A stretch of DNA of 64,000 nt from Vreelandella piezotolerans (lineage in GTDB: Bacteria; Pseudomonadota; Gammaproteobacteria; Pseudomonadales; Halomonadaceae): contig NZ_CP048602.1 in assembly GCF_012427705.1 (NCBI RefSeq), positions 868,001 through 932,000 of the forward strand, given 5' to 3'. The notes beneath the pieces were generated by a model, which searched no databases, was not told where the DNA came from, and saw only the letters and a program-made list of their open reading frames with translations. The number at the start of each line of letters is the position of its first letter. Positions within the stretch are counted from its first letter, which is position 1. The position numbers and the translations under genes are program-made. This document shows, one piece after another, positions 1 through 64,000 of the stretch.

Positions 1-341
1 AGGCTTCCCGCGTGGCGGGCCGGATCCCGTTTGTCGGTGCCGAACTCGAAAAAGTTGTTGTAACCGCTGGCATCATCGAAGGGGGCAATGCGATCTTTGT
101 CCGGATCAGTGGGCGTGACGCTGCGCCATTCGGTCTCGCTGATTTTTTCTTGGAGCCAAGGCGGCGCATTGCCCTCGGGAACGTCGGTATACGCATCGCT
201 GGCGTGGACACGCCTTGAGAGCGCAAGCCCAGCCCCCAAGCCCGCCATGCCGCCCATGAAGCGTCGCCGGGAGAGATAGATCGATTCAGGCGTGACGTCG
301 GATTCGTGTAGATCACTCGGTTTGGCAATTTTGATCAGCAT
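1..341 (-). CDS. msrP: Protein-methionine-sulfoxide reductase catalytic subunit MsrP (5' part only)
   Basis: The N-terminal 113 codons of a molybdopterin enzyme that repairs oxidised methionines in periplasmic proteins with electrons from the membrane haem protein MsrQ. Reading the minus strand from the ATG at 341 gives MLIKIAKPSDLHESDVTPES, then a twin-arginine motif SRRRFMGG near residue 25 and a short hydrophobic stretch, so the protein is exported folded by Tat. The following segment (WRSVTPTD..., YNNFFEFGTDK) matches the conserved N-terminal region of the YedY/MsrP family. AGGA lies about 7 bases upstream of the start. The catalytic cysteine, molybdopterin pocket and any msrQ gene lie beyond the window edge. 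Family recognition is from memory but the match is strong. Confidence 0.9.
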   Translation of the reverse strand, partial: MLIKIAKPSDLHESDVTPESIYLSRRRFMGGMAGLGAGLALSRRVHASDAYTDVPEGNAPPWLQEKISETEWRSVTPTDPDKDRIAPFDDASGYNNFFEFGTDKRDPARHAGS

Positions 342-570
342 GGAAGTATCCTGTTTGTGCTCGCCGAAAAGCCGTCGCCGTTTGACGTTGACGGAGAAAA
401 AAGGTTCTACGCTCCTTGTATCATGACATTTAGTGGCGTCGTCTGTGCATAAGTTGAGCGTATTGCCTAACGTGACGAGGAGAGAGACAACACGTTTATT
501 CAAGGCAGTGCCGCTCTGTATCCGCTATACCCTTATGACGCAGAACGCAAACATGCTGGAGAGCCGGATA

Positions 571-1518
571 ATGAGTTGGATGCCTGATATCGAGCCAAAC
601 TGTCCTGATGCTGGCCGACTGGAGGACATTGAGACGCTGATCGTTCCCCGAGCCCGCGACATCGGCGGTTTCGAGGTGCGCCGAGCGCTGCCTGCTCCGA
701 AAAGACAAATGGTGGGGCCGTTCATCTTCTTCGATCAAATGGGCCCGGCCGAATTCCTGCGTGAAGAGGGCATTGACGTGCGGCCGCACCCGCACATTGG
801 GCTAGCGACGGTCACCTATCTTTACCAGGGGGAGTTTCAGCATCGCGATAGTTTGGGTACGAACCAGATGATTCATCCGGGCGCAGTGAATTGGATGGTC
901 GCGGGTAACGGCGTCACCCACTCGGAGCGAACGAGTTCCGCTACCCGTAAACGGGATCACTCCTTGTTTGGCATTCAAACCTGGGTAGCACTGCCTGAGG
1001 CTTATGAGGATAAGCCCGCAAGCTTTGCCCATCACGGTGAAGAGACGCTGCCACTGCTTCGCGGCGAAGGCAAAGAAGTGCGTCTGATTTTGGGGAGTGC
1101 CTGGGGCGAGCGCTCCCCCGTGCAGACCTTTTCGGAAATGTTTTATGCCGACGCAGTGTTGGCCCCTGGTGCCAAGCTACCGCTGCCTGATCATCATGAA
1201 GATCGTGGGCTTTATGTTACCTCTGGCGCGATTGTCGTGGCAGGCGAGACGTTCGAGGCAGGACGTATGATGGTGTTTCGGCCGGGTGATGCGATGACCG
1301 TGATGGCGGGCGAGCAGGGCGCGCGGTTGATGCTTCTGGGGGGCGAAACCCTCAATGGCCCGCGCTATATCTCTTGGAATTTTGTTGCCTCCTCACGTGA
1401 AAAGCTGGACGCCGCCAAGCAGGCGTGGGTCGAGGGTGACTTCGAGCACGGCCGTTTCAAGCTGCCGCCAGAAGATGAGCACGAGTTCGTTCCCTTTCCC
1501 GGACAGCCTGAACATTAA
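571..1518 (+). CDS. Pirin family protein
   Basis: A bicupin protein of about 315 residues. The N-terminal cupin has the pirin metal-binding pattern: HPHIGLATVTYL supplies two histidines and GVTHSER supplies the third histidine and the glutamate, so metal binding (Fe in characterised pirins) is expected. The C-terminal half (GPRYISWNFVASS) is the usual pirin tail. Known pirins act as quercetinases or as redox-sensitive cofactors; which applies here cannot be told. I place the start at 571 because GGAGAG ends 7 bases upstream and the family homology begins just after; the open frame continues upstream to a GTG at 433 but that extension has no family resemblance. It is divergent from msrP and stands alone. 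Confidence 0.85.
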   Translation: MSWMPDIEPNCPDAGRLEDIETLIVPRARDIGGFEVRRALPAPKRQMVGPFIFFDQMGPAEFLREEGIDVRPHPHIGLATVTYLYQGEFQHRDSLGTNQMIHPGAVNWMVAGNGVTHSERTSSATRKRDHSLFGIQTWVALPEAYEDKPASFAHHGEETLPLLRGEGKEVRLILGSAWGERSPVQTFSEMFYADAVLAPGAKLPLPDHHEDRGLYVTSGAIVVAGETFEAGRMMVFRPGDAMTVMAGEQGARLMLLGGETLNGPRYISWNFVASSREKLDAAKQAWVEGDFEHGRFKLPPEDEHEFVPFPGQPEH

Positions 1519-1661
1519 TCTGCGCGCTTGCCTGATGGAGAAACGTGGTCTGTACTTTGATCCAACATCGACACGGATAGCTCACGAGAGGGCGTGAGCG
1601 GGCGGCGCAAGCCGCGGGTTGATGGACGATTATTGGCTCACTTTCACTCAATAAGGCAAGT

Positions 1662-3431
1662 ATGAAAAATCACAGCGCGTGGCCTATGTGGTGTGTGCTG
1701 GCCGTTACGCTGCTCTTTACCAGTGTAAGCATGGCGCAGTCACAGGGCGAGGAGAGCGCAGACTCCCGTTGGTTTACCATGGATGCGATCAACACCGGGT
1801 TGGATGACGTACCCGAAGAGGCGAAGCGCATGTCGCCGAGGGAGACCATTCGCAGCTTTTTGAATTTCACCGAAGAGGAAAATTACGCCGATGCGGCGCA
1901 TTTGCTCAATCTTGCGGATATCGATCCCAGCGAGCAAGCAACGCGTGGGGCTGAGTTGGCTAAACAACTTGCCGAGGTCTTACGCCGCGGCGAGTGGCTA
2001 AACGCGTCTAACTTGCCCGGACGCCAGGACGCCGCCATCGAGGACCCCTCCGGCCAGAACCCGCAGGCAGGCCAACCCAGGCGCAACATCGAGCTAGCCG
2101 CGTTACGCGTAGACGGACAAGCCTACGATGTGCGTTTGGGTCGCTATCGCGTTGGCGAAGAGGACCCCGTTTGGCTGATCATGCCGGAGAGCGTGTCGTC
2201 GATTCCGACGCTTTATGAAGAGTACGGCCCCTCCATGCTGGAGAGCTACATCCCAGAACGTTTCAAGGCCTCGTTTGGCGTCCTGAAAGTCTGGGAGTGG
2301 CTGGCAATTCCTGTCTTTCTGGTCACCATTGGTATCGTTGGCGTCGCCACCTATTACCTCGTCGGGCTCATTGCGCGTGTGTTGCCCTCTGGCGTGTCGA
2401 CCATTTTTGCCGATCAAATCGGCGTGCCGGTCGCGCTGATCGTGATGTCGCTGGTCACTCAGATGCTGCTCGATTACGTGGTGTCGTTTTCGGCCGTGGC
2501 CACCACGACGTTTAGAGTACTGCTGATTGCGATCATGGCCTGGGGTGCTGGCACCATTGCGCTGCGACTAGTGGATACCATCATGCTGCGCATGACGCGC
2601 CGCTTGGTGGGTGAGATCGATGACACCAAGCCTAAAGACAAGCGTCGCCTGTTAACCTCGCTCTACGCTTTGCGTCGGGTGATTATTTTGATCACCGTCG
2701 TGTCGGTGTCGGTTTATGTACTTGGGCAAATCCAGCTGTTCGAGTCTTTAGGCCTATCCATTCTGGCGTCTGCCAGCGTGTTGGCGGTGCTGGTGGGTAT
2801 CGCGGGTCAGGCGGTGTTGGGCAATATTCTGTCCTCGTTTCAGCTCTCGTTGGCCAAACCGATCCGTATTGGCGACTTGGTGATCTTCGAAGGACAGTGG
2901 TGCTACGTGGAAGGGATTTTTTATACCTTCATTCGCTTGCGCTCTTGGGATGAGCGGCGGCTGATCGTCCCCGTTACGTACTTTACCTCCAAGCCGTTCG
3001 AAAACCTCTCGGTGAAGAGCACCAAAATGTATCGCTTTATGGAGTTAACCCTGCACCTCAGTGCGGATATCTCCCAGGTACGCGAGAAGTTTTTCGAATT
3101 CGCCAAGGAAGAAGATAGCGTGATCGAGCACCACAAGCTGCTCTGCTACGTCACTGGCCAAACCGAGCACGCGCAAACGGTCACCTGTTATCTGATGACC
3201 TCAGACCCCATGGCAGGCTGGACCGCGGAAATGAACGTCCGCGAGAAGCTGATGGCCTACATACGAGACGAACACCCCGATTGGTGGCCCCGCGACGTGG
3301 TGGTGATTAGCCATCATGATATCGCGCGTGGGGAGCGTGCCGCACCAACGAGCGGACAGCAAAAGAGAGCGACTGGAGAGACCAGCGAGTCAAACGACTC
3401 AAGTGATTCGCCGGACGGCAGTGCGGAGTAA
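1662..3431 (+). CDS. MscS-family mechanosensitive ion channel
   Basis: A 589-residue inner-membrane protein expected to act as a tension-gated safety valve or small-solute channel, apt for an osmotically challenged organism. It has a signal peptide (CVLAVTLLFTSVSMAQS), an N-terminal periplasmic region of about 190 residues, membrane segments at roughly 215-240, 250-275, 285-305 and 335-365, then the pore helix and beta domain of MscS (VLVGIAGQAVLGNILSSFQL followed by KPIRIGDLV). The C-terminal tail is short and polar (SNDSSDSPDGSAE). It is larger than E. coli MscS (286 residues) and closer in layout to the mid-sized YnaI/YbiO type. AAGG lies 5 bases before the ATG. No operon partner is seen. 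Confidence 0.85.
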   Translation: MKNHSAWPMWCVLAVTLLFTSVSMAQSQGEESADSRWFTMDAINTGLDDVPEEAKRMSPRETIRSFLNFTEEENYADAAHLLNLADIDPSEQATRGAELAKQLAEVLRRGEWLNASNLPGRQDAAIEDPSGQNPQAGQPRRNIELAALRVDGQAYDVRLGRYRVGEEDPVWLIMPESVSSIPTLYEEYGPSMLESYIPERFKASFGVLKVWEWLAIPVFLVTIGIVGVATYYLVGLIARVLPSGVSTIFADQIGVPVALIVMSLVTQMLLDYVVSFSAVATTTFRVLLIAIMAWGAGTIALRLVDTIMLRMTRRLVGEIDDTKPKDKRRLLTSLYALRRVIILITVVSVSVYVLGQIQLFESLGLSILASASVLAVLVGIAGQAVLGNILSSFQLSLAKPIRIGDLVIFEGQWCYVEGIFYTFIRLRSWDERRLIVPVTYFTSKPFENLSVKSTKMYRFMELTLHLSADISQVREKFFEFAKEEDSVIEHHKLLCYVTGQTEHAQTVTCYLMTSDPMAGWTAEMNVREKLMAYIRDEHPDWWPRDVVVISHHDIARGERAAPTSGQQKRATGETSESNDSSDSPDGSAE

Positions 3432-3442
3432 GTTCATCAGAG

Positions 3443-3467
3443 AGGGCAGCGGCTAGACCGCTGCCCT
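3443..3467. terminator. Bidirectional terminator hairpin between convergent genes
   Basis: A 10-bp perfect stem (AGGGCAGCGG with CCGCTGCCCT) closes a 5-base loop between the stop of the MscS gene and the stop of the convergent acyltransferase fusion. Runs of T are weak on both sides, so factor-independent strength is uncertain. Confidence 0.6.
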
Positions 3468-3489
3468 GTTACTAGGGAGATTGTCTGAC

Positions 3490-6400
3490 CTAAGAGGCCA
3501 GTTGCGTCTCGGCAAGCCGTTTTGCGCCTGCAAAGTCGGCTTTTCCTGACCCCAAGCGAGGTATCTCTTCCACGGTGAGCCAGTCACTGGGGATCATCAG
3601 CGCGGACGTGCCTTGCTGGCGGAGCGCACTCTTGAGCGTTTTGGCATCTAGCGCGGCTTCGCTCAGTAGGACGATCCGTTCGCCTTTGTTGGCATCGGGC
3701 AGGCTGACGGCCATCATTGGCGTGTCAGGATCCTCGATGACCGCCTTGACGGCGGTTTCGACGGCGCTGAGGCTCACCATTTCGCCGCCGATTTTCGCAA
3801 AACGCGTGTAGCGGTCGATGAGCGTCAAAAAGCCATCTTCATCGATGAAGCCTTTATCGCCAGTGACGTACCAGCGTTGACCGTCGACGGTTTTGAGTGC
3901 CTGCTCGGTACGCTGAGGGTCGTCGAGATACCCCTGCATTACCTGTGGCCCGCTGATCACGATCATGCCTGGCTCAAGGGTGGGCAGCTCCTCGAAGCTC
4001 TTAGGATCGACGACCTTGATGCTGGTGCCGGGGAGCGGCATACCGACGGTGCCGGGCTTATTGCCTTTTTGTACCTGCTGGTAGTGAACGCCTGCGGCGT
4101 CGGGCAGATTGACGGCCGCCACGGGGGCGGTTTCCGTCGCGCCGTAGCCTTCATAAATAGCTTTGCCGAATTTTTCCGCAAACCCTTCACGCACGCGATC
4201 GTCGAGTTTTTCTGCCCCGGCGACCACCACGCGCAGGCTCTTGAGCCTATCGGGCGTGACCTTCGAACTGCGGTTGAACAGTCGCAGCATGCTGGACGTA
4301 CCGAACATGATGGTGGCGCTGTGTTTGGCGACCGCGTTGGCAACACCCGAGACATCGGTAGGGTCGGGATGACTGACGAGCGGCAGCCCCTCTATCAGTG
4401 GGAGTAACTGGGTGACGGTAAAGCCGAATGCGTGAAAGAGCGGCAGCGAGGCCATCACCACATCGTCGTGCTGGGTATTGAGCACGTCGGAGGTCTGTTT
4501 GATATTGGCCATCAAGTTACGGTGGCTGAGCATGACGCCTTTTGGCTGTCCTTCACTACCGCTGGAGAACAGAATAGCCGCCGTGGCGTCCGCATCCCGG
4601 CTATAGCAGAACAGCGCTTGTAACAACCAAGCGGGCAGCAGGCGTACGGCAAGAAACGTTCCGATGCGTTCCAATCGGGAGAAGCCTGCCTGCAAGTCTT
4701 CCAAGTAGAGCACCTGCTGGCCTTCCAGGAGTACGTCGACCGCCAGCCCCCGCTGGCTCAGTTTTTCCACGAAGCGCCGCGAGGTCACGACGGTACGTAT
4801 ATCGGCTTGCTGCAGCGCGTAGGCCAGGGCGGCTTGGCTAGTGGTGTAGTTCAAGTTCACCAGCGTTTTGCCCGCCAGCAGCGTAGCCATATTGGCCAGC
4901 ACCCCGGCGGTGCTGGTAGGCAGCAGTAGGCCAAGCGTCGATTCATTGACGCTGCGATGGCGAAAGCGCTTGGCGAGCAGCAGGCTTGCAGTGAGCGCTT
5001 GGCCTGCGTTGAGCGGGCGACTCAAGGTGTCGGCCAACGCCGCTGCCCTGGGACGGCGCTTGACGCTGCGAATCCAAGCGCTGGGCAGTGTGGGGAGCTC
5101 ATCGATGGCATGCTGCCAGGAGCGGGTGGCTTGCTCGAAAATGCGCCTCTTCAACACATCGGCAGGCGTGTTGTTAGGCAGCGGTTTGCCAAAAGCGACG
5201 ACGACCGAGCGGTGCAGCGGCGCGTTACGTAGCTCTTTGAGCTTGCTCGACGAGCGTGAGAACTGGCTGCCCCACAAGCCGCGCAGATAAAATGGCACGA
5301 TGCGCACGTCTGGGTGGGTCTGTTGACAAGCACGCTCATAACCACGGCGCAGCTCGCCGAGCTGGCCGTTGCGGCTGATCGCTCCTTCGGGAAACAGACA
5401 CACCACTTCACCGGCGTTGAGCTGTTCGGCAACGGCGGCCAGGGCGTTCTCTGCCCCAGCGCCGCGCTCGATGGGAATGCAGCCCAGCGCTTTGAAAAAC
5501 CAACGCAAGTACCAACGCTGATAAATGCTTTTCAGCATGACGAAGCGTACCGGGCGCGGGCTGGCAATTTGCACCATGGCCCAGTCTACCCAGCTAATGT
5601 GATTGCCCAGCAGTAGCACGCCACCCTGGGCGGGCAGATTCTCGAGCCCGTGAACGTCCACTTTATAGCGACGGGTGAGCAAAAAGCTCAACATGAAGCG
5701 CACTAGGCTCTGGGGCAGTTTGAAAATCGTATAGCCACCGCCCACCATTGCCACGCTAGCGACCAACAGCAGCAAGTAATGGCTGTCCACGCCTGCCAGC
5801 GCAAACAGTGCAGTGAGCACCAAAAAGCCCAGCATCGAGAGGTTTTGTATCCAGTTATTGGCCGCGAGTACCGTGCCTAGCTCGTGGTCTGCCGCATGAA
5901 ACTGAATCAAGGCGTTGAGCGGCACGATAAACAGCCCGCCCATCATGCCAATGAACACGAAGTTCAGCGCTTGGCTCGTGGGCGTCGTGAACAACGGCAA
6001 GCACCACAATCCCACCGCGACGCCCACGGCCCCCAGAGGTATTAAGCCGGTTTCGATGCGATTGCGGGAGAGCCTGCTGGCTAACAGCGAGCCCAGGGCG
6101 ATGCCGATACCGCTGGCGGCGAGAATGGCTTGTAGCACCAGCGTGTTCTCGATGCTGAGCGCCTCTTTGGCATAAGCGGGGAAGGCGGCCAGCAGCACTT
6201 GCCCGACCGACCAGAACGTCGCTAAGCCAATGATGGAGAGCCGTAGCACAGGCTGATGGGCAAGAATGCTTAAATTCTCTTTCAGCGCGGCGCCGCTACG
6301 GTAACGGGCCCAGGTGAGCGGGGTAGCCGCCGGCTGCGCGTCGTCCGGCTTGAGCCGATAAAGAGCGACGACCTGCAGGCCGCTATTAAGCACCAGCAGC

Positions 6401-6954
6401 CAGCCCAGCGGGGCAATATTGCGTAACAGCTCACCTGGCGTGTGGACGCTAGACGTCACCCAGTGTTCGAAAAGGGCGGTGAATGCCACCGTTCCGGCCA
6501 GAATGGCACCAATGGTCACCGCCTGAACGAGCCCGTTGGCTTCGGCGAGCCTCGGTTTACCAAACAGTCCTTTCACTAAGCCGTACTTGGCGGGCGAATA
6601 GAACGCCGACTGAATGGCCAGCAGCAGCGTCATTGCAAAGGCAAGCCAAAACCAGCCTTGGTAATAGGCAGCCGTGATGCCTAGCGATACCGCTACCGCC
6701 GCCCAGGCGGAGAGCCTGAGCACGCGTACTTTGGGCGTGCTGTCGGCCACATGGCCTGCCGGGCTGAATAGCAAAATGAACGGCAGCAGAATCAGCGCGT
6801 TCACCAAGGCGGTGAGCACGACTTGAGTCGCGCCATCATAGCTTTTGAAAATCGTATTCTGAATGACGATTTTATGCCCGAGATCTACGAAAGCGTTGAG
6901 AAAAATGGCCATCAAGTAGGGCCAAGCGCCTGCAATGCGCAGCAAAGGTTGCAT
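3490..6954 (-). CDS. Three-domain fusion: LplT-like lysophospholipid flippase / acyltransferase / acyl-ACP synthetase (Aas)
   Basis: A protein of about 1154 residues. Residues 1-400 form an MFS transporter of the LplT type (start MQPLLRIAGAWPYLMAIFLN, about 12 hydrophobic segments). Residues about 415-620 are a PlsC-like acyltransferase with the catalytic motif GNHISWVDW (HX4D) and the FPEGAISRNG motif. Residues about 640-1150 are an AMP-forming acyl-ACP synthetase with FSSGSEGQPKGVMLSHRN, GYGATETAP and YVTGDKGF. In E. coli LplT imports lysophosphatidylethanolamine and the Aas protein re-acylates it; here all three steps are one chain. I choose the ATG at 6954 because transporter homology starts there and AAGG precedes it; the frame stays open to 7029. 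The gene is divergent from an HTH regulator. Confidence 0.9.
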   Translation of the reverse strand: MQPLLRIAGAWPYLMAIFLNAFVDLGHKIVIQNTIFKSYDGATQVVLTALVNALILLPFILLFSPAGHVADSTPKVRVLRLSAWAAVAVSLGITAAYYQGWFWLAFAMTLLLAIQSAFYSPAKYGLVKGLFGKPRLAEANGLVQAVTIGAILAGTVAFTALFEHWVTSSVHTPGELLRNIAPLGWLLVLNSGLQVVALYRLKPDDAQPAATPLTWARYRSGAALKENLSILAHQPVLRLSIIGLATFWSVGQVLLAAFPAYAKEALSIENTLVLQAILAASGIGIALGSLLASRLSRNRIETGLIPLGAVGVAVGLWCLPLFTTPTSQALNFVFIGMMGGLFIVPLNALIQFHAADHELGTVLAANNWIQNLSMLGFLVLTALFALAGVDSHYLLLLVASVAMVGGGYTIFKLPQSLVRFMLSFLLTRRYKVDVHGLENLPAQGGVLLLGNHISWVDWAMVQIASPRPVRFVMLKSIYQRWYLRWFFKALGCIPIERGAGAENALAAVAEQLNAGEVVCLFPEGAISRNGQLGELRRGYERACQQTHPDVRIVPFYLRGLWGSQFSRSSSKLKELRNAPLHRSVVVAFGKPLPNNTPADVLKRRIFEQATRSWQHAIDELPTLPSAWIRSVKRRPRAAALADTLSRPLNAGQALTASLLLAKRFRHRSVNESTLGLLLPTSTAGVLANMATLLAGKTLVNLNYTTSQAALAYALQQADIRTVVTSRRFVEKLSQRGLAVDVLLEGQQVLYLEDLQAGFSRLERIGTFLAVRLLPAWLLQALFCYSRDADATAAILFSSGSEGQPKGVMLSHRNLMANIKQTSDVLNTQHDDVVMASLPLFHAFGFTVTQLLPLIEGLPLVSHPDPTDVSGVANAVAKHSATIMFGTSSMLRLFNRSSKVTPDRLKSLRVVVAGAEKLDDRVREGFAEKFGKAIYEGYGATETAPVAAVNLPDAAGVHYQQVQKGNKPGTVGMPLPGTSIKVVDPKSFEELPTLEPGMIVISGPQVMQGYLDDPQRTEQALKTVDGQRWYVTGDKGFIDEDGFLTLIDRYTRFAKIGGEMVSLSAVETAVKAVIEDPDTPMMAVSLPDANKGERIVLLSEAALDAKTLKSALRQQGTSALMIPSDWLTVEEIPRLGSGKADFAGAKRLAETQLAS

Positions 6955-7090
6955 GGTGTGTCGCCTTAATCGCCGAAAGTGTAGGCACTGTCGGCAAATG
7001 GGGTGAGCGTTGCAATACTCACCGTTCAAGTTGCGTTATGGGGGCTTTCCGGTATCGTTATACGCTACTTTTCCACGTGTCGGAGGCCCT

Positions 7091-7861
7091 GTGAGCCAAA
7101 CCAGCGCGCTTATCGATACGTTGAAGCGCCAACTGCGCGCCCAAGGTTACACCTATGCCGATGTGGCGCGGTGGCTTGAACTGAGCGAAGCGTCGGTGAA
7201 GCGGCTGTTCGCAGATAAGCACGTTACCTTAGAGCGCTTGGAAATAATTTGCGACCGGCTCAATCTGGAATTTTCTGAATTGATCAGCGCCATGCACGCC
7301 GATGAGCAGCGGGTGCAGGAATTGACCCAAGCGCAAGAGCAGCGCATCGTCGACGACCGTGAGCTGTTTTTGGTGGCGGTATGTGTGATCAACGGCTATC
7401 GCTTCGAAGAGATTCACCACCAATATCGGCTGAGCGAGGTGCAGTGCATTCGCCATTTGCTGACCCTCGAGCAGTTGAAGCTCATCGAGCTGCTGCCAAG
7501 CAATCGTATTCGTCGACGGGTGGCGGCGAATTTTCGCTGGCGCCCCGGCGGTCCGATTCAGCAATTTTTCCAGCAGCACATCGCCACCGAGTTTTTTCAG
7601 TCGCGGTTCGATCGCGATACCGAAAAGCTCATGGTGCTCAATGGCCTGCTCTCCCAGGCGGGCAGCGCCGAATGGCAGCAGATCATGCAGCGCCTAGCCA
7701 ATGAGTTTCACGCGCTGTGCGAACGAGAAAGCAACCTGCCCCTGCAACAGCGCTTTGGCACCACCTCGGTGCTGGCGGTGCGTCAGTGGCAGTCCACGCT
7801 ATTTAAAGATGTGTCCCGCACTGCCATGCCCAACAAACGCCCTAACGAGACTTCTTTGTGA
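7091..7861 (+). CDS. XRE-like helix-turn-helix transcriptional regulator
   Basis: A 256-residue DNA-binding protein. The N-terminal 65 residues form a Cro/C1-type HTH (YTYADVARWLELSEASVKRL, then TLERLEIICDRLNLEFSEL). The remaining 190 residues carry no recognised domain but resemble other uncharacterised regulators of this length. I choose the GTG at 7091 because CGGAGG lies just upstream and the HTH begins 10 residues later; the upstream in-frame ATG at 7010 would add residues without homology and would overlap the fusion gene's promoter. Its stop overlaps the start of rlmA by 4 bases (GTGA), so the two are translationally coupled. It could control rlmA or the divergent phospholipid fusion gene; this is inference. 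Confidence 0.75.
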   Translation: MSQTSALIDTLKRQLRAQGYTYADVARWLELSEASVKRLFADKHVTLERLEIICDRLNLEFSELISAMHADEQRVQELTQAQEQRIVDDRELFLVAVCVINGYRFEEIHHQYRLSEVQCIRHLLTLEQLKLIELLPSNRIRRRVAANFRWRPGGPIQQFFQQHIATEFFQSRFDRDTEKLMVLNGLLSQAGSAEWQQIMQRLANEFHALCERESNLPLQQRFGTTSVLAVRQWQSTLFKDVSRTAMPNKRPNETSL

Positions 7862-8721
7862 CCCATCGATCCCCTTTTCAGGCTCTGGCCTGCCCGTTAG
7901 ACGGCGAACCGCTCCATTTGGAAGGCGGCACCTGGCGGTGTGCGTCAAACCACAGTTTCGATGTGGCCAAACAGGGGTACGTGAATTTGCTGCCCGTTCA
8001 GCAGAAGCGTTCCACCGACCCCGGCGACAGCAAAGCCATGGTGGCGGCACGTCAGCGTTTTTTGGCGGCGGGTGAGTATGCGCCCATTGCCGAGGCGCTT
8101 AGCCAGGCGGTCGTGAGCCACGCCGATCAGACACAGGCAGAGACGTATTGCTGCCTGGATGCTGGCTGTGGCGAGGGGTACTACTTACGCCAGTTGGCCC
8201 ACAACGTTCCCGAGTCGCAGGCGCTGTCACTATTGGGGCTGGATATCTCGAAGTGGGCGGTGCAGTCGGCGGCGAAGCAGGACGATAAACAGGCACCCAT
8301 TTGTCGCTGGGTTGTCGGCAGTAATGCCCAATTGCCGATTCAGTCGGCAAGCGTGGATAGCGTGCTGTGCATGTTTGGCTTTCCGGTGTATAGCGAGTTT
8401 GCGTGTGTGCTTAAAACGGGCGGGCAGCTGATTCAGGTTGACGCGGGGCCGCAGCACCTGCGCGAGCTACGGAACATTATTTACCCCACCTTAAAACCTA
8501 CTCGTGAGAAAGAAACCAACGTACCGGAAGGGTTTGCCCGCCGCGCTTCCGAGCAGATTTGCTACGCTATTTCGTTAGAAGGGGGAGACGTTATCCGCGA
8601 TTTGCTGACCATGACGCCACATTTGTATCGTGCCAGTGCGGAGGGGCGCGAAAAAGCGGCTGCTTTAGATCAGCTGACGCTCACGATCGATGCCCAGCTC
8701 ACCGTATGGGAGAGGGATTGA
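7858..8721 (+). CDS. rlmA: 23S rRNA (guanine-N1)-methyltransferase RlmA
   Basis: A 287-residue SAM-dependent enzyme that methylates guanine 745 of 23S rRNA in E. coli. The N-terminal zinc region reads CPLDGEPL...WRCASNHSFDVAKQGYVNLL and is followed by the family signature PVQQKRSTDPGDSKAMVAAR. The SAM motif is LDAGCGEGYY near residue 102. It matches RlmA over its full length. One point is unusual against E. coli RlmA: the second zinc cysteine (CPLC) is an aspartate (CPLD) while the other cysteine and the histidine remain. The start is a GTG overlapping the preceding regulator gene, and a strong terminator follows the stop. Confidence 0.9.
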   Translation: MTHRSPFQALACPLDGEPLHLEGGTWRCASNHSFDVAKQGYVNLLPVQQKRSTDPGDSKAMVAARQRFLAAGEYAPIAEALSQAVVSHADQTQAETYCCLDAGCGEGYYLRQLAHNVPESQALSLLGLDISKWAVQSAAKQDDKQAPICRWVVGSNAQLPIQSASVDSVLCMFGFPVYSEFACVLKTGGQLIQVDAGPQHLRELRNIIYPTLKPTREKETNVPEGFARRASEQICYAISLEGGDVIRDLLTMTPHLYRASAEGREKAAALDQLTLTIDAQLTVWERD

Positions 8722-8732
8722 CGTATAAACGC

Positions 8733-8761
8733 AAAAAGGCCCGCCGAGGCGGGCCTTTTTG
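8733..8761. terminator. Strong bidirectional intrinsic terminator
   Basis: AAAAAGGCCCGCC and GGCGGGCCTTTTT form a long perfect stem with a tiny loop and T tracts on both strands. It serves rlmA on the plus strand and the cold-shock gene on the minus strand. Confidence 0.9.
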
Positions 8762-8827
8762 TTGAACCGTTCACCTAGAGGGCAAAGGTTCTAGCAATCT
8801 TATCAGTGCTATCGAAAGCGATAGAAC

Positions 8828-9034
8828 TTAGGAGATTTGCTTGATGTTAGACGCCTGAAGGCCTTTTTTGCCCTGGGTAACGTCGAAGGAGACGTTAGCG
8901 CCTTCTTGCAGGGTTTTGAAGCCGTCGGCCTGAATTTCGGAGAAGTGTGCAAACAGGTCGTCACCACCGTCAGAAGGAGCGATGAAGCCGAAGCCTTTGG
9001 TGTCGTTGAACCATTTAACTGTGCCAGTTGCCAT
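8828..9034 (-). CDS. Cold-shock protein (CspA family)
   Basis: A 68-residue single cold-shock domain, the standard length. The RNA-binding motifs RNP1 (KGFGFIAP) and RNP2 (DLFAHFS) are intact and the start [11 protein letters not shown] is typical. It binds single-stranded RNA or DNA and acts as an RNA chaperone in the cytoplasm. I take the ATG at 9034, preceded by AAGGAT; the longer open frame to 9118 reads into the untranslated leader. The 216 bases between this start and the next gene are long enough for the structured 5' leader common in csp genes, but I cannot show a specific thermosensor element. Which csp paralogue it is cannot be decided. Confidence 0.95.
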
Positions 9035-9250
9035 TGTGTAGATCCTTTTGCGCGAATGCGCTGTCGTAAAGTTCCTGGTATGACCCAGATGAAGTAGCGG
9101 GTGAAACAAGGAATACAAGATCAGGCAGCCGAAAAAGATCGTACGCTTCTGAAACCATGCTGCTTGCTAACCACTGGCGCTACAGTGTCATGCTTCCAGG
9201 GTTAGGTCAAAGCCTTTCGCGTTTATTTTACGATGACCGCTGAGCGTCAA

Positions 9251-9466
9251 TCATTTCCAGCCCATCTTCCAAATGCTGGCATCTTTGAGTGCTTGCCAGG
9301 GCAGCGTGCTTTCTCGGTGGGAGTGCACCGCTTCAAGCACCACGTCAACGACATTTTCCTCCTCGTCACGGAGCAGTTGCGTCACGATGAAGTGTTTCTC
9401 CTTATGTCGGGGAGTCACGGCAGTCCATTTGCTGTGGTGTAACTTGTTGGGGTTGATGCGGTTCAT
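9251..9466 (-). CDS. TIGR02450 family Trp-rich small protein
   Basis: A 71-residue protein with the family pattern MNRINPNKLHHSKWTAV, then KEKHFIVTQLLRDEE, and a C-terminal TLPWQALKD...WKMGWK. The family is widespread in marine gammaproteobacteria and cyanobacteria; its function is unknown. TTGGAG lies 5-6 bases upstream of the ATG at 9466; a TTG immediately before it is an unlikely start. It is a single gene with its own leader. Confidence 0.85.
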   Translation of the reverse strand: MNRINPNKLHHSKWTAVTPRHKEKHFIVTQLLRDEEENVVDVVLEAVHSHRESTLPWQALKDASIWKMGWK

Positions 9467-9650
9467 CAAAGCTCCAAGTTCAGTAGATCGGCAGCGTTCG
9501 TGAAGGAGGCTGTGCGTGTGGTCAAAGGGGCCGTGCTAAGCTATTTCACCTACGTGACATGCTCACGCGCTATCGCTCTCTATGTCAGCCATTCATAGTG
9601 ATGGTTCATGGCATGGTAGGTTCCACGGATTTATCTGGACAGGACATTCA

Positions 9651-10916
9651 ATGACATATCTCTGGAAGCGCTATCTTCAAGCATCGCTCATCCTCCGTGT
9701 GACGATTGCGCTGATACTGGGCGTGCTGGTGGGCATCGTGGGTGGTGACGAAGTGACCGTTTGGCTAGCGCCCGTGGGGGATTTACTGCTCCGGCTACTG
9801 ACGTTTCTGATCGTTCCCATCGTGCTGTTCACCCTCATGGTTGGGGTGAACCAATCACGGGAAGGCAGTGCCGGCCGTGTGGGCGGTAAGGTGTTCCTCT
9901 ACTACTTAGGCTCTTCTGCGCTGGCCATTACGGTGGGGCTGACCGTTGCCACTCTATTTAGCCCGGGCAGCGGCATGACGCTCAACGACAGCGCGAGTTT
10001 TTCGGTGCCCGACAACCCTGGCGTGATCGATGCTCTGCTCAACATCGTGCCGAACAACATCGTGGGTGCCTTTGCCGAGCTCAATATGCTGGGCATCATC
10101 TTTACCGCGCTGGTGTTTGGTATTGCGCTGCTCAAAATGCGTCAGTCGGAGCAGCAGCATGCGCTGGGTGAGCAGCTTTACCAAGTGATCGAGGGGCTGA
10201 ATGCCGTCACGCTCAAAGTGATGTCGGGCGTGCTGCATTTTGTGCCCATTGGCGTTTTTGCCATCGTTGCCGAAACGGTGAGCCAGCAGGGTATGGAAAC
10301 ACTGCTGTCGTTGGGCGATATGGTAATGGTGCTGTATATCGCACTCGGAGCGCAGCTATTGATTTACTGTGCGGTCATGCTGCTGTTCGGTGTGAGGTTG
10401 CGCACCTTTTTCGGTGAGGCGCGCACGCCGATGGCCACTGCATTCGCAACCCAAAGTAGCTCCGGTACGTTACCCATCACGATCAACGCCGCACAGCGGC
10501 TGGGCATTCCGAAAAGCATTTATGGCTTTAGCTTGCCGCTGGGGGCAACGCTCAATATGGACGGTGCCGCCATCCGTATTGCCATTTCAGCGGTGTTTGC
10601 CGCCAACGTCATGGGAGCTCCTCTCGACTTCATGAGCATGGTGCAAATCGTACTGATTGGTACGCTGGTCACGGTGGGCACCGCCGGGGTGCCGGGTGCG
10701 GGCATTATCATGATCGCCACCGTGTTCGCGCAAGTGGGGCTGCCCATTGAAACCGTGGCGCTACTCACTGCCATCGATGCGTTGGTCGGCATGGGGGCAA
10801 CGGCGTTGAATGTCACGGGGGATTTGGTGGGTACCTCCGTGATTGCCAAAAGTGAAGGGCATTCACTCGCTGAAACGCCTGACGAAGCGGGCGGTCAGGC
10901 GGCGGAAAACGGTTGA
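9651..10916 (+). CDS. Dicarboxylate/amino acid:cation symporter (DAACS family)
   Basis: A 421-residue inner-membrane secondary transporter of the GltP/DctA family that takes up glutamate, aspartate or C4-dicarboxylates with Na+ or H+. About eight membrane segments are visible. The family motifs are present: a serine-rich reentrant loop (FATQSSSGTLPITINAAQRLG), the NMDG motif (LGATLNMDGAA) and the second loop GTAGVPGAGIIMIATV. I choose the ATG at 9651, with AGGA 6 bases upstream; an in-frame ATG at 9582 would add 23 residues lacking family resemblance. The substrate cannot be fixed from sequence. A nucleoside deaminase gene follows 27 bases downstream and may be co-transcribed. Confidence 0.9.
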   Translation: MTYLWKRYLQASLILRVTIALILGVLVGIVGGDEVTVWLAPVGDLLLRLLTFLIVPIVLFTLMVGVNQSREGSAGRVGGKVFLYYLGSSALAITVGLTVATLFSPGSGMTLNDSASFSVPDNPGVIDALLNIVPNNIVGAFAELNMLGIIFTALVFGIALLKMRQSEQQHALGEQLYQVIEGLNAVTLKVMSGVLHFVPIGVFAIVAETVSQQGMETLLSLGDMVMVLYIALGAQLLIYCAVMLLFGVRLRTFFGEARTPMATAFATQSSSGTLPITINAAQRLGIPKSIYGFSLPLGATLNMDGAAIRIAISAVFAANVMGAPLDFMSMVQIVLIGTLVTVGTAGVPGAGIIMIATVFAQVGLPIETVALLTAIDALVGMGATALNVTGDLVGTSVIAKSEGHSLAETPDEAGGQAAENG

Positions 10917-10943
10917 TACGCGTTTTGACGATAGGAGTACACC

Positions 10944-11420
10944 ATGATTCACGAACGTGAGTATCGTTATTTGCAGCGTGCCGTGGTACTAGCTGAAGAG
11001 GCGCTCGATGCGGGAGACGAGCCTTTTGGCAGCGTATTGGTCAGCGCTCAAGGCGAGATACTGGCGGAAGACCGCAACCGCATTGCTGGCGGTGACGCGA
11101 CGCAGCACCCTGAATTTGCTCTAGCGCGTTGGGCGGCGAATCATCTCACGCCGGAAGCGCGTGCGGCTGCGACGGTGTATACCTCGGGTGAACATTGCCC
11201 CATGTGCGCGGCCGCCCATGGCTGGGTGGGGCTGGGGCGCATTGTTTACGTCAGTTCGACCGAACAGTTATGTCAGTGGCTCGCCGAGTGGGGCGTGGCC
11301 GCACCGCCCGTGGCAACGCTATCGATCAACGAAGTAGTGCCAGGGCTTACGGTAGAAGGTCCGGTACCTGGCCTGGACGAGCAGGTTCACGCTTTGCATC
11401 GCCGTTTGCACGGCAAGTAA
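10944..11420 (+). CDS. Nucleoside deaminase-like zinc enzyme (CDA fold)
   Basis: A 158-residue member of the cytidine/guanine deaminase superfamily. The zinc ligands are seen as QHPEFAL (His, with Glu as proton shuttle) and EHCPMCAAA (two Cys). The first motif is HPE rather than the more common HAE, a variant found in a subgroup annotated only as nucleoside deaminase. The residue context GGDATQHPE is shared by that subgroup. The substrate (a purine or pyrimidine base or nucleoside) is unknown. AGGAG lies 6 bases upstream. It probably forms a short operon with the symporter gene and ends at an intrinsic terminator. Confidence 0.8.
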   Translation: MIHEREYRYLQRAVVLAEEALDAGDEPFGSVLVSAQGEILAEDRNRIAGGDATQHPEFALARWAANHLTPEARAAATVYTSGEHCPMCAAAHGWVGLGRIVYVSSTEQLCQWLAEWGVAAPPVATLSINEVVPGLTVEGPVPGLDEQVHALHRRLHGK

Positions 11421-11465
11421 CCGAGCCGTATCAGCTAGGGTTAAAGAGAACTAGGGTTAAAAGAG

Positions 11466-11500
11466 AACGCCGCTTTGCGCAAGGCAAGGCGGCGTTTGTT
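11466..11500 (+). terminator. Intrinsic terminator after the deaminase gene
   Basis: A 13-bp stem (11466-11478 with 11484-11496, one G-T pair) closes a 5-base loop and runs into TTGTT. The opposite strand also has a T-rich flank (CTCTTTT), so it may also end the small yqaE-type gene. Confidence 0.75.
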
Positions 11501-11522
11501 AAACTCAATACGTCACGAGTGG

Positions 11523-11696
11523 CTAGTGCTTAAGAATGACGTAGAAGGCGTGGATGATGCCTGGAATGAAGCCAAAGAGCGTCAGCAGGATGTTGAGCCA
11601 GAAATGTCCCTTAAAGCCGACCTCGAAAAATACCCCGAGTGGGGGAAAGATCACTGCAAAAATCATCTTGATCGGGTCAGTCGCGGTAAATGCCAT
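11523..11696 (-). CDS. YqaE/Pmp3 family small membrane protein
   Basis: A 57-residue protein, the normal length for this family. It starts MAFTATDPIK, has two hydrophobic helices (MIFAVIFPPLGVFFEVGF and FWLNILLTLFGFIPGIIHA) and ends FYVILKH. The PPLGVF and N-x-L-T-x-F-G-x-x-P-G motifs are diagnostic of Pmp3/UPF0057 proteins, which are induced by salt, cold or membrane stress in bacteria, yeast and plants and are thought to affect membrane potential. AGGAGG lies 5 bases upstream of the ATG at 11696. It is divergent from the TonB receptor gene. Confidence 0.92.
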   Translation of the reverse strand: MAFTATDPIKMIFAVIFPPLGVFFEVGFKGHFWLNILLTLFGFIPGIIHAFYVILKH

Positions 11697-11870
11697 GTAG
11701 CCTCCTTTGCTTACACGATGAAGGTGAAATCACCCTTGCGCCAGTGTAGAGCGAATCCAGTCACTTGGCGAACGAGCCACTTGGCTGTATGACTACGTTA
11801 CCGTTTGATTGTTCCCTACAGAGCGCTAGAGCGCTGATTATTCACTTGAATATCGTTTGGAAAGGATGCC

Positions 11871-13913
11871 ATGAATCGCTACTTCACCCCTTCGCTGCTG
11901 CTCATTAGCTCGGCTCTAACAACGCCCGTATGGGCGCAAACCGCGACCCAGGCCGCGCTCCCCACCGTCGAAGTCAACGCGCCTCGGTTGTCGCGAGAGC
12001 TCTATGCCACGCCGGCCGCTGTTTCAACCATCGATCGCGATGCCATTGCCCAAGGCCAGCAGCGGGTGCGCCTGGATGAGTCGCTCGATCGCGTGCCGGG
12101 CGTGTTCCTGCAGAATCGCGATAACTTTGCCCAGGGGCAACGTATCTCGATTCGTGGCTTTGGTGCCCGTGCGCCGTTTGGGGTGCGGGGCATTACGGTC
12201 ATGGTGGACGGCATCCCTTATACGTTGCCGGATGGGCAGGCCCAGTTGGACGCCATCGATCTGGACAGCGCCGAGCGCATCGAGGTGATTCGTGGGCCGT
12301 CGTCCGTGCTGTATGGCAACGCGGCGGGAGGGGTGATCGACATTACCACCGCTGACGGGCGCGACAACCCTGGCACGCGGCTGCGTGTAGGCGCTGGAAG
12401 CGATGGGTATCAGAAAGTGGCGCTGCAAAATGGTGGCGTACAGGGGGATTGGTCGCACCATATCAGCCTCACCGCGCTGAACGTGGATGGCTACCGGGAG
12501 CAGAGTTCTACCGAGAAGTATCTACTCAATGCCAAGCTGCGCCGTGAGTTGGGCAGTGATCGAGCACTCACCGCCATCATCAACTTGCTGGATAACCCTC
12601 GCTCGGAAGACCCCGGCGCGCTCAACGCCCGCGAGGTTGCCGAAGGGCGCGACCAAGCCGCACCGAACTCGCTGGCGTTGGATGCCGGTCAAACCGTCGA
12701 CCAGCAGTTGATCGGGCTGCAGTATGAGGATTTAGCGGCCGGAGATGGGGAGCTGTATCTGAAAGGCTTCATCGCCCAACGGGATTTCGAGCAGCAGCTG
12801 CCGTTCGTGGGCAGCAGCCGCTTGGGTTATCAGCGCGATTACATGGGGGCCAGCGCCGAGTATCACCATGAAGTCACGCTAGGCAGCCTGCCGCTGAATT
12901 ACATCGTCGGGGTGGATGCCGCGCGTCAGAAAGACGAGCGCTTCCGTAACGCTGTGAATTCGCAAGGGGCGGTGGGCGAGCCGCTCGCCGATGAAACCCA
13001 AACCGCGACCTCCACTGGCGTGTTTGCCCAGGGAGATATAGCGCTGTCTGAGCCGCTGACGCTGTCGTTGGGCGCGCGGTTTGATCGGGTGGATCTCGAT
13101 GTGGATGACGATTTTGCCGCCGACGGTGACCAGAGTGGCCAGCGCACCTTTAACGAGTGGAGCGGCTCTGCCGGGCTGAGTTACCGCTACCGCCCGCAGC
13201 ATCAGGCGTATATCAACACCGGCACGGCCTTTGAGACCCCCACGTTCTCTGAGTTTGCCAACCCGGCAGGGGGTGGCTTTAATCCTAGCGTGGAACCGCA
13301 AAAAGCCTGGAACCGTGAAGTGGGGCTGCGTGGTTACATCGCACCGCTGGCGCTGGATTACGATGTGGCGTTCTTCTCCGTCCGCGTGCGCGATGAGCTG
13401 GTGCCCTACGACGAAGGCGGCCGCACGTTCTACCAGAACGCCGGGGATACCAATCGTGATGGTGTCGAGCTGGCGCTGGGCTGGCAGTTGGCCGACCAGT
13501 GGCGCTTGGACAGCGCGCTCACCCTGGCGCGCTACGAGTTCGATGAGTTTGCCACGCCTTCTGAGCGTTTCGATGGCAACCGCATACCTGGGTTGCCGGA
13601 GCAAACCTGGGTGAGCCAGCTCACCTGGGAGAACCTCGGCGAGCGTTTTGCCACGCTGGAGACCGAGTATGTGGGCGATTTGGTGGCCGACAACGCCAAC
13701 CAGACGGCGGTGGATAGCTACTGGCTGGTGAACCTGCGGGTAGGCGACGGCTGGCAGCTGAGCCCACAGACGCGACTAAGCGCTTACGTGGGCCTGCGTA
13801 ACCTGCTGGATGAAGAGCACTACTCAAACGTGCGCTTGAACGGCACCTTTGGGCGCTTTTACGAACCTGCTCCAGGGCGCAGCGTCTACGGTGGCCTAGA
13901 GCTGAGTTTTTAA
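11871..13913 (+). CDS. TonB-dependent outer-membrane receptor, resembling the PQQ importer PqqU/YncD
   Basis: A 680-residue outer-membrane receptor: signal peptide ending at PVWAQT, plug domain about residues 35-150 and a 22-strand barrel ending in the C-terminal phenylalanine (GLELSF). By recall it resembles E. coli YncD (PqqU), which imports pyrroloquinoline quinone, at several sites: TPAAVSTIDRD, RISIRGFGAR.PFGVRGI, VDGIPYTLPDGQ, RGPSSVLYGNAAGGV, FETPTFSE, GRFYEPAPGRS. The adjoining convergent gene encodes a PQQ-dependent dehydrogenase, which supports PQQ as the ligand. No pqq biosynthesis gene is seen here. AAAGGA lies 6 bases upstream. Other ligands (iron chelates) cannot be excluded; I see no clear Fur box before it. 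Confidence 0.8.
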   Translation: MNRYFTPSLLLISSALTTPVWAQTATQAALPTVEVNAPRLSRELYATPAAVSTIDRDAIAQGQQRVRLDESLDRVPGVFLQNRDNFAQGQRISIRGFGARAPFGVRGITVMVDGIPYTLPDGQAQLDAIDLDSAERIEVIRGPSSVLYGNAAGGVIDITTADGRDNPGTRLRVGAGSDGYQKVALQNGGVQGDWSHHISLTALNVDGYREQSSTEKYLLNAKLRRELGSDRALTAIINLLDNPRSEDPGALNAREVAEGRDQAAPNSLALDAGQTVDQQLIGLQYEDLAAGDGELYLKGFIAQRDFEQQLPFVGSSRLGYQRDYMGASAEYHHEVTLGSLPLNYIVGVDAARQKDERFRNAVNSQGAVGEPLADETQTATSTGVFAQGDIALSEPLTLSLGARFDRVDLDVDDDFAADGDQSGQRTFNEWSGSAGLSYRYRPQHQAYINTGTAFETPTFSEFANPAGGGFNPSVEPQKAWNREVGLRGYIAPLALDYDVAFFSVRVRDELVPYDEGGRTFYQNAGDTNRDGVELALGWQLADQWRLDSALTLARYEFDEFATPSERFDGNRIPGLPEQTWVSQLTWENLGERFATLETEYVGDLVADNANQTAVDSYWLVNLRVGDGWQLSPQTRLSAYVGLRNLLDEEHYSNVRLNGTFGRFYEPAPGRSVYGGLELSF

Positions 13914-13946
13914 AACTGACGACGCTTTAGACTGCCGCATAACACG

Positions 13947-13974
13947 AAAAGGGCGGCCCATGGCCGCCCCTTGT
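13947..13974. terminator. Bidirectional terminator between receptor and dehydrogenase genes
   Basis: GGGCGGCC and GGCCGCCC pair perfectly around a 3-base loop, flanked by AAAA on one side and TTGTCT on the other. It lies between the two convergent stops. Confidence 0.8.
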
Positions 13975-14003
13975 CTATCTAGCTGACTCCGTGGAGCGAG
14001 CGG

Positions 14004-16547
14004 TTACTGCGGTAACGCGTAGCCAATCACGTAGTCACCCATCTTGGTACCAAAGGTACCGTGACCGCCCGCCGTCACCACCACGTACTGACGACCGTCG
14101 GCGCCGGTATAGGTCATCGGCGTGGCCTGACCACCGGCGGGTAGGCGCGCTTTATAAAGCTCTTCACCCGTGGTGATGTCGTAGCCGCGCAAGTACTGAT
14201 CCAGCGTCCCACTCAAGAAAGAGACGCCGCCAGCGGTGGTCAGCGGGCCGCCCAAGGCGGGAACGCCGACGTTCAACCCAATCGGCAGGTCAAAAGGCAT
14301 ACTGTCGCGGGTAGTACCGTTACGATGTTTCCACACCACTTGCGCCTCTTGCAGGTCGATACCCGCCACATCGCCCCAGGAGGGCGCTTGGCAGGGTAAG
14401 CCCAGTACGGAAAGCAGCGGGCCTAGCTCTACCGCATAGGGCGCGCCTTCGTTGGGCTGTAGGCCCTGCTCGCTGGCGGAGCCCTGGCCCTCTTCTACTT
14501 GGTCGCGGGGGACCAGTGTCGATACGAACGCGAGGTACTTCGCACCGGTAAACAGCGCCTGGCGCTCAGGATCGACCGCAACGCCACCCCAGTTCATTAC
14601 CCCCACATTACCCGGGTAAACGATGCTGCCTTCCAAGGAGGGCGGCGTGTACTGGCCTTCGTAACGCAGCGAGCGGAACTGGATGCGGCACATCATTTGA
14701 TCGAAGGGTGATGCGCCCCACATATCCCGTTCGGTGAGCGGCGGTGGTAGCAGGTTCAGCGCTGAGCGAGGCTGTGTCTCTGCGGTCCAGTCGCCGTCGA
14801 TGGCCCCCTGCGGCGCGGGCACTTCGTCGATCGGCACGATCGGCTCGCCGGTTTCCCGGTTGAGGACGTAAAGGCTGCCCTGCTTGGTGGGCTGAATCAC
14901 GGCGGGCTGGGTGCCGTTAGCCGTTGCTAGGTCGATCAGAACCGGCTGAGCCGGGGTATCCATGTCCCACAGGTCGTGGTGAACGAATTGGTAAACCCAG
15001 GCCACTTGGCCGTCGTCCAGATTCAGCGCTACGAGTCCTGCGCTATACGTTTCATCGTTTTCAGAGCGATCGGCACCGTACTGATCCGGCGTGGCGTTGC
15101 CCATGGGCAGATACACCAGCCCTAATTCTTCATCGACGCTGATGGGGGCCCAAACGTTGGGAGAGCCGCGGGTATAGGTGTCACCCTCGTCGAGTGGGGC
15201 GGTGTTATCGGGGTTGCCGCTGTCCCAGTTCCACACCAGCTCGCCTGTGTGCACGTCGAAAGCGCGAATCACGCCGGAGGGCTCGTCGATGGAGCTATTA
15301 TCGGTGACATGACCGCCCAAAATGACCAAATCTTCCGTCACCGTGGCCGGCGAGGTGGAATAGTAGCCGCCAGGGGCGAATTCACCAATGTTATTGGTAA
15401 GATCGATCTCGCCGTTGTTGCCAAAGCTTTCGCAGCGCTCGCCGGTATCGGCATTCAGCGCAATCAGACGGGCATCGGCCGTCGGCAAATAGAGCCTGCG
15501 CGGGCACATCACGTCCGTGGCGCTGAGCATGGCAGCGTCATCGTCGGATGCCAGCGAGGAATCATCGGCCAAACCACTGATGAAAAGCAGAAAGGCTAGA
15601 TCCAGATCGAACTGGCTGCCATCATCGAACAGCGAGCGCGCCGAAGCGGTATCGTCGGCGGGTGACGTAGTGTCATCGTTCGGGCTGCTTTCGGTGCGCT
15701 CGGCTGCGTAGTTTGCAGCATCGTAATAGGCGAGGCCGCGGCAGGTCATGTGGGCCCAGCCGGAGAAGTCGTCGGCACCCATGGTGCTGATATTGGGATC
15801 GAACTCCCACAGAGTTTCGCCGGTTTCCGGTGACAGCGCCATGGCACGGCTATGCGACGTGCAGATGTACAGACTGTCGTTCACTTTCAGCGGCGTATTC
15901 TGGTTGGTGATTTCCGGCGGCGCATTGGGGCCAGGCTCATCGCCGGTTTGAATGCGCCACACCTCTTCCAGCTCGCTAACGTTCTCGGGCGTAATTTGGT
16001 CGAGTGACGAATAGTGGGTACCAGCATTAGTACCGCCGTAGGCAGGCCAATCGTCACCCGCGACCTGGGCCGGGTTGACGGCTTCGGTGTTATTGGCGGA
16101 CTCGATGCTGCCCTCGATGGTGCCTGGGTAGCTAAACTGGCTGGCGATGGCGACGATGATAGCGGCGCCAATGCTGGCCATAAGGGCGAGACTGCCACCG
16201 CGCGAGTTGAGCGGTTTGCGCCACCATGGCAAAAGCATGATGAGGCCGATGAGGCATGGAATGGCGACCCTGGGGACCAACTGCCACCAGTCTAGGCCGA
16301 CTTCCCAGAGCGCCCATCCCAGGGTGGCGAACAAAATGAGGGCGTACAGCCAAAGCGCTGCGCCTTTGCGCAGGGCAAGCAGCAGTCCGGCGACGGCCAC
16401 GGCGATCCCCGCGATGACGTAGTAAGCGCTGCCGCCTAGCATGAGCAGCTTAACGCCACCCACGGCCAGGGCGATGCCAGCTAACGCCAGCAGCAAGCCC
16501 AGCAGTAGCGCTGGCCATTTGCTGCGAGCACGTGTGTGTTCATCCAT
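14004..16547 (-). CDS. gcd: Membrane-bound PQQ-dependent dehydrogenase, glucose dehydrogenase (Gcd) family
   Basis: About 847 residues. Five hydrophobic segments occupy residues 10-145, followed by a periplasmic eight-blade quinoprotein propeller (W-motif repeats such as ALSPETGETLWEFD, FDVHTGELVWNWD, GLVALNLDDGQVAWVYQ). The closing segment LPAGGQATPMTY...VVVTAGGHGTFGTKMGDYVIGYALP matches E. coli Gcd almost residue for residue. The enzyme oxidises glucose or another aldose to the lactone in the periplasm and passes electrons to ubiquinone. Unlike E. coli Gcd it has an acidic insert of about 60 residues at about 280-342 rich in D, E and S. I start at 16547 (MDEHTRARSK), with AGGGG 8 bases upstream. 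Quinate/shikimate specificity cannot be excluded. Confidence 0.88.
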   Translation of the reverse strand: MDEHTRARSKWPALLLGLLLALAGIALAVGGVKLLMLGGSAYYVIAGIAVAVAGLLLALRKGAALWLYALILFATLGWALWEVGLDWWQLVPRVAIPCLIGLIMLLPWWRKPLNSRGGSLALMASIGAAIIVAIASQFSYPGTIEGSIESANNTEAVNPAQVAGDDWPAYGGTNAGTHYSSLDQITPENVSELEEVWRIQTGDEPGPNAPPEITNQNTPLKVNDSLYICTSHSRAMALSPETGETLWEFDPNISTMGADDFSGWAHMTCRGLAYYDAANYAAERTESSPNDDTTSPADDTASARSLFDDGSQFDLDLAFLLFISGLADDSSLASDDDAAMLSATDVMCPRRLYLPTADARLIALNADTGERCESFGNNGEIDLTNNIGEFAPGGYYSTSPATVTEDLVILGGHVTDNSSIDEPSGVIRAFDVHTGELVWNWDSGNPDNTAPLDEGDTYTRGSPNVWAPISVDEELGLVYLPMGNATPDQYGADRSENDETYSAGLVALNLDDGQVAWVYQFVHHDLWDMDTPAQPVLIDLATANGTQPAVIQPTKQGSLYVLNRETGEPIVPIDEVPAPQGAIDGDWTAETQPRSALNLLPPPLTERDMWGASPFDQMMCRIQFRSLRYEGQYTPPSLEGSIVYPGNVGVMNWGGVAVDPERQALFTGAKYLAFVSTLVPRDQVEEGQGSASEQGLQPNEGAPYAVELGPLLSVLGLPCQAPSWGDVAGIDLQEAQVVWKHRNGTTRDSMPFDLPIGLNVGVPALGGPLTTAGGVSFLSGTLDQYLRGYDITTGEELYKARLPAGGQATPMTYTGADGRQYVVVTAGGHGTFGTKMGDYVIGYALPQ

Positions 16548-16620
16548 GAGGTAAACCCCTGTTAACAACGAGTTGATGCCGCTTGCCGGTCAAGGTGTGC
16601 GGCGGCTCCACAACGTGCCC

Positions 16621-16647
16621 TAACCCATCGGCAACGCCGATGGGTTA
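16621..16647. repeat. 12-bp perfect inverted repeat upstream of gcd
   Basis: TAACCCATCGGC and GCCGATGGGTTA are perfectly complementary with a 3-base spacer, about 75-100 bases before the gcd start. Neither strand has a T tract after it, so it is not a standard terminator. It may be an operator or a leader hairpin. Confidence 0.6.
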
Positions 16648-16725
16648 AAACACACATTGATTGGCTGTGATTTTAATAATCAATTCGCTTTTGGTCTAAT
16701 GATTTGCTGGCTAATTAATGCCCAT

Positions 16726-16757
16726 AAAAACGCCGCGCTATTCAACATAGCGCGGCA
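16726..16757 (-). terminator. Intrinsic terminator of the MDR reductase gene
   Basis: GCCGCGCTAT (16732-16741) pairs with ATAGCGCGGC (16747-16756) around a 5-base loop; on the minus strand it is followed by TTTTT. It lies downstream of the reductase stop. Confidence 0.85.
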
Positions 16758-16821
16758 TGGCGAGGTTAAAAGAGATGAGGAGCAGATTTAACCTAGCGTA
16801 ATGGGCTGGAAAGCGGGGTGA

Positions 16822-17826
16822 TCAGGCCGATAGCTTGACCAGCATCTTACCGGTATTGCCGCCCTCGAAGAGTGCCAAGAAGGCATCTGGGGTGCTCTCC
16901 AATCCCTCTTTGATCGTCTCTTTGTAGTCCAGTTTGCCATCGGCTACTTGAGGAGCCACTTCGTTCAAAAAGTAGCGATAGCTGGACCAGTGATCGGCGA
17001 CGATGAAGCCCTGCATCTTGGCTTTGCGAACCACCAATTGCGACAGGTTGCTCGGCCCAGGTGTAGGCGTTTCGGCGTTGTAGCTATCGATCATGCCGCA
17101 GACGGCAATGCGCGCACCCTCGTTGAGCTGGCTGAGTGCCGCTTCGAGGCAGATACCGCCCACATTCTCGTAATAAACATCGATACCATTCGGGCTGGCG
17201 AGTTTGATGGCATCGCTGAGCTCTTGAGCGCTGCGATCTCGGTAGCTGACCGGCTCGACGCCCAGCGACTCTAGCCAGGCAAGCTTGTGAGCAGCGCCTG
17301 CGATACCCACCACGTGACAGCCTTTTGCTTTGGCCAGCTGTACCGCCAGGGAGCCGACGGCGCCACTGGCAGCACTGACGAGGACATTATCGCCCGGCTT
17401 GCATTCGGCAATCAGATTGAGGCCTGTCCACGCCGTCATACCGGGCATGCCCAATACGCCTAGATAGGCTTGGTCGGGCACGTTCGAATCGGGCAGCGCT
17501 GTGACGCCATCTCCCGACAATTGTGCGATATCGCGCCAGCCCCCCATGTGGCTGACTTTATCGCCCACCTTGACGTCAGCGTGCTTCGAAGCGATGACTT
17601 CACCGATGGCTCCACCCTCCATGGGTTGGCCCAGTTCGAAAGGGGCGACATAGGTGCGTATGCCCGACATTCGGCCTCGCATGTACGGGTCGACCGATAG
17701 CCAGTGATTACGAATGCGCACTTCGCCATCCGCTAACTCGGGTAACTCCTGGGTCTCTAGCGAAAACAACTCGCGCTTGGGTAAGCCGGTGGGATAGTCG
17801 GTAAGCGTGTAAAAACGAGATTGCAT
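16822..17826 (-). CDS. NADP-dependent oxidoreductase, zinc-independent MDR family (CurA/YncB type)
   Basis: A 334-residue medium-chain reductase. The start MQSRFYTLTDYPTGLPKREL and the DPYMRGRMS motif near residue 50 are typical of the leukotriene-B4 dehydrogenase/curcumin reductase group. The nucleotide-binding motif is SAASGAVGSLAVQLAKAKG near residue 155, and YYENVGG follows. No zinc-binding cysteine cluster is seen. Such enzymes reduce the double bond of alpha,beta-unsaturated ketones and aldehydes with NADPH. AGGAGG lies 6 bases before the ATG at 17826. It has its own terminator and no obvious partner. Confidence 0.88.
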   Translation of the reverse strand: MQSRFYTLTDYPTGLPKRELFSLETQELPELADGEVRIRNHWLSVDPYMRGRMSGIRTYVAPFELGQPMEGGAIGEVIASKHADVKVGDKVSHMGGWRDIAQLSGDGVTALPDSNVPDQAYLGVLGMPGMTAWTGLNLIAECKPGDNVLVSAASGAVGSLAVQLAKAKGCHVVGIAGAAHKLAWLESLGVEPVSYRDRSAQELSDAIKLASPNGIDVYYENVGGICLEAALSQLNEGARIAVCGMIDSYNAETPTPGPSNLSQLVVRKAKMQGFIVADHWSSYRYFLNEVAPQVADGKLDYKETIKEGLESTPDAFLALFEGGNTGKMLVKLSA

Positions 17827-17914
17827 GGCTGCCTCCTGCATTGAAGTAAGCGTCGTGTTCCTTGCAGAGTAGAGACCATTAGCAAGCTTGCAAGTTCGTC
17901 AGGTGACCAAGACA

Positions 17915-17944
17915 CATAAAAAAGCGGCCCGAGCGGGCCGCTTT
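17915..17944 (-). terminator. Intrinsic terminator after the rlpA-like gene
   Basis: AAAGCGGCCC (17921-17930) pairs with GGGCCGCTTT (17935-17944) around a 4-base loop. On the minus strand the stem is followed by TTTTT, ending the rlpA-like transcript. Confidence 0.88.
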
Positions 17945-18016
17945 GTTCAGCAAGGGCTGCTACATGGCAGCGCTGATCGTTTAAGGGGTATCACACGCTT
18001 GCGGGTGTGTTATCCG

Positions 18017-18409
18017 TTAATCTACCAGAGTGATCATCACGGGGGCCGTACCTCGGCGAATCATCCCGAGGGCTCGCGCTGCCCGTTTAGAAAGGTCGAT
18101 CACGCGTCCTTTTACGAACGGGCCACGATCATTGATCATGACTTCGACTTCTTGCCCGGTATCGGGGCGGGTGACCAGCACCTTGGTACCGAAGGGCAGA
18201 CTCGGGTGCGCTGCAGTCAGCGCTTGTTGATCGAAGGGTTCGCCACTGGCGGTGGTGGCCCCTTGGAAGCGGTCGCTATAGAAAGAAGCCACCCCTTCTT
18301 GTAACTCAGTTTGCGCATTGGTTTGATGAGCAACTGCTTGATTGGCCGTCAAAAAAAGCAGTGCGACTGCCAAGCAGGTCGTTCGTAGTCGGTGTTTATG
18401 GGCTCCCAT
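18017..18409 (-). CDS. Septal-ring lytic transglycosylase RlpA-like protein (short form)
   Basis: A 130-residue exported protein with a signal peptide ([19 protein letters not shown]) and a single double-psi beta-barrel domain: [22 protein letters not shown], then [15 protein letters not shown] and the diagnostic V.INDRGPF...[15 protein letters not shown]. Full-length RlpA also has a SPOR domain that directs it to denuded peptidoglycan at the septum; that domain is missing here, and there is no lipobox. It may therefore be a soluble periplasmic glycan-cleaving enzyme. GAGG lies 7 bases upstream of the start. Confidence 0.85.
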
Positions 18410-18742
18410 AGGAGTACCTCAGTGGTTCGTAAAGCGGACTCCGCATTCGTCGACGAGGTGCCGATAGGCGTATGGATAGTAGCTTGCCATTCAAGGGTCG
18501 GCAAGCTTTAAGAAGATCGGCACAATTACCCCCATAATTGCGCTTTTTATCAATATGCGCTACACCCTTGCGTTTCAGTAAGTTAGGCATCTCCCAATGA
18601 ATCGGAGTAATGACCCTGCGTCAGCGCCGCCATATTTTTCATCAAACGCTCACTTTAACTCGTTAGACGCCTTATAATTTATCAACATCATTGATATTGA
18701 CTATCACTCAACCCACCCTCGCCAATGAACAAGGATGCCCCT
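18410..18742. other. Divergent intergenic region, 333 bases
   Basis: This gap separates the rlpA-like gene from the PPC-repeat gene and should hold both promoters. A TATAAT-like hexamer lies at 18673-18678 but I see no convincing -35 at the right distance. No open frame with a ribosome-binding site is seen. Confidence 0.4.
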
Positions 18743-20185
18743 ATGGCTAAGTCTTCTTCACTGACTCTTTTGGTTGTGGCGGTCGGCGGCGCTGCCGTTG
18801 GTTACTTCGCCGCGCAAACGTTGCCCAGCGTGACCCCCTCGTCAGAAGAGCCCGACGCAGACACCACTACCGAACAGGAAGCGATGCCTGCGGCCCTTCA
18901 AGGCCTGGACTATCTCACCTTGGGTGAGCGCTCGCGGGGCGAAATCACCTCCGCCAGCGAGCTCAATGGCAAAGATGGCAGCCGCTTTACGCGTTATGCC
19001 ATTTCATTGGAGGAAGAGGCACTGGTCGAGGTATCGTTGAGCGGTGCGCTACAAGGCACGGTAGCGCTATATGACGATCAGCTCCAGCTATTGGCTAACG
19101 CAGAGACGGTGCGTCATCGTATCGAAGAGGGTGGCGATTACATCGTCGTCGTAAGCGGTGCCGATGCTCATAGCTATGGTCCGTTCAACGTCAGCAGCCG
19201 TACCATCGAGCTGAGCGATGCGGATAGCATGACCGTGGGCACCCCCGTCGACAGTTGGCTCGATGCCACCGAGCGCGAGATCACACTGACTATCGAAGAA
19301 GCGGGCATGTACCAAATCGAGATGCGCGCGGATGACTTCGATGCGTACCTCGAGCTGGAAGGCCCCAACGGTTACTATCGCGAAGATGACGACAGCGCCG
19401 GTAATTTGAACGCACGCATTACCGATTTTCTCGCCCCGGGTGAGTACACCCTGACCGCACGCTCGGCCTATGGTGACGGCAATGGCCTGTTCACCTTGGC
19501 GGCCGACCCCCGCGAACTGCCGGATGACGGAGAGCTACGTAACGACGGTACCGTCGTGCCCAACGAGACGCTAAGCGGTTGGTTCAGTGGCCAAGACCTA
19601 ACGTACGACTTAGAAATCGACGAAGCGGGCATGTATCAAATCGATATGAGCTCCAGCGATGTAGACGCTTATTTGATACTCGAAGGCCCCAACGGTTACT
19701 TCCGCGAAGATGATGACAGCGCCGGTAACTTGGATGCGCGCATTGCAGATTTCCTAGCGCCGGGCTCTTACCAGCTAACCGCGCGCACGGCCTATGGCAC
19801 CGACAGTGGACTTTTCACCCTGGCCATCGAACCCCGCGAACTACCGAACGGCGTCGAGCTGCGTAACGACGGCGCGATCACGCCAGACGAAACGCTCAAC
19901 GGCTGGTACAGCGGTGAAGCGTTGACCTACCAGCTCACGCTAGAGGAGAGCTCGCTGGTCACGCTGACCATGACGTCCAACGATTTCGATACGTACCTCG
20001 AGCTGTATGGCGAAGGCGTGTCCTATACTGATGACGACAGCGGCGGTGGCACCAATGCTCGCCTGGAGCAGGCGCTACTGCCTGGTACTTACACGGTGAG
20101 CGCACGTGGCTTCAGTGCAAGCGGCAGTGGGATGTTCGAACTGCAGGTGGAGACAGAGCCCACCGAAATGCAGCCGGACACCTAA
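18743..20185 (+). CDS. Exported or membrane-anchored protein with tandem PPC-like domains
   Basis: A 480-residue protein of unknown function. One N-terminal hydrophobic segment (LTLLVVAVGGAAVGYFAA) is a signal or anchor, followed by an acidic linker (SSEEPDADTTTEQE). The rest is four beta-rich units of about 105 residues. The last three are clear repeats containing MYQIEMRADDFDAYLELEG, then REDDDSAGNLNARITDFLAPG and YTLTAR. This D-x-Y-L-x-L ... DDDS ... L.PG.Y pattern is that of bacterial pre-peptidase C-terminal (PPC) domains, which attach to secreted peptidases; no peptidase is present here. I take the second ATG (18743) because AGGA lies 7 bases upstream, while the ATG at 18725 has none. 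The protein is strongly acidic, as expected for a halophile. Confidence 0.75.
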   Translation: MAKSSSLTLLVVAVGGAAVGYFAAQTLPSVTPSSEEPDADTTTEQEAMPAALQGLDYLTLGERSRGEITSASELNGKDGSRFTRYAISLEEEALVEVSLSGALQGTVALYDDQLQLLANAETVRHRIEEGGDYIVVVSGADAHSYGPFNVSSRTIELSDADSMTVGTPVDSWLDATEREITLTIEEAGMYQIEMRADDFDAYLELEGPNGYYREDDDSAGNLNARITDFLAPGEYTLTARSAYGDGNGLFTLAADPRELPDDGELRNDGTVVPNETLSGWFSGQDLTYDLEIDEAGMYQIDMSSSDVDAYLILEGPNGYFREDDDSAGNLDARIADFLAPGSYQLTARTAYGTDSGLFTLAIEPRELPNGVELRNDGAITPDETLNGWYSGEALTYQLTLEESSLVTLTMTSNDFDTYLELYGEGVSYTDDDSGGGTNARLEQALLPGTYTVSARGFSASGSGMFELQVETEPTEMQPDT

Positions 20186-20213
20186 GAATCGCCCACGCGT
20201 GACGGTGTTTCCA

Positions 20214-20245
20214 ACAGCGCCCCTGCCATACTGCAGGGGCGCTGC
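20214..20245 (+). terminator. Terminator-like hairpin after the PPC-repeat gene
   Basis: CAGCGCCCCTG (20215-20225) pairs perfectly with CAGGGGCGCTG (20234-20244). The T tract is weak (CCGTTCT). Confidence 0.6.
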
Positions 20246-20301
20246 CGTTCTACCACGACCCGCTCGCCTTATCAGGAAGCATGATCCACAAGGAGGTTAT
20301 G

Positions 20302-21090
20302 ATGTTACGCACGTTCAAAACGCTAGGTGCAGGGCTATCACTCGCCGGAACGCTATTACTAGGTGGCTGTTTGGCCGCTGATAAGCCTCCCCGCGAGCCG
20401 ATTGCCTTGGCCTCGCTGGCCGTGGAAAAACAGTACGTGGCGCCAAGTTGCCAGGCCGAGCAGTGCTCGACGGTGACTGTCTCGGCACTGACGTTTCCTC
20501 AATCGTCCACACTGAGTGACGCCTTACGAACACGCTTGCTCACTCTAGGCATGCCCATTAGCGACGAGGAAGCGGCGCAGCCTGCACAGAGCTGGGACGA
20601 GTACGCCGATCGTTTCTTGGCCATGGCGGCGGAAGATAATCGTGTTGCGCCAGGCCACATGACCAGCGAGGCATTGTTGGAAGCGTCGGTCTACGCGCGT
20701 CACCACGATCTACTAGTGATCGAGCTGAACAGCTATGTGTACCACGCAGGTCAGGCTCATGGACTGCCGCTGACGGACTATATGGTCATTGATGAGCGCG
20801 AACATCGTGTCGTCGAGCCCGACGAGATGCTGATAGAGGGGCAAGCGGCTGCTTTCGATGCGCTGTTGAAAGAGGCACATCGGCGCTGGATCACCGAGGC
20901 GGGCTTCGATGAGCAGTTTGCCGTTGACTGGCCGCTTAGCCAGAGCCGCAACATTGCGCCGCTGGAGGATCGCTGGGAAGTGACCTACAACGTCTATGAG
21001 ATTGCGCCTTATGCGGTGGGCCAACCCACGCTCACCCTCCCTCTTGATGCGTTGGCGGGGATAGCCAAGCCCCGCTACCTAGGGCAATGA
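20302..21090 (+). CDS. Lipoprotein with a DUF3298/RsiV-like domain
   Basis: A 262-residue lipoprotein with the lipobox LLLGGC near residue 22, followed by AADKPP, so it is probably sorted to the outer membrane. The C-terminal part (YVYHAGQAHGLPLTDYMVIDE, then the region around ALLKEAHRRW) resembles the DUF3298 domain found in RsiV anti-sigma factors and many lipoproteins. A GQAHG motif is typical of that fold. Its function is unknown. AAGGAGG lies upstream of two adjacent ATGs; I choose the second (20302) for its 5-base spacing. It is a separate unit, bounded by hairpins on both sides. Confidence 0.7.
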   Translation: MLRTFKTLGAGLSLAGTLLLGGCLAADKPPREPIALASLAVEKQYVAPSCQAEQCSTVTVSALTFPQSSTLSDALRTRLLTLGMPISDEEAAQPAQSWDEYADRFLAMAAEDNRVAPGHMTSEALLEASVYARHHDLLVIELNSYVYHAGQAHGLPLTDYMVIDEREHRVVEPDEMLIEGQAAAFDALLKEAHRRWITEAGFDEQFAVDWPLSQSRNIAPLEDRWEVTYNVYEIAPYAVGQPTLTLPLDALAGIAKPRYLGQ

Positions 21091-21152
21091 CGCGAATCGA
21101 GCAATCGCACCTAATGGCTTAAAACAAATCGCCGATGATCGGCTACGCTGAG

Positions 21153-21193
21153 AAGCAGCGGCCCGCATGAGACGTGCTGGTCGCTGCTTTTTT
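21153..21193 (+). terminator. Intrinsic terminator after the lipoprotein gene
   Basis: AAGCAGCG (21153-21160) pairs with CGCTGCTT (21182-21189) and is followed by TTTTTATT. The loop is long (21 bases), so strength is moderate. Confidence 0.65.
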
Positions 21194-21228
21194 ATTCTTC
21201 CACGTAGATCGATAGGCATGGACCGCTT

Positions 21229-21708
21229 ATGACACTCGATACGCAAGCCGCTCGGCAGGTGCAGCTACTGGTCGTTGACCCAAAGGGGCATTTGCTGCTC
21301 AAACGCGATGAGTCGCTTGACCATTGGACGCCATTGGGCAGCGCATTAGCACACGATGATGATTATCCAGCCGCAGCGATACGCCTGCTTTATGCAGATG
21401 TCGGGCTTGTCTGTCCTTTAGGTCCATTACTTCGTCAGCGCCGACAAACCGATAGCGCAGGCCAGCCCTTCGAGGAGCGCTTTTTCCTTGTGCGCTGCCC
21501 CGACACTCAGCCGACCCCCCACAGAAGCCTTCAAGGCACGCGGTTATTGGCCCACGGCGGCGGCACTGCGCCTGGTTTTGCATGGTGGTCGCTCGCGCAG
21601 ATGCAGAGCGCCGAACAGGAGGCCTTTTCGCCCTCCTGGTTGCCCGAGCTACTGGCCAGCGTGCTGTTTAGCGAGATGATGATGCCCACCTCAGCGGCCC
21701 GCCTTTAA
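21229..21708 (+). CDS. Nudix-fold protein with a degenerate Nudix box
   Basis: A 159-residue protein with the Nudix layout: a first strand QVQLLVVDPKGHLLLKRDE, a region HWTPLGSALAHDDDYPAAAIRL at the Nudix-box position, and ERFFLVR after it. The consensus GX5EX7REUXEEXGU is broken: the REUXEE core reads RLLYAD, so the metal-binding glutamates are missing and hydrolase activity is doubtful. It may be a ligand-binding or vestigial protein. Its 3' end overlaps the convergent DMT transporter gene by 18 bases. The start has only a weak ribosome-binding site (AGG 11 bases upstream). Confidence 0.65.
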   Translation: MTLDTQAARQVQLLVVDPKGHLLLKRDESLDHWTPLGSALAHDDDYPAAAIRLLYADVGLVCPLGPLLRQRRQTDSAGQPFEERFFLVRCPDTQPTPHRSLQGTRLLAHGGGTAPGFAWWSLAQMQSAEQEAFSPSWLPELLASVLFSEMMMPTSAARL

Positions 21709-22569
21709 GCAGCCCACTACCACCAGTAGCGCGGCGGTGGGAAGCCGCCAGTCAAGCACGCTCATGCCGGCCAAGACCAGCAGCAGCGCTGCCAGAATGG
21801 GCACGCCGTAAGCCAAGCTGCCCACGAGGCTAGCCTGACCAAAGCGCAGCGCTTTGTCCCACGCCACCATGGCGATGCCGTAGGGCCCCAAGCCCAACGC
21901 GATACCGGCCACCAACGCTTCACCACGGGGAAGCGCAACGCCGCCCTCGAGCCAGACACTCCCAAGACAGGTGAAGGCGCAGGCTATTAGCAGCAACCGC
22001 GGCAGTAGCGGCGTCAATGCGATGGGAGCCGCTTGACCCAGCCATGAGTAGAGTGCCCAGCAGCACGCCGCAAGCAAGGCCAACCCATAGCCCCAAGCCA
22101 CACCGCCGAAGCCGCCGTTGAACGCCTGGGGCAGCAGCAATATAGCCGCGCCCGAAAAAGCAATCAGCGCCCCGGCCACACTGGCCCAATGCAATCGGCC
22201 CCAGCGGCTCCACTGGCTCAACAAGACGAACAGTACAGGCCATGTATAGGTGATCAGCGCCGCCTCTGCGGCGGGAGCAAGACGCATACCAATGAAGTAG
22301 CTACTGACGGCGCCTACGATCAGCAGCGGAATACCTAGCCAAACGCCCAGCGTCCAGCTCAGCGCGCAGCGGGCCATCGGCACGCGGCGACTCAGCGGGA
22401 GAGTCGCCAGTGCGCCTGCCAACAGTGTCAGCGCGGTTAGCTGAAGGGGTGCGGTGGCACGGGCAAGCTCCGCCATCAGGGGTGCCATGCTCCATAATGT
22501 GACGGCCACCAGGGCCGCACCGATACTGTAGGACGGGGATTGCAAAATCGATGAGTGACGGGTCTGCAT
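21691..22569 (-). CDS. DMT superfamily (EamA) transporter
   Basis: A 292-residue inner-membrane protein with about ten hydrophobic helices arranged as two EamA halves (first half beginning SIGAALVAVTLWSMAPLMAEL, second half beginning VAWGYGLALLAACCWALYSW). Members export amino acids or metabolites; the substrate is unknown. I start at 22569 (MQTRHSSIL), with AAGGAG 8 bases upstream; a longer frame begins at 22596. It is divergent from a LysR regulator gene across 134 bases, so that regulator is its likely controller. Confidence 0.85.
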   Translation of the reverse strand: MQTRHSSILQSPSYSIGAALVAVTLWSMAPLMAELARATAPLQLTALTLLAGALATLPLSRRVPMARCALSWTLGVWLGIPLLIVGAVSSYFIGMRLAPAAEAALITYTWPVLFVLLSQWSRWGRLHWASVAGALIAFSGAAILLLPQAFNGGFGGVAWGYGLALLAACCWALYSWLGQAAPIALTPLLPRLLLIACAFTCLGSVWLEGGVALPRGEALVAGIALGLGPYGIAMVAWDKALRFGQASLVGSLAYGVPILAALLLVLAGMSVLDWRLPTAALLVVVGCLKAGR

Positions 22570-22703
22570 CGCGCGTCTCCTTGTGTGTTGACTCACCCTG
22601 GTGGCAGCGAGCCTTGAAATACCTTCATGACGCGCAGCATACTCATCACAAACACATCAAGATAACGATCTTTTTTGATCGATAACATCGACAATGGTGA
22701 TAT

Positions 22704-23576
22704 ATGAGGGCGCCTACCTTTGACCTAACGCTGTTGAGAACGCTGGTGGCCATTGCAGATACCGGCAGCGTTACTGCTGCGGCCAAACGGCTGGCGTATA
22801 CGCAGTCCACCGTCAGCATGCAGCTACAGCGGTTGGAGGCGCAGTTGACGGTCAGCTTGCATGAACGAGAAGGGCGGCGGCTGCGCTTTACCCCAGAAGG
22901 AGAGCGTCTGCTAGCCCATGCGCGAAAACTGCTCGCCCTCAATGATGACGCCTGGAGCGATATGCAGGCCCGCCAGATTACCGGCGATCTTACGCTGGGC
23001 ATTCCTGAGGATTACGCCTCGCTGCTGCCGTCGGTATTCGCGTATTTTCATCAGCTCTACCCGGCCGTGGGGCTGACGGTTCAGTGTGGGACCAGCGCGC
23101 ATTTGGTCGAACAGGTGAAAGCGTCGGCGCTGGATTTGGCGCTGGTGACGCGCCAGCGGCACTCGCCCGGGGGCGATGTGATTCGCCGTGAGCCGCTGGT
23201 CTGGGCGGTGGGGGTGCATCAACAGCCCTCCATGAGTGATCCTATTCCACTGGCGCTTTACACTCCAGGCGCGGATGTATTTCGCGAAGTGGCCGAGCAG
23301 GCGCTGCAAGCCGCCGGGCGAGATTGGCGAGTGGCTTATACGAGCCAATCCATGGCGGGGCTAGCGCCGATTGTCACGGCAGGGCTGGCGGTAGTGGTGG
23401 TCACGCGCAGCATGCTCACGCCTATGCTGCGCCCGCTGGATGAGAGCAGCGGGTTGCCTGCACTGCCGATGATCGAGCTGGCGCTCCACCGGGCACCTCA
23501 CCGGCCTTCCGAGCCCGCTCGTCGGCTTGGAGAATTGATCCGCGAACAGCTAGCGGCTTCCAGCGAAGCGTTATAA
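22704..23576 (+). CDS. LysR-type transcriptional regulator
   Basis: A 290-residue LTTR. The winged HTH is clear (FDLTLLRTLVAIADTGSVTA, AAKRLAYTQSTVSMQLQRLE, RFTPEGERLLAHARKLL) and the effector domain follows (GDLTLGIPEDYAS, then two alpha/beta lobes). The HTH is of the LrhA/PecT type (FDL..LRTLVAI.D.GS). It is divergent from the DMT transporter; the intergenic DNA has a partly palindromic AT-rich stretch (GATCTTTTTTGATC around 22668-22681) that could be the binding site. The ribosome-binding site is weak (GGTG). The effector is unknown. Confidence 0.88.
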   Translation: MRAPTFDLTLLRTLVAIADTGSVTAAAKRLAYTQSTVSMQLQRLEAQLTVSLHEREGRRLRFTPEGERLLAHARKLLALNDDAWSDMQARQITGDLTLGIPEDYASLLPSVFAYFHQLYPAVGLTVQCGTSAHLVEQVKASALDLALVTRQRHSPGGDVIRREPLVWAVGVHQQPSMSDPIPLALYTPGADVFREVAEQALQAAGRDWRVAYTSQSMAGLAPIVTAGLAVVVVTRSMLTPMLRPLDESSGLPALPMIELALHRAPHRPSEPARRLGELIREQLAASSEAL

Positions 23577-23664
23577 GGTAAACCGCTGGCTAATCATTAT
23601 TTTTCTAACGGGTCGACGTTGCACTATGCTGACGGTGACGACATGGCTGGGCAGGGAGTCTTGA

Positions 23665-24222
23665 ATGCACGAGTTAGATCACTACATCTATCCACACCGG
23701 GTGCTGCACTGGCTGGTGGCACTGGCGGTGCTGCTCTCGCTGGCGAGCGGCCTGACACTGGGGTTTTTGGGCTATGAACGCACCTTGGCGCTGGTCGGGA
23801 ATACGCTGACCAACATGCTCTATACCAGCCATAAGACGCTGGGAGTAGCGATTCTGCTGCTGATGACGCTTCGCATCATCACGCGGGTCGCCTTCGTGGT
23901 GCCGGACCATGACCCGCCTTTGAACGCTTTCGAGCGTGTCCTCAGTACCAGCGTTCATCACTTGCTTTACGCGGGGCTGGTAGCGATGCCGTTGATCGGC
24001 TGGGCCGCCACGGCAACGGGCGGTTTTCCCGTGGAGTTCTTTCACTGGCATTTGCCGGGACTGCTAGGCAAGAACGAAGCACTCTCAGACACCCTCTTCA
24101 TGTGGCACGAGCGTTTGGGGTGGGCACTGGTCGTATTGATCACACTGCACGTGGCGGGTGCGCTATTTCATTGGCGAATCAAGCGCGATAACGTCATGAA
24201 GCGCATGAGCCTGTTTGATTGA
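23665..24222 (+). CDS. Cytochrome b561 family membrane protein
   Basis: A 185-residue four-helix membrane protein. Histidines that could bind two b haems are in helix 1 (YPHRVLHWLVALAVL), helix 2 (SHKTLGVAILLLMTLRI), helix 3 (HHLLYAGLVAMPLIGW) and helix 4 (WHERLGWALVVLITLHVAGAL). Bacterial members pass electrons from the quinone pool to periplasmic partners or oxygen species. AGGGAG lies 7 bases before the ATG. No partner gene is adjacent; the next gene is convergent after 20 bases. A second, diverged cytochrome b gene lies at 30602-31171. Confidence 0.88.
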   Translation: MHELDHYIYPHRVLHWLVALAVLLSLASGLTLGFLGYERTLALVGNTLTNMLYTSHKTLGVAILLLMTLRIITRVAFVVPDHDPPLNAFERVLSTSVHHLLYAGLVAMPLIGWAATATGGFPVEFFHWHLPGLLGKNEALSDTLFMWHERLGWALVVLITLHVAGALFHWRIKRDNVMKRMSLFD

Positions 24223-24242
24223 ATGCCCCATCCCTGCAAATG

Positions 24243-26036
24243 TCACGCTGAACCGTAGCCATAAAAACGCTTGGTTTGGCGTGATTTTTGGGCATACATC
24301 TGACGATCGGCCTCTTTGAGCAGTTGGGCGAAAGTGGCGTTGCCGTCGCGGCTAAGAGTGACGCCGATGCTGATCCCTACGTGGATCATGGTTCCGCAGG
24401 GTAGTTTGATGGGGTCGCTCAGGGCTTGAGTGATGCGGCTGCAGATGTCCTCCAGCAAGCTGGGGTGTTGAATTTGCTCCAGCAGCAAAATGAATTCGTC
24501 GCCACCAAAGCGAGCACAGTGATCTCCCTCGCGTGCAATATGTTCTAACCGTTTGGCTACTTGCTGAAGCACGAAATCCCCTGCCTCATGCCCATACTGG
24601 TCATTGATCGGTTTGAAGCGATCCAAGTCGCACATGATGAGCGCGAGCGGTTCCCCGTGAGTATGGCTACGCGCCAGGGCAGCATCGGCATGCCGAACTA
24701 AGCCGTGCCGGTTGAGTAGCCCTGTCAGCATGTCGTAATTGGCGAGCTTCTCTAGTGCTTCGGTCCGAGTCGCCACTTTGGCTTCTAAAATGGCCTCTTG
24801 TTTTTTCAGCATCGCCACGGTATCGGTTTGCGCTTGCTCTTTTTGCCTCTTCAATTTATTGAAACGTGCCGCCAAGGCAAAGGAGAGCAGCAACATTTCG
24901 ATGGCGGAGCCAATCTGAATGCCGTGGAGCGTGACGAAGTTGGCGGGCAATATACTCATATTACGCAGTGCAAACACGGCTGCGCCGAGTAAAAAGATCG
25001 ACCATGCCACAACGAATAGGCGAGCACTGGGGACGCGTCGCCATGAGCAATAGAGTCCGCAAACCAGTAGTAGTAGGGCAGCCGTAAAGCCTGCGATATC
25101 CATCAATATCAGCGCCGGTTGGATAGGGATGACGAATACCGTGATGAGCACCCCCCAGCACACAAAGCGAAATCGCGTGAGCGTCCGGTGCCAACGTGGG
25201 CTATAACGCCACGTATTCAAAAAACTTTGGGCAAACAGCGTGGCCATAGCCGAAGCAAACGTAAACCCAATGGCTACGAGCCGGGCAGTCTGCTCACCAA
25301 GAAAGCTCCAGAAAATCAGCGTCCCCAAACCGTTGAAGGTCAAAATCGCCAACGTGAAGCCGAAGGCAAACAGCGAGTAGTAGAGAAAGACGCGTTCTTT
25401 GAGGCCAAAGAAAAGCAAAAAGTTATACAGCCCCAACGCAAGCAACATGCCGAAGTACGTGGCGAGCCAAAAATTGTGGCGGTCGTTTTGGGCGTAGAAC
25501 GCTTCGGGCGTCATGACGCTGTAATTCAATACTTTGCTACCGACAGCCGAGACTTGACTATACAGCGTGACGGTTTCGTCGCCTGCTAAGGTCACAGGAA
25601 AAATGGCCTGACGATGAGCGAGGGCGCGCTCTGATAGCGGCAGGGCACTGCCGCTTTGCTGCACGTCGGTAAAGTGCGCCCTCAGCGTATAGAGCGTGAC
25701 GTGATCCAAAAAAGGGTATTCGAACGTGACCAGCCACGTGGCAGGGCGTGGGGAGGGATTATGCAAGCGCGTGGTTAGCCAAGTGTCGCCTTGCGTATAG
25801 CCAAAGTGCAAATCAGATTCACTTGTAACGGGTTGAAAATCGTCCGTGCGGGCTAGCACATCACGCAGCGTCAGTGGGGTATCGGTATGCCAATAGCGGG
25901 TCACGTTATTAAGCGAGTAACGGTCGTGTTCGGGAGACGCCGACAGCGTATCAGCAGCGTTGACCTGACTGCCTGCAATGAGTAAGAGCGTAAGAAAAGT
26001 GGCAAATAGGCGCTTCAAACAACCGTTAGCATCCAT
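24243..26036 (-). CDS. Diguanylate cyclase with 7TMR-DISM sensor
   Basis: A 597-residue membrane sensor that makes cyclic di-GMP. It has a signal peptide (LLLIAGSQVNAA), a periplasmic 7TMR-DISM extracellular domain (residues about 40-180), seven membrane helices (about 185-395), a short coiled coil (KKQEAILEAKVATRTEALEKL) and a GGDEF domain. The active site is intact (ARFGGDEFILLL), and an RxxD inhibitory site (REGD) lies exactly five residues before it, so product inhibition is expected. The sensor domain is thought to bind carbohydrate-like or lipid ligands. Its ribosome-binding site is poor. No regulated partner is adjacent. Confidence 0.9.
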   Translation of the reverse strand: MDANGCLKRLFATFLTLLLIAGSQVNAADTLSASPEHDRYSLNNVTRYWHTDTPLTLRDVLARTDDFQPVTSESDLHFGYTQGDTWLTTRLHNPSPRPATWLVTFEYPFLDHVTLYTLRAHFTDVQQSGSALPLSERALAHRQAIFPVTLAGDETVTLYSQVSAVGSKVLNYSVMTPEAFYAQNDRHNFWLATYFGMLLALGLYNFLLFFGLKERVFLYYSLFAFGFTLAILTFNGLGTLIFWSFLGEQTARLVAIGFTFASAMATLFAQSFLNTWRYSPRWHRTLTRFRFVCWGVLITVFVIPIQPALILMDIAGFTAALLLLVCGLYCSWRRVPSARLFVVAWSIFLLGAAVFALRNMSILPANFVTLHGIQIGSAIEMLLLSFALAARFNKLKRQKEQAQTDTVAMLKKQEAILEAKVATRTEALEKLANYDMLTGLLNRHGLVRHADAALARSHTHGEPLALIMCDLDRFKPINDQYGHEAGDFVLQQVAKRLEHIAREGDHCARFGGDEFILLLEQIQHPSLLEDICSRITQALSDPIKLPCGTMIHVGISIGVTLSRDGNATFAQLLKEADRQMYAQKSRQTKRFYGYGSA

Positions 26037-26196
26037 AGCGTTCGCTTTCTTGATGTTTGTTGTTACTCCGCTCAGGCAACCCTGATCGCTAACGAAAAGG
26101 CGAGATAATGACGCCCCTTCCTATCAAACAGCATGACATCGTTCTAAAAACATTTTGATTGTAGACGCGTTTGTCCCCGAGTAGATGAGAATGATG

Positions 26197-27063
26197 CTAA
26201 AGCGTGAGATGGCTCAGCCTTTCGGTCAGCCGTTGTATCAACTGCCCACTGTGTCGCCAAAAGTGCCAATATAGGGGGACGGTCAATCCATGCCCTGGTG
26301 CAATGCTCACCAACTGACCTGACTGTAGCGACTCGGCGGCCTGCCGCTGGGGAATCATGCCATAGCCAATGCCGGCGGCTGCCAGCCGAACGAAGCCCTC
26401 TGATGAGGGGCATAAATGGTAGGGGAAATATCCCTGATAGCCCCACTGCGCTAAAAACTGATGCTGTAGCTGGTCGTGTGGGCCAAATACGATGGCCGGT
26501 GCGTGTTGAAACGCATTCAGGCTTGGGCCGTCCGGGAAATAGCGTGCCACGTAGGAGGGCGATGCCAACGGCTGATAGTGCATGTCACCGACGTGCAGGC
26601 AGCGAGCGCCGGCGATGGGCTGGGGAGTGGCGCACAGGCAGGCTGCCACGTCGCCATCGCGCAGTCGCTTCAGTCCAACGTCCTGGTCTTCGATGACCAA
26701 GTCCATCAGCACCCCTTCCGACTGACAAATATCCGCCACGGCATCGGCCCACCAAGTCACGACGCTGTCGGCATTGATGGCGATGCGCAGTCGCGGCGCG
26801 GCTTTTTCCAAGGTCGGAAGCGCCTCGTGTAAGTCCCGTTCTAGCAGCTGCACTTGCTGATAATGGGCAAGCAACCGCTGGCCTGCGGGCGTGGGTGCAA
26901 GCGTGGGGTGGCGCACCAGCACCGGCTGGCCCAAGCGGACTTCCAGCGCCTTTATCCGCTGTGAAATGGCCGACTGCGAGAGGCCCATCATGTCGCCTGC
27001 CCGCTCGAAGCCGCCGCACTCCACCACGGTGGCTAGGGCATGCAGTAATTTGTAATCCACCAT
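26197..27063 (-). CDS. argP: LysR-type regulator ArgP (IciA)
   Basis: A 288-residue LTTR resembling E. coli ArgP, which senses lysine and arginine and activates the exporter gene argO. The start MVDYKLLHALATVVECGGFE with the HTH SQSAISQRIKALE, the VLVRHPTLAPTPAGQ junction and the effector-domain segments INADSVVTWW and VIEDQD..L..G.V are typical. A LysE/ArgO-type exporter gene lies about 6.4 kb away (33418), beyond the iron locus, and is a probable target. A GAGAGA element precedes the start. It is divergent from the ABC exporter gene at 27220. Confidence 0.87.
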   Translation of the reverse strand: MVDYKLLHALATVVECGGFERAGDMMGLSQSAISQRIKALEVRLGQPVLVRHPTLAPTPAGQRLLAHYQQVQLLERDLHEALPTLEKAAPRLRIAINADSVVTWWADAVADICQSEGVLMDLVIEDQDVGLKRLRDGDVAACLCATPQPIAGARCLHVGDMHYQPLASPSYVARYFPDGPSLNAFQHAPAIVFGPHDQLQHQFLAQWGYQGYFPYHLCPSSEGFVRLAAAGIGYGMIPQRQAAESLQSGQLVSIAPGHGLTVPLYWHFWRHSGQLIQRLTERLSHLTL

Positions 27064-27219
27064 GGCGTTCTCTCAGTGGTTGGCTAGGGCAGTTAAGCAA
27101 CACTGCCGCGATGAGTAAAGGCGCGTGAGCCAAACTGCGTAAATGAAAATCAGTCTCTTTGTTTGACTTGGCAGAGAAGTGCGTCACAATTCGCCGCCTG
27201 TGCGTAAAGGGGATGGGGT

Positions 27220-28875
27220 ATGGAATTATTGCGAGTGGTGTTTCGCCATTACCGCTGGCCGTTTTTGGGCGCGCTGGCGCTGAGCCTGATGAGCGCCGGA
27301 CTGGGCGTGGGGGTGATTGCGTTCATCAACCAGCGGCTGATCGAAGCGGGTAGTGCCCTCCCTGCGCTGCCTCAATTTTTAGGGCTATTGGCGCTGCTGC
27401 TGGCGGTCACGCTGGGCACACAGCTAGCGCTCACCTTGTTGGGCCACCATTTCGTCTTCGACCTGCGCTCCCGGCTGGTGAAGCGGATTCTGGATACCGA
27501 TATCGAACGGTTAGAGCAGCTAGGTAACGCCACCCTGCTGGCAAGCCTCTCCAGCGATGTTCGCAATATCACCATCGGTTTCGTTCGCCTGCCGGAGCTG
27601 GTGCAGGGCGTGGTACTCACGCTGGCCTCGGTGGCTTACCTTGCGTGGCTCTCACCGCAGATGGTGGTGATTACCGTGCTCTGGATGGCCTTCACCATGG
27701 GCGTTGGCTGGGTGCTGGTGTCGAAGGTGTATCGCCACTTTCATCAGGTGCGCGAAAGCGAGGATCGGCTGTATAAGGATTATCAATCGGCGATAGAAGG
27801 CCGCAAAGAGCTGGCGCTTAACCGTGACCGCGCACGGCGCTTTTTTGATGAATCCTACACGGAGAACGCCAAAGCGTACCGTCATCATATTATTCGCGCA
27901 GACACCTACCACCTCAGCGCCAATAACTGGTCCAACATCATGATGCTGGGCGCCATTGGCGTGGTGTTTTTCATGGCCAACGTGCTGGGGTGGGCAAGCC
28001 CTGCGGTGGCGGCCACTTTTGCTTTGACCCTGCTGTTTTTACGCACGCCCTTGATTCAGGCCGTGGGGGCATGGCCTACACTGATCAGCGCCCAGGTGGC
28101 GTTCGATAAACTGGCCAGCCTGGCGTTGGCCGAGTACCAGCCGGGTTTCGAGGTGGAGGACCGCTTCCACGATTGGCAGCGCTTGACGCTCACCAACGTG
28201 GTGTATCGCTACACCCCATCCTCCGGGGGGGAAGGCTTCCAGGTGGGGCCGCTCAATCTTACGCTGGCGCGTGGCGAGCAGGTGTTTCTGATTGGCGGCA
28301 ACGGCAGCGGAAAATCGACGCTGGCGCGCCTGCTGTCAGGGTTGTACCGCCCGCAAAGTGGCCAAATCAGCGTGGATGGCAAGGAGCTTGGCCCTCCAGA
28401 GTGGGCGGCGTTTCGGGCGCGCTTTGCCAGCGTCTTTACCGATTTCCACCAGTTCGACCAAGCCATGGGGCCGAGTGGCCGCGTGGCCGACCCCGCGCTG
28501 GTCACGACCTGGCTCGAGCGGCTGCAAATGCACCAGAAGCTGGAGTGGCAGGCTGATCGCGTGGTGAATACACAGCTCTCGCAAGGGCAACGCAAGCGTT
28601 TGGCACTGCTGCTGGCGATTGCCGAGGAGCGGGATATTCTGCTGCTGGACGAGTGGGCGGCCGACCAAGACCCGCAGTTCAGGCGGCTGTTTTACCGCGA
28701 GCTGTTACCCCATTTGAAAGCGATGGGCAAAACCGTGTTTGCCATTAGCCATGACGACAGCTACTTCGTCCATGCGGATCGTTTACTGGAAATGTCCAAG
28801 GGGCAGCTGAGTGAGCTGACGGGAGAGCAGCGGGCACAGGCCAGTGAAGATGCGGTGGCGCAGATCAGCTCGTAA
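27220..28875 (+). CDS. ABC exporter with fused permease and ATPase, SyrD/YojI (cyclic peptide exporter) family
   Basis: A 551-residue half-transporter: six membrane helices over residues 1-290 and an ATPase over about 330-540. The ATPase has Walker [10 protein letters not shown], signature [12 protein letters not shown] and Walker [11 protein letters not shown]. The non-canonical signature and the DEWAADQDP Walker B are hallmarks of the SyrD/PvdE/YojI family, which exports cyclic peptides, microcin J25 or siderophore precursors. It ends 8 bases from the convergent fhuF gene at the edge of the iron locus, so siderophore handling is plausible but unproven. I see no non-ribosomal peptide synthetase here and no Fur box before it. 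Confidence 0.88.
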
Positions 28876-28883
28876 CGAGCGGC

Positions 28884-29657
28884 TTATCCTTTGCGACGCG
28901 CTTGGCGGTCGCACCCTTCTAGCGGGCAATTACCGCATACGTCAAACTCATCGAGCAGGTAGCGCAGGCAGCAGAGCTTGCGCACCCGCTTGACCTCTCC
29001 GCTGCCGCTGGGTTGGTACGTACGTACTGGCTCATACAACGGGTTGCGCTGTCCGTTGAGGGTGCGCGACTCCAGCAGTGCACGCGTGGCGGCCAGGGCG
29101 TCTTGGTTGACCAGCGGGTGTGCTGCCAGGGCATTGACGTAGTAATCCACGTAGCCGCCTGCGTTGCTCCAAAATACCCGTGGTGCGGCCCCGGAAATGG
29201 CCGAGAGGCGCTCGATGAGCGGGGCCCAGTGCTGCTCGATGAGCGTGGCAAAGCGAGCAGCGGTGTCCAGCGTAGTAAAACGCTCGCCTTCATGGGGTAG
29301 CCAAAGCCCTTGAGTACAGCCTTCCTCATTTTGAATCACATAGAGATCATCCAGCCCGACGGGTAGGTCGCGATTCAGCAGCAGATGAGCGGTCAGCGTG
29401 GGAACGGTGAGGGTGCTGAAGTGCCATTTCGACCAAAGCGAGGCGATGGCGCGCTTGTCTCCATTCGGGTAGCGGCTGGCGTAGCGCGCCATGTCCTCTT
29501 CGAGCAGCGCAGCATTGCGCCAGCGAGACGCCTTGATAGCCCCCTGTGGCACCGCTCCTTCGATCAATGGCGGCGTAAAATGCTCAAGTGGCCCTTGATA
29601 GCAATCAGCGAGAGACAGTGGCAAGACGGTGTCGGGTTGGCGCAAAGCGAGAGGCAT
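28884..29657 (-). CDS. fhuF: Siderophore-iron reductase FhuF
   Basis: A 257-residue cytoplasmic iron-sulfur protein that reduces ferric iron in hydroxamate siderophores so that iron is released. The C-terminal cluster motif is complete: KLCCLRYLLDEFDVCGNC fits the FhuF pattern C-C-x10-C-x2-C that binds a [2Fe-2S] centre. I choose the ATG at 29657 with GGAG 7 bases upstream; a longer open frame runs into the Fur-box-like site at 29704. It belongs with fhuC, the cytochrome b and fhuB. The frame's upstream extension to 29705 lacks family resemblance. Confidence 0.9.
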   Translation of the reverse strand: MPLALRQPDTVLPLSLADCYQGPLEHFTPPLIEGAVPQGAIKASRWRNAALLEEDMARYASRYPNGDKRAIASLWSKWHFSTLTVPTLTAHLLLNRDLPVGLDDLYVIQNEEGCTQGLWLPHEGERFTTLDTAARFATLIEQHWAPLIERLSAISGAAPRVFWSNAGGYVDYYVNALAAHPLVNQDALAATRALLESRTLNGQRNPLYEPVRTYQPSGSGEVKRVRKLCCLRYLLDEFDVCGNCPLEGCDRQARRKG

Positions 29658-29703
29658 AACCGAACTCCAAGACGTGATAAGCGCACGTGAGTAGAGTCTC
29701 AGC

Positions 29704-29722
29704 ATAAGCGATAATGCTTATC
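29704..29722 (-). promoter_or_regulatory. Fur-box-like site upstream of fhuF
   Basis: An inverted repeat ATAAGC-N6-GCTTAT overlaps GATAATGCTTATC, matching 12 of 19 positions of the Fur consensus. It lies about 47 bases before the fhuF start, suitable for iron repression. Confidence 0.65.
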
Positions 29723-29767
29723 AGTTGAAGAGTTAATTGAGAACGACTCTTCTTCCAGCCGTGGCGT

Positions 29768-30535
29768 TCATTGCGCCACGGCTATGCGGTGTCCGCCATT
29801 GGGGTGCTGCATGACCTGCATGGGTAGGCCGTAAATGGCTTCTAACGTGGTATTTTGCATCAGGGCATCGGGCGTGCCGTGGGCCAGCAGGCGGCCACTG
29901 TGAAGCGCCATGAGTTCATCGCAATAGCGCGAGGCCATGTTAATGTCGTGAAGAACGATGATCACGCCCAGGTTCAGCTCGTCGCAGAGCTTACGAATCA
30001 GCGCCAATACTTCCATTTGGTGGGCGATATCCAGCGCCGCGAGCGGCTCATCCAACAGTAGAAAGCGGCTGCCCTGGGCAATCAGCATGGCCAGCCATAC
30101 CCGCTGGCGCTCTCCGCCCGAGAGCGTATCCACTAAGCGGTCAGCGAAGGCTTCCGTGTGGGTGAGGGCAATCGCCCGCTCGATCGCCTCTTTGTCTTTT
30201 TGATTATGGCGACCCAGTAGACCGTGCCAGGGGTAACGCCCAAACGCCACCAGCTCGCGTCCGGTGAGATTTTCGGCACTGGGTAGATGCTGGGGCAGGT
30301 AGGCAACTTGACGGGCAAACTCACGATGCCCCCACGCCTGCAAAGGGCGTTCATCAAAATGAATGTCGCCTTCACTGACGGGCTGCTGCTGGGCCAGCAG
30401 CTTGATCAGCGTCGATTTTCCAGAGCCATTATGGCCAATCAGACCATACACCTTGCCTTCTTCAAAGGTGTGGTGAATCGGTTGAAGAAGGGGCTTGCCG
30501 TTGATGGCGAAGGTGGCACCCTGAACGTTAAACAT
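29768..30535 (-). CDS. fhuC: Ferric hydroxamate ABC transporter ATP-binding protein FhuC
   Basis: A 255-residue ATPase that powers import of iron-siderophore complexes through FhuB. Walker A is GHNGSGKST, the signature LSGGERQRVWLA, Walker B FLLLDEPLAALD and the switch histidine is in IVLHDINMASRYCDE. It matches FhuC-type proteins at QVAYLPQHLP and GRYPWHG. AGGAG lies 7 bases upstream. The permease gene fhuB lies 0.8 kb away on the other strand, with a cytochrome b gene between. No substrate-binding protein (FhuD) gene is found in the window. Confidence 0.92.
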   Translation of the reverse strand: MFNVQGATFAINGKPLLQPIHHTFEEGKVYGLIGHNGSGKSTLIKLLAQQQPVSEGDIHFDERPLQAWGHREFARQVAYLPQHLPSAENLTGRELVAFGRYPWHGLLGRHNQKDKEAIERAIALTHTEAFADRLVDTLSGGERQRVWLAMLIAQGSRFLLLDEPLAALDIAHQMEVLALIRKLCDELNLGVIIVLHDINMASRYCDELMALHSGRLLAHGTPDALMQNTTLEAIYGLPMQVMQHPNGGHRIAVAQ

Positions 30536-30585
30536 GCGTCACTCCTGGCCAAGCGGGCATCGAGCAAATGAAAGATATATTGTAT

Positions 30586-30600
30586 CGCTAATAGTTATCA
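30586..30600 (-). promoter_or_regulatory. Fur-box-like site upstream of fhuC
   Basis: On the minus strand TGATAACTATTAGCG matches 11 of 14 informative positions of the 7-1-7 Fur motif. It lies about 51 bases before the fhuC start and abuts the stop of the cytochrome b gene. Confidence 0.65.
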
Positions 30601-30601
30601 T

Positions 30602-31171
30602 TTAGAAATTTTTCCGTGACCGGCCGCCTATAATGGCCATGACGATATGCCCGGCCACCAGCAGAAGCAGTAGCCAAGAGAGCGGACTGTGCAGCAGGTC
30701 GGCAGGGAGCATGAGCGCCGGAGTATCGTTCTCTGCACCAGGAATCAGCTCCCAGCCATACGCCTTGAGTGGCCAGCCGCCAGCGTAGTGTCTGATTAAG
30801 CCAAGGCTGGCAATCAGCATTAACAGGGCATAAAACGCCCCATGCACGATGCGCGCCAGTCGGCCACGTAGCGTTTTCGGTGGCTGCGGCCGCTGATGAC
30901 GCTGGCTATACCACCAAAGTAATCGCCCTAAAGTGATGACCATTAGCAGTAGTCCGATCGCACCGTGTGGCGCTAGCCGTGACAGCATTAACGTCACGCT
31001 CGTTTCGCCCAACACACGCCACATGGCCACGACGAAAAACTGGGTGAGTACTAACAACGCCGTGAGCCAGTGAAACGAGCGGCTGACGAGACCGTAGCGA
31101 AAGGGCGTATCTCGCCACGTGTTGGGCAAGGCGGCAGAGTTTGACACTGCTTTCAACATAATGAGGCTCAT
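30602..31171 (-). CDS. Cytochrome b family membrane protein in the iron locus
   Basis: A 189-residue four-helix membrane protein of the cytochrome b561 type. Candidate haem histidines are in VSRSFHWLTALLVLTQF, LAPHGAIGLLLMVITLG, RIVHGAFYALLMLIASLG and LLLLVAGHIVMAI. It lies between fhuC and fhuB, each with a Fur-like site, so it is probably iron-regulated. It could supply electrons for ferric siderophore reduction alongside FhuF; this is inference from position. The ribosome-binding site is weak for the ATG at 31171; an ATG at 31159 is an alternative. It differs clearly from the cytochrome b at 23665. Confidence 0.82.
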   Translation of the reverse strand: MSLIMLKAVSNSAALPNTWRDTPFRYGLVSRSFHWLTALLVLTQFFVVAMWRVLGETSVTLMLSRLAPHGAIGLLLMVITLGRLLWWYSQRHQRPQPPKTLRGRLARIVHGAFYALLMLIASLGLIRHYAGGWPLKAYGWELIPGAENDTPALMLPADLLHSPLSWLLLLLVAGHIVMAIIGGRSRKNF

Positions 31172-31199
31172 GAGTCATGGGCGTTGGACAAGATTGTAG

Positions 31200-31214
31200 T
31201 GTGAATACTTATCA
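31200..31214. promoter_or_regulatory. Fur-box-like site between cytochrome b and fhuB genes
   Basis: TGTGAATACTTATCA (reverse TGATAAGTATTCACA) matches 11 of 14 informative positions of the 7-1-7 Fur motif. It lies 29 bases before the cytochrome b start and 108 before fhuB and could control both. Confidence 0.65.
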
Positions 31215-31321
31215 TTTAGAATCTCGCCCTTTGATTTATTTTCTGCTTTCTCGATTGCCAAGGTCACGCCCATGACAATGCCTGCCCGTGCCTCCGCTGT
31301 CCTCGTTGACGGGATATTGTC

Positions 31322-33301
31322 ATGCACCTGATGCGTCGCCGTTCTCCCGCTCCTATCTGCTTACTGCTGAGCTTGCCGTTGATGGTATTGCTGTGGCTGA
31401 GCTTGCAGCAGCAGGGCGGTATCGCGCAGAGCGCACAGGCGCTGTTGTCTCCCACGTTCGATAACGTCGATGAGCTGCTGCTGCACTTCGCTTGGTGGCC
31501 GCGCTTTACCATTGCGCTATTAGCCGGTGGCGGTCTAGCGCTGGCTGGGGTGCTGATGCAACAGGTGCTCCGTAACCCGCTGGCATCGCCCACCACCTTG
31601 GGCGTGGCGTCGGGCGCCAACTTGGCGCTGATGGCGGTGACGCTATTGGCCCCCGGCATGCTTGCGATAGGCAGTGAGTGGATTGCGCTGCTAGGTGGCG
31701 CTGCCGCTATGGGGCTGGTGTTTGCACTCTCGTGGCGGCGTGGATTGGCGCCCATCGCGGTGGTGCTGGCGGGGTTGGTGGTCAATCTGTATCTGGGCGC
31801 GCTCTCTACAGCCTTGCTGTTGTTCAATCATGAAACCCTGGCGGGGCTGCTGATTTGGGGGGCAGGCTCTCTGGCGCAGAATGGCTGGGATGGCGTGGCG
31901 TCACTGGCGCCACGACTGGCTCTTTGCGGTTTGGCCGCGTGGCTGTTGCTTCGCCCTTTAGCCGTGTTAGAGCTTGACGACGCCAGCGCCAAAAGCCTGG
32001 GGATTTCGCTCAAGCATTTGCGCTTTGCCGGGTTAGGGCTGGCGGTCTTCCTCACCGGTAGCGTGGTGAGCGTGGTCGGGATCATCGGCTTCATAGGGTT
32101 AGCGGCTCCCAATATCGTCCGTATGGCGGGAGCACGCACATTGCGCGCGCGCATACTTTGGTCGACGTTATTAGGCGCTGTGCTGCTGGCCACCACGGAT
32201 CTCTTGCTGCAGCGCTTTTCCGGCATGGTAGCGACGCTAATTCCCACCGGGGCCGTGTCCGGAGCGTTAGGCGCGCCACTACTCATGTGGTTGATTCCCC
32301 GCCTTAAGCTGCAGGGGGACCGTCCGCCCCAGGCATCTGGGGTGGTGATCACGCGTCACGCTGCGCCCCACCGTTTAATCACAGGGCTACTGCTGGCGCT
32401 GGTGGCGGCCATGGTGGTGGGCCATTTAGTGGGGCAAGGGGCCAACGGCTGGAGCATCATTGCCCCGACGAATTGGGGGGTGATTGAGTGGCGCTTTCCG
32501 CGCGTAATGGCGGCAGCGGCTAGCGGTTTGATGCTGGCAATAGCGGGGACCATTCTTCAACGCCTTTCGGCCAACCCCATGGCGAGCCCCGAAGTGTTGG
32601 GTATTAGCGGTGGCTGTGCTATTGCGCTGATCTTGGGTATTTATCTACTCCCTGCCCCCAGTCATGCACTATTAGTGGCGATAGGAGCGCTAGGGGCACT
32701 GGCGACGCTACTAGTATTGGTAGTGCTCAATCGTAAAAGTGGTTTCGTACCGGAGCGGCTCCTGCTCAGCGGTGTGGCGATTAGCGCGCTGTTCGATGCG
32801 GTGCGCAGTGTGCTACTGGCAGGTGGTGATCCGCGCGGACAGCAAGTCATCGCCTGGCTGGCAGGCTCTACCTATTACGTGGAGGTGGGTAGTGCGCTGC
32901 TCGTGGGAGGAATCGCAGCGGCACTAGCGCTGATATCGCTGCCGTTCACTCGCTGGTTAGACATCATGCCGATGGGCGCCGCTACCGCGCGTTCACTGGG
33001 CATTGGCTTAAACCATGCGCGCCTAGCGCTACTGCTGCTGGTCGCTCTGCTCACCGCCTGCGCCACCCTGGTGGTGGGGCCGCTCTCCTTCATTGGCTTA
33101 TTAGCCCCGCACATGGCTCGGCTACTGGGCTTCTCCCGCGCCCGCCAGCACTTAGTAGGCGCTGCCTTGATCGGTATGTTGTTGATGGTATTGGCCGACT
33201 GGGTGGGCCGCCAGATCATGTTCCCTTATGAGATTCCGGCAGGCTTAGTAGCATCGTTGCTGGGCGGTGCCTACTTCATGTGGGGGCTGCGGCGGTTATG
33301 A
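31322..33301 (+). CDS. fhuB: Ferric hydroxamate ABC transporter permease FhuB
   Basis: A 659-residue inner-membrane permease made of two homologous FecCD-type halves (about 1-330 and 340-659), as in E. coli FhuB. Each half has about ten membrane helices and the coupling-loop sequence that meets the ATPase (first half [17 protein letters not shown], second half [18 protein letters not shown]). Both halves also have the G..LQ..L.NPLA.P..LG signature ([17 protein letters not shown] and [17 protein letters not shown]). It moves iron-hydroxamates into the cytoplasm with FhuC. GGGA lies about 8 bases before the start. FhuD and an outer-membrane siderophore receptor are not next to it. Confidence 0.93.
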
Positions 33302-33337
33302 GCACGTAGTCTCGGTATGTATGAATTTTACTAATGC

Positions 33338-33361
33338 ATCATTAGCAAGATGATTTTTTTT
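33338..33361 (+). terminator. Weak terminator after fhuB
   Basis: ATCAT and ATGAT pair around a 7-base loop and are followed by seven or more T. The stem is only 5 bp. Confidence 0.35.
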
Positions 33362-33417
33362 ATATGAGCCCTCCCTTACCCTAGCGCCATCTTTACTCAA
33401 GCATAAGGCGAACGGCA

Positions 33418-34029
33418 ATGTGGGAAAGCTACCTAACGGGGTTAGTGGTGTGTGGCGGCATCATCATGGCGATTGGGGCGCAGAACGCTTACGTGCTGGG
33501 GCTGGCCGTTCGCCGCGAATACCACTGGTGGTCGGCGGGGCTGTGCATGAGTGCGGATGTCGTGCTACTGACGGCCGGCATGTTTGGTGCCAGCGCATTT
33601 TTGCTCACCATGCCGAGCGCCATGGAAGCCATGCGCTGGGTGGGCGTGCTGTTCTTGAGTTGGCTGGCGGCACAAGCGCTATGGCGTGCAGTCAGCGGCC
33701 GTGAAGGCTTGAAAGTCAACGGCGTCAAAGCCCGCAGCCTGCGCAGTGTGCTGCTGGCGACACTAGCGGTGACGGTGCTCAACCCGCAGGTCTACCTCGA
33801 TACGCTGCTGCTGATTCCCGCTATTGGTGCCCAGCAGGAGAGTGCTGGCGTGTTCGTCGCGGGGGCGTCGACAGCGTCGATTCTCTGGTTCAGCCTGTTG
33901 GCCTGGGGCGGGGCGGCGCTATCGCCATGGCTCTCCCGTCCCGGCGCATGGCGCACCATCGATGGGCTGATCGGCCTGATGATGGCGGCCATCGCAGTGC
34001 ACCTTGCGTTCGACTCGGTACTGTTTTAA
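33418..34029 (+). CDS. LysE/ArgO family amino acid exporter
   Basis: A 203-residue inner-membrane exporter of basic amino acids. The start MWESYLTGLVVCGGIIMAIG, the signature GAQNAYVLGLAVRREYHWW and the LNPQVYLDTLLLIPAIG segment are typical of LysE/ArgO proteins; about six helices are seen. E. coli ArgO exports arginine under control of ArgP, and an argP gene is at 26197-27063, so ArgP control is likely. AAGGCGA lies 6 bases upstream. It is convergent with the threonine aldolase gene. Confidence 0.88.
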   Translation: MWESYLTGLVVCGGIIMAIGAQNAYVLGLAVRREYHWWSAGLCMSADVVLLTAGMFGASAFLLTMPSAMEAMRWVGVLFLSWLAAQALWRAVSGREGLKVNGVKARSLRSVLLATLAVTVLNPQVYLDTLLLIPAIGAQQESAGVFVAGASTASILWFSLLAWGGAALSPWLSRPGAWRTIDGLIGLMMAAIAVHLAFDSVLF

Positions 34030-34056
34030 GCAACGTGCAAGAAACGCATCCTCCGG

Positions 34057-35067
34057 CTACGCCTGATCGAAGTAGCGCTGGACGATGGTCAGCACTTGTT
34101 CGATATCGTCGTCGCTAATGTCTCGATGCACGACCATGCGCGTAGCGTAAAGAAGTTCTATCAGCACGCCATTCGCCTTGAGCCACTTAGCCAACGGCGC
34201 GACATGCGCTGGGTCGATGCGCACGAATACCATATTGGTGGCCTGGGAGGTCACCTCGATGGCGGAAAAGGCTGCCAAACCTTCGGCCAAGCGTGCCGCA
34301 CGACGGTGGTCGTGAGCCAAATCTGCCACGTGGTGATCCAGGGCGTGCTGGCAGGCGGCGGCGATGAGGCCTGCTTGGCGCATACCGCCACCCACGACCT
34401 TTCGCCAACGTCGAGCCCGGTCGATCAATGCCTGAGAGCCCACCAGTGCCGAGCCCATGGGCGTGCCTAACCCCTTCGAGAAGCATAGCGACACGCTGTC
34501 GAAAGGCTGACAAAGCTGTTTGAGAGAGGTGTCCGTGGCCACGGCGGCATTGAATAGCCGGGCACCGTCTAGGTGGGTAGCCAGGCCGTGTTCTCGGGCC
34601 AGCGCGGTGGCCTGCTGCACGTACTCGGCAGGCAGTACCTTGCCACCTATGGTGTTCTCCAGCGCCAAGAGCCGAGTACGGGCAAAGTGGAAGTCATCGG
34701 CCTTGACGGCGGCGGCGATTTTGTCGAGGGGCAGGCTGCCGTCTGGTGCGTTTTCGATCGGCTGGGGTTGAATGCTGCCCAATACCGCGGCACCGCCCCC
34801 TTCGTAGCGATAGGTGTGGGCGTTCTGGCCGACGATGTACTCATCACCCCGCTCGCAGTGGGCCATCAAAGCCACCAGGTTGCTCTGGGTGCCGCTGGGG
34901 AACAGCAGCGCCGCTTCTTTACCCGCACGCTCGGCCAGCGTGGCTTGAAAGGCGTTCACCGTCGGGTCGTCGCCCCATACGTCGTCGCCCAGCGGGGCCG
35001 CCATCATGGCGTCTCGCATGGCGGCGGTAGGGCGTGTCACCGTATCGCTTCTTAAATCAATCTTCAT
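34057..35067 (-). CDS. ltaE: Low-specificity L-threonine aldolase
   Basis: A 336-residue PLP enzyme that splits L-threonine or L-allo-threonine to glycine and acetaldehyde. The start MKIDLRSDTVTRPTAAMRDA and the GDDVWGDDPTVNAFQ motif are diagnostic. The PLP lysine is in SLCFSKGLGTPMGSAL; the substrate-region HLDGARLFNAAV is present. AGGAG lies 7 bases before the ATG at 35067, which I prefer to the upstream frame start at 35109. It is divergent from an FAD oxidoreductase gene. Confidence 0.93.
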   Translation of the reverse strand: MKIDLRSDTVTRPTAAMRDAMMAAPLGDDVWGDDPTVNAFQATLAERAGKEAALLFPSGTQSNLVALMAHCERGDEYIVGQNAHTYRYEGGGAAVLGSIQPQPIENAPDGSLPLDKIAAAVKADDFHFARTRLLALENTIGGKVLPAEYVQQATALAREHGLATHLDGARLFNAAVATDTSLKQLCQPFDSVSLCFSKGLGTPMGSALVGSQALIDRARRWRKVVGGGMRQAGLIAAACQHALDHHVADLAHDHRRAARLAEGLAAFSAIEVTSQATNMVFVRIDPAHVAPLAKWLKANGVLIELLYATRMVVHRDISDDDIEQVLTIVQRYFDQA

Positions 35068-35191
35068 GGAACGACTCCTGGTTGAGGCAGAGACAGGGCA
35101 CGCTGCCAATCATCCACTATGGTTAATGGGTGCGACACCCAACGTTTATCTGCCCGGTCTGACCGTATGGCAATCCAGCATAGGCAATAAG

Positions 35192-36424
35192 ATGGATCTT
35201 AAAAGTGGTTATCCGTTCTGGACGGTAAAAAATGGATTATTGACCCCTTTTCCGCAGCTTAACCAGGATTTGCAAGCGGAAACAGTGATTATTGGCGGCG
35301 GTATTACCGGTGCTTTGATCGCCGACGAGCTAAGCCGCCACGGCCATCGCGTCGTAGTGCTCGAGAGGCGTGATGTAGGGTGGGGAAGCTCTGCGGCCAG
35401 TACGGCGCTACTGCAGTATGAAATCGACACCCATATGGTGCATTTGGCCGAGCAGTACGGTGAGGCCAATGCCGTGATGGCCTATCGAAGCTGCGCCGAG
35501 GCGATTGTCTCGCTAGAGCGCTTGGCTGCCGAGTTGGGTAATGTCGCTTTCAGTCGCCAGAAGAGCCTCTACTTCGCGAGCCAAGAAGCGGATGTCGACG
35601 CGTTGAAGGCTGAGCTTGCGATGCGCAAGCGCTTCGGCTTCGATGTCGCTTGGCTGGAACAGCGTGCGATTGAGGCTGACTACGGCTTTTCAGCGCCAGG
35701 GGCGATCCTGTCCTCGTTGGCCGCCCGTATCGACCCATACCGCATGGCATATCACTTACTGGAAAACGTCGTCCGTCGGGGCAGCCAAGTGTTCGATCGC
35801 ACCCAGGTGGAGCAGCTGATAACTGATGACGACGGCGTCAACGTTCGGCTTCGTAATGGGGCTACGCTGCGTTGCCAACAGGTCATTATCGCTTCTGGGT
35901 ACGAAAGCCAAACGTGGTTGCCAGCGCCAGTGGCTGCCAATCGTAGTAGCTATGCGTTTGTGACCGACCCCTTGCCTAGCGAGGTATTGGGCAAGCTGGG
36001 ACACACGCTGGTGTGGGAGTCCGCACGACCGTATCTCTACCTGCGTTCCACGCAAGAAGGGCGGTTATTGATCGGCGGAGAGGATGACGATGAAGACATT
36101 GCCGAGCGTCGGGACGCACGGGTGATGGAAAAAGCGCGAACGCTGGCGGCCAAGGTAGAAACACTGTGGCCTGACCTTGAGATCAATCCGACGTTTTGCT
36201 GGGGTGGCACGTTCGCGGAAACCGACGACGGTTTGCCCTATTTCGGGCCTCACGAGGCGCTAGGTCCTCGAGTGCATTTCGCCATGGCCTACGGCGGTAA
36301 CGGCATCACGTATAGCATGATAGGTGCCCAACTGCTGCGTGCACTGATCGAAGGTCGCGAGCACCCCCTTGGGGCGTTGTTCTCCTTTCAGCGAGAGCCT
36401 TCGATGGCGTCAACGCGCCGTTAA
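35192..36424 (+). CDS. FAD-dependent oxidoreductase, DAO/glycine oxidase family
   Basis: A 410-residue flavoenzyme. The FAD-binding Rossmann motif VIIGGGITGALIADELSRHG lies near residue 35, followed by VVVLERRDVGWGSSAAST, and the C-terminal GGTFAETDDGLPYFG plus AMAYGGNGITYSMIGA complete the DAO fold. It resembles the YgaF/glycine oxidase-like group encoded near amino acid genes; the substrate (a secondary amine or D-amino acid) is unknown. The start at 35192 (MDLKSGYPFW) has only a weak AGG; the frame is open further upstream but overlaps the threonine aldolase leader. It may join threonine aldolase in glycine metabolism, but this rests only on proximity. Confidence 0.82.
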   Translation: MDLKSGYPFWTVKNGLLTPFPQLNQDLQAETVIIGGGITGALIADELSRHGHRVVVLERRDVGWGSSAASTALLQYEIDTHMVHLAEQYGEANAVMAYRSCAEAIVSLERLAAELGNVAFSRQKSLYFASQEADVDALKAELAMRKRFGFDVAWLEQRAIEADYGFSAPGAILSSLAARIDPYRMAYHLLENVVRRGSQVFDRTQVEQLITDDDGVNVRLRNGATLRCQQVIIASGYESQTWLPAPVAANRSSYAFVTDPLPSEVLGKLGHTLVWESARPYLYLRSTQEGRLLIGGEDDDEDIAERRDARVMEKARTLAAKVETLWPDLEINPTFCWGGTFAETDDGLPYFGPHEALGPRVHFAMAYGGNGITYSMIGAQLLRALIEGREHPLGALFSFQREPSMASTRR

Positions 36425-36548
36425 TAAAACGCTACACTACGAGAGCTAACACACCCAGTTGCGTCAATCCTGTCGTTAAAATGACTGACCTGCCACATTG
36501 CCCGTGTGATGGCATTGTCTCGTTTGATGAATTAAGAGAGTGTCGACC

Positions 36549-37103
36549 ATGAGTCCCGCTTTGTTCCTTCGTGCCCTGGAGCGCAATGATTTGCGCTTCG
36601 TCCATGAACTCAATAACAACCAGAGCATCATGTCGTACTGGTTCGAGGAGCCTTACGAATCCTTCGATGAACTCGAAGAGCTGTACAACAAGCATATCCA
36701 CGACAACGCCGAACGGCGTTTCGTAGCAGAAGACAGCGCCGGTAACGCGATTGGTTTGGTGGAACTGATCGAAATCGACTACATCCACCGCAGCGCCGAG
36801 TTTCAGATCATCATTACCCCAGAGCACCAGGGCAAAGGGTTCGCACGCTCACTGATTCGCCAAGCGCTGCACTACTCCTTCACGATTTTGAATCTGCACA
36901 AGGTCTACTTGATCGTAGCGGTACAGAACGTCAAAGCGATCCATCTCTACGAGGAGAGCGGGTTCATCGAAGAGGGCCACTTGGTTCAGGAATTCTTCAT
37001 CAACGGCCAATACCGTGACGTCAAACGTATGTATATCCTGCAGGAGACGTATCTGGCGCAGTTGAATCAGCAGCCCATTGAAGAGGGCGGTTGGGAGTCA
37101 TGA
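36549..37103 (+). CDS. speG: Spermidine N1-acetyltransferase SpeG
   Basis: A 184-residue GNAT enzyme that acetylates spermidine and spermine with acetyl-CoA, preventing toxic polyamine build-up. It matches E. coli SpeG over its length: [63 protein letters not shown] and [10 protein letters not shown]. The acetyl-CoA loop is [12 protein letters not shown] start at the ATG 36549 with AGAGAG upstream; a GTG 9 bases earlier is possible. A long hairpin follows the stop. Confidence 0.95.
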
Positions 37104-37109
37104 CACCCC

Positions 37110-37147
37110 ACGTCTTGGTCGTTTGCCAAAGGCGCTGACCAAGACGT
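37110..37147. terminator. Hairpin after speG
   Basis: ACGTCTTGGTC (37110-37120) pairs perfectly with GACCAAGACGT (37137-37147); the loop contains a smaller GCC-AAA-GGC hairpin. There is no T tract, so it is either a weak bidirectional terminator or an mRNA-stabilising structure. It sits between speG and the convergent small gene at 37158. Confidence 0.55.
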
Positions 37148-37157
37148 AGTCAGTGCC

Positions 37158-37280
37158 TTACTGCTGGCGCATATAGGCAGCGAGGGCGTCGAACGCGGCG
37201 CGTTGCTGCTGCGCGCGTTTTGCCCAGACTTCCATGACGTCGACTTCCATGGCCGCATTATGAGTAATGGCATCCTTCAT
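37158..37280 (-). CDS. Predicted 40-residue protein of unknown function
   Basis: The minus strand encodes a 40-residue peptide beginning MKDAITHNAAMEVDVMEVWA and ending in a basic-aromatic helix (KRAQQQRAAFDALAAYMRQQ). AGGAG lies 8 bases before the ATG, at good spacing. The second half is a probable amphipathic helix. It resembles no family I recognise. It ends just before the hairpin shared with speG. A second tiny gene with similar design lies upstream on the same strand. Coding status is inferred from the ribosome-binding site, helix pattern and neighbour; it is not certain. Confidence 0.55.
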   Translation of the reverse strand: MKDAITHNAAMEVDVMEVWAKRAQQQRAAFDALAAYMRQQ

Positions 37281-37507
37281 GGCGAACACTCCTGGTGCAG
37301 AGGTAGAGGAATCGTTTTTGTTATACGCAGCTTGCTTTGTGCAGTGCAGTAAGATAGCTGTGATATGAATATTAGGCGCTTTTGCAGAGCGTTTCTAGTC
37401 CAAAAGATGTAAGTGATTTGCCATGTCGCGTAAGAAATAGCTTACAAAAAGGGGCGTCAATACGAAGATGCTTGTTAGATCATTGAATGGAAAAGGTTTT
37501 CATAATA

Positions 37508-37536
37508 TAAAAAAGCCGACACGCTGTGTCGGCTTT
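37508..37536 (-). terminator. Strong intrinsic terminator of the 37-residue gene
   Basis: AAAGCCGACAC (37512-37522) pairs with GTGTCGGCTTT (37526-37536) around a 3-base loop, and on the minus strand the stem is followed by a run of T then ATATT. It lies 50 bases after the stop of the small gene at 37587, which it supports as a real transcript. The stretch from 37281 to 37511 holds no gene I can support and probably contains the promoter of the 40-residue gene. Confidence 0.85.
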
Positions 37537-37586
37537 GCAGGTTATCTTTTCGTCTAAGTAGGCAAATACAGGCGCATAAGCGCTGG

Positions 37587-37700
37587 CTATCCGTAAAAAT
37601 CGGCGATGGCATCGTTGGCGGCGCGCAGCCAATACGCCTGACATTGCCAAAACGCTAGCACCTCATCGCTCACGGGTGTGATGATGCTCGAGTTGGTCAT
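37587..37700 (-). CDS. Predicted 37-residue protein of unknown function
   Basis: The minus strand encodes a 37-residue peptide starting MTNSSIITPVSDEVLAFW and ending QAYWLRAANDAIADFYG. AGGAGG lies 8 bases before the ATG and a strong intrinsic terminator follows 50 bases after the stop, so a dedicated transcript is likely. The C-terminal half has a helix with tryptophan, tyrosine and alanine spacing (W-x-x-x-A-x-W-x-x-A) loosely like the other tiny protein at 37158 (W-A-x-x-A...A-F-D-A-L). The family is unknown to me. Confidence 0.6.
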   Translation of the reverse strand: MTNSSIITPVSDEVLAFWQCQAYWLRAANDAIADFYG

Positions 37701-37854
37701 CGCAGGGTCCTCCTATAGGGCACCCTTTTCAGTGTAGACCCATTTATGCTGCGACGCAGCATGGTGCGCTACTCTCTGACCGCCCGGCAAAACTCATCGT
37801 CTCGGTCTAGGCTTGGTGGTGGACGTGCCATTTCCCCCGCGAAAGGAGTCGCAC

Positions 37855-39567
37855 ATGAGCGCAAACGTTGCTGAGATCATCGTCGAAACCCTGCAAAGCG
37901 CCGGCGCCAAGCGCTGCTATGGTGTGGTGGGCGATACGTTGAACCACTTTACGGACGCCCTACGGCAAAGTGATATCCAGTGGGTGGGCGTTCGCCACGA
38001 GGAAGTCGGTGGTTTTGCCGCCGGTGGCGAAGCCTATATGACACAGGAGCTAGCGCTCTGCGCAGGCTCCTGTGGCCCTGGTAGCCTGCACTTCGTGAAC
38101 GGCTTGTTCGATGCGCATCGCAATGGTTCACCTGTCGTGCTTATCGCCTCGCAAATCGCGCTAGGCGAAACGGGCAGTCAGTTCCCGCAGGAAGTCGATC
38201 AAAGCGCTATTTTCAAGCAGTACAGCGTGTTTTGCGAAACCGTCGTCTCCGCCGAGCAGGCGCGGCGCATGGCCGCGTTAGCCGCCCAAGCGGCGCTTGC
38301 CAGAGGTGGCGTTGCGGTCCTTATCGTGCCAGGTGATGTGATGACACAAACCCCGGAGAATCAGCTGGGCTATCGCACGCACCGGTTTAGCTACTCGGTA
38401 CGCCCGACGGCAGAGTCGCTAGTGCCCGCCGTCGAGCAGCTCAATAAAGGCGGCAACATCACTATTTTTGCAGGCGCTGGCTGCGACGATGCGCGGGAGC
38501 AGGTGATCGCGCTTGCCGAAAAGCTGCAAGCACCGATTGCCTGGACATCCCGGGCAAAAGATTTCATGGAGTACGACAATCCCTATCACGTGGGAATGAC
38601 GGGCGTTTATGGTCTTGAGGGCGGCTACCATGCAGTGGCCGAGTGCGACACGCTGCTGTTACTCGGCTGTAATTTCGCGTTCACTCAGTTCTATCCGGAG
38701 CGCGCCACGATCATTCAGGTAGATCGAGATCCCGCACAAATTGGCAAGCGCTATCCGGTGGACGTGGGCATCGTCGGCAGTACGCGGGATACTTGCGAGG
38801 CGCTCGTTCAAGTCGTTAAGGAAAATACGCGCAGTCACTGGCTAGAGAAGTGCCGCAAGCGCTACGCCAAGTCGTTGGAAAAGTCTGCCCATGGAAGTCA
38901 TGATAGCCAAGTGATCCACCCACAAGAGCTGACGTTGGCGATTGACCGTCACGCGGCAGAGAACGCACTGTTTACGGCAGACACTGGCAGTGTCAACGTA
39001 TGGATGCTGCGCCATATTCACGCCTCCCAGCAGCGCCGCACCCTCGCGAGCTTGCAGCATGGCACCATGGCCAATGCGTATCCTCAGGCATTGGGTATTC
39101 AGCTCGCGCATCCCCACCGCCAAGTCATTGCCATGTGCGGGGATGGCGGGTTAATCATGCTGATGGGGGATTTATTGACCCTGGTACAGCAGCAAATTCC
39201 GCTAAAAATCGTGGTGTATAACAACAGTTCCTTGAGCTTTGTGGAGTTAGAACAAAAAGTAGAGGGAATGCTCGATGCCTACACCGAGCTCGAAAACCCC
39301 AACTTTGGCGAGGTTGCCGCTGCCATGGGATTATGGGGCCGCCGAGTCGAGCAAGAAGACGAGCTGGACGTCGCGATTAGCCAGTGGCTCGCCCAGCCGG
39401 GGCCTGCCTTGTTGGATGTGGTGGTGAATCCCATGGAGCTGGTGATGCCCCCCAAGGTCGAGGCCGGGCAGGTCGCCTCGACCGCCCTCTACTCCGCTAA
39501 AGCCGTGTTGAGCGGGCGCATGGATGAGGTCGTTCACTTAGTCAAAAGCAACTTCTTGAAACGCTAG
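37855..39567 (+). CDS. poxB: Pyruvate dehydrogenase (quinone) / pyruvate oxidase PoxB
   Basis: A 570-residue thiamine diphosphate and FAD enzyme that converts pyruvate to acetate and CO2 and reduces ubiquinone at the membrane. The N-terminal glutamate region (VGVRHEEVGGFAAGGEA), the FAD-binding middle domain and the C-terminal ThDP motif (MCGDGGLIMLMGDLLTLVQQ ... VVYNNSS) are in order. The last residues (EVVHLVKSNFLKR) resemble the lipid-binding C-terminal helix of E. coli PoxB. GGAG lies 7 bases before the ATG at 37855. The length matches PoxB (572). Other quinone-linked or acetolactate-synthase-like ThDP enzymes are less likely. Confidence 0.9.
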   Translation: MSANVAEIIVETLQSAGAKRCYGVVGDTLNHFTDALRQSDIQWVGVRHEEVGGFAAGGEAYMTQELALCAGSCGPGSLHFVNGLFDAHRNGSPVVLIASQIALGETGSQFPQEVDQSAIFKQYSVFCETVVSAEQARRMAALAAQAALARGGVAVLIVPGDVMTQTPENQLGYRTHRFSYSVRPTAESLVPAVEQLNKGGNITIFAGAGCDDAREQVIALAEKLQAPIAWTSRAKDFMEYDNPYHVGMTGVYGLEGGYHAVAECDTLLLLGCNFAFTQFYPERATIIQVDRDPAQIGKRYPVDVGIVGSTRDTCEALVQVVKENTRSHWLEKCRKRYAKSLEKSAHGSHDSQVIHPQELTLAIDRHAAENALFTADTGSVNVWMLRHIHASQQRRTLASLQHGTMANAYPQALGIQLAHPHRQVIAMCGDGGLIMLMGDLLTLVQQQIPLKIVVYNNSSLSFVELEQKVEGMLDAYTELENPNFGEVAAAMGLWGRRVEQEDELDVAISQWLAQPGPALLDVVVNPMELVMPPKVEAGQVASTALYSAKAVLSGRMDEVVHLVKSNFLKR

Positions 39568-39630
39568 TGGGTTATCGCATGCTATGTTGGCAGTGGCGCA
39601 TGACACACTGACAATATCAAGAGCAATGCT

Positions 39631-40434
39631 ATGACGCTAACGCCAGCTATTCATCACTATGACCGTTGGGTGAGTACCCCCAACGGTCGTTTATTTACGC
39701 GCACTTGGGAACCAGATCGCATACGGTCAGAGGTTCCTATCCTACTGTTTCACGACTCTCTCGGATGCGTGGATTTGTGGCGCAACTTCCCCGAAGCATT
39801 ATGCGCAGCAACGCGGCAACGGGTCATTGCCTATGACCGGCTCGGCTTTGGCCGCTCCGATGCATCTTCAACACCATTGCCGCTCAGTTTTATCGACGAT
39901 GAAGCGAGGGGCAACTTTGCGGCCATCTGTCATGCGCTACAGGTGACTCGCTTTATTGCGTTAGGCCATAGCGTGGGTGGCTGTATGGCCGTGCACTGCG
40001 CCGGATATTATTTTTCGCAGTGCCAGGGGCTCGTCACTATCGCCGCCCAAGCGTTCAATGAAAATCGCACGCGACAAGGGATCGAAGAGGCAAAAGCGAC
40101 GTTTCAGACGCCGGAACAGTTCGCTAAGCTGGTCAAGTACCACGGCAACAAAGCCCGTTGGGTGTTCGATGCCTGGACGGATACTTGGCTAAGCCCCGAA
40201 TTTGCGGCGTGGTCCCTCACTCCTGCGCTTGAACGTGTGCGGTGCCCTACGCTCGTGCTGCATGGCGAGAAGGATGAATACGGCTCTCACCGTCAGCCTG
40301 AACGCATTGCCCGCTACACCCAAGGCCCCGCCCACTGCGAAATGTTGCCCGGCATCGGTCATGTGCCACACCGGGAGGCCGAAGCCGTCGTGGTGGAGTT
40401 CATCCGTCAGTTTATTTTTCGCCTTGACGATTGA
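39631..40434 (+). CDS. Alpha/beta hydrolase
   Basis: A 267-residue hydrolase. The nucleophile elbow is GHSVGGC (near residue 113), the oxyanion region FHDSLGCVDLWRNFP and the GFGRSD turn are typical of the epoxide-hydrolase-like subfamily. The acid is in LVLHGEKDEYGS and the histidine in MLPGIGHVPHRE. It lacks a signal peptide, so it is cytoplasmic. The substrate is unknown. A metallophosphoesterase gene follows after 43 bases and may be co-transcribed. Confidence 0.85.
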   Translation: MTLTPAIHHYDRWVSTPNGRLFTRTWEPDRIRSEVPILLFHDSLGCVDLWRNFPEALCAATRQRVIAYDRLGFGRSDASSTPLPLSFIDDEARGNFAAICHALQVTRFIALGHSVGGCMAVHCAGYYFSQCQGLVTIAAQAFNENRTRQGIEEAKATFQTPEQFAKLVKYHGNKARWVFDAWTDTWLSPEFAAWSLTPALERVRCPTLVLHGEKDEYGSHRQPERIARYTQGPAHCEMLPGIGHVPHREAEAVVVEFIRQFIFRLDD

Positions 40435-40477
40435 CGACCCGATACCAAGCCCATGTAGGCACCACGTGAGACGTTCT

Positions 40478-41245
40478 ATGCGTTTAAGAGTCTTATCCGA
40501 TCTTCATTTAGAGCATTTTGATGGTCACCGCGAGCTGCCCCCTGCCGACGCGGATGTGGTGGTGCTGGCAGGGGATATTCATCGAAGAGCAGAAGGGCTG
40601 GCGTGGGCACGCCAGCAGTTTCCCGACCTGCCGATTCTTTACGTGCCGGGCAACCATGAGTTCTATGGCACCTGCATGCCGCTGCTGCGCCAAGAGTTAG
40701 CGCTGGAAGCCGCTCGGTATGATATCGAACTGCTGGATAATCGCTGCGTGACCCTAAGAGGCGTGCGCTTTTATGGCACCACGCTATGGACGGATTTCGC
40801 GCTTTATGCCGATGACCCCACACGCAACCCTGCCGATACCGAGTCTAAAGCGCTGCGTTACATGCCTGATTTTCGCATCATTACCACGGCCCCCGGCCAA
40901 GTGTTCACGCCTCAAGCCAGCCAATACATGCACCGGGAAGCACTGACGTGGCTGCAAGATGAACTCCAACAAGCTTTTGATGGCCCCCGCGTGGTGATTA
41001 CACACCATGCGCCTTTACATCGCTGTATTCCAGAGCAGTACTTAGGCGATTCGTTGTCCCCAGCCTTTGCCTCCCACTTGCCGCACTTAATGGGCAAGAT
41101 GGATCTCTGGATCCATGGTCACGTTCACGAGCCGGTGGATACGTGGTGCGATGGCACCCGCGTTATCGCCAACCCGGGCGGTTATCCAGAGGAGTTTTCG
41201 CCGCCGCTGTTTCGGCCTGATTGGGTGGTCACGGTAGGTGAATAA
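40478..41245 (+). CDS. Calcineurin-like metallophosphoesterase
   Basis: A 255-residue enzyme with the full metal-binding set of the calcineurin fold: SDLHLEHF, LAGDIHRR, VPGNHEFYG, ITHHAPLH and IHGHVHEPVD. It is cytoplasmic and could act on cyclic nucleotides or phosphodiesters; the natural substrate is unknown. I begin at the ATG 40478 (MRLRVLSDLHLEHF), since the family homology starts there; the open frame upstream belongs to the overlap with the hydrolase gene. The ribosome-binding site is weak (GAGA). Confidence 0.87.
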   Translation: MRLRVLSDLHLEHFDGHRELPPADADVVVLAGDIHRRAEGLAWARQQFPDLPILYVPGNHEFYGTCMPLLRQELALEAARYDIELLDNRCVTLRGVRFYGTTLWTDFALYADDPTRNPADTESKALRYMPDFRIITTAPGQVFTPQASQYMHREALTWLQDELQQAFDGPRVVITHHAPLHRCIPEQYLGDSLSPAFASHLPHLMGKMDLWIHGHVHEPVDTWCDGTRVIANPGGYPEEFSPPLFRPDWVVTVGE

Positions 41246-41335
41246 GTGCTGAAATGACGCGCTGCTCTATAACCTAGCTACACTCCTACTTGTGACGATG
41301 ACAGTTGCTCATATAACCACAGGGAGTGAAAGGCC

Positions 41336-42832
41336 ATGGAATTATTAGAAACGGTGCTAGGGCCACTTCGCGACGGCCTTTATGCCGTCATGATGCCCAT
41401 CAGCAACTTTATCTGGAGCTATATCCTGGTATACCTGCTACTGGGAGCAGGCCTGCTGTTCACGATCATGACGCGCGGGATGCAGTTTCGCATGTTTCGG
41501 CACATGGCCCACGTGACCTTTACCGCGCGCGGAGCGGGAGATGGCATCAGTGGTTTTCAGGCATTCGCGACCTCCATGGCGGCGCGGGTCGGAACCGGTA
41601 ATTTGGCGGGTGTCGCTCTGGCACTATGGATTGGCGGGCCGGGAGCGATTTTTTGGATGTGGGTGACGGCTCTGGTGGGGTTTGCGACCTCGTTTATCGA
41701 GTCGACGTTGGCGCAGGTGTACAAGCACCGCAACGAAGATGGGGTCTTTCGCGGCGGCCCTGCGTTCTATATCGAGCGCTGTCTGGGTTGGCGCTGGCTG
41801 GGGTCGCTGTTTGCGGTGTTCTTGATCATTGCCTACGGACTGGCATTCAATGCGGCGCAATCCAACACCATCGCCCAGGGCATGAGCGGTGCCTTTGGCA
41901 TTCCTAACTGGCTGACCGGCGTGGTTATTGCGGCACTGGCAGGTGTCGTGATCTATGGCGGGTTAAAGTCGGTGGCACGCACGGCTGAGAAAATCGTACC
42001 GGTCATGGCCATTGCCTACCTGCTGGTGGCGCTATGGATTCTGTTTGCCAACCTCTCCGCCGTGCCCGACATGCTGTCGTTGATCGTGATGAGTGCCTTT
42101 GGGTTAGGCCCGGCGGTCGGTGGCGCGGCGGGTTACGCCATCAAGGCTGCCATGGAAAACGGGATCAAGCGCGGCCTCTTTTCTAACGAGGCCGGTATGG
42201 GCTCGACCCCCAATGCGGCGGCCCAGGCCACTGTGAAGCATCCAGCAGCCCAGGGGTTAGTGCAATCCTTTGGGGTGTTTGTCGATACCATCGTGATTTG
42301 TAGCTGCACGGCGGTGGTGATTCTGCTTTCCGGTGTTTATGAACGGCTGCTATCCGAGTCGCCGGGGGAGAGCATCGAGGGCATCCAGCTTACCCAAGAT
42401 GCCATGGTGGATCATCTAGGGGGCTTTGGTGAGATCTTTATTGCCATTGCCATACTGTTTTTTGCCTTTACCTCGATTTTGGCCAACTTCTCCTTCTCTT
42501 CGGTAAACATCGAGTACCTGTTCCGCCGCCACGCCAAAAAAGCGGTGGGCGCATTCAAGATCGTTATCATCGCCATGGTGTTGCTGGGCTCTGTCGCTGA
42601 ACTCAGCGTGGTCTGGGATTTTGCCGACCTCGCCATGGGCCTGATGGCCACGACCAACCTGTTTGCCATTCTACTGATGGCGCCGATTGCGGTCTCGGTG
42701 TTGAAGGATTACGAACGTCAGCGGCGACAGGGCATCGAGGAACCGCTGTTCGACCCCGCCATACTCAAAAATCCAGAGCTGGTGGATGAGGATGTGTGGC
42801 CGGTAAAAGATGAAAAGCCGGTCGATCGGTAA
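41336..42832 (+). CDS. Sodium:alanine symporter (AgcS family)
   Basis: A 498-residue inner-membrane transporter that takes up alanine or glycine with Na+. Family signatures are RGMQFRMFRHM, FQAFATSMAARVGTGNLAGV (the N-terminal G-x-G-N-x-x-G loop), FRGGPAFYIERCLG and GLFSNEAGMGSTPNAAA. About eleven helices are seen. GGGAGTG lies upstream of the ATG. A perfect hairpin follows its stop. Sodium coupling suits a saline habitat. Confidence 0.92.
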   Translation: MELLETVLGPLRDGLYAVMMPISNFIWSYILVYLLLGAGLLFTIMTRGMQFRMFRHMAHVTFTARGAGDGISGFQAFATSMAARVGTGNLAGVALALWIGGPGAIFWMWVTALVGFATSFIESTLAQVYKHRNEDGVFRGGPAFYIERCLGWRWLGSLFAVFLIIAYGLAFNAAQSNTIAQGMSGAFGIPNWLTGVVIAALAGVVIYGGLKSVARTAEKIVPVMAIAYLLVALWILFANLSAVPDMLSLIVMSAFGLGPAVGGAAGYAIKAAMENGIKRGLFSNEAGMGSTPNAAAQATVKHPAAQGLVQSFGVFVDTIVICSCTAVVILLSGVYERLLSESPGESIEGIQLTQDAMVDHLGGFGEIFIAIAILFFAFTSILANFSFSSVNIEYLFRRHAKKAVGAFKIVIIAMVLLGSVAELSVVWDFADLAMGLMATTNLFAILLMAPIAVSVLKDYERQRRQGIEEPLFDPAILKNPELVDEDVWPVKDEKPVDR

Positions 42833-42835
42833 GCG

Positions 42836-42867
42836 CGTCAAGAGCGGCCTTCGAGCCGCTCTTGACG
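42836..42867. terminator. Bidirectional terminator hairpin
   Basis: CGTCAAGAGCGGC and GCCGCTCTTGACG pair perfectly over 13 bp with a 6-base loop between the convergent symporter and CDF genes. The T tract is weak. Confidence 0.7.
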
Positions 42868-42876
42868 TGTTAGGGG

Positions 42877-43815
42877 TTAGCTAGCAGGTTTCTCTACCAA
42901 CAGCCCACAAGAGGGCGCCGCCCAGCGGTTGTCGGCAGTAAAGACCACGTCGCACACCACGGGCGAATAGTCGCGGCGTACTTCTTCGTCGATGCGCTGA
43001 CGCAGCGCGTCCTGTTTCGCCAGTGTCGCTTCGGGGAGGCCCTTGGGCAGCACCACATGGACGATGACGTAGAGCAGGCGGCCGGGGCGCACCATACGCA
43101 CGCGCACTTCCAGGGTGTCGATATCGGCAAGGCCACGGGCAACGGCTTGGCGCACCGGTTCGGCGACGGCTTCTTCCGGAGTTTTGTTGAGCAGCTCTCT
43201 TAGCGCTTGCGATGCCATGCGCACGGGGACCCCCAGGCAGAGGACGACGACCGCAATGACCAAGACCGAATCGATGTAGGGAAGAACAGTCCGCCAGCCG
43301 AGACGATCAAACAGCATCACTAGGCAAAAAGCCGCCAGTACGGCCCCTGAAATCACGCTATTGACCAGCCAGTTTAGTTTGTCGGCGGCCACCAAGGGGC
43401 TACTGACATGGCGTTGACTACGCTGCATGACCCAGGCAGTGAGCGAGCAAGCGGCGGTCGCAAACAGCGCATACATTACCGCAAGCCCTGCAGAAATCTC
43501 CCGCCCACCCGTCAGCAAAGCGGCCACGGCATCTACCAGCGCGAAGATGGATACCCCCAAAATCAGCAAACCTTTGCATAAATTAACCAGCGACTCGAAG
43601 TAGCTGTAACCAAAGGGGTACGACTCGCTATCTGGGCGACTGGCCAGCTTGCTGACCTTGATGGTCACCAGCGCTACGCTAAAGTAGATAAGATTGAACA
43701 AGCCGTCCAATAGGATGGCTTGGGAGTTCGAGGCCAAGGTGGCCACAATACCGGCACAGCCAATCAGCAGTGCCATGAAGGCGGAAAAGGCCAAGGTACT
43801 GGATTCTGTCTTCAC
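42877..43815 (-). CDS. Cation diffusion facilitator family transporter
   Basis: A 312-residue protein with six membrane helices (residues 1-205) and a C-terminal cytoplasmic domain (residues about 210-300, VRQAVARGLADIDTLEVRVRM). CDF proteins export Zn2+, Fe2+, Mn2+ or Cd2+ by proton exchange. Helix 2 contains SNSQAILLDGLFNLIYF, where the usual metal-binding HxxxD/DxxxD becomes LDGLFN, so the metal site departs from the classical Zn exporters. It starts with GTG at 43815, with GGGAG upstream. It stands alone. Confidence 0.82.
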   Translation of the reverse strand: MKTESSTLAFSAFMALLIGCAGIVATLASNSQAILLDGLFNLIYFSVALVTIKVSKLASRPDSESYPFGYSYFESLVNLCKGLLILGVSIFALVDAVAALLTGGREISAGLAVMYALFATAACSLTAWVMQRSQRHVSSPLVAADKLNWLVNSVISGAVLAAFCLVMLFDRLGWRTVLPYIDSVLVIAVVVLCLGVPVRMASQALRELLNKTPEEAVAEPVRQAVARGLADIDTLEVRVRMVRPGRLLYVIVHVVLPKGLPEATLAKQDALRQRIDEEVRRDYSPVVCDVVFTADNRWAAPSCGLLVEKPAS

Positions 43816-43944
43816 GAACGTATGGCTCCCATGCCTACCGAATCAAGAGGCTGGCAAGCATAGCAATATCACGCTAGGGAATGTCAGTGATTTATGCCCC
43901 GCCATGAGCTTACCCCTGCACTGCACCCAAGGAGGGATGTGGAG

Positions 43945-44499
43945 ATGCGCCATGTCAAAGACGTAACCTTCCATTTGTTAACGCACGAAGATGCGGTTGA
44001 GCTGCTGCAGTTCGAGCGCGCAGAGCGTGCGTGGTTCGAGCAGCATATCGAGGCCAGGCCCGAGTGCTTTTACACCTTACAAGGGGTGGCTAAACACATC
44101 ATCGATTGTTTAGCACTCAATGCGCAGCGCAAGATGCATCCGCTCATCATTCGCCAGCGAGGTGTCATCGTGGGACGCGCTAACCTACGTAACATTGCCG
44201 ATGATCATGCCTGGGTGGGATATCGGATTGCGCAGGGTGCCGGTGGTCGGGGGGTGGCGCAGAGCGCACTTAAACACCTGCTGACGGAGGCGCGTTGCGT
44301 GTACGGTGTTACGCAGTTGGAAGCCGTCGTGGCGGTGGACAACGCAGCTTCCCAACGTGTCCTGGCAAAAGGTGGATTTACCGCCCAGAAGCGATTGCCT
44401 GGCTACTCCAGGGTAAGTGGAGCGCCTAGAGATTGCTGGATATTCGAGTACTCACCTGCCTTGTCCCATGGTTTGGCAGCTAATAACACGTTGTACTAG
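43945..44499 (+). CDS. GNAT family N-acetyltransferase (RimJ/RimL-like)
   Basis: A 184-residue acetyltransferase. The acetyl-CoA loop is RIAQGAGGRGVAQSALKHLL and the following QLEAVVAVDNAASQRVLAKGGF is the standard GNAT motif B with the conserved asparagine. It resembles the group that modifies ribosomal proteins or small amines. I choose the ATG at 43945 with AGGAGGG 8 bases upstream. The substrate is unknown. An alpha/beta hydrolase gene follows after 46 bases. Confidence 0.82.
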   Translation: MRHVKDVTFHLLTHEDAVELLQFERAERAWFEQHIEARPECFYTLQGVAKHIIDCLALNAQRKMHPLIIRQRGVIVGRANLRNIADDHAWVGYRIAQGAGGRGVAQSALKHLLTEARCVYGVTQLEAVVAVDNAASQRVLAKGGFTAQKRLPGYSRVSGAPRDCWIFEYSPALSHGLAANNTLY

Positions 44500-44545
44500 C
44501 CTTGAATGACGTTTTCCGTAAACGCCAAACCAGGAGGTTGATGCG

Positions 44546-45382
44546 ATGCCATTTCTGAATGCAGGCACCGAGCAGGGCACACCGGTCGAGATTTATTACG
44601 AGGTTCACGGGGCAGGTAAACCGGTCGTACTGATCCACGGTTGGCCATTGAGTGGGCGCTCCTGGGAGAAGCAGGTACCCGCGTTGGTGGAAGCAGGCTA
44701 TAAAGTGGTGACCTATGACCGCCGTGGCTTTGGCCGCTCGACGCAAGCGGACGGTGGTTACGATTACGATACACTCGCCTCGGATCTCAAAAAGCTGCTG
44801 GACGTGCTGGATCTCAACGATGCGACCCTGGTGGGCTTTTCCATGGGGGGCGGCGAAGTCGCGCGCTATTTGTCGAGCTACGGCACCGAGCGTGTCAGTA
44901 AAGCGGTGCTGGCTGCGGCGGTGCCGCCTTATCTGTATAAAACCGACGATAACCCGGAAGGCGGGCTGGACGATGCCACCATCGACCAGTTCCTGCAGGC
45001 GGTGCAAGGCGACCGTATCGCGTTCTTGGACGATTTCACCAAGAATTTCTTTACCGCCAACGACAACAGCGACCTGATCAGCGAGCCGAACCGGCTTTAC
45101 CACCGCGATATCGCGGCGTTCGCCTCGCCTAAGGCGACGTACGACTGTATCAAGGCGTTTAGCTACACCGATTTTCGCCAGGATTTACCCAAGATCGACA
45201 TTCCGGCGCTGGTCTTACACGGGGATGCTGACGGCATCGTTCCATTTGAAGTGAGCGGCAAACGCGCCGCTGAGCTGCTACCCAACGCGTCGCTAGAGGT
45301 GATCGAGGGCGGCCCACACGGGCTGAACGCCACCCATCCCGAGGCATTCAACCAGGCGCTGATCCGGTTTTTGGATCAATAA
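44546..45382 (+). CDS. Alpha/beta hydrolase, non-haem chloroperoxidase/arylesterase family
   Basis: A 278-residue hydrolase. Family signatures: PVVLIHGWPLSGRSWEKQ, VTYDRRGFGRSTQ, the nucleophile in LVGFSMGGGEVARYL, the acid in LVLHGDADGIVPFEV and the histidine in EGGPHGLNATHPE. These proteins hydrolyse esters and carry out perhydrolysis in vitro; the natural substrate is not known. AGGAGG lies 8 bases upstream. A strong hairpin terminator follows. Confidence 0.9.
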   Translation: MPFLNAGTEQGTPVEIYYEVHGAGKPVVLIHGWPLSGRSWEKQVPALVEAGYKVVTYDRRGFGRSTQADGGYDYDTLASDLKKLLDVLDLNDATLVGFSMGGGEVARYLSSYGTERVSKAVLAAAVPPYLYKTDDNPEGGLDDATIDQFLQAVQGDRIAFLDDFTKNFFTANDNSDLISEPNRLYHRDIAAFASPKATYDCIKAFSYTDFRQDLPKIDIPALVLHGDADGIVPFEVSGKRAAELLPNASLEVIEGGPHGLNATHPEAFNQALIRFLDQ

Positions 45383-45396
45383 AGAGCGTCCCTCTC

Positions 45397-45434
45397 AAAC
45401 AGCCGCGCCGCCTGGAAAGGCGGTGCGGCTGTTT
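45397..45434. terminator. Bidirectional terminator between hydrolase and nirD genes
   Basis: A 17-bp stem (45397-45413 with 45418-45434, one G-T pair) closes a GGAA tetraloop. The outer pairs are AAA/TTT, giving short T runs on both strands. Confidence 0.8.
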
Positions 45435-45470
45435 GCATGGCAGGGTGGCGCTGTAGAAGCATGCGTTTGG

Positions 45471-45845
45471 CTAGCCTTCCACCCACACCTTATCTCCCTT
45501 GAAAGCGACGCGCCAAGTGCGCAGCTTTACCTCATCTTCTTCCAGGCATTGGCCATCCTCTAGGCGGAAGTGCTGTTTGTAGAGTGGCGAGGCCACGACG
45601 GGACTGCCTTTGATATCGCCGACGATGCCACGGGCAATCACATGGGCCTTCGAGAAAGGGTCGAAGTGATCCAGGGCATAGAGCTCTTGGGCGTGGCCGG
45701 GCAGATAGAACAGCGCCACTTGGGCTGGGCCTGCCGATGTCGTCAGCCATGCGGCGACGCCGGAAAACGCCACGAGGTCTGCTTTGGTGCAGAGCGGTTG
45801 CCAAGTAGCGTTGCGGTTCGTTGGTTTGAGTGCGGTGGCGGTCAT
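45471..45845 (-). CDS. nirD: Nitrite reductase small subunit NirD
   Basis: A 124-residue cytoplasmic protein with a Rieske-like fold, partner of NirB in assimilatory NADH-nitrite reductase. Matching segments are WQPLCTKADLV, VALFYLPG, LYALDHFDPFSKAHVIARGIVGD and SPLYKQHFRLEDGQCL. As in other NirD proteins the Rieske cysteines are absent. It follows nirB on the same strand. GAGG is 6 bases before the ATG at 45845; a GTG at 45869, five bases after the nirB stop, is an alternative start. Confidence 0.9.
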   Translation of the reverse strand: MTATALKPTNRNATWQPLCTKADLVAFSGVAAWLTTSAGPAQVALFYLPGHAQELYALDHFDPFSKAHVIARGIVGDIKGSPVVASPLYKQHFRLEDGQCLEEDEVKLRTWRVAFKGDKVWVEG

Positions 45846-45873
45846 GGTCATCCTCGATTCGGTGGTCACTGGA

Positions 45874-48414
45874 TTACGCAGGGCGGAGCTGGCCGCGCTC
45901 CGACGTCATGATGATGGAGGGGTCGGGCCGCGTATCGTTGACGAAACTTCTAAAGCGCTTGAGCTTTTCGGGGTCGCTGATGGCGTTGGCCCACTCACAC
46001 TGGTAGCTCTCCACCACGTGCTGCATTTGACGCTCCAGCTCGTCACCTAGGCCTAGGCTATCCTCCAGAATCACTTCTTTGAGGTAGTCGAGGCCACCTT
46101 CCAGGTTTTCCCGCCATACCGAGGTGCGCTGTAAGCGGTCGGCCGTACGCACGTAGAACATCAAAAAGCGGTCGATGGTGCGGTAGAGCTGTTCGTCATC
46201 CAAATCGGTGGCGAAGAGTTCCGCATGGCGCGGGCGCATGCCGCCGTTGCCGCACACGTAGAGGTTCCAGCCGTTTTCGGTGGCGATGATGCCGATGTCT
46301 TTGCTCTGCGCTTCGGCGCACTCCCGGGTACAGCCGGAAACGCCAAACTTGATCTTGTGCGGGGCACGCAGGCCCTTGTAGCGGTTCTCCAATTGAATCG
46401 CCATGCCCACGCTGTCCTGCACGCCGTAGCGACACCAGGTACTGCCGACGCAAGATTTCACGGTGCGCAGCGATTTGCCGTAAGCGTGGCCCGTCTCGAA
46501 GCCCGCCTCGATCAGTTCGCCCCAAATGGCCGGCAGGTCTTCCAGCCGCGCGCCGAACAGGTCGATGCGCTGCCCGCCGGTAATCTTGGTGTAGAGCTGA
46601 TATTTCTGGGCCACCTGCCCGAGAACGACCAGTTTATCCGGGGTGATTTCACCGCCGGCAATGCGCGGCACCACCGAATAGGTGCCGTTTTTCTGCATAT
46701 TGGCCATGAAGGTGTCGTTGGTATCCTGCAGCGGCACGTGGGCGGCATCGGTGATCGGCTCGTTGAAGCAGGAGGCGAGAATCGAGGCCACCGCCGGTTT
46801 GCAGATATCGCAGCCTAGTTGGTGCGTCTCGGCGTTGCCGTGCTTCTCCATCAGCTCGCTGAACGTCTTGATGCCTTCGACACGCACGATGTCGTAAAGC
46901 CCTTGGCGGGTATGGGCGAAGTGCTCGCAGATCGATGTATCCACCTCGACGCCGCGGGCCTCCAGTTCGTGGTCCACCACGCTTTTGAGCAGCGCCGCGC
47001 AGCCGCCGCAGCCGGTACTGGCTTTGGTCGCGCCTTTGACGCTGCCAAGATCCGCCGCGCCCGCGTCGATGGCGCTGCAGATGCTGCCTTTGGTCACGTT
47101 ATGGCAGGAGCAAATCATCGCCGTGTCCGGCAGGGCATCCGGCCCCAGGGCTGGGGCGGCACCGCTTTGTTGCGGCAAAATGAGCGATGCGGGTTCCTTA
47201 GGCAGCTCGATACCGTTGGCGTAGTACTGCAGCAGCGTGTCATACACACTGTTATCGCCTACCAGCATGGCGCCCAGCAGCTTCTTACCGTCGCCCGTGA
47301 CGACCAGTTTGCGGTAGACCTGGGTGAGCGGGTCGAGGTAGCGGAACATGCGGGCACCAGGGTGTTGGTTGCCGTGGGCATCGCCAATGGAGCCGACATC
47401 CACACCCAGCAGCTTGAGTTTGGTGCTCATGTCGGCACCGCTAAAACGGTCATCGCCCCCCGTTAGCGTGGCGACGGCCGTTTTGGCCATTTGGTAACCA
47501 GGGGCGACGAGGCCGAAGATACTCTGATTCCATAGCGCTACCTCGCCAATGGCGAGGATGTTCGGGTCGCTGGTGCGGCACTGGTCGTCGATCACCACGC
47601 CGCCGCGTTCGCCGATGCTCAAACCGCACTCTCGGGCGAGGCTGTCTTGCGGGCGAATACCGGCGGAGAAGACGATCAAGTCGGTTTCCAGCACCTTGTC
47701 GTCTTGGAAAACCATGCGTAGGCGGCTGGTGTCGCCGGATTCGATACGTTGAGTCGCACGCTCGGTGAGGACCTGAACGCCCAGGGCTTCGATTTTCTCT
47801 CTGAGCAGCTCGCCGCCTTCGCTATCCACTTGCATGGGCATCAAACGCGGGGCGAATTCCACCACGGCGGTGTCCAGGTTCAGGCCGCGCAGCGCGTTGG
47901 CGGCTTCCAGGCCGAGCAAGCCGCCACCGACCACCACGCCGTTGGTGGCGTTTTTGGCCGCTGCCTGAATGGCATCCAGATCATCCAGGGTGCGGTAGAC
48001 CAAACAGCCGTCGCTGTCGTTGCCGGGAATGGGGGGCACAAAGGGGAAAGAGCCGGTCGCCAGCACTAACTGGTCGTAGGAGTAGCGCCCCTGGGCAGTC
48101 ATCACCACCTGCGCTTCGCGGTCTATCGCCGTGACGGCTTCACCGCTGCGTAGTCGAATGCCGTGGCTGCGGTAGTAATCGGCATCACACAGGGCCAGCG
48201 ACTGTGCGTCGCGCCCGCTAAAGTACTCGGATAAATGCACCCGGTCGTAAGCGCGATGGCGCTCTTCGCCAAAGATAGTGACGTCAAACCCGGCCAGCGC
48301 GCCGCTTTCCACCAGCTGTTCGGCAAAATGGTGGCCGACCATGCCGTTACCTACAATGATCAGCGTTTGTTTGTTGGAAGACGTAGTGGGAGTAGACATT
48401 GTGTGATTCACCAT
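45874..48414 (-). CDS. nirB: Nitrite reductase large subunit NirB
   Basis: An 846-residue enzyme that reduces nitrite to ammonium with NAD(P)H. The FAD/NAD domain has LIIVGNGMVGHHFAE and GVVVGGGLLGLEAANAL; a BFD-like [2Fe-2S] domain has ICSCHNVTKG...STGCGGC (around residue 430-475); the siroheme/[4Fe-4S] reductase part has GSTWCRYGVQD and GVSGCTRECAEAQSKD, carrying the cluster cysteines. The start is an ATG 2 bases after the stop of the preceding reductase gene with GAGG upstream, so the two are probably coupled; an ATG at 48399 is an alternative. The siroheme comes from the methyltransferase gene at 53042. Confidence 0.93.
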   Translation of the reverse strand: MVNHTMSTPTTSSNKQTLIIVGNGMVGHHFAEQLVESGALAGFDVTIFGEERHRAYDRVHLSEYFSGRDAQSLALCDADYYRSHGIRLRSGEAVTAIDREAQVVMTAQGRYSYDQLVLATGSFPFVPPIPGNDSDGCLVYRTLDDLDAIQAAAKNATNGVVVGGGLLGLEAANALRGLNLDTAVVEFAPRLMPMQVDSEGGELLREKIEALGVQVLTERATQRIESGDTSRLRMVFQDDKVLETDLIVFSAGIRPQDSLARECGLSIGERGGVVIDDQCRTSDPNILAIGEVALWNQSIFGLVAPGYQMAKTAVATLTGGDDRFSGADMSTKLKLLGVDVGSIGDAHGNQHPGARMFRYLDPLTQVYRKLVVTGDGKKLLGAMLVGDNSVYDTLLQYYANGIELPKEPASLILPQQSGAAPALGPDALPDTAMICSCHNVTKGSICSAIDAGAADLGSVKGATKASTGCGGCAALLKSVVDHELEARGVEVDTSICEHFAHTRQGLYDIVRVEGIKTFSELMEKHGNAETHQLGCDICKPAVASILASCFNEPITDAAHVPLQDTNDTFMANMQKNGTYSVVPRIAGGEITPDKLVVLGQVAQKYQLYTKITGGQRIDLFGARLEDLPAIWGELIEAGFETGHAYGKSLRTVKSCVGSTWCRYGVQDSVGMAIQLENRYKGLRAPHKIKFGVSGCTRECAEAQSKDIGIIATENGWNLYVCGNGGMRPRHAELFATDLDDEQLYRTIDRFLMFYVRTADRLQRTSVWRENLEGGLDYLKEVILEDSLGLGDELERQMQHVVESYQCEWANAISDPEKLKRFRSFVNDTRPDPSIIMTSERGQLRPA

Positions 48415-48416
48415 AG

Positions 48417-49724
48417 CTAAGCCGCCTCACGGGGGAGAGATAAAGAGGGTGACGAGGTGTCGAGATGCGCATCGAGCGCCGTTTGGGCATCGGTGGCGCC
48501 AAACAGAAGCAGGTGGCGGCACGCGGTTAAATCGGTCGCGGCCAGCGCCTGCTCGAAGTACCAGGGGCCGTGGCGGGTATCGCCATACAGCACCGCGCCG
48601 ACGAGGCGGCCTTGCTGGAGCAGTAAGCGGCAGTAGTCGCCGGTTTCTGGGTCTTGGTAGCGAAGTTCTTCGTGCTTGGCGGCGGCCTCGGTGGGGCCAA
48701 AGGCAAACAGGCTGACACCGCTGACCTTGAGTTTGGTGGCCGTGGGGGCTTCTTGATACGCCGCGGGCGTTTCACCACACAGCACGGCGGCCAGCACGTC
48801 CACCTGCCGCCAAATCGGTTCCACCAGCCCGTAAGTGTGCTGCTCGAACTGGCAGCATTCGCCTAGCGCATGGATGTGGGCGTCGGAAGTGGTCAGGTGG
48901 CCGTCCACGACGATGGCGCGATCGCAGACGAGTCCACTCTGCTGTCCTAGCTCCGCATTCGGGGTAATGCCCGCCGCCACGATGATGCTATCGGCAGGAA
49001 GCTTTCGGCCATCGCTCAGGGTGACCGACTGCACCTGTCCTCGACCGTTATCTTCCAAGGCGGCGAGCGATGCGCCGGTTTCAATGAGGATGCCGCGTTC
49101 GCGCAGCGTGGCTTCCAGCAACTGAGCGGCGGTGGTGTCTAGCTGACGGTTCATCAACCGATGACTGCGCTGCAAAACGCTGACGGTGAGCGCGCGTCCG
49201 CCCCGTTTGCGCAGCCCTTCGGCGGCTTCCAGCCCAAGCAAGCCGCCGCCAATCACCACGGCGTTGCCGCCTTGCCGAGCAATGGCTTCCAAGGCGCTGA
49301 CGTCGCGCAGGTCGCGAAACGTGTGAACACCGTCGAGCGTGATGCCGGGCACCGCTGGCAGCGCGGGGCGCGAGCCAGTGGCCAAGACCAAGCGGTCATA
49401 GCGTAACGTGTTGCCGCGATGTGTGATGAGCAGGCGGCGTTCGCGGTCGATGGCGGTCACGCGGTCGCCAAGTATCAGCGTGACGTCGTTATCGGCGTAC
49501 CAGGAGGCGTCTTGCAGAGTGAGCGCCTCGGGCGCCAGTTCGCCTGCCAATAAAGGGGAGAGCAAAATACGGTTATAGGCAGGCACCGGTTCCTCACCCA
49601 CCACCGTAATGCGGTGGGGGCGCTGGGGATGTCGAACCAGCGCGTCGAGCAGTCGCTGGCTCGCCATGCCGTTACCGATGATGACGAGGTGGTCTGTCTG
49701 TGAGCACCGGGAAGCGATTTCCAT
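48417..49724 (-). CDS. FAD-dependent NAD(P)H reductase of the nitrate assimilation cluster (NasB/NasC-like)
   Basis: A 435-residue flavoprotein homologous to the N-terminal half of NirB: LVIIGNGMASQRLLDAL near the start, AYNRILLSPLLAGE, VLATGSRPALPAVPG, and the NAD-binding AVVIGGGLLGLEAAEGL. It lacks iron-sulfur and siroheme parts. In Klebsiella-type clusters a similar FAD protein passes electrons from NADH to the nitrate reductase NasA; that role is likely here. AAGGAG is 6 bases before the ATG at 49724. It heads the operon with nirB and nirD and is preceded by a leader terminator. Sequence similarity to NirB suggests a duplication, not tested. Confidence 0.83.
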   Translation of the reverse strand: MEIASRCSQTDHLVIIGNGMASQRLLDALVRHPQRPHRITVVGEEPVPAYNRILLSPLLAGELAPEALTLQDASWYADNDVTLILGDRVTAIDRERRLLITHRGNTLRYDRLVLATGSRPALPAVPGITLDGVHTFRDLRDVSALEAIARQGGNAVVIGGGLLGLEAAEGLRKRGGRALTVSVLQRSHRLMNRQLDTTAAQLLEATLRERGILIETGASLAALEDNGRGQVQSVTLSDGRKLPADSIIVAAGITPNAELGQQSGLVCDRAIVVDGHLTTSDAHIHALGECCQFEQHTYGLVEPIWRQVDVLAAVLCGETPAAYQEAPTATKLKVSGVSLFAFGPTEAAAKHEELRYQDPETGDYCRLLLQQGRLVGAVLYGDTRHGPWYFEQALAATDLTACRHLLLFGATDAQTALDAHLDTSSPSLSLPREAA

Positions 49725-49759
49725 GGGTAGCTCCTTTGGTTGAAGCATCATGTTCAGCA

Positions 49760-49810
49760 AATAAAAACGCCCCTGGCACAGCCCTCTCAAGAAGGGAGTG
49801 TCAGGGGCGT
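49760..49810 (-). terminator. Leader terminator (attenuator) of the reductase-nirBD operon
   Basis: On the minus strand ACGCCCCTG (from 49810) pairs with CAGGGGCGT (to 49767) and is followed by a T tract (TTTTTATTT), giving a textbook intrinsic terminator. It lies between the operon's upstream region and the first ATG, 36 bases before the start, so transcription must be allowed to pass for the operon to be expressed. Confidence 0.85.
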
Positions 49811-49859
49811 CGTTGCCCGTTGGCGTCGTCGATAACGCGCAGCAACCGCCGTTGGTTGC
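49805..49859 (-). promoter_or_regulatory. Candidate ANTAR-type antitermination dual hairpin
   Basis: On the minus strand, GCAACC-AACGGC-GGTTGC (49859-49842) is followed 23 bases later by GGGC-AACGAC-GCCC (49818-49805). Both loops are hexanucleotides with A at position 1 and G at position 4, the recognition feature of ANTAR RNA-binding proteins such as NasR and NasT. The 3' arm of the second hairpin is part of the terminator's 5' arm, so the structures are mutually exclusive. The second stem is only 4 bp and the linker is longer than I would expect, which lowers certainty. The ANTAR protein gene is not in this window. Confidence 0.65.
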
Positions 49860-49925
49860 CGAACTGTCTTATCCTAGTGGTCAGCAAAAAGCCCGCCAGC
49901 TCTTGCCGCAGGTGGATTTAATTCA

Positions 49926-49945
49926 GCTTAATCAGCGTATTAAGC
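49926..49945. repeat. 7-bp inverted repeat in the nas intergenic region
   Basis: GCTTAAT and ATTAAGC pair around a 6-base loop; on the plus strand GTTTTT follows. No gene lies upstream on that strand. It could be an operator or a weak terminator for an antisense transcript. Confidence 0.4.
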
Positions 49946-50130
49946 GTTTTTGAGGATTCGGTGGGCCGCGCATAGTTGAGTTGGCGTGCCCTACTTTGGT
50001 GCTTGAGCGACGATTAATGCACCCCCTTTAGCCGCTTATTCGACAAAGAGCATTCCTTTAGCGAGTAATGAAAATACAAGCATGTTTATAAGTTATTGTT
50101 TTTATAATATTTAATGGTTTTAAGGCCGAG

Positions 50131-50147
50131 TGGGCGCAGGGTTTGCA
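50131..50147 (+). promoter_or_regulatory. Candidate sigma-54 promoter of nasA
   Basis: TGGGCGCAGGGTTTGCA has GG and GC at the required 12-base distance (50133 and 50145) and TTGCA as in the sigma-54 -12 element. The -24 box is imperfect (GGGCGC for TGGCAC). Transcription would start near 50158, giving a leader of about 200 bases. Confidence 0.5.
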
Positions 50148-50277
50148 TTTGTTCAAGTAACAAGGAACAACGGCTCAGTGCAGGGTCTTTGCTCATAACG
50201 ATCACAACCATAAATTGCGTCGAACAATACCAACGGCAGCAAATCACTGATGAGTACGGCACCGGGTAAATGGTGCC

Positions 50278-50339
50278 CCTGAGACAACGGCGTCCAGGCA
50301 GGCTTCTTTTGAAGCTGGCTTGGGCGCTTTTTGCTTTTT
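50278..50339 (+). promoter_or_regulatory. nasA leader: hexaloop hairpin overlapping an intrinsic terminator
   Basis: CCTG-A-GAC (50278-50285) pairs with GTC-CAGG (50292-50298), one bulged A, around hexaloop AACGGC, the same A1/G4 hexaloop as in the minus leader. Its 3' arm lies within the 5' arm of a strong terminator: 50290-50306 pairs with 50311-50327 (17 bp, one mismatch, TTTT loop) and a T tract follows. Formation of one excludes the other. A hairpin at 50258-50277 (GGCACC/GGTGCC, 8-base loop) sits where the first ANTAR hairpin should be but lacks the A1/G4 loop. The nasA ribosome-binding site follows after 7 bases. Confidence 0.7.
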
Positions 50340-50358
50340 AACGCGGGAGGAAACTGCC

Positions 50359-53082
50359 ATGCCACAGGTCAATCGGCTCGCCCGAACCACCTGCCCCTAT
50401 TGCGGCGTCGGCTGCGGCGTGACTGCAACGCTTGAAAGCGGCCAGCTCATTGCCGTCGAGGGGGACCGCGAGCACCCAGCCAACTACGGCCGCCTATGTG
50501 TGAAAGGCACCGCGCTGCACGAAACGCTCGGCGCACAGGGGCGCTTGCTGATGCCCCGCGTGGATGGACAGGAGGTCTCCTGGGAGCAAGCACTCACCGT
50601 CACCGCCGAACGCTTGCAGGCCCAGCGCACTGCCCATGGCCCGCAGACGGTGGCGGCGTACTTATCCGGCCAGCTGCTGACCGAAGATTATTACGTCGCC
50701 AACAAGCTGTTCAAAGGTTTCTTGGGCACTCCGCACCTGGATACCAACTCGCGGCTCTGCATGGCGTCCGCCGTGGCGGGCTACAAGCGCGCCTTTGGGG
50801 CCGATGCGGTACCCTGCAGTTATGAAGACCTCGAAGAGGCGGAGCTGGTAGTGCTGGTGGGGTCCAACCTTGCCTGGAATCATCCGGTGCTCTATCAGCG
50901 TTTGAAGATAGCCAAAGAGCGCAACCCGTTGATGCGGGTCGTGGTGATCGACCCCCGCGTGACCGACACCTGTGAAATGGCCGATCTTTACCTGGGTATT
51001 CGTCCGGGTAGCGATGCGTACCTGTTCAACGGGCTGCTGGCGTGGATGGACGACCATAACCGATTGGATGCCGTGTACTTAGAACGCCACACCGAGGGGT
51101 TAGACGACGCGCTGGGCGCTGCCAAGCAGAGTGCAGGCAGCGTGGAAGCCGTTGCTCACGAATGTGACGTGGATCCTGAACGCCTGGAAACCTTCTATTA
51201 CTGGTTTGCCAGCCAGCTCCACGTGGTCACGCTCTACTCTCAGGGGGTGAATCAATCCTCAAGCGGTACCGACAAGTGCAACGCGATCATCAACTGCCAT
51301 CTAGCGGGCGGGAAAATCGGCCTGCCGGGGGCGGGGCCGTTTTCGATCACTGGCCAGCCCAACGCCATGGGCGGGCGGGAAGTAGGCGGGTTGGCCAATC
51401 AGCTGGCGGCGCATATGGATTACCACACCCCGGGCGCCCGTGAGTTGGTTAGCCGCTTCTGGACTACCCAGCACTTAACGCCCGTACTACCGGACGCCCC
51501 GGGTTACAAGGCGGTGGAGCTCTTCGATGCCATCGAGCGTGGCGAGATTAGCGCCCTGTGGGTGATGGCCACCAATCCAGCAGTGAGTATGCCGGATGGG
51601 GAGAAAGTGCGCCGCGCGCTGGCAAAATGCCCGCTGGTGATCGTCTCGGAGTGCGTCGCCAATACCGACCTGCTGCCCTTTGCGGATATCGTGCTGCCCG
51701 CGTCGGGCTGGTCGGAGAAGGATGGCACGGTGACCAACTCGGAGCGGCGCATTTCCCGCCAGCGGGGGTTGCTGCCGGCCCCTGGCGAGGCCAAGCACGA
51801 CTGGTGGATACTCTGCGAAGTAGCAAAACGCTTAGGGTGGGGCGAAGCCTTCGATTACACCCAGCCATGGGAGATTTTCGATGAGCACGCGCGCCTTTCA
51901 GGCTATGAAAATAGCGGCGATACCCAGCGGCTATTCGACATCTCAGGGCTGGCAGGCCTGGGCCAATCGGCTTATGATGCGCTCGCTCCGATCCAGTGGC
52001 CCGTGACTCAGCAGGCCCCCCGTGGAACGGCAAGGCTGTTCGAAGATGGCCGGTTTGCGACGCCGAACGGTCGCGCGAAACTGCTGCCGATTACGCCGCG
52101 CCCGCCCGCGCAGGCGCTGAGCGACGACTACCCGCTGCGTTTGAATACCGGGCGTATACGGGATCAGTGGCATACTATGACGCGTACCGCCCGTGCGCCG
52201 CGCTTGATGAACCACCGCGCCGAACCCTTCATCGAGCTGCACCCGGAGGATGCCGCCCGGGCTGGCTTGACGGATCAAGGCTTGGCGAGGTTGACCGCTG
52301 CCGCCGGGGAGTACCGTGGGCGGGTTCGGGTCTCCCACGCCCAACGCCGAGGCGAGGTGTTCGTGCCGATGCACTGGACCGACTGCTTTACCAAGCAGGG
52401 GCGCAGCGGCGCATTGATTCAGGGGTATACGGATCCGCTCTCCGGACAGCCGGAAGCCAAACAGGGGGCGGTGGCGGTGAGCAAACTTCTCGCTGCGTGG
52501 CAGGCGACGCTGCTGCTCGCCAACGGGTTGGATGCGCCATCGTCGCCGTGGTGTCGCAGCGATTACTGGGCGCGGATCCCGATGGCCAGCTGCACGCGGT
52601 GGCAGCTGGCGGATAGTCAGCCGGTCGCGGATTGGCTGGCGCAGGTGGCGGCGTGGTGCGGCGTGCCCGCTTCGCTGTGGTGTGACGACCCGGCAACCGG
52701 CAGGCTGCGGGCAGCGGGCGTGGTGAACGGTCGGCTTTGCTGGTGGCTGATGGTGGGCCCCCCCGACGAACTGCCCGGGCTAGCCTGGCTTGAAGCGCGC
52801 TTCAATGACGCTACCCTGGAGACACGGCACCGTAGACGCCTGCTGGCCGGATGCGACGATGGCGCTGTCGATACGGGGCCGGTGGTGTGTAGCTGCCACC
52901 AGGTCGGCCAAGCCTCTATCGTCAAGGCGATCCATGCAGGCGATACCAGCGTCGAAGCGTTAGGCGCACGATTGGCCTGCGGCACCCAGTGCGGCAGCTG
53001 CCTACCCGAACTAAAAGCGATACTCGAAGAGGAGCGGCCTCATGCGCGCGCTAAGCAAACAGCTAACACAGAAGTGGCCTGA
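50359..53082 (+). CDS. nasA: Assimilatory nitrate reductase catalytic subunit NasA
   Basis: A 907-residue cytoplasmic molybdopterin enzyme that reduces nitrate to nitrite. The N-terminal [4Fe-4S] motif is TTCPYCGVGCGV with the fourth cysteine in GRLCVKG; molybdopterin motifs include NSRLCMASAVAGYKRAFG (cysteine as probable Mo ligand), GSNLAWNHPV and GPFSITGQPNAMGGREVGG. A C-terminal BFD-like [2Fe-2S] domain (VVCSCHQVGQ ... CGTQCGSC) receives electrons, as in Klebsiella NasA. GGGAGGA is 7 bases before the ATG at 50359. It is followed, with a 41-base overlap, by the siroheme methyltransferase gene. Confidence 0.94.
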   Translation: MPQVNRLARTTCPYCGVGCGVTATLESGQLIAVEGDREHPANYGRLCVKGTALHETLGAQGRLLMPRVDGQEVSWEQALTVTAERLQAQRTAHGPQTVAAYLSGQLLTEDYYVANKLFKGFLGTPHLDTNSRLCMASAVAGYKRAFGADAVPCSYEDLEEAELVVLVGSNLAWNHPVLYQRLKIAKERNPLMRVVVIDPRVTDTCEMADLYLGIRPGSDAYLFNGLLAWMDDHNRLDAVYLERHTEGLDDALGAAKQSAGSVEAVAHECDVDPERLETFYYWFASQLHVVTLYSQGVNQSSSGTDKCNAIINCHLAGGKIGLPGAGPFSITGQPNAMGGREVGGLANQLAAHMDYHTPGARELVSRFWTTQHLTPVLPDAPGYKAVELFDAIERGEISALWVMATNPAVSMPDGEKVRRALAKCPLVIVSECVANTDLLPFADIVLPASGWSEKDGTVTNSERRISRQRGLLPAPGEAKHDWWILCEVAKRLGWGEAFDYTQPWEIFDEHARLSGYENSGDTQRLFDISGLAGLGQSAYDALAPIQWPVTQQAPRGTARLFEDGRFATPNGRAKLLPITPRPPAQALSDDYPLRLNTGRIRDQWHTMTRTARAPRLMNHRAEPFIELHPEDAARAGLTDQGLARLTAAAGEYRGRVRVSHAQRRGEVFVPMHWTDCFTKQGRSGALIQGYTDPLSGQPEAKQGAVAVSKLLAAWQATLLLANGLDAPSSPWCRSDYWARIPMASCTRWQLADSQPVADWLAQVAAWCGVPASLWCDDPATGRLRAAGVVNGRLCWWLMVGPPDELPGLAWLEARFNDATLETRHRRRLLAGCDDGAVDTGPVVCSCHQVGQASIVKAIHAGDTSVEALGARLACGTQCGSCLPELKAILEEERPHARAKQTANTEVA

Positions 53083-53926
53083 TGCGCTGTGGCGTCTGGC
53101 CCAGCGGGCGTGGGCGCCGTTGAGCCGCGATAACGCCCCACGCTTGCGCTTGCCGCTCAGCGGTGCCTGCCAGCCAGGCACCGTCTATTTGGTCGGCGCG
53201 GGTAGCGGCGATGTCGAATTGCTGACGCTCAAAGCCGCGCGACTGCTGATGCAGGCAGACGCGGTCGTGTATGACCGCCTGGTTGGGGACGACGTGTTGG
53301 GGCTCGTTCCGCCGGGCACCGAGCGCTACTACGTCGGCAAAGCCAGCGGGCATCACAGCATGCCCCAAGCGGAGATCGGTGCGCTGATCGTCTCCCTGGC
53401 CCAGGCAGGCAAGTCGGTGGTGCGGTTGAAGGGCGGCGATCCCGGCGTCTTCGGGCGTATGGGCGAAGAGCTTGCAGCCCTGGCAGAGGCGGGGCTGCCC
53501 GCCGAGATCGTGCCGGGCATTACCGCCGCCTCCGCCGCAGCGGCGGGGATGGGGATTCCGCTCACCGATCGCGGCCACGCCCAGCAGGTGCGTTTCATTA
53601 CGGCGCAGCTATGCCGGGAAGGCGGGATGCCGGACTGGGCGTCGCTGGCGCGTCAGGACGAGACCCTGGTGTTCTACATGGGGCTTTCCAAAGTGGCGGC
53701 CATTTGCCATGGCTTGCGCCAAGCGGGTCTGCCCGATACGTGGCCCGTCATGCTGGTAGCCAACGCCAGCCAGCCCGAGCAGCAGTCACTGGTGGGCACG
53801 CTTTCCGACATACCCGAACGCCTCGCTGCTCGGCCGCTGCCATCGCCTTGCCTAATCATGGTGGGCAGCGTGGTGAGCATGGTGGCCCACAGCCCCGCCG
53901 CTCGACTCTCTCAAACGCAGTGCTGA
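53042..53926 (+). CDS. cobA: Uroporphyrinogen-III C-methyltransferase (siroheme supply)
   Basis: A 294-residue SAM enzyme that methylates uroporphyrinogen III to precorrin-2 for siroheme, the NirB cofactor. Signatures: VYLVGAGSGDVELLTLKAAR, ADAVVYDRLVG, VRLKGGDPGVFGR, EIVPGITAASAAAAGMGIPLT and DETLVFYMGLSK. It lacks the N-terminal dehydrogenase/ferrochelatase part of E. coli CysG, so another enzyme finishes siroheme. The first 50 residues precede the family domain. The ATG lies inside nasA with GAGGAG 8 bases upstream, so the two are coupled. The symbol could also be given as sumT. Confidence 0.9.
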   Translation: MRALSKQLTQKWPDALWRLAQRAWAPLSRDNAPRLRLPLSGACQPGTVYLVGAGSGDVELLTLKAARLLMQADAVVYDRLVGDDVLGLVPPGTERYYVGKASGHHSMPQAEIGALIVSLAQAGKSVVRLKGGDPGVFGRMGEELAALAEAGLPAEIVPGITAASAAAAGMGIPLTDRGHAQQVRFITAQLCREGGMPDWASLARQDETLVFYMGLSKVAAICHGLRQAGLPDTWPVMLVANASQPEQQSLVGTLSDIPERLAARPLPSPCLIMVGSVVSMVAHSPAARLSQTQC

Positions 53927-54233
53927 AAGCAGCGTTGATAGCCGAGTCGTGTTCTTTTGCGAAGCGTTTAAAACGCTGGGGTTGAAGTCTTCAAAGGCTC
54001 TCCCCATATTCGTTAACCTGCTATCAACCAGGCGGTGGAGAGGAGAGTCAGGAGTGCACGACGATGTCTCTAGGCGCGATGTTGGCCAGCAGCAGTACGG
54101 TCGGCCATTCGGCATCTCATGGGGCTTGTTGAAAACTACCGTGCTGGCAGGAACCGATGGCGACGCGAATGTTCATAGGAGCGAAGGCTTCCACTGCCCG
54201 GTTAAGCGTCTCTTAATAAACTAGGAGTATTCT
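53927..54233. other. Intergenic region before arfA, 307 bases
   Basis: I see no gene with a ribosome-binding site here. A short palindrome (GCGTTTAAAACGC near 53962) is present. The arfA promoter is presumably within it; AGGAG lies 7 bases before the arfA start. Confidence 0.4.
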
Positions 54234-54383
54234 ATGAAAAAACACAAGGTTGGCGAAAACGCGCTCAAAGCGCAGTTACGTACCCCTATGTTCAAAATGC
54301 AGCAGCAAACGCCGAAGAAAGGGAAGGGCAGCTACTCTCGTAAAGGGCGTCATGCTCAAAGAGGGCATCGCCAAGCCGCTTGA
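54234..54383 (+). CDS. arfA: Alternative ribosome-rescue factor ArfA
   Basis: A 49-residue basic protein. The C-terminal half KKGKGSYSRKGRHAQRGHRQ matches the conserved ArfA core (E. coli KKGKGSYMRKGKHGNRG). ArfA recruits release factor 2 to ribosomes stalled on non-stop mRNA when trans-translation fails. The N-terminal MKKHKVGENALKAQLRTPMF resembles the ArfA stretch that enters the decoding centre. AGGAG lies upstream. The stop codon (54381-54383) falls in the apical loop of a long hairpin, so in cells the mRNA is probably cut or ended before the stop, as in E. coli. Confidence 0.9.
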   Translation: MKKHKVGENALKAQLRTPMFKMQQQTPKKGKGSYSRKGRHAQRGHRQAA

Positions 54384-54418
54384 ACCAGCGTTTTGGCGAT
54401 GCCTTCCCCAGGCATCGC
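54361..54418 (+). promoter_or_regulatory. Long hairpin spanning the arfA stop codon, with an alternative fold
   Basis: Bases 54361-54374 pair with 54393-54406 over 14 bp, and an inner 4-bp stem (54377-54380 with 54387-54390) leaves the TGA stop in its 6-base loop. The 3' arm (54397-54405) can alternatively pair with 54410-54418 (AGGCATCGC), a repeat of the 5' arm sequence. The structure resembles the RNase III target in E. coli arfA that makes non-stop mRNA. Confidence 0.8.
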
Positions 54419-54459
54419 TGCAGGCAATTTGCCAGTCTGCAGACTCTCATCAGCTTTTG

Positions 54460-54484
54460 GCCGACCGCTAGGTCGGCTTTTTTT
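54460..54484 (+). terminator. Intrinsic terminator after arfA
   Basis: GCCGACC and GGTCGGC pair around a GCTA loop and are followed by seven T. It ends the arfA transcript; the T tract overlaps the stop codon of the convergent response regulator gene. Confidence 0.9.
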
Positions 54485-55199
54485 AATTGGCGACTCGCTG
54501 TTCGACGGCAGAGGTGCTGCACACCTCCATACGGTAACCCGACTGATACACGCTGCGCAGGCGCAGCCCATGGCGACCATCTAGCTCCAATTTCCGGCGA
54601 AGACGGCTGACATGGGTATCTACCGTTCGTGTCGATACGTCACCTTTAATGCCCCAAACCAGCTCCAGCAAATGTGCACGGCTCAACAGCTCACCCACTT
54701 TGGAAAAAAACAGCGTGGCTAGGCGATATTCCCGCTCGGTTAGCTCCACGGCGTGACCGTCGACTTTGATCGTGTGCTCGTCGGTGTTGATCGCAAAAGC
54801 GCGCGGGCAGGAAACGGAGGGGCGGGGCGTATCGTAGCCGGCTCGACGGCCCAGTGCGCTAATGCGGGCTAAAAACTCTTTGGGGCGCAGCGGCTTCGCC
54901 AGAAAATCATCGGCGCCTTGTTCCAGTGCTTTAACGACGTCGTCTTCACCTTGGCTGGCGGTAATAAATAGAATGGGGCCACGCCAGCCGTCGTTTTGAC
55001 GAAGGTGGCTTACCACGTCCATGCCGCACCCATCGGGCAGTCGCCAGTCGATAATCAGAAAGTCGAAGCGCTGCTCTTGCGTGGCGCGCCTGAGCTCACT
55101 TGCCCTAGCAAAAAGAGAGACCTGATGCCCTGCTGATAGCAAACACTGCTCAATAAATGCCTGTTGGTCGAGATCATCTTCCAGCACACCGATATGCAT
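54483..55199 (-). CDS. Response regulator transcription factor, OmpR/PhoB family
   Basis: A 238-residue regulator. The receiver domain (residues 1-115) has EDD at 7-9, phospho-acceptor Asp51 in LIIDWRLPDG, Thr/Ser switch in LFITAS and lysine in FLAKPLRPKEF. The C-terminal winged helix has LTEREYRLATLFFSKVGELL, VWGIKGDVSTRTVDTHVSRLRRKL and SVYQSGYRME. No kinase is in the same operon; the hybrid kinase at 55887 is divergent and could signal to it. The ribosome-binding site is weak. Confidence 0.9.
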   Translation of the reverse strand: MHIGVLEDDLDQQAFIEQCLLSAGHQVSLFARASELRRATQEQRFDFLIIDWRLPDGCGMDVVSHLRQNDGWRGPILFITASQGEDDVVKALEQGADDFLAKPLRPKEFLARISALGRRAGYDTPRPSVSCPRAFAINTDEHTIKVDGHAVELTEREYRLATLFFSKVGELLSRAHLLELVWGIKGDVSTRTVDTHVSRLRRKLELDGRHGLRLRSVYQSGYRMEVCSTSAVEQRVAN

Positions 55200-55354
55200 A
55201 GTGAGTTACCTATTTTTATCGTGTGATCAACCTCACACCATGGATGGAAAACTCATGCGTTAATTCTAGTTTAGGTAGGGGGAACGACACAAAGGTTTAC
55301 AGTTAACGCTTAAGTCGTAGCGCTATACTTCGTTCATCATTTAGGAGGTATAAA

Positions 55355-55861
55355 ATGGCTAAGCGTCTGATTAATAAAACTCTTCTCGTTTTAGTGGGGA
55401 CATGTGTCTTCAACGCTGCGCAAGCCCTCGATGCGCCTACTGGCACGGTGATTTTAGAAGTGGCGGGCAACATTTCCCAAACTAACGTCGGTGACGAAGC
55501 ACATTTCGATAAAGCTATGCTGGAAGCATTGACGCAGCGTACCACGAACACTAGCACGCCTTGGCACGATGGGGTGGTGAGCTTTGAAGGGCCGTTGGGA
55601 AGGGCGTTATTGGAAGCTGTGGGGGCCGATGGCGAGCAGCTCAACGTCGTGGCGCTCAACGACTACTCCTCCAAGGTGCCGGTTAGCGATTTTTATGATC
55701 ACGAAGTCATTTTAGCGATGCGCGCCGATGGGCAGCCGCTGAGAGTGCGCGATCATGGGCCGCTGTTCATCATTTATCCCTTCGATGAAACTCCTGCGCT
55801 GTTGAACGAAGAAGTCCTTACACGCTCGGTTTGGCAAATCAAGCGGATCGAGGTCGAGTAG
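55355..55861 (+). CDS. Periplasmic SUOX-fold (molybdopterin-binding-like) protein
   Basis: A 168-residue exported protein: signal peptide (LLVLVGTCVFNAAQALD), then a domain resembling the Moco-binding fold of sulfite oxidase, as in the COG3915 family (TPWHDGVVSFEGPLGRALLE, LNDYSSKVPVSDF, RVRDHGPLFIIYPFD). The Mo-binding cysteine of true enzymes is not present, so it is probably a ligand-binding or accessory protein. It is 25 bases before the hybrid kinase gene; the pair is likely an operon in which this protein informs the sensor. AGGAGG is 7 bases upstream of the ATG. Confidence 0.75.
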   Translation: MAKRLINKTLLVLVGTCVFNAAQALDAPTGTVILEVAGNISQTNVGDEAHFDKAMLEALTQRTTNTSTPWHDGVVSFEGPLGRALLEAVGADGEQLNVVALNDYSSKVPVSDFYDHEVILAMRADGQPLRVRDHGPLFIIYPFDETPALLNEEVLTRSVWQIKRIEVE

Positions 55862-55886
55862 TCGTCGCGATGTCTAGGTAAAGACC

Positions 55887-58142
55887 ATGTTGCCTGTCTT
55901 GAAACACTACTTTTCGCGTCGTGTGAGGGTCGCGACGTTTTCAGCGATCCTCTTTTTTCTGTCGGCCATCATCACAGGCGGCGTGATTTTCCAGCGGCAA
56001 CACGCCATCGAAAATCGGTTACTGGAAAACCTCGTATGGACGGGGTATCAGTTCGATAGGGAAGTGCGCGAGTTTCATTTGTTGCTGATGGATAACCAAG
56101 TAGGCAGTGCGACGGCAGAAGACCTATTGCTACGCTTTGAAATACTGTTTAGTCGGAAAACGCTCTTCCAGCAGGGAGAGATAAATTTGGCGGTGTCTAA
56201 AATCGAGGGCGTCAATGCACTGGTCGAAAAAGCCGCCGCCGTGATTGATGACATCGACCGATTGATCGAGCCCCTTTGGGAGGATTCAAGCCGTTTAAAT
56301 GACGAGATGATCCGTCGGGCAATCGACCATACGGCCCGTCTGCAACAAATGACAGGCTCTATCTTAATCGATACCAATGCGAGCGTTGCGCGACTGCGCA
56401 CGTTAGAGCGGGAAAAGATGACCCAGCTTTATGGGTTAGCTTTGATCCTTCTGCTCTCGCTCATGTTATCGGGCGGTCTGCTAGTTCGCGCCCTGCTCAT
56501 CGAAGGCAAAATCAGTATTCGCAAGGCCCAAGCGCTAGAGGTGAAGAGCCGAGAGCTAAAAGAGACGGCCAAGCGCGCTGAAATCGCCAGCCAAGCCAAA
56601 TCCCAGTTCATGGCGGTAATGAGCCATGAGATTCGTACACCCCTCAACGGCGTGGTCGGCATGGCCGATCTGCTGAGTGAAGAAGTGCATTCACCCCGAG
56701 GTTACGCGTATTTGTCGGCACTCAAACGCAGTGCCGAGAGTTTGCGCGCCGTGATCAACGATATTCTGGATTACACCAAAATCGAGAGCGGTCGGCTCGA
56801 TTTGGACGCTCGCCCCTTCGATCTCCATGAGTGTATCGAAGCGCTCTGTACGGGGTATGTGCTGCAAGAGAAGAGTAAGCCGGTCGTGTTCAATTACTCC
56901 ATCGACCCCTCGCTGCCACGCTTCGTAATGGGCGACATTGCTCGCCTTCGCCAAGTCATCATGAACCTGATCAACAATGCGCTGAAATTTACCGAGGAGG
57001 GCTCCGTGACGTTTCATGCGGCACCGGGGGAGGGGCATGACGTACTGTTCGAGGTCCAAGACACGGGATGCGGTATCGATGCAGAAGATCAAGCAAGACT
57101 GTTCTGCGCTTTTTCACAAGTAGATACGTCGATCGCGCGCCGTCACGAAGGCACGGGGCTTGGATTAGCTATCTGCAAACGGCTCGTTCATGCCATGGAG
57201 GGCGAGATCGGTGTCGCCAGCCAAGTAGGTTTGGGCAGCCGCTTCTGGTTTTCGGTCGCGCTACCGGCAACAGAGGGTTTGGAGGTCTATCATCGCAGCG
57301 AACAGCAAGCCACGCTGGTGGACGATCATCATATCCTGGTCGTGGAAGATAACCCGATCAACCAGACAGTGGCGAAAGTCATGCTGGAACAGCTCGGGCA
57401 GCGTGTCACGATTGCCGAGAATGGCCAGTCAGCGTTGCAGCAACTTCAAGAGGAGTATGCACTCATCGATCTCGTGTTGATGGATATGCAGATGCCGGTG
57501 TTGGATGGCCCTGACACGACGCTGCGCTGGCGGGCCTTCGAAAAGGAGAATGCTCTGCCGAGGCTTCCCATCGTGGCCATGACGGCCAACGTCATGCCCG
57601 AGCACCGTGAGCGCTGCTTCGAAAGCGGCATGGATGACATGATCAACAAACCGTTCACGCGAGAAGAACTGTATCAGCTGATTAGCCGCTTTGTTCCCAG
57701 CGCTAACGTCAGCATTGGGCGTCTTGAACGACATGGCAGCGACGTCAGCGAGCAAAAGGGCGCAGCAGTTTCCTTTGTAAGTGAGCGTGGTGTGCTGGAC
57801 CTGCTAGATCGCAAAATATGTGCTGAGCTGCAGGAAGCGTTTGACTCGGTATCACTCAACGCGCTGCTGAACGCCTTTCTAGCTCGCTTAGAGGAGCGTT
57901 TGATTCGGCTTCGCGCATGTTGGCTTGCAGGGGACCATGAGTCATTACGTAAAGAGGCACACTCCCTCAAAGGGGCCGCCGCCTCACTGGGCTGTGCTGC
58001 GATTGCTGAACAAGCCGCTCTTTTGGAAAAAGGCGCTCACCAGGAGAGTGATGCATCGATCGTGGGATTTTTAGATACGTTGGAAGCGCTGAAATTCACC
58101 ACGCAGCAAGCCTTATTGGATCATGGTTTGATAGCCATATAG
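55887..58142 (+). CDS. Hybrid sensor histidine kinase with receiver and Hpt domains
   Basis: A 751-residue membrane kinase. Two membrane helices (about 15-35 and 180-205) flank a periplasmic domain of about 145 residues. A coiled coil leads to the HisKA domain with His247 ([11 protein letters not shown]), then the ATPase ([24 protein letters not shown]), a receiver domain with Asp533 ([13 protein letters not shown]) and a C-terminal Hpt with His692 ([11 protein letters not shown]). This gives a full His-Asp-His phosphorelay. Likely final targets are the adjacent OmpR-type regulator or the REC-EAL protein. It follows the SUOX-like gene. Confidence 0.9.
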
Positions 58143-58220
58143 GAACTGCCGCTTCCAGAGTTGATTCAACGTCGCTTTGAAAGCAGCCGCTACATATTCG
58201 GTGGGTGAGGACGAAGCGCT

Positions 58221-59372
58221 TTAGGCCACCATCGTTTGGTGCCCTAACCACTTCTCGAACTGAGTGGGGGCAAGAGGGCGAGAGATGAAATAGCCTTGAC
58301 CAACCGGACACTTTGCCTTGGTGAGTAGTGTCTGCTGCTCCGCGTTTTCGATGCCTTCGGCCACGACACTCATTCCCAAACGCGCGCCTAGCTCGACGAT
58401 GGAGAGCGTAATTGCCTGAGCGTTGGGCTCGCTGTCGATGAAAGAAACGAAACTTCGATCGAGTTTTAATTCATCGAACGGTAATCGGTAGAGCTGGGTC
58501 AGCGAAGAGTATCCGGTACCGAAGTCGTCTAGGGCTAACTTGCACCCTCGTTTGCGCAGTTCGTCCAAAATGTGTCGAGCATACCCCAGACACTCTACGC
58601 CTACCGACTCCGTCAGCTCCAATGTGACCTTTGTCATATCGATAGGGTATTTGCCACAGAGCGTGTCGAACATGGACAGCATGTTTTCGGCTTTGATGAA
58701 CGCGGCCGGCACATTGACGGCGATGCTCAGCGGCAGCCCCCGAGCGTGCCAATCGGCCAGCTGTGCAAAAGCGAGCTCTAGAATACACCACGTCAGGGGT
58801 ACCATCAGCCCGCTTTTTTCAGCGAGAGGAATGAAGCTGTCGGGATAAATCGTTCCGCGCGTTGGATCTTCCCAGCGCACCAACGCTTCAGCCCCCACGA
58901 CGATGCCAGTTGCCAGTGAGAGCTTAGGCTGCAGCGCAAGGCAAATATGCTGCTGCTTGATGGCCTGGGCTAATTCCCCCACCGAGGGTGGTTTCGGCGA
59001 CGCCTCTATCTGTTCGATAAAGTCGCCAAGCCCGGTCATGAGCTTCGCTTTGGGGAGGAACCCCAACATCTTTAGCCCTTTGGCTTTACCTTCGGCAATC
59101 GCATGGGCGGCCGTTTCGTCCGAACAACTGCTCAGCAGCAAGATAGGGGCAAGAATCTTGAGATCATAGAGATAGTCGAGAATATCCAGCCCGGTAAAGT
59201 CACCCAAGCCAAAATCGAGCACGATTAGATGCGTGTTGAGAAGGCCAGGTTGGCGCGCCAGTTCTCCTAGACAACCGGCGGTGGCGACATCAAACCCATG
59301 TCGGCTCAGCAGCATTTTTCCAAGCAACTGTATATCGACGTCATCATCGATCACTAACGCACTGGGAGGCAT
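58221..59372 (-). CDS. Cyclic-di-GMP phosphodiesterase response regulator (REC-EAL)
   Basis: A 383-residue cytoplasmic protein. The receiver has VIDDD near residue 8 and Asp53 in IVLDFGLGDFTG. The EAL domain (about 135-375) has all catalytic motifs: AEALVRW, NVPAAFI, ELTES, DDFGTGYSS, LKLDRSF, VAEGIE and QGYFISRPL, so it should hydrolyse c-di-GMP. I choose the ATG at 59372 with AAGGA 6 bases upstream. It is convergent with the hybrid kinase gene and probably its phosphorelay output, which would link the signal to biofilm or motility; this is inference. Confidence 0.9.
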   Translation of the reverse strand: MPPSALVIDDDVDIQLLGKMLLSRHGFDVATAGCLGELARQPGLLNTHLIVLDFGLGDFTGLDILDYLYDLKILAPILLLSSCSDETAAHAIAEGKAKGLKMLGFLPKAKLMTGLGDFIEQIEASPKPPSVGELAQAIKQQHICLALQPKLSLATGIVVGAEALVRWEDPTRGTIYPDSFIPLAEKSGLMVPLTWCILELAFAQLADWHARGLPLSIAVNVPAAFIKAENMLSMFDTLCGKYPIDMTKVTLELTESVGVECLGYARHILDELRKRGCKLALDDFGTGYSSLTQLYRLPFDELKLDRSFVSFIDSEPNAQAITLSIVELGARLGMSVVAEGIENAEQQTLLTKAKCPVGQGYFISRPLAPTQFEKWLGHQTMVA

Positions 59373-59459
59373 GATGTGTCCTTGCATATAAGAAGCGTTT
59401 GTAGGGCAGTGGTGTAGTGCTGCTCAACAAACGCATGGCCAGTCCCGGCAGTGCAAAAG

Positions 59460-59494
59460 CGCCTTCGGGGGCCAGGGGAGAAACCCGAAGACGC
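59460..59494 (-). terminator. Terminator-like hairpin after the chemoreceptor gene
   Basis: CTTCGGG (59463-59469) pairs with CCCGAAG (59484-59490); on the minus strand GGCGCTTTT follows. Confidence 0.55.
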
Positions 59495-59537
59495 ATGGAA
59501 ACGCCGTTAATTCAAACGAGAAGTATCATTGATGACA

Positions 59538-61220
59538 TTAGAAAGACTCCCATTGAGGGGCTGGGCGACTCACTAAATTCTTAGGCACTGTAGTTGATAA
59601 AGGTAGTGTGCGTTTCATTGTTTGATCAAGTAAGGCTTGACGCTTCGAATCAACGTTCGAATCACTGTGGCTCAATTTGAAGGAGCCCACCAGCGTACTG
59701 AGTCGATCTGCCTGCTCGCGCAGTTCCGCAGCGGCAGCGCTAGACTCCTCCACCATCGATGCATTGTGCTGCGTCATGCTATCGAGTTCGTTCACCGCGT
59801 CATTGACTTGACCAATGCCCACGCTTTGCTCTTTTGCCCCGGCACTGATTTCTGCCACCACATCGGCAACCCGCTCGATGCTTTGCATCATGCTGTGCAG
59901 CGTGTCGCTGGCGGCTTTTACTTGCGAGACGCCGGAGTGGGTGCGTTCCGCCGACGTGCTAATGAGCTCGGAAATGCTCTTCGACGCTTCACTCGTGCGG
60001 CTTGCCAGGATGCGTACCTCTTGTGCCACCACGGCAAAGCCTCTGCCATGCTCTCCTGCTCTGGCTGCTTCGACCGAGGCGTTGAGAGCCAATATATTGG
60101 TTTGAAAGGCAATGCTTTCGATCATGGTGACGATGTCACTGATCTGGCCGGACGACTCGCTAATACTGCCCATGGTTTTCTGAACGCCCTGCATGGCATT
60201 CAAACCTTGATGGGCAATGTCTCGGGTCGATAGCGCTAGCTGGTTCGCTTGCTGGGCAGCGTCGGATGCGTTATTCACTACGGCGGCAATTTGCTCCATG
60301 GAGGCAGACGTCTGTTGTAAGTTTGCAGCCGCTTGCTCGGTACGTGTGGCCAGTTCTTGGCTGCCTTTAGCGATTTCCGTTGACGCGTGCTGTAAGCTAA
60401 TCGTGCTGCTGCTGACGGATTGCAGGGTCTCATCGATACGCTGGATAAAGGCGTTGAACGCTACCGCCAGTTCTCCCAGCTCATCTTTACGCTGATTATG
60501 AATACGCGCGGTTAAATCGCCATCGCCATCGGTAATTTCTTTAATTCGGAAGCTCACTTGTCGTATCGCTTTAGACATCAATTTAGGGCCGATGAAAGCA
60601 ATCAATAAGACAACTAAAAAGACGATGCCCGAAAAAGCGAGTGTCGCTGTTTGTTGAGCTTTGATTCTATTTAATACGGTCGTTTCTGCCTCTATTGTTG
60701 CCCGTTCAATGCTTTGGTCAGAGATGTCGTACAGTTCGCGAAGGCGCTCGAAACTCTCGAGGGAGCTACCCGATAATGCAGTTAAAGCGGCTTCGATATT
60801 TCCCGCATTATATAATTCAAAGACCCGTTGGCTCTCCACCCTCCAGCTGTCATAAAGAGGTTCAAAGTTTTGCAGGTGTTCTGTGAGTAAAGGGTAGTTT
60901 TGCATTTTCTGAGCATACACTTGCATTCTGTCATAGGCTTGTTGTGCATTCTCTTCATAGCTTGCAAGCAGTTCAGTACTTTTTTCGGAGCTCGGCTCCG
61001 TCAATACGTATTCCATTTGCGCTACACGCGCTTGGTATAAGTCGCGATCGGCATTGAGCGTCGCCGACATGGCAGGAATGTAGTTTTCGATAAACGTATT
61101 GAGTCGGCCTTTGACCATGTTGACGAGCATCGCATCGGCAATGACGACCGCTAAGAGCGATAAAGCGACAACGATAAAAGCAGCCGCGTATTTAAAGCTG
61201 ATTTTGTGAATGGTTTTCAT
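59538..61220 (-). CDS. Methyl-accepting chemotaxis protein
   Basis: A 560-residue chemoreceptor: membrane helix at about 10-32, a periplasmic four-helix-bundle domain (about 35-190), a second helix (about 193-213), HAMP (about 215-265) and a signalling domain with the tip [16 protein letters not shown]. The protein ends APQWESF, close to the NWETF pentapeptide that tethers CheR methyltransferase, so adaptation is likely high-efficiency. The ligand is unknown. GGGGGTG lies 8 bases upstream. No other chemotaxis gene is in the window. Confidence 0.92.
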
Positions 61221-61353
61221 TTTGCAGCACCCCCGTGCCTTTTTTGGGATGCTTCAACTATACGATTAGATAAAAGGGCTGGCGATAACGGACAAGCCGG
61301 TGTCACTATTGTTTACGTTTGAACAATGGCTCGGGGTAAAGTGTGAATATTTG

Positions 61354-63195
61354 TCATTGATACCCTTCTGCCTGCAAACGAAACAGCGCCGCATAGCGCC
61401 CGTTCGTCTCCATGAGCGTGTCATGGGTACCGCGCTCGATGATGCGCCCTTGGTCGATGACGATGATGTGGTCGGCGCTGCGGACGGTCGAGAAACGATG
61501 GGAGATCAGAATCGTCATCTTGTCGCGGCTGTGATCACGAAAGCGGGCAAAGACATCCGCCTCTGCGGCGGCATCCATCGCGGCGGTGGGCTCGTCCAGT
61601 ACCAGTATATCGGCCTCTTTGCGCATGTAAGCGCGGGATAGTGCTATTTTCTGCCACTGTCCGCCCGAGAGCTCTTGGCCATTTTTGAACCAGCGTCCAA
61701 GCTGGGTGTGGTAGCCATCGGGCATGCGTGCGATGAAACCATCGGCTAGGCCATCTTTGGCGGCCTGTTGCCAGCGCTGTTGATCATCGAAGGCCGCGAT
61801 GTCTCCTACCCCAAGGTTTTCACCCACGCTTAGCTGGTAACGTACGAAATCTTGAAAAATGACCCCCACTCTTGCTCTGAGCGTTTGGGTATCCCAGTCG
61901 TTGAGATCGCTGCCATCCAGCAAGATGCGCCCCCGGGTCGGTCGGTAAAGCCGCGTCAATAGTTTGATCAGCGTAGTTTTGCCCGAGCCATTTTCGCCCA
62001 CCAAGGCAAGGCTACTGCCGGGAGGGATATGCAACGAAATATCATGCAACACGTCATGGCCACCGGGGTAGGCAAAGCTCACCTGCTCGAAACGTAGACC
62101 GTCGCCCTGCACGGCACCTTGGGTCACATGGCCAGCGTCGGCCTCGGTGGGCTGTTCCAGGTATTCATACAAGTTGGAAAGGTAGAGGTTATCTTCGTAC
62201 ATGCCGCTAACGGCGGTGAGGCTGGCCGACAGCGCACTTTGGCCTTGCTTGAAAACCATTAAGTACATGGTCATCTGCCCGAGTGTTAGCGCGCCGATAA
62301 CGGTTTCGACGACGACCCAACCATAGGCCGCGTAGAACGTTAGCGTTCCGAGTAGGCCCAGCACGAAGCCCCAGCTTTCACGGCGCAACGTCAAGCGGCG
62401 GTCTTCGCCATAGAGCTGATGAAAAATATCCCGGTAGCGCTGCAGGAAACGCGACTCCAAACCGAATAGTTTGACCTCTTTGATGCTATCCTCTCGGGCC
62501 AGTACGGTTTCTAGGTACATCTGCATGCGGGTTTGCGGTGAACGCCAGCGAAATAGTCGGAAAGCATCGCCAGAGAATTTCGCTTCGGAGAAAAATACCG
62601 GTAGCGCGCCCACCACTAAGATCAGTAGCGCCCAGGGTGAAAACTGCACCAGTAGAAAAGCAAAGCTGCCAAGTGAAATGGCATTCTGCAGCAGCCCAAA
62701 GGTTTTATTGACCAATGCCAGTGGGCGGGTCGAGGCCTCTCTCCGAGCCCGAGTGAGCTGGTCGTAAAGCTCTGAGTCTTCAAACTGGCTAAGCGATAGG
62801 GTGCCCGCTTTTTCCAGAATCATGACGTTCACTTTCTGACCGAGCAATGCCCTTAACAGCGACTGTTGGGCCGAGAGACCACGCTGGGCTAACGCCATCA
62901 ACGCAATGATAGCGCCTTCGAGCGCTACTAGGCCCAGTACCGGCATTAGCGTTACCCATACATCCGGTTGACGGGCCGCCTCATAACTCTCCATGGCCGC
63001 CAACACGCCATCGACGATCAGTTGACCCACATAGGCGGCCACCGCGGGCAGCACGCCTGCCACCAGCGTACAAAGCGCCAAGCCCAGCATCATCCAGCGT
63101 GAGGTTTCCCATACCAGAAACAGAGCACGGCGACTGTAGCGAAACACGCTGAAAAAGCGATTAAATGGGGAGGCAGAAGAAGGAGAGTACGGCAT
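61354..63195 (-). CDS. ABC transporter, fused permease and ATPase
   Basis: A 613-residue type IV exporter half. Six membrane helices lie in residues 35-330; the ATPase has Walker A VGENGSGKTT, signature LSGGQWQKIALSRA, Walker B ILVLDEPTAAMD and ISHRFSTVRSADHI. The signature SGGQWQKIALSRAY is seen in exporters of peptides or lipids and resembles the lantibiotic/multidrug group. The substrate is unknown. The start at 63195 (MPYSPSSASPF) has a weak ribosome-binding site. It follows the gamma-glutamyltransferase gene by 106 bases. Confidence 0.85.
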   Translation of the reverse strand: MPYSPSSASPFNRFFSVFRYSRRALFLVWETSRWMMLGLALCTLVAGVLPAVAAYVGQLIVDGVLAAMESYEAARQPDVWVTLMPVLGLVALEGAIIALMALAQRGLSAQQSLLRALLGQKVNVMILEKAGTLSLSQFEDSELYDQLTRARREASTRPLALVNKTFGLLQNAISLGSFAFLLVQFSPWALLILVVGALPVFFSEAKFSGDAFRLFRWRSPQTRMQMYLETVLAREDSIKEVKLFGLESRFLQRYRDIFHQLYGEDRRLTLRRESWGFVLGLLGTLTFYAAYGWVVVETVIGALTLGQMTMYLMVFKQGQSALSASLTAVSGMYEDNLYLSNLYEYLEQPTEADAGHVTQGAVQGDGLRFEQVSFAYPGGHDVLHDISLHIPPGSSLALVGENGSGKTTLIKLLTRLYRPTRGRILLDGSDLNDWDTQTLRARVGVIFQDFVRYQLSVGENLGVGDIAAFDDQQRWQQAAKDGLADGFIARMPDGYHTQLGRWFKNGQELSGGQWQKIALSRAYMRKEADILVLDEPTAAMDAAAEADVFARFRDHSRDKMTILISHRFSTVRSADHIIVIDQGRIIERGTHDTLMETNGRYAALFRLQAEGYQ

Positions 63196-63258
63196 CGTGG
63201 CGTAGCAGCATCAATTCAATAGGCTGCCATGATGCGGTGCTTTGGCGTTGATAGCCAG

Positions 63259-63284
63259 CCTGCTGCCCTTACTCGGGCAGCAGG
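63259..63284. terminator. Hairpin after the gamma-glutamyltransferase gene
   Basis: CCTGCTGCCC and GGGCAGCAGG pair perfectly around a 6-base loop. No T tract follows on either strand. Confidence 0.5.
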
Positions 63285-63301
63285 TGATGAGCTGAAAAGC
63301 A

Positions 63302-64000
63302 CTATAGCGGCAGTACTGCCCCATCGGTGCGGGGTTCGGTGCCGCCCTGCAGCACGCCAGTAACAGGGTCGCGGAGAATGATTTGACCACGGCCAAAGCT
63401 GATGGAGTCGGCTACCTTGACGATCTTATGGCCGCGCCGGGCGAGCGCCAGTGCCAAGTGGTTGGGGAAGTCGGCTTCCACCTCGACCGTTCTACCCGTG
63501 GTCCATTTCCAGCGCGGCATGTCCAGCGCAGCTTGCGGATTCAACTGATCCTCGATCATTGACGTGACCACTTGCACCTGACCCTGGGGCTGCATATAAC
63601 CGCCCATCACACCAAAGGGCCCAACGGCCTGATCATCTTTGGTGATGAAGCCCGGAATGATGGTGTGATAAGTGCGCTTGCCGGGGGCCAGTGCATTGGC
63701 ATGTTCAGGATCTAGCGAGAACGACCAACCGCGGTTTTGTAGGCTAATCCCGGTGCCGGGTACTACCATGCCAGAACCAAAGCCTTTGAAGTTACTCTGG
63801 ATGAACGACACCATATTGCCATCGTCGTCCGCGGTGGCGAGATAAACGGTGCCTCCCTGTAATGGGTTGCCGTGGGCAGGATCCACCGCGTGTTCACCGA
63901 TCAGCGCCGCGCGTGCCTTGAGGTAAGCATCGTCGAGCATTTGCTCGGTGGTAGGCACCATCTCACTGCGTTCGGTGATGTGTTTGAAGCCATCCATATA
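63302..64000 (-). CDS. Gamma-glutamyltransferase family protein (3' part only)
   Basis: The C-terminal 232 codons of a YwrD-like gamma-glutamyltransferase; the gene continues past the window end. The small-subunit start GGTVYLATADDDGNMVSFIQ holds the threonine that becomes the nucleophile after self-cleavage. GFGSGMVVPGTGISLQNRG and the GGYMQPQGQVQVV segment are typical. Such enzymes hydrolyse or transfer the gamma-glutamyl group of glutathione or related compounds; the YwrD group is less well understood. Whether it is exported cannot be seen. Confidence 0.87.
   Translation of the reverse strand, partial: YMDGFKHITERSEMVPTTEQMLDDAYLKARAALIGEHAVDPAHGNPLQGGTVYLATADDDGNMVSFIQSNFKGFGSGMVVPGTGISLQNRGWSFSLDPEHANALAPGKRTYHTIIPGFITKDDQAVGPFGVMGGYMQPQGQVQVVTSMIEDQLNPQAALDMPRWKWTTGRTVEVEADFPNHLALALARRGHKIVKVADSISFGRGQIILRDPVTGVLQGGTEPRTDGAVLPL

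Follow-up and report, generated by a model that had tools for sequence, protein, structure and literature searches.

A probable NasR-controlled antitermination leader with a variable hairpin linker upstream of the reductase–nirB–nirD operon of Vreelandella piezotolerans

The window analysed here, a 64-kb stretch of the Vreelandella piezotolerans genome (3.95 Mb in a single contig, estimated to be 100% complete), contains the two divergent halves of a nitrate-assimilation locus (Table 1). On the minus strand, a gene for a NirB-N-terminal-like FAD/NAD(P) reductase with a Rubredoxin_C domain precedes nirB and nirD, which encode the large and small subunits of nitrite reductase. The product of the first gene is probably the electron-transfer subunit of the assimilatory nitrate reductase. 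On the plus strand lies nasA, for the catalytic subunit of that enzyme, followed by a cobA-type uroporphyrinogen-III methyltransferase gene. Judged by the first-gene protein, the closest named relatives are Vreelandella lutescens, V. aquamarina and V. lionensis, with 89–91% identity. About 630 bp separate the start codons of the reductase gene and nasA, and the leaders of both operons fall inside this interval.

Read 5′ to 3′ on the minus strand, the leader of the reductase–nirB–nirD operon runs from a sigma54-type element through a first hairpin (P1), a linker hairpin, the four bases CAAC, a second hairpin (P2) and an intrinsic terminator to the ATG of the first gene. The GG and GC of the upstream element are 12 apart, the spacing of a sigma54 −24/−12 promoter, and from its position the transcript is expected to start at about position 49872. 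The initial annotation had described two hairpins with the hexaloops AACGGC and AACGAC, both with A in position 1 and G in position 4 (A1/G4), and direct reading, a script and the coordinates all confirm this; each loop is also closed by a C:G pair. It had further stated that the second hairpin shares bases with a strong intrinsic terminator. This holds as well: the 3′ arm of P2 is part of the 5′ arm of the terminator, so that the two helices are mutually exclusive. The distance from the terminator to the first gene, given there as 36 bases, is 38 nt when counted from the end of the T-run to the ATG. Between P1 and P2 we find a third, small hairpin that the annotation lacked. Folding of the 161-nt leader gives a z of −2.58.

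Table 1 Features of the nitrate-assimilation locus, in window coordinates
Feature	Position	Strand	Sequence or remark
nirD, nitrite reductase small subunit	45471..45869	minus	
nirB, nitrite reductase large subunit	45874..48414	minus	start codon at 48414 or slightly downstream
First gene, FAD/NAD(P) reductase with Rubredoxin_C domain	48417..49724	minus	ATG at 49724
Intrinsic terminator	49810-49767 (T-run 49767-49763)	minus	overlaps P2
P2 hairpin (antiterminator)	49818-49805 (loop 49814-49809)	minus	GGGC-AACGAC-GCCC; reading, script and conservation
Linker hairpin	49838-49823	minus	GCGTT-ATCGAC-GACGC; between P1 and P2
P1 hairpin	49861-49840 (loop 49853-49848)	minus	CGGCAACC-AACGGC-GGTTGCTG; direct reading and script
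Sigma54-type −24/−12 element	49883..49898 (TGGC 49898-49895, TTGC 49887-49884)	minus	TGGC-N7-TTGC; upstream of P1
Sigma54-like element upstream of nasA	50131..50147	plus	GG and GC 12 apart; similar sequence visible in aligned relatives
P1-position hairpin, nasA leader	50258..50277	plus	GGCACC-GGGTAAAT-GGTGCC; loop without A1/G4
P2 hairpin, nasA leader	50278..50298 (loop 50286-50291)	plus	CCTG(A)GAC-AACGGC-GTCCAGG; scan and alignment
Intrinsic terminator, nasA leader	50290..50332	plus	with T-run; scan
nasA, assimilatory nitrate reductase catalytic subunit	50359..53082	plus	best models under their own cut-offs

For comparison we took the regions upstream of the first gene from 70 of the 71 genomes of the family (Halomonadaceae) that have an orthologue of it, and from 66 of the 68 matching genomes of the genus group Vreelandella/Halomonas (hereafter the genus), two partial ones being dropped; nine leaders are common to both sets, giving 127 overall. 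These were scanned for hexaloop hairpins that overlap a terminator, with the other letter pairs at loop positions 1 and 4 and dinucleotide shuffles as controls. All 66 genus leaders contain an A1/G4 P2–terminator, compared with 9 of 660 shuffles, and no other letter pair is found at P2 in more than 2 of the 66. The closing pair of P2 is C:G in every one of them. Over the whole set, A/G occurs in 108 of 127 leaders and each of the 15 other letter pairs in 0 to 9. A stricter form of the finder misses weak T-runs, extra G–U pairs and G1 loops; family counts come from a relaxed version. When both strands of the window are searched, two A1/G4 P2–terminator matches emerge, namely the reductase-operon leader and the divergent nasA leader. 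The upstream TGGC-N7-TTGC element precedes P1 in all genus leaders (66/66, against 2 of 1,320 shuffled stretches).

The P1 motif, CCAA(A/C/T)GG-N-GG or a variant, is present in 61 of the 66 genus leaders; four more have a P1 that is recognizable by eye, with AACGAR loops, and one is without. Because the motif itself includes A1/G4 and the closing pair, this count is no independent test of them. An independent scan, open to every hexaloop upstream of P2 whose stem has five or more pairs, returns A/G in 47 of 66 genus leaders (other letter pairs in at most 6 each; A/G in 11 of 1,320 shuffles). The conservation of the hexaloops in related leaders, on which the initial annotation had staked its reading, is thus borne out, throughout the genus for P2 and at this independent count for P1. 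One genus leader (L095) has P2 and the terminator with no recognizable P1, and its genome still carries an ANTAR gene.

In an alignment of 55 leaders, the proportion of cells that are paired is 97.4% for P1, 99.5% for P2 and 100% for the terminator. Two pairs of the P1 helix are changed on both sides. Such double changes affect 16 cells in P1, linker and P2 taken jointly, compared with 7.4 in shuffles, and 8 cells in the terminator, compared with 1.1; counted by pair rather than by cell, double changes in these 55 leaders are no more numerous than in shuffles (4 against 3.8; 292 of 500). At the terminator pair that includes position 6 of the P2 loop, C is replaced by A and its partner G by U (C–G to A–U) in eight leaders, and these compensatory changes may go back to a single inherited event.

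Nine leaders of the family have the P2 loop GAAGAC, with G in position 1. Their P1 loops are canonical by eye. As naturally occurring departures from the A1 rule, these leaders come mostly from genomes with a short, NasT-sized ANTAR frame.

The initial annotation had suggested scoring the leader with a covariance model of ANTAR RNAs. In Rfam release 15 the window leader has no match at the gathering thresholds, so a model of our own (R1) was used, which scores it at 98.8 bits as one of its training sequences. Two Rfam families give weak scores with the window, P11 (RF00625; 14.3 bits, gathering score 70) and narK RNA (RF03032; 19 bits, gathering score 43.2). P11 is a Pseudomonas sRNA in its Rfam description, and on that basis we call its matching loci, which were taken from a second family, Pseudomonas-type. 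Like the window leader, these loci have a sigma54-like element, P1 (for example CCTTC-AACGAA-GAAGG), a middle hairpin and a P2 (GGAC-AAAGGC-GTCC) that overlaps the terminator. In 63 of 78 loci a middle hairpin of the form CCCG-N6-CGGG lies between P1 and P2, as found with a pattern that fixes P2, requires this hairpin 3–5 nt upstream of it (not counting one optional A/G) and leaves the middle loop free. That loop is A1/G4 in 58 of the 63 loci and in 11 of 16 distinct loops, whereas the linker loop of the genus to which the window belongs is not conserved; we rejected the ATCGAC of the window as a genus-wide third A1/G4 site, since ATCAAC or a tetraloop takes its place in close relatives. Eleven other P11 loci are of another type, with no middle hairpin. 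The Pseudomonas nirBD leader is reportedly a target of NasT, in work by Romeo and colleagues from 2012.

The narK RNA loci show a related architecture. Eleven of the 13 placeable ones have P1 and P2 with A1/G4 loops, followed by a terminator-like hairpin and a T-run (three more matches, at contig ends, are left out of this count). By eye their linkers are shorter than that of the window leader, and the Rfam model pairs P1 only. A sigma54-like element stands before P1 in several of them. The narK motif or narK RNA was not found paired with ANTAR in the open-access papers searched, which is weak evidence of novelty. The same grade applies to a third ANTAR hairpin, of which we found no description in the titles and abstract openings of the matches listed, with subscription papers outside the scope of that search.

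The linker between P1 and P2 is 21 nt long in the window. It falls within the range of 2–25 nt that serves as a curation filter in the relevant passage of PMC8164766 and outside the 5–12 nt of the eut leaders as they are described in part of PMC3369931. Spacing matters for EutV, according to the passages on linker length in PMC3369931 and PMC8934654: induction drops drastically with a 14-nt linker, and the addition of 20 nt abolishes antitermination. Measured from the sixth pair of P1, the 47 distinct linkers of the genus are 12–63 nt long. In the 61 leaders that could be parsed, the P1 and P2 loops are 28 to 79 nt apart and 28 linkers exceed 25 nt.

When these linkers are folded alone, 32 of the 47 are left with 5–7 exterior bases, 5 with 2–4 and 10 with 10–22; the longest, of 63 nt, has 7. 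The mean is 7.9 exterior bases, compared with 11.5 in shuffles. With the set thinned to 19 clusters, linker folds are the more stable (Wilcoxon test against shuffles, p 0.0004) and the number of exterior bases is lower (p 0.0096), whereas stretches of equal length upstream of P1 do not differ from their shuffles (p 0.65 and 0.47, respectively). From these folding statistics and the spacing sensitivity of EutV we propose that folding preserves distance. We hold with moderate confidence that the folded linker hairpin would keep the two binding loops close together despite the length of the linker sequence.

The leader could also be an ANTAR target in which the linker hairpin is incidental, with NasR so loose in its spacing that any linker of 10–60 nt works. 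The linker helix lends this reading some weight, being paired in 82% of cells, with its five pairs failing in 4 to 14 of the 55 rows and with covariation not above that of shuffles (double changes in 4 cells, compared with 3.3). One member of the genus has a plain, unfolded linker of 12 nt, and some linkers of 21–50 nt fold poorly. The other Halomonadaceae genera have plain linkers of 6–13 nt, or P1 candidates 23–211 nt from P2 whose linkers are partly folded and have 1–28 exterior bases, often above the number in shuffles. Set against this are the better folding of the thinned clusters, which the control region does not share, the 5–7 exterior bases that most distinct linkers keep regardless of length, the middle hairpin just before P2 in many Pseudomonas-type leaders, and the strong response of EutV to lengthened linkers in the sources cited above. 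We consider an incidental linker a serious possibility, at somewhat less than even odds.

A putative regulator for the leader is encoded elsewhere in the genome, as the initial annotation had called for. The complete genome has one match to the ANTAR domain (PF03861), about 28 kb from the leader, in a gene directly downstream of one for a NarK-family transporter. Its 430-aa frame combines an NIT domain (PF08376; 170 bits, E 1.5e-49) with a C-terminal ANTAR domain (74 bits, E 8.4e-21), both over cut-off, and NIT with a C-terminal ANTAR in one protein is what defines a NasR. The best solved relative is 4AKK (E 1.8e-52, near full length), identified as Klebsiella NasR in the part of PMC7496416 that concerns it; NCBIfam has no match for the protein. 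The control first described as of the NasR/NasT type can accordingly be narrowed to NasR, and NasT dropped.

Gene and leader occur together. In the genus an ANTAR match is found in all 68 genomes that have the operon, compared with 1 of 14 that lack it. In the family all 64 ANTAR-bearing genomes have a P2–terminator leader (55 A1/G4 and 9 G1/G4), whereas of the six ANTAR-less genomes five are without such a leader and the sixth shows a match 391 nt upstream. The association has a Fisher p of 5e-7, with this last match counted as a leader and relatedness ignored. We judge that match (L026) spurious as a leader, so that all six genomes have the operon with neither a credible leader nor an ANTAR gene. 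They sit in two genera (two and four genomes), each of which has members keeping both gene and leader (one and four, respectively), and may therefore reflect as few as two co-losses rather than 70 independent events.

We conclude, with a probability of roughly 0.93 that leaves the role of the linker out of account, that this leader acts as a transcription attenuator controlled by NasR. The terminator might instead be plain and constitutive, yielding a short leader RNA or attenuated small RNA, with the hairpins there by chance and control exerted at the sigma54 promoter only. The six family genomes without a credible leader indicate that the operon can do without one, and in four of them a sigma54-like element, TGGCACG, lies upstream. 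The constitutive reading is nevertheless highly improbable, given that A1/G4 at P2 is universal in the genus and any other letter pair rare, that the leader is absent where the ANTAR gene is absent, and that the mutually exclusive helices of P2 and terminator are both conserved. Still more remote is control by a NasS/NasT pair in place of NasR: many relatives in other genera have a short ANTAR frame (about 200–270 aa, probably NasT by its length) that replaces a NasR-sized frame or stands beside it, but the sole ANTAR match in the complete genome of the window is the 430-aa NIT–ANTAR frame.

The divergent nasA operon has a P2–terminator leader of its own, and both halves of nitrate assimilation are for this reason probably under the same double lock. 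In 30 aligned genus loci the nasA P2 loop is AACGGC in 12 and AACGAC in 18, and a terminator comes next in all 30. The hairpin in the position of P1, GGCACC/GGTGCC or a variant, also recurs, with an A1/G4 loop in only 3 of the 30. Either P1 has a different role in the nasA leader or the loop rule is looser there. Three copies of the hexamer AACGGC lie within about 130 bases of this leader (at 50167, 50233 and 50286 on the plus strand), and of these just the third sits in a clear hairpin loop; the copy at 50167 recurs in some relatives.

Searching the genome with R1 returned, besides the leader itself, eight weaker matches of 12–24 bits, one being the leader's opposite strand. The top-scoring of the eight was rejected as a further target, as it resembles an ordinary terminator that follows a gene recognized by eye as gcvP-like. 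A search with short patterns did not discriminate (211 and 219 matches, against 127 and 127 for the reversed control), and no P2–terminator was found in the stretches scanned around narK–nasR.

The leader is a known kind of switch, and its unusual trait is the variable linker between P1 and P2. A close parallel is the nasF leader of Klebsiella oxytoca, which, in the account given in part of PMC7496416, has two hairpins, with A1/G4 loops and a terminal C:G pair, that precede an intrinsic terminator; the same source reports that NasR prefers a C:G closing pair in SELEX. Both systems pair a one-component NIT–ANTAR regulator with a two-hairpin A1/G4 RNA before a terminator. They differ in that the attenuator here precedes reductase–nirB–nirD and that the divergent nasA has a leader as well. 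The mostly hairpin-forming linkers of the Vreelandella/Halomonas leaders are a further feature of the system described here, with the linker of nasF itself outside the comparison. The two-hairpin antitermination logic is also that of the Enterococcus eut leaders and EutV, as far as the cited passages on EutV go; unlike the leaders described here, those have short linkers that do not tolerate lengthening.

In the mechanism that we propose, transcription would start from the sigma54 promoter under nitrogen limitation, presumably through NtrC. By default the nascent RNA would form the terminator, and RNA polymerase would halt before reductase–nirB–nirD. With nitrate or nitrite present, dimeric NasR, with its NIT sensor and ANTAR domain, would bind the hexaloops of P1 and P2, and P2, once closed, would withhold the 5′ arm of the terminator so that the operon is read. 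The linker would fold into its small hairpin and keep the two binding loops near each other. The antitermination logic and the response to nitrate are carried over from the parts of the NasR (PMC7496416) and EutV (PMC3369931, PMC8934654) studies that deal with them, and we infer binding, nitrate response and read-through at this leader by analogy; promoter activity and the part played by the linker hairpin are likewise predicted.

The Vreelandella/Halomonas leaders and the Pseudomonas-type NasR/NasT leaders could tentatively be placed in one three-hairpin subtype that runs from P1 through a middle hairpin and a few nucleotides to P2. Where eut leaders have a short linker, this subtype would have a folded one, variable in length, that keeps the two ANTAR loops at a working distance, and the middle hairpin of the Pseudomonas type, with an A1/G4 loop of its own, would be a third ANTAR contact. 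We think this grouping possible, though the odds are rather against it. The case for a third contact is suggestive only, because positions 3 and 5 of the middle loop are also fairly constant.

If the subtype is real, the spacing rule of EutV would be one of three-dimensional distance and not of nucleotide count, and searches that impose a limit on the linker would overlook part of the class. Within this one genus, linker length varies naturally between 12 and 63 nt while the loops and the regulator family stay the same, and most of the linkers fold to few free bases; the distance rule can thus be put to a direct test. That ANTAR gene and leader are absent together, and that the narK RNA and P11 loci have this architecture, would aid the annotation of nitrate-assimilation control.
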